Assembly: GCF_020740795.1 (NCBI RefSeq)
Contig: NC_067283.1
Span: 43,079,659 to 43,143,658 of the forward strand
Direction of reading: 5' to 3'
Source of the DNA: Apus apus
Lineage: Eukaryota > Chordata > Aves > Apodiformes > Apodidae
DNA length: 64,000 nucleotides
The translations under genes and the position numbers were made by a program. Each line of letters starts with the position of its first letter. Position 1 is the stretch's first letter. Below the pieces are notes generated by a model. It was not told where the DNA came from. It did no database searches and saw nothing but the letters and a program-made list of their open reading frames with translations. Shown here one piece after another: positions 1-64,000 of this stretch.

Positions 1-105
1 TTTAAATTACTCATCGGTAATTAATCTGCACTAATTAATATTTAGGTTATTGTTTAAAAAACAGTCTCATTACAGGAGGCATCATGGTTTACTTTGACAT
101 CTTAC

Positions 106-197
106 TTTGGTCCAGTGATGGTGAACATCCATGGTCCCCAGCATTATGTGACCTGCCGCACTCATACCTGAACGATCTGTAAATACCACTGTGCGTC
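106..197 (-). CDS. TCAIM: TCAIM exon 8, last exon inside the window
   Basis: 92 bases, acceptor atctttag and donor gtaaga. Residues 263-293: VVFTDRSGMSAAGHIMLGTM then DVHHHWTK. It ends on a codon boundary. The remaining coding exons lie to the left of position 1. Confidence 0.94.
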
Positions 198-3100
198 CTA
201 AAGATTGAACAAAGTGCTTTACCAATGTGGGTTATAGCAATTATTCCTAAAATTATTTACATCTCAACTATGCTAGTAACATGTCACAAGCTACACATCT
301 CTGCAGCACAAACACACATGTAGGTGCTTTTGTTATTCTCAAAATTTCAAAGAGTGGTTCTTGAAAACTCCAGTTCAATAATTCTTTTCATACAAAGCTT
401 ACCTAGTATTTGCCTTCTCCCTGTTTAAACTTGATAGATTTTCAGTTAATTGGACTTGTTTCTTACAAAGACTACTTTTAAAATACAAAAAAATCTCAGG
501 AGACAGCATATTCAAATAACCTGTACAAATCACATATACAGTAGGAAATACACACTCTATACTTAAAGTATATCTAAATAAGGCAAAGGTTTGTCAAAGA
601 ACTATCAGCACAGCCATTCAACAGAACTTCCACAGAACTCTCTGCAACATGCAAGCTGTAAGAAATGCTTTAACATTCATTTTTTTTTCCTCTTTTTTAA
701 AGAAAGAAGAGGGGCAACATAAAAGGATAATACTAGGTTTACTTTTGAGGGGACCAATCAGTTTTTAGCCCAAGTATATTTTTTTTAAGTCCAGCACAAA
801 GACCCTCAAAAATTCTTTGGGGTAAAAAGCACAGGCAATTATTTATCAAAATAAGCTTCCACAGAAGTCCTCAGTGTCATGTGTTAATCTACAAAGCCTG
901 GCTTAAATAGAAGCTCTTGCTCCCAGAAATAATTTTTCCAAAATCCTTAGGAAAGATGAACACTGACTTTAAGGAATCTCATCCATCCTTGTACCCCAAG
1001 GCAAGATCAACTGTATCTGTGTAATTACTGACAGGTATTTGGCCAGTATATTATTAAAAATCTTCAAAGATGGAGATTACAACAGGTTCACAAGACAGAC
1101 TTCTCTAGCACTTTAAAACCTTAGCATGCTTAGGTAAAGAAACTAATTTGAAACCTGATACAATTTAAAACTACTACTACTTATCCTACCCACTCTGTCT
1201 TTTGACAAAGGATTAGGTGAACCCTCAAATGAAAGCCACTCAAAACTGAGTACCTGCAGACATGCATAAATGTGGTTACTATTAGAGGAAACATGTCCTG
1301 GCTGCCACAAACAGCTGTATGAGAGGAATGGCAAGTCAGGTTTACAGAATATTCTCATTTTGCCTGAGATAATACAGACTTTAATATCGGTATTCTATGG
1401 AACATGGGTGGTAAGAGAGGACAATACTATTTTAAAGGTATTCTAAGAAGTCTTCCTTTAGAGAGCTACTCACCTTTTTCTTTTGAATCTAACCACAGGT
1501 AACAAGCCATTGCAACCTTTCAGTGGTTCAGTCTGAATTTTTTACTTCCATTATTAGTATTAAGTCTAGTGCCTTCAACTCAGTTTGTATTTATTAAAGT
1601 AAAACAGAAGCTGAGTGTAGTGAATACACTATAAGGAAAGGCCACTTAAAAAAATACCTAATAGCTTAAAATATAAGTTCTTACCAGTTTTTCAGTAAGT
1701 CTGGCAGGTTTGCTTTTCCAGTTATCAAAAGCATTTGTGAAAAGAACTAGAACTCACTTGTCACACAAGATTCTTTCTCATCTTTGAACCAATACTATGC
1801 TAGGATATATGAAACAAGCAACAAGAAATACCTTTAACATTCTTTAATATTTCAGGTCTCTGTTGGACTAAGCGACCTAGACTGTGTAGTTGACTACAGC
1901 GGTGAGCAATACCCCAGCTTCTCTGCCACCTAAATACAAATAAAATTGAAAGCATTTCATTCTCAACATCATAAAAAAAGAGAAAATGACAGAATTTGAG
2001 ATGCAGCTGAAAGCCTTTTAACACAAACAACTCCAACAAAATACCACTCCAACAGTAATAAAAGCAAAGGCCTACTAAAAAGCTGCCTGTGTCGTGTATC
2101 ATTTGACTAGATAACAAGTCTAACTGAAATTTCAGTCTTTCTTACAGTGAGTGTCAAAAATAAAAAAGGAATAAACAGATACAGGAAAAACAGATACAAA
2201 ACATGGGAGAGAAGACAGAACTTGCAGATCCCTCTGCCCAGTAAGAAGGGGGTTAGTATGTAAATAGTGACAGACAACCCAGTATTTGGTTCAGATGTGT
2301 AGCATCAGTTTCTGTTTGTACACTTTGCAATGTTTGCCTAGAGGAGCAGTCTTTTCCTTTGAATTCATAGCCCAAAATATTACTATGATTTCAGTGGCAA
2401 GTTGCTATATATATTAATATTTTATTTAGGAGTACTTTTTGTTAAACCATACAGGAACTAGGTGTTACATTGGTGACTTTACTATACAGTTTTGTTATCT
2501 CCTCCACCACAGACAGAATAAACTAAATTTCAAAAAGCACTTAAATTGTAAAGTTGTCCCAGTGTACTGAAAAATTATATCCTTTTGCAAACTTCTAGTT
2601 GATATAAAACTGTCTCAAAATGGGATGTTACCATTTGCTTATTATACTGGGTCTGTCTGGGATGAAGTTGTTTTTCTTCCCAGCCCCTCTGTGTTTTGTA
2701 CAGAACAGTGTTGATAATCCACCACTGTTTTGGCTGTTGTGCAGTGCTGGCAGAGCATCCAGGTTTTTGCATTTTCTTCCCACTCTATCCCCCTCCACCA
2801 GCAAGTGAGCTGGGGTGAGCAAGAAGCTGGGAGGGGACACAGCCAGAACAGGTGACTCCAGCTGACCAAAGGGATATTCCATACCATACAATGCCATTCT
2901 CAGCAATCCGTGCTCAGGGAAAAAAGGAGGAAGGGGGACTCTTGTGGCTATGGCATTTGCCTTCCCGAGCAAGCACTACAAATGTTGAGGTCCTGCTTTT
3001 CCAGAAGGGGCTAAACATCTGCCTGCCAATGGGGAGGGGTGAATGAATTCCTCCTTTTTGCTTTATCTCAACACACAGTTTTGCTTCACTTCACTTTAAT

Positions 3101-6100
3101 TAAACTTCTACCTTGATCCACAAGTTTTCTTGCTTTTGCTTTTCCTACTCTCGTCCTCCCACCCCACCAGGGATGTGTGAGTGAGCAGCTGTGTGGGTGC
3201 AGAGATGCTGCCTCAGGTCAACCCACACCACTTCATTTAGGGAAACCTGTCAAAAAACCACTCTGGGATGCAGAGGATGGCACTACACCACAGAGCTTAT
3301 GAGGCAATCCAATCTATTACAATGCAAGTAATTTCAATTACCATTTACTGTTACCTAACAATATCACTTTGCTTTCAGTAGCACCAGACAGGAATGCAAA
3401 AAAGTGGCTTATAGATACTACTGTCTCTTCAGCTGTCCTAAACTTTTACATAGAATAGAGCAAATGACTCCCTTATTTTTTCATACCTCTGTAAACACAC
3501 TAGCATTAGGCTGCAGGATCACAAGTAGTAATAGTAGCAGTCCTATTAAGATGCTTGTCAGATTTCTGACACTCACAGTCTTTTCTGAATTATGACAATA
3601 CAACTCTTGGAAGGTTAGTAAGTCTTCATGGAACACAATAGCTCTAGTGTATTTTAAAAGCACAAACTATAAGAAAATTAAATACAAGCCATTAATAAAA
3701 CCAAACCTGCGCATTTAATACTGAAGAGCATTTTAGAAACTTAAAAATCCCCACCACTGGCACAGCTGCAGAGGATTAGATATTGTGTTAAAAAAACCCC
3801 ACTGGTCTCAACTTAAAGGAAGCCAGGGTCTTCTACAGAGTGAAAGGAACAAAAGTATAATTCAGAAGCTCCAGTTATATCTTTTCTGGTTAAAACAACT
3901 TCATAGACTAGCCCTTGAAATAATCCCCCAAAATTCATTTTTCCATTATTTAATACACTCTCTGCCATTTTCCCATCCCAAATATGCTGCTTTAGAACAT
4001 CCTTGTTTGAAGGCACAAAATTTTAAAAAAAGAATAAGATATTGTTTCCTGGAAAACATTCTGAAGAATCAAGATCACCAACCATACTCAGCCCTTTCAA
4101 GCAAAAAAAAAATAATTAAAAAAAATCCTCCCCCTGCTCTAGAGTGTGGGAAGCAAGACACTAGAAAGAATAACATTTTTACTAAGCCTTCACAGAATGT
4201 CAGTGTGCACCATGTGCAAAGTTGCATTTCACCACCCACTCTAGTTACCTTTGTACACACCTGAATCCAGGAAAAACCCCTTTATCCAGCAAAACACCCA
4301 AACTAATGCATAAGCACAGGTCCTATTTCACATGCTTATGTGTTGCAACTGAAGCCTATGTTTTTAGTTAAAAATACTAGGTCTTTTTGAGCAGATTGTA
4401 ATAGAAAACTTTTGCCCAACATAATTCTACAAAAAATATTATTCAGTGCAGTAACACTTTCACATATTTGAAATGTAGCTGTTCTGCTGGAATAAGCCTT
4501 TAAAGCTGATGGTGTAGCATTACACAACACCTTCTTGCTTTAACTGTCTTAATTTAAGCCCAACCAATCTAATTTATTACCTGATATCTGAGAGCTGAAG
4601 CTGATGAGAGAGTTCAAATTTTAAACGTTCTAGTTCTTTTCTAAGTGGCAAACTCTTTTTCAGCTTTTTTACTGCACTTGCTTCATTATCATCTAGCCAG
4701 GATCTGAAAGAAGAGGAGGAAAAAAAAAATCCAAGAGTAGAGGCATGCTGTGTTATCTTTCATGCAAGAAGTACAACTAACTGCATTTTTATTGTTACCA
4801 TTAACATTTTATTCAAGCTACCAGGTGAAAGGATTTTTTAAAAGTAGAGGACAGAAACTGAAATTGCTAAATGCTTCACCACAGGATTTCTACAAAGAAA
4901 AACAAACAATTAGGGAATCAAACAGAGCCAAAAGAAGCTGACAGTGTTACACTCTAAGACTTAGAGGTGTGAAAGATGTAGAGCAGCAGATTAGTGTGAT
5001 TTTGGGTGGCAGCTTCAGACCTTAGTGCATTAATAAAAGAAGTTCCCACGCATCTGCCTTTAGAAACAACAAACAAAAAAGCAACTACCAAAGTGATCAC
5101 AGTAAATTATCACATAAGGGCCAAGTTAGGTAACTCTTAAGAGAGCTGGGATGAACACAGATTAAGCAGGTCAAAGTTTTACAGTTCTTTTGTCAATAAT
5201 CACAACCAGGCAAACATGACTCATGGAGTACATCTAAAACCTTCAATAAATAGATCGCTCCATTCCTAGGAAAAAGCTACTCTTTAAGAGATTTAGCCTT
5301 TGTTCATAGCATAAACTTACTTTCATATGCTTATTTTTACAAATACTGCCATTCTCATAACGTACTCTAAGTAGAAAATTCAAACTCAGAAGCAAAAAGA
5401 GAGCCTGAATGCCAAATGGCTAGGTATTAAACCCAGACTGTTAATATGTAACTTGTTTGTGCCAAAAATAAGTAAAAATACTGTTAAACTTCAGCTAAGT
5501 TTTTTTACAGTAGCATATATTACAGTAGTTTTATTTGTGAGGTGCTAGGCAGGATGAGAGGTACCACCACAGTTTTACATTTATTTCAAATGGCACTTAA
5601 GTCTCATCATCACAAAAAAGTTTAAGGCAGTATTTTTTACCCTTCCCCAAAATGAGTACATATAGAATTTATAATAAACCAACTCCTAATATGTAACAAG
5701 ATGCATTTAATGCAAGTTCAGTTCTAAATTTAAATATAAAGGTTGGTATGCTGAACATCAAAAGCACAACACTAAGATATCTGGAAAATGAAACCATTCT
5801 AACCTTAGTTTACATGTATGATCTCCCACTCCCAACAGAATATTGCTAGTATTTCATGATCACAAAGTTAATAGCCATATAGTTTGGTGTTATAAAAATC
5901 CTGTAAGAGGTAAGGAGCTATTTAGAGTCTGTCTCCTTCCGAATCACCACTGATTTTCCACAAAACTGAAAAATTAGAACAAAAACTAGATTGACCAAAC
6001 ATGAATGCTGGGTAAAGAGACAAGAACGCCTCAGCTTAGCTGGCACCATAGTTATCCCAGGAGCTCATCTGAACTCTCTTTAATTATAAAAAGTGTGACA

Positions 6101-9100
6101 GAATTACATGTTGGACAATAAAGTTTTGTACTGTTCAGAATGTTTATTGATTGCCTTTAAAAAACTCAGCATTCAGACTAAGATAAATTTAGGTTACAAA
6201 ACATCAGTTAAATAAAAAACCTTACATACATTAGAGTTGTTTCCATTCTCTGGGCTTGTTCTAGCTCCTCCTCAGGATCCTTGAATCCAGTAAATGAATA
6301 GTAAGTCTTATCCCACTTGATAGGCCTGTTCACTGTGCTTTTTGCTTCCTTGTGGGACTGAGAGTTCACATTCAAACTCTGAACATGCTCCGTTGATAAA
6401 CTGCATGAGTTGAGAATATCTAATACCGTGCTCAGGAGATCCCTAGTATGTAATGTAATACTGACTGCACGAAACCCTGCAAAACGCAAATCCCACAAAA
6501 TTAGCATTATTTAATTAAAATTATTTAAAATGCATTCACGTTTCTCTCATCTTACAGGAACCCAAACAAGGAGTACACAGTTTTGATACGCACTGCAAAA
6601 TTCACATGCAGTTTAGCCTTTAAAACCGTTACGAACCCAAAAATATAAACAGAGCTGTTTTAAATATCCAAATCCTGGTACAAGTCTGAAACCTAGCTAC
6701 AGATGAAGTAGCCAGAAAAAGTTACCCCTTTAACCCAAAAAAACCCTTTCAGTTCAGCAGTGGCAGTTTTGTCCAACAGTTCTACACAATTCCTGTTATT
6801 ACTTAGCATTGTTTTGGATATCACTTACTACAACTACAACAGCTCTTCGCAGGCTCTGGACAGAAGCTTCAGAACAAAGCATTACATTTGCACACTGCCT
6901 ACAGTTAAGCCTCACCACTTAGCTATTTGGTCTAACCCTCCCATTAGAAAGCAAGAAAGCATTAGTGTCCAGAGCAGAACACAGCTGCCAGTTGAACTGT
7001 TATTTTTAGAAGACTGGATGTAGCACTGCTATTTTCTTGAAAAGCAGCATGATTTTGTTTTCTAGCACTAGGGTCCACCACAATTTGCTCAAGTGCTTTG
7101 ACCACCAGGATACAGAACATAACTCATCTGTTAGATGAGGCCTATCTGCACATCAGAGACAAGTACATAGAATAAAAGTAATCAAAAGCAATATTCTAAA
7201 CTAAGCAATATTTTCTGTAGTCCAAAAGCTAAGAGACAATGTGGTAATTTAAAACTTCAGATACTATACAACTTCTGCTTAGAGGATGAGTTCCTACTGA
7301 TCCCACAAGCACCCTCACATTGCATATGACATTATCTGCAATGAAAACAAGCACACAACTGTTGTTCCAGTTAAAAGTGACAAAGGTATTAAAAGCAGAA
7401 AAATTATAATTTACATCAACCTATGTTTTTTACTTCCTCGTATTGTAGCTTGACCTCAACCTCATAATTCCTCATTCTTTCAATGCTTTTTAAAGCTAAA
7501 GATATTTAATTACTTGAGATGGTTCTAGCTGCCCGACCTAATACATACTTTCATGGTATGAGAGGATTTTATTCAGCTGAAAAGTGATTATGACTGCACA
7601 AGAATAATAGATTCTGCACAATATAAAAGCACCTGAAGCACTGAAGGATTCTTGAACATTAGAAGAGTTTGGCTCTCTTTCTCTCACATAAAAAGTAAGC
7701 TGAGTTGGCTTAAGGGAGCGAAATCCTGGTTTTTGTAGATTCTCCAAGTAGCCATTTAACCTCTTCAGAGAGTTTTCATTTACTTCCTTTTTTTAAAAAA
7801 AAAGTACATATTACTAATTTGTCCATTTTTCATCTAAACCTTTTTATCTTAAACCCACAATTAGTTTTTACAAATTGCCAGCTGCTCTCAACAAGTAGTG
7901 ATATAGTTCATATTATCTGCATAAATGAATAATTATCTTGCATTAATAAATAGTATGATGTACATATTTGTACATTCTTGTACATGTCGAAACACCACTT
8001 TTAAGGCTTTCAAGCTTAGAGAAATCCACTGATTCAAATATAATGCACAACATTTCAAAGTGATAAAGCAAGCAATATGTATTATAAATTATGACTGGAA
8101 GGATTCAGTATTTTCTGTGTAACAATTAAACAGAAAACATGAATAATAACTGATGGATGCTTAAGGGATTCATTCTTGTTAAAAACAAAGAAAGCGCATC
8201 TTTTTGTTCTCTGGAAACAACAGTTTTCAATTCTAATACTACATTTGTTTCTCTGACAGCAGGAAACCAGTCAATTTTCATCCTTGATATATGACACATT
8301 TACAAAGAAAGCACACAAAAAGATTTTTACCCTTTCTTTGGGATGCTGGCCAAAGAAATCTGGATGCACAGCAAAATAGAAAGGCCTCAGAGCATTGATA
8401 GCATCAGCTCCTGACAAAGTTCTTGACTGAAGTACACACTGTAGCAGCATCTTCTCAAGACATAACCTAGTAAAGTAATAAAATGTTTATGTATGATGCA
8501 ACCAATCAAGTGACAAACTGATATAAACTACATTAGAATGTGACAGAATGAAGTAAACATTCACGGTTGGAAGTATCATAATGTAAAACTGGTATAAGAA
8601 GTCTGAGTGCTCATTTTCCCCTTTGGGACTCACAGGGCTGTATTTACACAGAACAATCCAACAGGTTTGAGATGATGGATGCTAACGGTCGACTGAAGAC
8701 ATGAAAAAGAGTACAATAACTTTTCCCTCTATTTTGTCAACACAGGCTCAAATAAGAAAAAAACAATCAAGTAGCTGGAATGATAAAGACTAGCTTTAGT
8801 GGTATTTTTTGCAGCAATTGCTGAAGCTGCTCTTAAAAACCAACTCTTACATACTTTTGAACTTCCAGGTTAAAAGCAAAACCCATTTACTTTTCAAGCA
8901 GTGCCAAAAGTATACTAAATTTTACCCAGGAATAGTCATCACAATTCAACCAATGTAAGTTATGCATTAGATTGAAGTCCACACACTCGTGTCCATTAAA
9001 AAAATAAATGAATCTACTTTCCAAACATACTCTTCTGTAGGAGACATCAAGTAAAAAGACGGTGCTTTTCTTCCCTTTATTTAGTAAATTCAGGAGTCTT

Positions 9101-11429
9101 CTCCTTCAGCTGATTTCACAGGCTAACAAATTCAACAGGCCAACCATTTTCTCTGTTATCAATGTTCATTTAAGTTTGCACCTCAGGACAGATTCTCCTC
9201 TATTAAGCAGTATGATGCTGTTCAGCTCCTCACAGTATCATTCAAATTGCAAGCCCTAAATAGGAAAACTGGATGGCAAACTGGAGGCAAAGCTGCTTCC
9301 AGGCGACAAAAAACTAGTGAATTTTTATTAATAAGAGTAAGCAAGACTGTTTTACAAAGACTTATTTGTTCAGCATCCTAGAGCAACTAAATGTCCTGGA
9401 CACAGAAACACGTGGGACTATTTCCTGACTGCTTCCATTAACAACAACAACAACAAAATTTAAAAATCCCCAAACTTGTACTCAGATAATAGGCAGTATT
9501 TTTCTTTTGGCAAACAGTATTTACTTGACAACAGTTGAGTTGTCAAGCAGAGGCAATGACCCCTGCTCTACCTTTTTTCTGTCAACCTTTCCAGCTCTTC
9601 AATTAGAAACATGAAAGCAGTTAAAGCTAATGTTTTCTGTCTAAGAGGTGGGCACATATTTAATGAGTAGGTCTTAAAAGTCAGCTTGCTGAAAACAGGA
9701 GAAGTTTTCATAGAGAATTTGGATGGAAAACCTGTAATGTAAGATGGCTGATGAAATTTCAAACCACTATGACTAGAAGCAATTTTCATGAGTGCAGATT
9801 AAATGGAAGATTAAAAAAAAGATAAAATGCATCACTGACAAACACTTCTACCTCATTCCTGGCTGCATGTGAGAAAGACTCTAAGACTAGTCATCAGTAT
9901 AGCTCATTATACTATTCAAAATAGCAGATGTTGAAGTAACACAGCAATATCAGGTTTTTATGAAGAGCAGAAGCTCTCAATGACAAGAACATCCCAGAGT
10001 TGCTCAGTGATGCAGGAAAAAAATAATTCTATCTGACCCGGGAAGAATGGGAGCAAAAGACACTGAGTAAAAGTCCACTTGGTCATATGTTTTACCATTT
10101 TGGATCTGGAAACACCAGAATAGTTGTCTTGCTGAGGAAAAAAAAATAGAGACGACTTTTTTAGCAAGTGGACACAAAGCAAAAAAATAATTTCCAAGAA
10201 AGGGGGAAAAAAAAAAGTAAATTAATCAGCTACCTGTCTGATACCAGTTTTGATTAACAGCCATACAAGAAAACAACATCCTCCTACATCCAGCTTTGCT
10301 AGTAGGAAGGAAGGAGCTCAGTTCTCTCCTCACCTTATTGATACACAATTTCCCACATCCACTCTCAAGCTACACTGCATGCCGTTTCCAGAAATTAGGA
10401 AAAAAGTTCCAACACACCTGGAAACTATTAATCATACTTCAAAGTTTATTAATCATAAACTTCCATCTGGTATTCTACAAGAAAAATGGCCAAGTATGGT
10501 TAACTTCAGTTTCCTTGTTTTGTATCTAAACAACACTGTCACGCTAGCAGGAAGGCTCAGGATTCCAGCCAAACGTCTATTTTGAACTTGCTTAAAAGAG
10601 AAACGCTCAAAGGCCAAAGTTAGTCTGTGTGACAGAAGGAAGAATTCATTTACTGAAGGTGAAAGACAGAACTCTGTGGCATCCTTCAAGTGAAGTGACA
10701 AAATACATTAATTAAAATGAATTTAGAGAGGGAAAACGCAAGAAAGATTATGATGGCTTTGCTCACAAGGAGCAAGGATTGTTCCAAGAGCTTCACTCAG
10801 ATCTGAAGAGCACAGAAGAGCTTCCTATTAAAAGCAAGGTCAAAATCACCTCGACGACAGCCATCTCTGCTTCATGAAAGACATGAAACACAATCTTCAC
10901 TAGAACACATTATGCAATCGTACTCTAGGACAGATTTAATTTATTGATTAAATAATTCACTTCAGCTTTCTTTTTACTTTTTCTTCACATCTCTCTGAAG
11001 TTTAACTTTTTGGCTTATAGCTTTGGCATTGAAAAGCTTTGTTAAATTAAGCTCATTATTGCAGAGATATTAACTCTTTTTGAAACACTGAGCTTTAATA
11101 ACTCAATAATGCAGTAATATACATCATGTAATATTCAGATTTAGATTTCTCATAAGTAAGCTATTTTAAACCCCTTGTTTTGTTGAGAGGCGTTTTAATA
11201 TCTCACTCGAGGACAAGTGTATGGCTTTTGGAGATTTTCAACTGTGGATGAGCTGTTGAAAACATCAAGCTGTCAAGATGAGAGAGCCAAAGAAATAAGC
11301 ATTAAAAAAAAAAAACCTAAACCAGTTTTACATATATGCAAGTCTTAGGCAAACATTTAAACATATGCTAAAGGTAAATTAGGTCAGCAACATGCAATAC
11401 CTCCTCACGGTTCTCAAGCAGCAAAACAT
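106..11429 (-). CDS. TCAIM: TCAIM (T-cell activation inhibitor, mitochondrial), 5' part of the coding region, seven exons, runs off the left edge
   Basis: Coding joins 11429-11401, 8466-8331, 7786-7633, 6476-6230, 4703-4581, 1929-1832 and 197-106, giving 293 codons with every junction in phase. Residues 1-30 (MFCCLRTVRR onward) are rich in Arg and Leu with a single Glu, as in a mitochondrial presequence. Residues 36-52 (LRPFYFAVHPDFFGQHP) hold the HPD triplet of J-proteins at 44-46. Later blocks LQKPGF, TQLTFYVRE, RPIKWDK, SFTGFKDP, WQRSWGIAHRCSQLHSL and LGTMDVHHHW match TCAIM as I remember it. The family carries DUF4460 and DUF4461; TCAIM is known as a mitochondrial protein that restrains T-cell activation, and more recent work, as I recall, makes it a DNAJ-type co-chaperone acting on OGDH. 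The C-terminal part, roughly 200 residues by comparison with mammals, lies outside the window. The start is chosen because it encodes the family's MFC-L-R-RR beginning. Confidence 0.95.
1832..1929 (-). CDS. TCAIM: TCAIM exon 7
   Basis: 98 bases, acceptor tttgtatttag and donor gtattt. Residues 230-263: WQRSWGIAHRCSQLHSLGRL, then VQQRPEILKNVK. The first ten residues are the most recognisable family block in the window. Confidence 0.95.
2637..3230 (+). mobile_element. Solo LTR of an avian ERVL-type endogenous retrovirus, boundaries approximate
   Basis: The start reads ctgggtctgtctgggatg. The body contains agaacagtgttgataa, ctgggaggggacacagcc and accaaagggatattccatac, and near the end ctttatctcaac. 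These are blocks I know from common bird ERVL-class LTRs. The reading direction is plus, opposite to TCAIM. No gag, pol or env sequence and no second LTR are present. It is diverged, and I could not see a clear target-site duplication. Confidence 0.75.
4581..4703 (-). CDS. TCAIM: TCAIM exon 6, coiled-coil-like segment
   Basis: 123 bases, acceptor ctttcag and donor gtaata. Residues 189-230 include SWLDDNEAS, then KKLKKSLPLRKELERLKFEL and SHQLQLSDI, a basic and Leu-rich helix that is likely a coiled coil. The split Arg codon is completed by exon 7. Confidence 0.95.
6230..6476 (-). CDS. TCAIM: TCAIM exon 5
   Basis: 247 bases, residues 107-189, from GFRAVSITLHTRDLL through RPIKWDKTYYSFTGFKDPEE to METTL. 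The acceptor is ttttgcag. Two overlapping donors (gtatgt and gtaagg, 4 bases apart) exist; only the upstream one, at 6230, keeps phase with the next exon. Confidence 0.94.
7633..7786 (-). CDS. TCAIM: TCAIM exon 4
   Basis: 154 bases, residues 56-107: EVNENSLKRLNGYLENLQKP, then the TQLTFYVRE block and a Ser-rich linker ending SFSASG. The acceptor follows an A-run (aaaaaaag), which is poor in pyrimidines. The donor is gtgctt, a weak match to consensus, but the Gly codon it splits is completed correctly by the next exon. Confidence 0.93.
8331..8466 (-). CDS. TCAIM: TCAIM exon 3, end of presequence and start of J-like domain
   Basis: 136 bases, acceptor actttactag and donor gtaaaa. Residues 10-55 run from RLCLEK through SRTLSGADAINALRPF to the HPD motif and GQHPKER. 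The exon begins in phase 2 and ends on a codon boundary. Confidence 0.95.
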
Positions 11430-11476
11430 TTCTGCAACTCAATGGTCAAGCCAATTTTCAGCCATCCACTAATTCA
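11401..11476 (-). CDS. TCAIM: TCAIM exon 2, start codon exon
   Basis: An acceptor after a long pyrimidine run (tttttttaag) opens the exon at 11476. ATG is at 11429-11427 and coding runs to 11401, donor gtattg, phase 2. It encodes MFCCLRTVR plus the first two bases of Arg10; the last codon is completed by the G that opens the next exon. The 47 bases before the ATG are 5' UTR. Confidence 0.85.
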
Positions 11477-13605
11477 CTTAAAAAAAGAAAAAGAAAAATC
11501 CTGTTTAGTAACAGACATTAATCTTTTTCCCCTGTTACTCAGTGCATTCTCTAAACCCCAGCAGATAACTTTTCAAGTCACAATAGTAAGGCAAAATTGA
11601 GAAACCACACATAAAGCCTAAAGTTTTGCCTAAGATTGTTTTCAGTTTCATCTAAGAGTGAGTCTCACAAATTATTAAGAGTTGGTACCATCTCTTGATT
11701 TGAAGATGAATATCTAAAGATGTTCCAGTGAGGAAAAAAACCTAAAAAGTTATTTACTGAAAATGTTTCCCACTCTTCCTGATGTTCAGTTTTTGTCTCA
11801 AATATAGAAACAAACAAACAAAAAATAACAGAAGCTTTCTTTAAGCACTAACACTTACTAGTTATTGAATTCCACATACATTTTCAACCTAAGTCCAAAA
11901 CTTTCAGACAAATTATAACACTTTAAATTTATATGCCAACTATTTTATGGGGGCAAATTATAAAAACAAAATGAAAGACGCTATCATAGAATGATGTCTG
12001 GAAATCTTTAGCAAAAGTTTGCTTGCATTTATTAAAATGAATCACCAAATTTTTACGAGTAACTTCTGGACTATGCTACTGTAATTGAGTGTTTTCCAAC
12101 AGGAGATAAACCACTTGGCATGTCAGAGTACAAACGTACCCAATTATTGGGGTTTATAAGGGAAGATCCCTCTTGGCAATGTTTTATCATGTTTTCACGT
12201 GCTATTAAAAAAAACCCACCAACTTTTCTTTGCACTGTTCAAAATAACATTTCCATAAGTATGCCATTTTAAAGCACACGGGGTGAGCAGTTATCAGAAA
12301 CACCATCCCTCTTCCAGCACAACAGGATAGTTTCTATGACTACTCTGCAGAACAGAACCCTTAAAGTTTTAGAAGCGCGTCTTACTAATATAAATATACT
12401 TCACTAAGAATATAAATTGTTTACCAGATATTTTACTAGAAGCAAATAGGGTGAGAAAACAAATGCTGAGCTAAAGTAGCCCCAAAATACCTTATAATTC
12501 CTGTATTCTGATTTTCAGCTAGGTGGGCAAGTTCCATCTTCAGTGTCCCTAACAACAATCCTAATCATAAAGTAACTTAAACACATTAAATAAGCTCCCT
12601 GGTAATGAAAGTTTTCCCTTGTTGTAATTTTAGCCTCAGGGATTTGGACAGAGCATGGAAAAACCTAAGAATCTCACTAATCGGTGGCGACACTTTATAT
12701 AACTAGACAAAAGCATCACTGTTTCTTGTTTTAAACGCTCTATTCATCCCTCAGAAACTCTTACAACGCTTAATTGACAAATAAGAGCCCCCAGGTTTGG
12801 AGCCAGCTCCACCTGCACCCCACCTCACAGATACGCCTGCTGAGACGACACAAAACGCCAAGGATGTCGCAGTCACTCGGCAAGCAGAAAAGCCCCTGGG
12901 AACACGAGGGACGCTGCACGAGGCGCTACCTCGGCGCTGCCCCCGGGGTGACCCGCTCCGGACCCTCAGGCAGCCTGAGGACACCGGCGGGCACAGGAAC
13001 CAGAGGAGAGCGCCCAGAAACGCAGCGCTCGGGAGAAAACAAAACTGCAGTGATGCAACTCCGGGCAGATTTAACCACCAAACACAGACCCCCTGATGGA
13101 ACCGCGTTTAAAACCCGCTGAAGAGAAGGAGGTCGGTCCTGCCGACGGCGACCTACCGGCACGAACGGGCGCTACGGGCCTTGCCCCGCCGTTACAAAAG
13201 GCACCGGGACCAGCAGCGACCGCCCGCACCCGCCGGCCCGGAGCAGCTCGGGGCCCGGCCCGGCCGCTGCCCCCGAGCAGGTGCCCCGGGGCTCGGCTCC
13301 CGGGCACCGCCGGCCCCCAGCGACCCGGCCCTGCCGCCCCGCTCCCCGCGATGGGGGGGGTGGGGGGGACGGACGCCAACACCGGAGGAGCTGGCGCAGC
13401 GCCCGGCCCCGCCGCCCACCTGCCGGGCCCGCTCCTCCGCCACAGCGGCCGCCCCGCACGCCGGGGCCCGCCACGCCACACCGCACCGCACCGCACGGCC
13501 TGCTCGCTGCGCAGCCCACCCACCTCCCGCCCCGCCCCAGCTCGGCCTCGCACCGCCTCCCCCTCTCCTCTCCCGAGCGCCCGCCCTCACAGAGGAGCGC
13601 CCGGG

Positions 13606-13640
13606 CCCAGCCCAGCCCAGCCCAGCCCAGCCCAGCCCAG
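13606..13640 (+). repeat. (CCCAG)7 pentanucleotide array
   Basis: Seven perfect copies of CCCAG. On the TCAIM transcript strand it reads CTGGG and starts 7 bases inside intron 1, immediately after the gtaagg donor. Confidence 0.98.
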
Positions 13641-13716
13641 CCCTTACCGCCAGGGCCGGACAGCGCCGGCCCGGCCCCCATCGCCTGGCGCGGCCGCCGC
13701 CGCCGCCGTTCCCGGA

Positions 13717-13726
13717 GGGAATTCCC
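13717..13726. promoter_or_regulatory. Palindromic kappaB-like site
   Basis: GGGAATTCCC fits the GGGRNWYYCC consensus on both strands. It lies about 70 bases upstream of the exon 1 donor, so it may be in exon 1 or in the core promoter. Motif match only. Confidence 0.45.
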
Positions 13727-13757
13727 GCCGGGGGCGGCGCCAGGGCGGGGAGCGGCG

Positions 13758-13769
13758 CGCGCAGGCGCG
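13758..13769. promoter_or_regulatory. NRF-1-like site
   Basis: CGCGCAGGCGCG fits the NRF-1 core GCGCA-N-GCGC. NRF-1 drives many nuclear genes for mitochondrial proteins, which suits TCAIM. Motif match only. Confidence 0.55.
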
Positions 13770-13798
13770 GGGCCGCAGGGGGCGGGCGGGGCGATGGC

Positions 13799-13919
13799 GC
13801 CGGGGCCGGGGCCGGGGCCGGGGCCGGGGCCGGGGCCGGGGCCGGGGCCGGGGCCGGGGCCGGGGCCGGGGCCGGGGCCGGGGCCGGGGCCGGGGCCGGG
13901 GCCGGGGCCGGGGCCGGGG
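13799..13919 (+). repeat. Perfect GGGGCC hexanucleotide array, about 20 units
   Basis: Twenty uninterrupted 6-base units, with the last truncated by one base before an A at 13920. The plus strand is GGGGCC (G-quadruplex prone); the TCAIM sense strand is GGCCCC. It lies about 150-270 bases upstream of the TCAIM exon 1 donor. All six frames stay open through it and would give Gly-Pro, Gly-Ala, Gly-Arg, Pro-Ala and Pro-Arg dipeptide runs. I do not call these genes. Confidence 0.98.
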
Positions 13920-14060
13920 AGGAGTGGAAGCAAAGGACCTTGCTGTTACGGCCGCGGTGTTGCTGCCGCCCTCGGTTGCCAAGCGCGCCGCGAAGGACGG
14001 CGCTGCGGCTGCTCCTCAAAGGCCCTGCTAAGGCAGGGTGCAGGGAGAGCGGTCCCCTTC

Positions 14061-17000
14061 TTCCTTGCAGTGCCTCCTGCTTCCCACGCTGGGGTACTCC
14101 CAGAGCTGTGCCTCGGGGGCAGGGCAGGGGGGTCCCTGGCGCGGGGGGCTGCTGCTGCCGGGCCACGCGGAGGAAAGGCCTTCGCCCGGTCTTCACGCAC
14201 CCTCCACGTTTCCTGCGTTCTGTGGAAAGAAAGGGCCAAGTGGGCCGAGAAGCAGCTGTGAGCTCTGCGGTGCCGAGGGGGAAAGCAAAAGCGGTGTTGC
14301 TGCAGTCACCCACACTCGATGTGCGCTCGCGGCTATGCATCTGTTTTGTCTTCCAAGGTAGCTGGGTGTCAAAAGGCAGCTGATGGGGAGACACGGAGCT
14401 TTAGAGCAAAGACGTCTACTGCTGCAGGGCAGAGAGTGGTTAACTGTTAGGGATTTGAGTGATTTGCATACAGTCTATTGAATTTTCAGGCAGAAGAGGT
14501 TAAGAAGAGGACTGACAAGGTTTAGGAACTAGCTGTAGCTCAATGAAGCTTTAAATCATCAAGTTAACACTCTCACAGCCCTTGGGGGATTTGCATAATT
14601 TCCGTAACGTGCAGCATGTTTTTTGCCTCCCGATAGGAGCCATCAGTTATGTAAGCAAATTGGTTGCATAATTATGCAGATGGGAAAATAAATTTGATTC
14701 AACAGAAAAGCGTGCTGTTCATTTCACCCGGGAGTTCTTTCAACTCGGTGAGGAATAAACTAAACTGGGAAGCAGCAGGTGATGATGCCAGGTACCAGCT
14801 CTGTGGAATAGGGTACCCATTTTCAAACAGCTAGAGCAAGCCATCCCCAAGCACAGGAATTAATTCCTACTTCTTAGCTAAAGGTCTCAACACTTACTGC
14901 TTGTGAAAGTCACCAGAACATTCCATGTGGCTTTATCTGGTCTTGTTATTCCCTATCAGTTCCCAGGACACATCCCACTGGCTCAGCAGGAGCAGCACAG
15001 ACACTTCTGAACAGAAAGCTTGTTTTATACCAGATAAAATAAACAACTGAAGTTTGTATTTTGACTACATCTTGTCCCCTAACACGGAGAATTTTAAGCA
15101 TCACAATGAAGTTGATACAAGCAGCAACGAGCCATTTTCTCTTCACTCTTGTTTCTGTTCTAGTCCTTAGTCTGCAGATGGCCAGAAAGTGGCACCAGTT
15201 TTTCCAGTCCCATCACACACAATAGCACAGGCTCTGAGGCCACTGACATCAACGTTTATTTTTTATACTACTCATCATACTAGTCATTTTAGAAAAGTTA
15301 CACAGAAGGGGTTAAGACTGAAACATGTCAGACCTGGGATGTGCCAAAACACCCTTGCAAAGATGAAGGATGTGTCTGGAGAATGTGAAAGGGCAGACAT
15401 GTGAACTAGTAGCTGCTCTTATGTGGCCATATTTTAGCAAAGCTGAGGAGCATGGCATTAAGGTTTTGGTAATTAAAGATTTGATTACTACACCAGGGAC
15501 ATTTCATTTTACTGCTCTCCTCACTAACATCCATCAGAATTCTTCAGCGAATTGAGCACAAACCAGAGGCCTCGTTGTAGCCTCCACTCGAGTCTGTAGT
15601 TAAAGCTGGAAGCTGGCCACGTCCACAGCTGGGAGTTTCAGCCCAATTTATTCATGAGCATTTGCTACACGATGTGCTACAGTGTGGTGAAAAACTGAAT
15701 AGTCTGACTGATTTCACACATTCTTAACCTCCTCATGCAGCATATCATACTCTAGATTCTTGTAGTAGTTATGAGATATTAAACTCTCCACATCAGCTTT
15801 GCCATTCACCTATCCTCCTGTGTACCTAAATATATTAATTTCAGGGATCTGAATGGAATGAAATAATTTAATGACAATACTGACTCACAGATATTTTGAA
15901 TACTTCGTATAAAGAATATAAAACGTTTATTAACATCTTAACAACTCATCTGAAATGATCCTCCCAGTCACTTTTTATAAAACATTGTAAAACTATCACT
16001 GTAAGACTTCTATTTTCAGCTTCTCACCCTCTGTTCCCAGTTTAAGAAATTCTCAGAACTATCAATGCTTTGAAATAACATTGTGGTAAGTCTTCCAAAC
16101 AACATTATTCTGTTTTAGTTACAAGAAAGTGTCCACACCTAACAAAAGTCATCTTTCCAAGAGCATACCTTGTAATGAGTGAAAACTGAAGAAACATTTT
16201 TACAAAGGGCATTTCTCACACATCTAACAACACATGCTGAAGGAGCACAGCATTGCCTAGACCTGGATACTGAGTGCAGCACAGGAAAGGGGGTTTTTGT
16301 ACCTTTTTCTGTCTCTGTCTGCAAAGAGGTAAGCATACATTTTATTTCCTGTATGAAAAACTAAATACATTTTTTAAATGGCTTAATCTCAAACACAAAA
16401 ATTCTTTCAGCTTCTAAGAAGCAGCAATTTTTACCTGGGAAAAAGAAAAAATATGGATATAGTCTACCTGAGTGGATGGCTACGCAAAACTGCATTGTCT
16501 GTTACACTTAACTTTATACTTTGAAACATTTTTTCATCTTCCCAGGCTTGTTTCCATTACACACTGGAGTTTCGTCCTGTTTAGCACATGGAATTTGTGT
16601 CACCAAAATAGTACTGAGAATGTTGCTCAAGAAACTTTTCTGGCATTTTGATGCACATCAAAATGATCAGATTTCTATGGTATTTCACATGGACACAGAC
16701 AGTATAAAAAAGTGACAGTAAAGCTGTTTAAATTGGCTACTGGTTTATCCTGGTGATTGGGAGAAACACTGTATTGACAGAAACACCAGATATACCAGTT
16801 GTAAAAAAAATCTGAGCAATGATTTGCATTTGGGGAGCTTGTTTTGCTTGTTAATACAAAACATGCCTGAGATTGCACCCTATGAGCTGAAGATGGTACT
16901 CAGGAGATGGAGCCAAAACATTGCATAAATTTTACAGAGTTCCAAGTTAAGCTGGAAGGTCAATTATTAACCTCTGTCTGAAAAATAAATGAACATTTGG

Positions 17001-19150
17001 AATTTTTTTGGGGGGGATGATCTAAGTGAAAAATTCAAGGTTGCTAATAATGGAAAAAATAATGCTGTCTCTAGAATATCCCAAGCTTTGAAGCCATACA
17101 GATTACTAGAATTTTGTCCTTCTGTGTCTCTCACAGTATTAGCCACATCTGCTGCTGCTTACAGAAATGTGGGATTTAGCTGAGGTTCAGATAGTCTCTG
17201 AACTTCCAAGGAAGCTTAAGCTACAAAGACTCTTACAAAAAGTAATTAGCACTAAATGACTTAGTTTCTTACTGTTGACTACACTGCCAATTGTACTTTG
17301 TTGAAGCCTTCCAAAACTGCTCTTGCCAATTATGCTGGAGTGGTTGGAAGGACATCAGTTTAGATTCCTCATCTGAAACCTGATCATTTCTTACCCAGTC
17401 TTTTGGCTACCAGGAAACAAAAGCAGCAGAATGCTACTGGATTTGTCCAGGTGGATAAACCTTACAAATTGCAGAGCCATCTTGGTGTATACGAAGTGGT
17501 GGAACCCAAAGTCCATTTGAACTAGTGACAACTATTCTTCCAGAGAAATTCTGACGTTAAGGGGCTTTTAAAGAAATGCCATTTAATTGTTAGTATTGAA
17601 TCTATTGTTTTTTAGAAGGAAAGCAGATGAGAGCCCTGCAGAAGCACAATACCCTATAAAAACACAAGAGCCTTTATCCTTGCATTTTTATGTACAGGTG
17701 CAGGAGGAAGGCAGTGATCTTGGTGGTCACCAGATTCAATCCTCTCTCTTCCAGTAGCAACTCCCAGACAGACTGAATAAGCAGTGGTATCAAAAAGAGT
17801 CAGGACCTGACCCTGAAGTGGGTCAGGGCCCTTAACAACTGCTGATCAGATTCATGATGTCAGACTGATGGCATGAAATTTAAGACTAGAGTGGCAACCC
17901 TCCCAAAAAATATAAACCTGACAGCCCTCAAAACCATCCAGTCCTAAGATCATGATTGCTTTCATGATTCAGAGACATAAAGGACAGCTGCAATAATGCT
18001 GCCCCAAGAGAGAGGATTTTTCAAACACTGAGGGCTTATGCTAGCATCTTGGCCGTCACTTACGATGGAATAGCCTTAAAAAAACCTATGAACTTCTACA
18101 CCCAAGAGAGCAGAAATTTTCAGCACAGAAAGCTCCAATGGGGGAGGAGAGCAGGACCAAAAGAGCGGTATTACTGGCATGTTTGTGAAGGCTGGCTCTG
18201 GAGACCTAAACTAACACTACAAAAGTGGGGAACTCAGACAACCATAATCTTTGACAGAGGTCCCACAGATTTGCCACAAGAGTTTTCTGATAGAAGATGC
18301 TTGGTCCTTACTCAGGCTGCAGATCAGTAGATGAAGTCTGACTGAAGTAATTCGTGCTCTGAATCTGATTCAGGATTTGCCAGTGAAAAAAATAAAAGTT
18401 CCTGATGAATGAGAAATGCTAGAACTATCTTGCTAGAAGCTTCCATTTCATCATGCAATTGGCAGAAACTAAAACTGGACGAAACCACTTCCCTCTAAGA
18501 GCACAATCAAGGAAGAAAGCAAGTTTTCCTTTTCAGTGAAAGTATGTGTATATACAAATGTGAAGCCATATACAAGTAATTAGTAAGAGACAACTAAAAC
18601 TTCATCTGTGAGGAACTGGTGTAGAGTCTCTCAGTTCTGTGAAGGAAGGTACTCTTAAGTCAGGCATGTCTCATGTGGTGTTTTTTCAAGTTATTTTACT
18701 TTCAGTGCTTTTCACTGGGCTTTTGGAGTAAGTAAATTCAGATCCAAGGTGCACAGAGATGGGACAATATTCTCTCAAGATACTGTGAGGAAGACAAAAG
18801 GCAACATGTAGTACTTTGACAGACTATGAAGCAATGTGGAAAACATCTCATTCAACAACAGTAGATACACTCAATGTGTGCACTTGCACACTATCACCTG
18901 CTGGGAGAAGAAAAACCATTTGTGCTGGATTCTTTGTGAAAGAAGAATGTACTGAGGCTGCAGCTTCCTCTTTATCTAATGATGCCATTACAAAATATCT
19001 GTGTAAGCCAATGTGATAATCTATATAGTTTGGAAAAAATTTTCTCTTTCAGTGCTACTACCTGTATTATCACCCAGCTGAGTATTTAAAAACACAACTT
19101 GAGTTTGAAGCCTTGGTGTAAATCAGTAAGGTACAATCTGAACACAGTGG
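14061..19150. other. Intergenic DNA between TCAIM promoter and TOPAZ1 3' end
   Basis: AT-rich unique-looking sequence. Open frames up to 93 codons (for example 18,049-18,330) lack splice context or any family I recognise. A 10-base-arm hairpin lies at 16,644-16,665 (CATTTTGATG, CA, CATCAAAATG). I see no RNA gene and no clear mobile element. Confidence 0.6.
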
Positions 19151-19158
19151 GAACTGCC

Positions 19159-19164
19159 TTTATT
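19159..19164 (-). terminator. TOPAZ1: TOPAZ1 poly(A) signal AATAAA
   Basis: AATAAA on the minus strand, 37 bases past the TAA stop, followed by a GT-containing stretch (tgtgttcagattgt). It would give a very short 3' UTR. Further signals downstream cannot be excluded. Confidence 0.6.
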
Positions 19165-19200
19165 AATTTGTATTATATTCAACAATGATTGCTTTAACCA

Positions 19201-55242
<36,042 letters not shown>

Positions 55243-55299
55243 CACAGGAGCCTAGAAACACACACAAAAAAACCCCTCATAAAACCCACTCCCCGGTGA

Positions 55300-56050
55300 A
55301 TCTTTAACAGCACCGCAGCTAGCCCAGCACCCAGGAGGGATACAGGCCGGACCAGCAGAGGAGCACAACCCCTCCCAGGCTACGACCTTCGGGGTCGCAC
55401 CCGGCTGGCACAGCCTGACGGAAAGCCCAGGCCTCCCGGGGGAAAGCCCGAACCACCGCTCCCCCTCGCAGCCCGGAGCAGCCCCTCACCCTCACCGCGG
55501 AGCAAGAGGCTCCGGGGCACCGGGGCACCGCACCGCGCCGCGGCCGCCCCTGCCACGCAGCCCCCCGCGCCCGCCGCGCTCCCGTTCCGCCGCCCAGGCC
55601 GCTCCCCGCTCCGGCCCCGCCGCCCACCTGCCCGTCCCTCGACGCGCCGCCCGCCCGGCCTGCCCTGCCCGCGGCGGGTAATGGCGGCGCAGAGCCCCGC
55701 GCTGAGGCGGGGCTGCGCACGGGGCCGGCCGCGGCTGCCCTCGGAGCGGGCGTGGTGGCTCGGTTGAAGGCTGGGAGGGCTGCGTCTTGCTGCTTCCTTG
55801 CCCGAAGCCGCGCTCGGGCGGAGGGGCCGGCAGGGCCGGGCAAGGCCGCAGCTGCGGGCTCAGCGGCGACCTGAGGCGCCGGGGACCTGCGTGGAGCTGC
55901 CGGACCCTGTGAGGCACCGAGTGGTGGGGAAATGTTCGGCTCGCCCCGAGCTGAGTGTTGGGTAGAAAAAACCCCGGGCTGCTCAGCTTGCCGGTTTCTT
56001 CAGGTGTTCCGTCCACCTCAGTGAAGCGGGGTTGCCCCGTTTGTCCTTCA
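55300..56050. promoter_or_regulatory. TOPAZ1: CpG island, TOPAZ1 promoter
   Basis: GC- and CpG-rich block at the 5' end of TOPAZ1. A YY1-like TAATGGCGGC lies at 55,679-55,688. There is no TATA box. A divergent plus-strand transcript could start here, but no plus-strand gene can be recognised. Confidence 0.75.
55496..55700 (-). other. TOPAZ1: TOPAZ1 upstream exon in the CpG island (candidate)
   Basis: The acceptor at 55252 needs a donor upstream. Two candidates occur in the GC-rich block: gtgagg (exon end 55496) and gtgggc after gggcag (exon end 55628). The 5' end is unknown. The minus-strand frame here is open from 55843 and both donors are in frame with the ATG exon, so the exon may be 5' UTR or may encode an N-terminal extension. 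Confidence 0.4.
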
Positions 56051-56946
56051 GGAGCTCTCCAAAATGGAGGGGCAACACGCTGGTTTCCATCACCTTAAAC
56101 AAACTTTTAAATAGTGCGGTTTCTAAGGACCGGGGTGAGGAAAAAAGTAGCTCAAGTAGTTAAACTACCTAGTCAGAAAACAGCCAAAGCTGGTGTTTGG
56201 GCTTCAAATGCTGGTGATGGTTTCAACACGAATGGAGGACACCAAAGCTTCGGGACCATTCCCTGTGGGATAACGTAGAAAGTGGCTCACAAAGTCAGTG
56301 TTGTAAAAAGATTGAACCTAAATGAAGAAGGCTTTGAAAATCACAGATTAATAAACTCAGTAAGGTGATACTTTACTGCCAAGAACGTGATCAGCCAAAC
56401 TGCACACGGCTGATCTGTGTTCTACAAGCCGTGCCTTTCTGTTTGCAGGTGGCCTCTGAGGGATGAAGTACCTGATTCACTCTGACTTCGTGCTTGGGAG
56501 TGTTCACATTTCATTCATCCTCGTTTGAGACCTGTGCACAGAAAGAAAGCTTTTTGTGGCACTACTTTCCAGAAGTGCAGTACCGTGGATGTAGAAGAGC
56601 TGTTGCAGAGTAAAGGCTTGTTTTACCAAATGATGTTTGTTCACTATGTGACTTTAGCTCATGTTACTCACTTTATCTCTCTTTCTCCATCTCTAGGTAG
56701 AGATAATACATCACTGTCCAAATACAGTCAGAGAACACTGGATTTGCAGCAAAGGCTCTCTGTACATGAGGAAAGAACAGGCAGGACGGGAAGTTGTTCA
56801 CTTTCTTTAGCTTATCATCTTGTAGGTTGCACGTGTATGCCTAAGTACAACAAAATAGTAATTGGGTGGCTAATTAAAGTTAATCAAAGTAGAAAATACA
56901 GATTTCTTAGGTAGTTTCTCCCCCAGCTCAGTATTGGTCCTTGGGA

Positions 56947-57242
56947 TCATAGAATCATAGAACCATAGAACCATTCGGGTTGGAAAAGACCCTTGGGATC
57001 ACTGAGTCCAGCCATCATCCCTACTCTACAAAGTTCTCCCCTAAACCATATCCACCAATGCCACATCCAAACAACCCTTGGACACATCCAGGGATGGTGA
57101 CTCAACCACCTCCCTGGGCAGCCTATTCCAGTGTCTGACCATCTTTATGTAAAAAATTTTTCCTAATGTCCAGTCTAATCCTCCCCTGTTGCAGCTTGAA
57201 GCCATTCCCTCTTGTTCTGTCGCTAATTACCTGTGAGAAGAT
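56947..57242 (-). mobile_element. CR1 LINE 3' fragment
   Basis: tcatagaatcatagaacc repeats at the left, then cattcgggttggaaaagacc, cctccctgggcagcctattcc and tttttcctaatgtcc, the reverse complement of a CR1 3' end. 5' truncated, about 300 bases. Confidence 0.93.
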
Positions 57243-58198
57243 AGAAAGGACTCAATACAAGAGAGCTAACTGCACAGTATTTATCATCATCATCAGTGTT
57301 CTGCAAGGCTAGCATTACATAAAACATTCAACTCTGGCTAAATTTGTCCTTCACCAGTTCAAATATAACCTTCTCCAGTGAGAAATATAATCTTTTAAAT
57401 TCAATAGCAAGACAAGAAAGACAAAGATAGGCCAAAAAGCAGTAAAGAAAATGAGAAAGAACAACGTATGAATTATCTAACTGCTCTCCAATATAATTTT
57501 TAAGATTGAGTATTTAGTCAGTTGTTTACAATGATGAGAACCCTACTCAGACCAGATTTTTATGAAATGAATTAAAAATGTACTTTAAATGAATACTAAT
57601 TAAAGACATTCTTCAAGGAAGTTCTTTGAAAAAGGGCTAGACCCCCAGAAAGGACATTTTGAAGCAGCTGTTGATTATGTTAAAAAACAGACTGCCTTCA
57701 GTTTACAACAGTGCTAGATAGAGGTAGTATAAACAATGTCTTGCAAAGCGGATCAATGTAACCATCTTTTACAAATACTTGAAAGAACAGAAAATTGCAA
57801 TACATACACATATTATTTAAAGAAATCCTGTCAAGTGTTTATTAAAACTGGAGGTTGTTAAAGTGGAAATAACCTTTAAATTATATAAACAGCTTAAGAG
57901 GGAAAAATGTGTTAATTTCACATTCCAACAACATTTGAATTAGTAATGCTACTATGCTATAGGAAATGTTTAAACTTCATTTTAAAATTATGTCTTGTTT
58001 GGTAATAAAGATAAATGCTGTTTTCTTTTGAATTTTGTCAGTCTTGTATCTCAATGCCATGTATAAATTTTAGAACTAATTCAACTTTTGCTGATCAGTT
58101 GCTTTGTTTCACTGGTTTCTTGTTCATGCTAACCACTTAAACAGAGTAATAGAAGTATGAGGTACTGAGTGTCTGAAAGTAAAAAGGGAATCCTGGTG

Positions 58199-58265
58199 CT
58201 TTTTTTTTTTGCTTTTTTGTTTATTTGTTTGTTGTTTGTTTTTTTTTCCCTCCCCCCCCTCCCCC
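58199..58265 (+). repeat. Pyrimidine tract (T-rich then C-rich)
   Basis: T runs broken by G, GTTTGTTT units, then CCCTCCCCCCCCTCCCCC. A simple sequence with no evident gene context. Confidence 0.95.
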
Positions 58266-59785
58266 TGAATAACCTGGACACTCAGAGATGCCTGGCAATT
58301 TCCGAGAGTGAAAAAAGAACTTGTGTGACTACATTTATGTAAAGTCCATGAATTTATTATGTTATTATTTTATCCTCTCAGGGGAGCAAGTGTGTGCCTT
58401 CAACTAATGTAGTTTACACTAGTAGTGTGGAGAAATTGTGGCTGCAGATCTAACAATGATACATTTGAGCAGTCTTCCAGAAGTTTTTTAAGGATTGAAA
58501 TTTATAAACACATAAACCAGCTACATAGGTGAGCAAATAATATTATTTTTTTTACTGGGCTGTATTTTAGACTTCGCTAATACACTCACCTAGCAACAGG
58601 GATTGTCTTTTTTATCTGGAGAACTGAAAAGAATTAACTGGAAAATGAATTGTGTTTTTTGTGAGGCAATGTGAAAAGTGTCTCCCTGGACCACTTCTTT
58701 TTGCACTGCTTACATCTTCATACTTGGCTGAGGGATAGATTTGTTACCTTAGTGGAAAGAGTTCGGGGGTGCTGTAATAACTGAGACTAAGCTCTGAAGA
58801 ATACATATAGTCTGTTACGTGCTTTAAAGGCACCAAGTTAATCCCTTAAGTAATACAACCAAAATTCCACAGGACAGAATTTTAGTCCAAGAACGTATGC
58901 TTTTATAACCCCAAGGATTTATTTATTAGCAGTTCTGAGCTATTCGTTTTGCAAAGGTAGCACCCAAGCATAAATAAATGTGGATACAATTTTTAACTTC
59001 TTTATCCCCTGCCTTCTGTTCAATTACATGGGTGTTTTGGAAATAGGTATTGCTGAACTGTTGAACTAAGGAGTTTTGTCTCAAGCCATCCATGTATATC
59101 CCTCTAAAACTGCCTTTGCTTTCCATTCCCAGGCACTTAATGCAGGAGCCACCTTTGACGTGACACCAAACGAGAACTGTGCTAACTGCTCTCGTTAGGC
59201 TAGAAGTACAAAGTACATGTCAGAGTCGTGTCCTTGTAAGCTCAACTGTGTAGATGTTGATCCAGTTCACACTAACAGCTGTTTGCTTGTCTCCTTTGAC
59301 ACAATGAACTCTGTTAGACAAGGGCCAGTATGGTGTTGAGAGCAGAGGTACCTCAGTGGAAATACGTGATCTGTTTTGTGAAGTAGCAGAGTGATTACAC
59401 CACACAGCATCGTGATGGTAGACTAGGTGAATCCAGTGAGTAGCTGGATATTTCAGCCTTTATTTTGGTGTCTGTTTTATTATAGAGCTACAGGGTAGAT
59501 TAAAGTAACTTTATTTTACACCAGTTTAAAATGAGACATTGGAGGAAAAAGGACAGCTGGTGTATTTCATAATGAACCATCTGGCATTTCTTGGTAGATC
59601 CTCTGATTCCTAATTTACTACTGAATTGTGACAGCATGAAAATCAAAATTATTGATTGTGTGGAATCAGTGTTTCCCTCTGGCACATTTTGTTTTCCTTC
59701 AGTTTCTGTCAAAAGATAGTCATAGAAGGGATAAGGACCTCTCAATCTGAGTTTAGTAAAGTTTGAGAGTAATCTATACCATGTG

Positions 59786-59828
59786 TCTTTTTTTTTTTTT
59801 CTCCTTTTTTTTTTTTTTTTTTCTTTTT
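59786..59828 (+). repeat. T-rich pyrimidine tract
   Basis: About 40 bases of T with three C interruptions. Simple sequence. Confidence 0.95.
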
Positions 59829-62800
59829 AATAATGCTGCTTGACATTTATTCTGGAAGACTGATTTCCCAGATGATCACATCAGATCTGAACCTTGCAGA
59901 AAGTGTCAGTAATCAGTTTTAAGGTTTCACAAGGGAACTCCTGTGTTGGGTTTGTATTCTGTTTTATTCCCTTTCATTTATGGCTCTTTATACAACTTCC
60001 ATTGCTAAGAGTTTAAGAAATAAACTAACTGGGTAGCAGGAATTTGAGATTCAAACAATACAGAGTCAATAGAGGACTAACTAGTCAAATAGGAGACTAC
60101 ACATTTAGTCTTTATTTTTAAATTCTGAAAATAAAGCATATATTTGCTTTAACTAGATAGCACATGTGTCTACTACTAAATCTGCCTTTAGAGTCAACTT
60201 CCAGTGGTTGGTTGAAAAAGATGTTGGACTTAGGAGTAAAGCATCTACACACCAGTAAGTACATGACACCTCCACCTCGCTGCCAAAAAGGACTATGAAG
60301 TGTGATTTCTAAATGAGGAAATTAAAAAAGAAAGGAAAAGAGAAAACAAAAGTTGAGTAAATCACAGCTAGAAAAGGCATAGGCGTAAGGTATAGACAGA
60401 ATGTAAGAAAACAGTGGATAAACAGGGAAAAACAGTGCTAGACAGAAATCAGACCAAAAAATGGCTAGTTGATTCAGAAGATCAACCTTAGGAAAGGGGA
60501 AGTGAAGGCTAAACACAGGGATAGGAAACTTCTCCATGGTTCAGACTGAATGAAGAAATGGGGGAGGATCATTTTCAGCAGTGCTCCTAGGAAAAGTAAA
60601 AGAGAGCCTTGAACATTGAACGGTGGCAGTGGTAATTGTGAGCTAGAATCCAAATCTGGATCCTCATTAACCTTGCTGTTGGATGTTGAACAGCAACTGG
60701 CTGCTAGGTTCAGTTCCTTGTGCTGTGGACATCCATGAAGGGCTTACATCTCCATCTGCTTAACAGGGTCAAGGTGGCTGACGAAGTGTGAAGCCTCAGA
60801 ATAACTTGCTGTATCTTTCCTTCCTTGGGTGATTCATCCAAAAGAATCAGATCACTCCATGCCCCCCAATATTGATATGGTTTGTATATATACTTTTGAA
60901 CTTGAGGAATGTATTTGTAGCTACTGTATGTTTTCAGAACCTCAATGTGAGGTTTTTTAGAGCTGCAGATCTAGGAAATGGCTGCTGCTTACCTTGTTGG
61001 GTTTTTTTGCTCTCTAGCAATTAAAGTACCTTTTACAGTTGTTGAAAGGTAACTGTTTCAGCCGTGCTGACTGTATTGAGCAATGGTCTGACTATAAAGC
61101 TTTCCCTAAACATAGCAGCAGACAACCATTTAAAAACATACAGTGACTTTGCTACTGAACGTTTTCCCTCTGGCATATCTAGATAATCTGTGGAAAAGGT
61201 TGCATGAAAGCTGACATTATTGGTTCATGTGTGCAACAAACTGCTGTCTAGGGAAGGTGAGAGAAGACCAGAGATTTACTGACTTTTGCATTCATCTGCA
61301 TACTTCCTAACAGGTAATTAATTACACTAATTGAAAACAACAGAAAATGTTCTTCAGATAAACCAGGCACTTACTAGGTGCCGTGGTGAGAATTTGAGGT
61401 AAAATTCATTGATGCTGAGTCAAAGCAAGGAACCCATTCAGCAGAGAGGTGCATCCAGCATAAATACTTTAGTTAATGTCATCAGTTAACATCACTTGCG
61501 GATCTTCATACTTCGTTGAGCTGAGAGGCTGTGGATCATGTTTCTATACATACTGCATCTAAATGATTTTTCAGGATTGTTACAATAATTTAACCTCTTC
61601 CTTGATCCATGCAAATGTACAGAAAAATCAGGTTTATGTAGTTTGTGTTGTGCAATAGAACTATAAATAAATGTAAATAAATGATACTTCTATTTATATT
61701 AAAAGTATATAACTTGCTCTTTTAAATATGCAAGCATTTATCTTTGCAGCCTGTGTTTGAGTTTCCTATTCTGTTTTGAACCTTGAAAAGAGCCGGGTAA
61801 TAATTTGTATTCATTTTGCATGCTCAACAATCTGAAAAGAGACAAGTGAAATCAGTCAGTTGTCTTATGTGGGCTAAGAAAGATGCCTTCAGGGATTCAC
61901 GTGATCAGGGCTTGGCGAGTGCTGTGCTGAAACCAATACTTGTGGTGCAGGGTACACTCGGTTCCTGTCCTTTACCTACCATCCCATGACAGTTACATTT
62001 TATCTTCGGGTAATGGTTCGTCCCATAAATCTATATTGAGGTCTTCCTGGGGGGGTGTTATCTGTTGCTCCTGGCCATTGTGGAAATTAAAAGGTATAAC
62101 CAAAGACAAATAATTGTTCCTAATCAGGAACCTGTTGGGCTATTTTTAACTAGCATATTTACTTCGGTGTAGTTGCAGACTTCTGTGACTATAATAAGTT
62201 CCTTTACATTATAGGCTGTATTTATTAAAACAGAAATGAATTAACAAATTGCTACCTCATTTAAGAAGTCAGGCACTATATACAGCATTTATTTTTGATG
62301 TTGCTTTTTCAGAGCCCTGTTTTCTGATACCCTCATCCCTCTCTTCTCTGTCTAAACACGTTTTTCATGGAGTGAGGTGGGAAGGATGTTAGTGTAAATA
62401 GTTCAGGGTCTGAGCTGGGTCCTTAAATTTGCTTTGGAAGTGGTTGGTGCTGCTGGACATAGCACACTGCCAAGAGACTATGTATGGGGTTATGCAGAGC
62501 TCTGTGACGGGGTTTTTTGGTATTGCTTAGCTCCAGAGAAGCTGACCCCACATTTTGAATGACTGCCCAGGTTCCTGGCATTTGACCATGTTTTTCTCTC
62601 AATAAAGTGATGTAAGGATTTAAAGACGGCCTGAATGCTGTTTGAAATCAATGGCTGCCCAACAGTTTCCCTGACACCTCTGCCTCTGTCTTTTATGTGT
62701 GAGTAGATGATGAGGGCATACCCCAGTATGAATGAAAACTGGCATTCATAAACCAAACCCCTCTATGCCAAAACTGGTACACTTGAACCCACACATCGAG

Positions 62801-64000
62801 TTTTGTATCTGTTGCTCTCTTTCAGAGTGACAGCTAACCTGGACACCAGTGCGTGCTGGCCCTGTGAACTAGAGTTTTTGCTCTGCCACCACAGCCAGCA
62901 TGCAATGCAAGTACAAACCTCTGGAAGAAGGAGAAAAAGCAGGAGACTTTGGAGAGTGAAGTACCAATATGCTCAGTGAAGAGACTGCCATTTCTTTTCC
63001 CTCCTCCGCTTGCTGCTCCACCGTGCGTGAAGGCTTCAAGCTATGCAATATGAATTAGTACATATGGCCTATGTGAAACAAAAGCAAACTGAACCAGCAA
63101 TGCCTCGTTGGTCAGGCAGACCTTCAGAGATAACTGTTCTGAAAAGGAATTCTATGCACTGCAATAGTATTCACTAGAATGCACAACCTACACGGTTTTA
63201 CTGTCCCCTCTCATATATCCCCTCATTTATGTCACCCTTTTGGAGAGAGTTGGCTTTGAAACTGGAGGCTTCTGGGTCAGGGACCGGTATTCTGGGTGTC
63301 TGTGACTTGCAGAATGAGGCACTGGCTGGAGGAGCCTGCAAGTTGATGCTGTGCCCTGTAAACGTGAAATAGCAGCAGTAACATTTGTGGGGCAACTGAA
63401 TGAAGAATTTATCATGTATAGCCTTTTAATGTTGACTAATTGATCTAGCACTTGAAAAATATTTGGGGCTTGTGCATTTGTCTACTAAAACTGTAAATAG
63501 CTACTGCTGGCAGTCTCCAGCTGGATTCAGAGAACACTGCTGGTCACAGTGACCTTCCCTCCTGTTCATTTTCTGATACTAAAAGTAGTTGGAAAAAATA
63601 ATTAATGAGCAATGTCATTCAGATTATTCAAACTATAGTAATCTTTATCTTAAAATATACCTTTTGTGAAATGAAGCCATTTTTATGAGGAAGAAACTAA
63701 CCTGTGTTGAATTAAAGTGCCAGAGGTTGTTGCAGTTAGGTATTTATAGAGACTTATATGCTCAATTTCCCCTGCTATTTTATGAAATTCTTATGACAGA
63801 AATTGTTTTCCAGAATCATAAAATGTTTTAGGAGAAATATATGTTGTGGGTAGTAGATTGGATCTTTCAGGAATGAATAGCTGCTCTGCTTGCAAATACC
63901 ATCGTGGTGCAAATGACACAGCAGCATAGTGAATTTGCAAAGCTGTAGACAGATAGTGATGAAAGCCTAGTAATATTTTGATATGTTAGTGACTGTAAAT

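Follow-up and report, generated by a model that had tools for sequence, protein, structure and literature searches.

The stretch of swift (Apus apus) DNA analysed here (the window; 64,000 bases, with no N) carries TCAIM on the minus strand and, upstream of it on the same strand, TOPAZ1. A pure GGGGCC array lies in the 5' CpG island of TCAIM. The coordinates of the gene model, the array and the promoter features are collected in Table 1.

Ten open frames were used as input for the domain search. DUF4460 was matched by the minus-strand frames at 8271-8486 (E 4.2e-12), 7538-7792 (E 7.7e-14) and 6208-6510 (E 0.0035, which is under the family cut-off), and DUF4461 by the frame at 1800-2141 (E 1.1e-9), while the other six of the 10 frames matched neither family. 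The frame at 1800-2141 also matches chain C of PDB entry 8i0k, which is T-cell activation inhibitor, mitochondrial; the PDB search with the exon 4 frame gave no match. The assembled partial protein has an identity of up to 96% to bird TCAIM records, for a query that carried an erroneous five-residue prefix (AVRPW) from a discarded exon model. Moreover, the first coding exon begins with MFCCLRTVRR, and most of the bird TCAIM records with a complete start, among those read, begin with MFxxLRxxRR. The domain matches, the structure match, the identity to bird records and the conserved N-terminus all agree with the name TCAIM that the original prediction had given to this gene.

The end of exon 1 was placed at 13648 by a sequence model, from GGCG followed by the donor GTAAGG on the minus strand, and the 5' end of exon 2 is the acceptor that we judged likeliest. 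As the exon at 11401-11476 encodes the conserved MFCCLR..RR start, the CpG-island exon ending at 13648 is read as an untranslated exon 1. Joining exon 1 directly to the exon at 8466 would give a poly-Pro-Arg extension in frame with TCAIM; this candidate was rejected because bird homologues start with MFCCLR..RR and the frame stops once the exon at 11401-11476 is inserted. Two short upstream frames were observed in this model: a 13-codon frame from the ATG at 13681 in exon 1, given the modelled splice to exon 2, and an 8-codon frame (MAENWLDH) in the modelled exon 2 (11401-11476, minus strand), which stops three codons short of the TCAIM start.

TOPAZ1 is represented by an 834-codon open frame at 50023-52527 on the minus strand. 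Stretches of it have identities of 89% (175 of 196) and 82% (236 of 288, with a misjoined start) to Chaetura pelagica, and one stretch matches the treeswift Hemiprocne comata at 78% (378 of 484); the remaining 118 of the 120 matches listed have identities of 49-75%, with varying coverage. TOPAZ1 thus appears to be fast-evolving, as judged from these alignments. A second long minus-strand open frame of 414 codons is located at 54007-55251. Neither of these two long frames had a match in Pfam, and the tRNA and Rfam scans gave no match.

Table 1. Coordinates of the TCAIM exons, repeat arrays and promoter features in the window
Feature	Position	Strand	Basis or remark
TCAIM exon 8; gene continues past the window	106..197	-	
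TCAIM exon 7, DUF4461	1832..1929	-	match to PDB 8i0k chain C
TCAIM exon 6	4581..4703	-	
TCAIM exon 5	6230..6476	-	weak DUF4460 match, E 0.0035, below cut-off
TCAIM exon 4, DUF4460	7633..7786	-	domain match
TCAIM exon 3, start of DUF4460	8331..8466	-	domain match
TCAIM exon 2, where coding begins (MFCCLRTVRR; ATG at 11429)	11401..11476	-	ten residues identical to the start of P0003
Pure pentanucleotide array (GGGCT in the TCAIM sense direction) near the beginning of intron 1; quadruplex motif by the donor on the pre-mRNA strand	13605..13643	-	
TCAIM exon 1, modelled, untranslated; donor at 13647/13646 (GTAAGG)	13648..13713	-	5' end from skew switch only, approximate
Cumulative GC-skew minimum; presumed approximate centre of bidirectional-type promoter	13713		minus strand G-rich below, plus strand above, overall
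NRF1-like core GCGCCTGCGC, lying between array and putative start	13759..13768	-	
Further quadruplex motif on the plus strand, immediately preceding the array; contains GGGCGG boxes at 13780 and 13784	13769..13791	+	
Open frame reading Met-Ala-(Pro-Gly)20 across the array, 155 codons without stop	13794..14258	+	
Uninterrupted GGGGCC array of 121 bases (20.2 periods)	13799..13919	+	exact repeat scan, TRF

The array is a 121-base run of exact period 6 on the window sequence, to which TRF assigned 20.2 copies with 100% matches, 0% indels and a score of 242 (the top of 10 rows). In the GGGGCC register (13802-13919) it consists of 19 full units and a final GGGG, giving 20 G4 tracts, with GCC directly before the first. 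A perfect (GGGGCC)20 had been claimed, and this is borne out to within the choice of register, without any interruption. The unit is indeed the hexanucleotide whose expansion in human C9orf72 causes ALS, with 100% identity between units, and the array lies 151-271 bases from the modelled exon 1 end at 13648, where 150-270 bases from the donor had been given. The plus strand reads GGGGCC and the sense strand of TCAIM reads GGCCCC. Over the array, the six frames encode the dipeptides GA, GP and GR on one strand and PA, PR and PG on the other. Among 1000 sequences of 1200 bases that were simulated with the island's nearest-neighbour composition (array excluded), none had an exact period-6 run longer than 19 bases, versus the 121 observed, which confirms that the array is far above chance expectation.

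The original prediction knew of no report of such an array in a bird, and our literature search found none either among the titles that it listed, with subscription papers mostly outside its scope. The main text of a survey of avian promoter repeats (PMC4725869) mentions neither GGGGCC nor TCAIM. An exact scan for 10 GGGGCC units in 84,980 prokaryote genomes, which is not a yardstick for birds, found 24 stretches, two of which have a pure run of at least 20 units. The longest pure runs among these prokaryote stretches are 27.3 units in Salinispora pacifica and 25.7 units in a Pseudonocardia sp.

In the island, CpG observed/expected is 0.67-1.02 across six 200-base bins (13101-14300). The cumulative GC skew, scanned over 12901-14400, reaches its minimum at 13713, and the position is identical with or without the array. 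The plus-strand skew is -0.279 in 13300-13713, and in 13714-14127 it is +0.159 without the array and +0.224 with it, so the array itself contributes part of the skew on the plus side. Two 50-base bins run contrary to this switch, 13350-13399 (+0.47) and 14050-14099 (-0.31); a plus-strand quadruplex motif is also present at 13353-13368. In mouse, promoters with long upstream antisense RNAs were described as having two inverted skew profiles and one-way promoters as having the downstream profile (PMC3882496). A CpG island whose GC skew is inverted between the flanks of a putative start, as found here, has the pattern of a bidirectional-type promoter.

From the skew flip at 13713, the start of TCAIM is read near 13.7 kb with the array upstream of it; if the start is 13713, the array lies 86-206 bases upstream. 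The skew and one motif, the NRF1-like core, suggest this arrangement. Neither a TATA-box nor a CCAAT-box was found in 13400-14100. In the same interval, the sole minus-strand match to the initiator-like YYANWYY is at 13927, beyond the array, and this one match speaks for a start near 13925; the array would then stand at the beginning of the TCAIM 5' UTR. A palindromic NF-kappa-B-like site, GGGAATTCCC, is located at 13717-13726 on the GC-skew switch of the promoter of a gene that is a T-cell activation inhibitor by name. The claim that the array is in the TCAIM promoter stands for its location within the 5' CpG island of TCAIM.

The relation to the gene differs from what a C9orf72-like reading implied. 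The array is on the 5' side of the single exon 1 donor that was identified, hence outside the intron behind that exon, unless there is an alternative exon further upstream. With TCAIM on the minus strand, the upstream-antisense direction reads GGGGCC and the sense direction GGCCCC. The original prediction was silent on the gene being on the minus strand; compared with C9orf72 the orientation is reversed, with the G-rich strand antisense to TCAIM.

The array forms one continuous plus-strand quadruplex motif of 118 bases (13802-13919), and its mean G4Hunter score is 2.07. With at least four tracts of three or more G, short loops and a position near the putative start, it has the sequence of a putative promoter G-quadruplex element. 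A quadruplex-aware RNA energy model gave -186.8 versus -89.3 kcal/mol for GGGGCC RNA, and for GGCCCC RNA it gave a hairpin only, without quadruplex; these folding energies come from an RNA model only, and RNA of either strand from the array is putative. ViennaRNA folds without quadruplexes were not unusual for either strand (z -1.14 and 0.20). Strong quadruplex potential is confined to the plus strand of the array, and the expectation that it should form G-quadruplexes finds agreement, as potential of this one strand, in the 118-base motif, the G4Hunter score and the energy model. The GGGCT array, 7.8 copies of its pentanucleotide, lies on the sense strand right by the exon 1 donor and is arguably better placed than the GGGGCC array to act on RNA.

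The array fits a class that has been described in birds. It is a pure repeat of a 2-6-base unit with at least six units, located within 2 kb upstream of a gene, which is the definition of an avian promoter microsatellite taken from PMC4725869; for each of five bird species, the same survey put the number of perfect short repeats in 2-kb promoters at 973 (turkey) to 1,631 (zebra finch). Three further pure arrays with 3- or 5-base units exist in the same island, at 13479-13496, 13605-13643 and 13693-13708 (units CACCG, GCCCA and GCC), and the same test found no pure arrays in the neighbouring TOPAZ1 island (54800-56200). The TCAIM island looks slippage-prone from this. If substitution rates are assumed to be 1.5-3e-9 per site per year, a single substitution in the array is expected after 2.8-5.6 million years on average. 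A spotless array set against this expected wait suggests recent growth or continual homogenisation. The array is probably young or continually homogenised, and the argument for youth is weak, as slippage can also purge changes.

We consider it probable that the array is a lineage-specific, slippage-grown, GC-rich promoter microsatellite, probably a recent one, with a weak effect on TCAIM if any. It would have grown by replication slippage in the TCAIM CpG island, probably recently and in one bird lineage, and it would probably sit just upstream of the TCAIM start, with the G-rich strand toward upstream-antisense transcription. The plus strand may fold into quadruplexes, and the 20 CpGs of the array, if unmethylated, may keep nucleosomes and DNA methylation off. 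If it acts at all, the array would be a weak length-tunable spacer or opener of a bidirectional-type promoter.

A stronger role, in which the length of the array sets TCAIM output through a plus-strand quadruplex or R-loop and is itself under selection, seems rather unlikely to us. The array is the highest-scoring tandem repeat in the window, it stands beside the promoter, and its long continuous quadruplex motif is on one strand. The skew switch would put the G-rich strand as the non-template of upstream antisense transcription, a geometry that favours R-loops according to the work on skewed promoters (PMC3882496), and expression can be tuned by tandem repeats in promoters, according to a survey in yeast (PMC10027321). 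However, for transcription of TCAIM itself the G-rich strand is the template or is untranscribed, so R-loops are not favoured in that direction, and longer-unit promoter repeats are seldom conserved among birds: repeats with tetranucleotide or longer units make up less than 1% of the bird promoter repeats conserved between species, as given in PMC4725869.

There is only a small chance that the assembly collapsed or polished the array and that its real length is smaller or larger, or its sequence interrupted. Avian GC-rich tandem repeats with quadruplex motifs were described as hard for Illumina and inefficient for PacBio sequencing (PMC6792250), but 121 bases are short relative to long reads, no N occurs in the window, and an intact splice donor, a CpG island and coding exons surround the array.

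The array might also be transcribed, either as an upstream-antisense GGGGCC RNA or within a long TCAIM 5' UTR as GGCCCC, and give dipeptide-repeat peptides, with a plus-strand AUG leading into Pro-Gly; we regard this as very doubtful. The ATG at 13794 is the sole plus-strand ATG in 13601-14000, lies 8 bases before the first GGGG and has a G at both -3 and +4 (GGGGCGATGG), and the Pro-Gly frame that it opens runs for 155 codons without a stop. In the TCAIM direction, the initiator-like match at 13927 is just before the array. Poly-PG and poly-PR started at AUG codons in human C9orf72 antisense constructs (PMC10541178). Against this, none of 547 homologue candidates matched residues 40-155 of the Pro-Gly frame at E 0.01. 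The ATG may be there by chance or as part of a YY1-like site (GATGGCG at 13793), and upstream antisense RNAs are mostly short-lived. Translation of the Pro-Gly frame is unlikely. That a bidirectional promoter makes a GGGGCC RNA whose first AUG leads into the Pro-Gly repeat, so that a wild vertebrate would use a canonical start to produce a dipeptide of the C9orf72 type, and that array length would affect TCAIM, is extremely improbable.

The human C9orf72 repeat lies between exons 1a and 1b, with 2-24 units as the normal range and more than 30 as pathological (PMC10532825). The array here shares with it the hexanucleotide, the location near the 5' end of a gene and the same six-frame dipeptides, and for exon-1b transcripts the human repeat is upstream as well. 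However, the gene is another one, the G-rich strand is antisense to TCAIM whereas it is sense in C9orf72, no first intron holding the array was found, and next to the array stands an ATG in frame with Pro-Gly. Its 20.2 periods fall short of 30 units, and some 20 units fall within the 2-24 that are normal in humans (PMC10532825). A C9orf72-type repeat expansion was accordingly rejected as a class for this array, as it has neither the sense orientation nor the pathological length; the folding behaviour of the unit may still be common to both. Disease-like silencing from the unit alone was rejected as well, and no silencing would be expected from length alone, as the length is within the human normal range.

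Other repeats offer closer comparisons in some respects. Like the CGG repeat of FMR1 and other GC repeats in CpG-island 5' UTRs or promoters (PMC10027321), this is a GC-rich, CpG-bearing array in an island near a start; it differs in being a hexanucleotide, in being probably upstream of the start and not in the 5' UTR, and in showing no sign of expansion. With the avian promoter short tandem repeats of PMC4725869 it shares the promoter position and a pure repeat of at least six units, and it differs from them in its six-base unit and its very high quadruplex potential.

Should bird promoters carry long pure GGGGCC arrays with lengths in the upper part of the human normal range, these would offer a natural comparison for the causes of the stability, non-methylation and harmlessness of such repeats. 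The reversed orientation and the abutting AUG lead to separate predictions that are cheap to check. If the array is a neutral microsatellite, which is most likely, it would serve as a length marker and as a caution against carrying disease logic over from a shared repeat unit.
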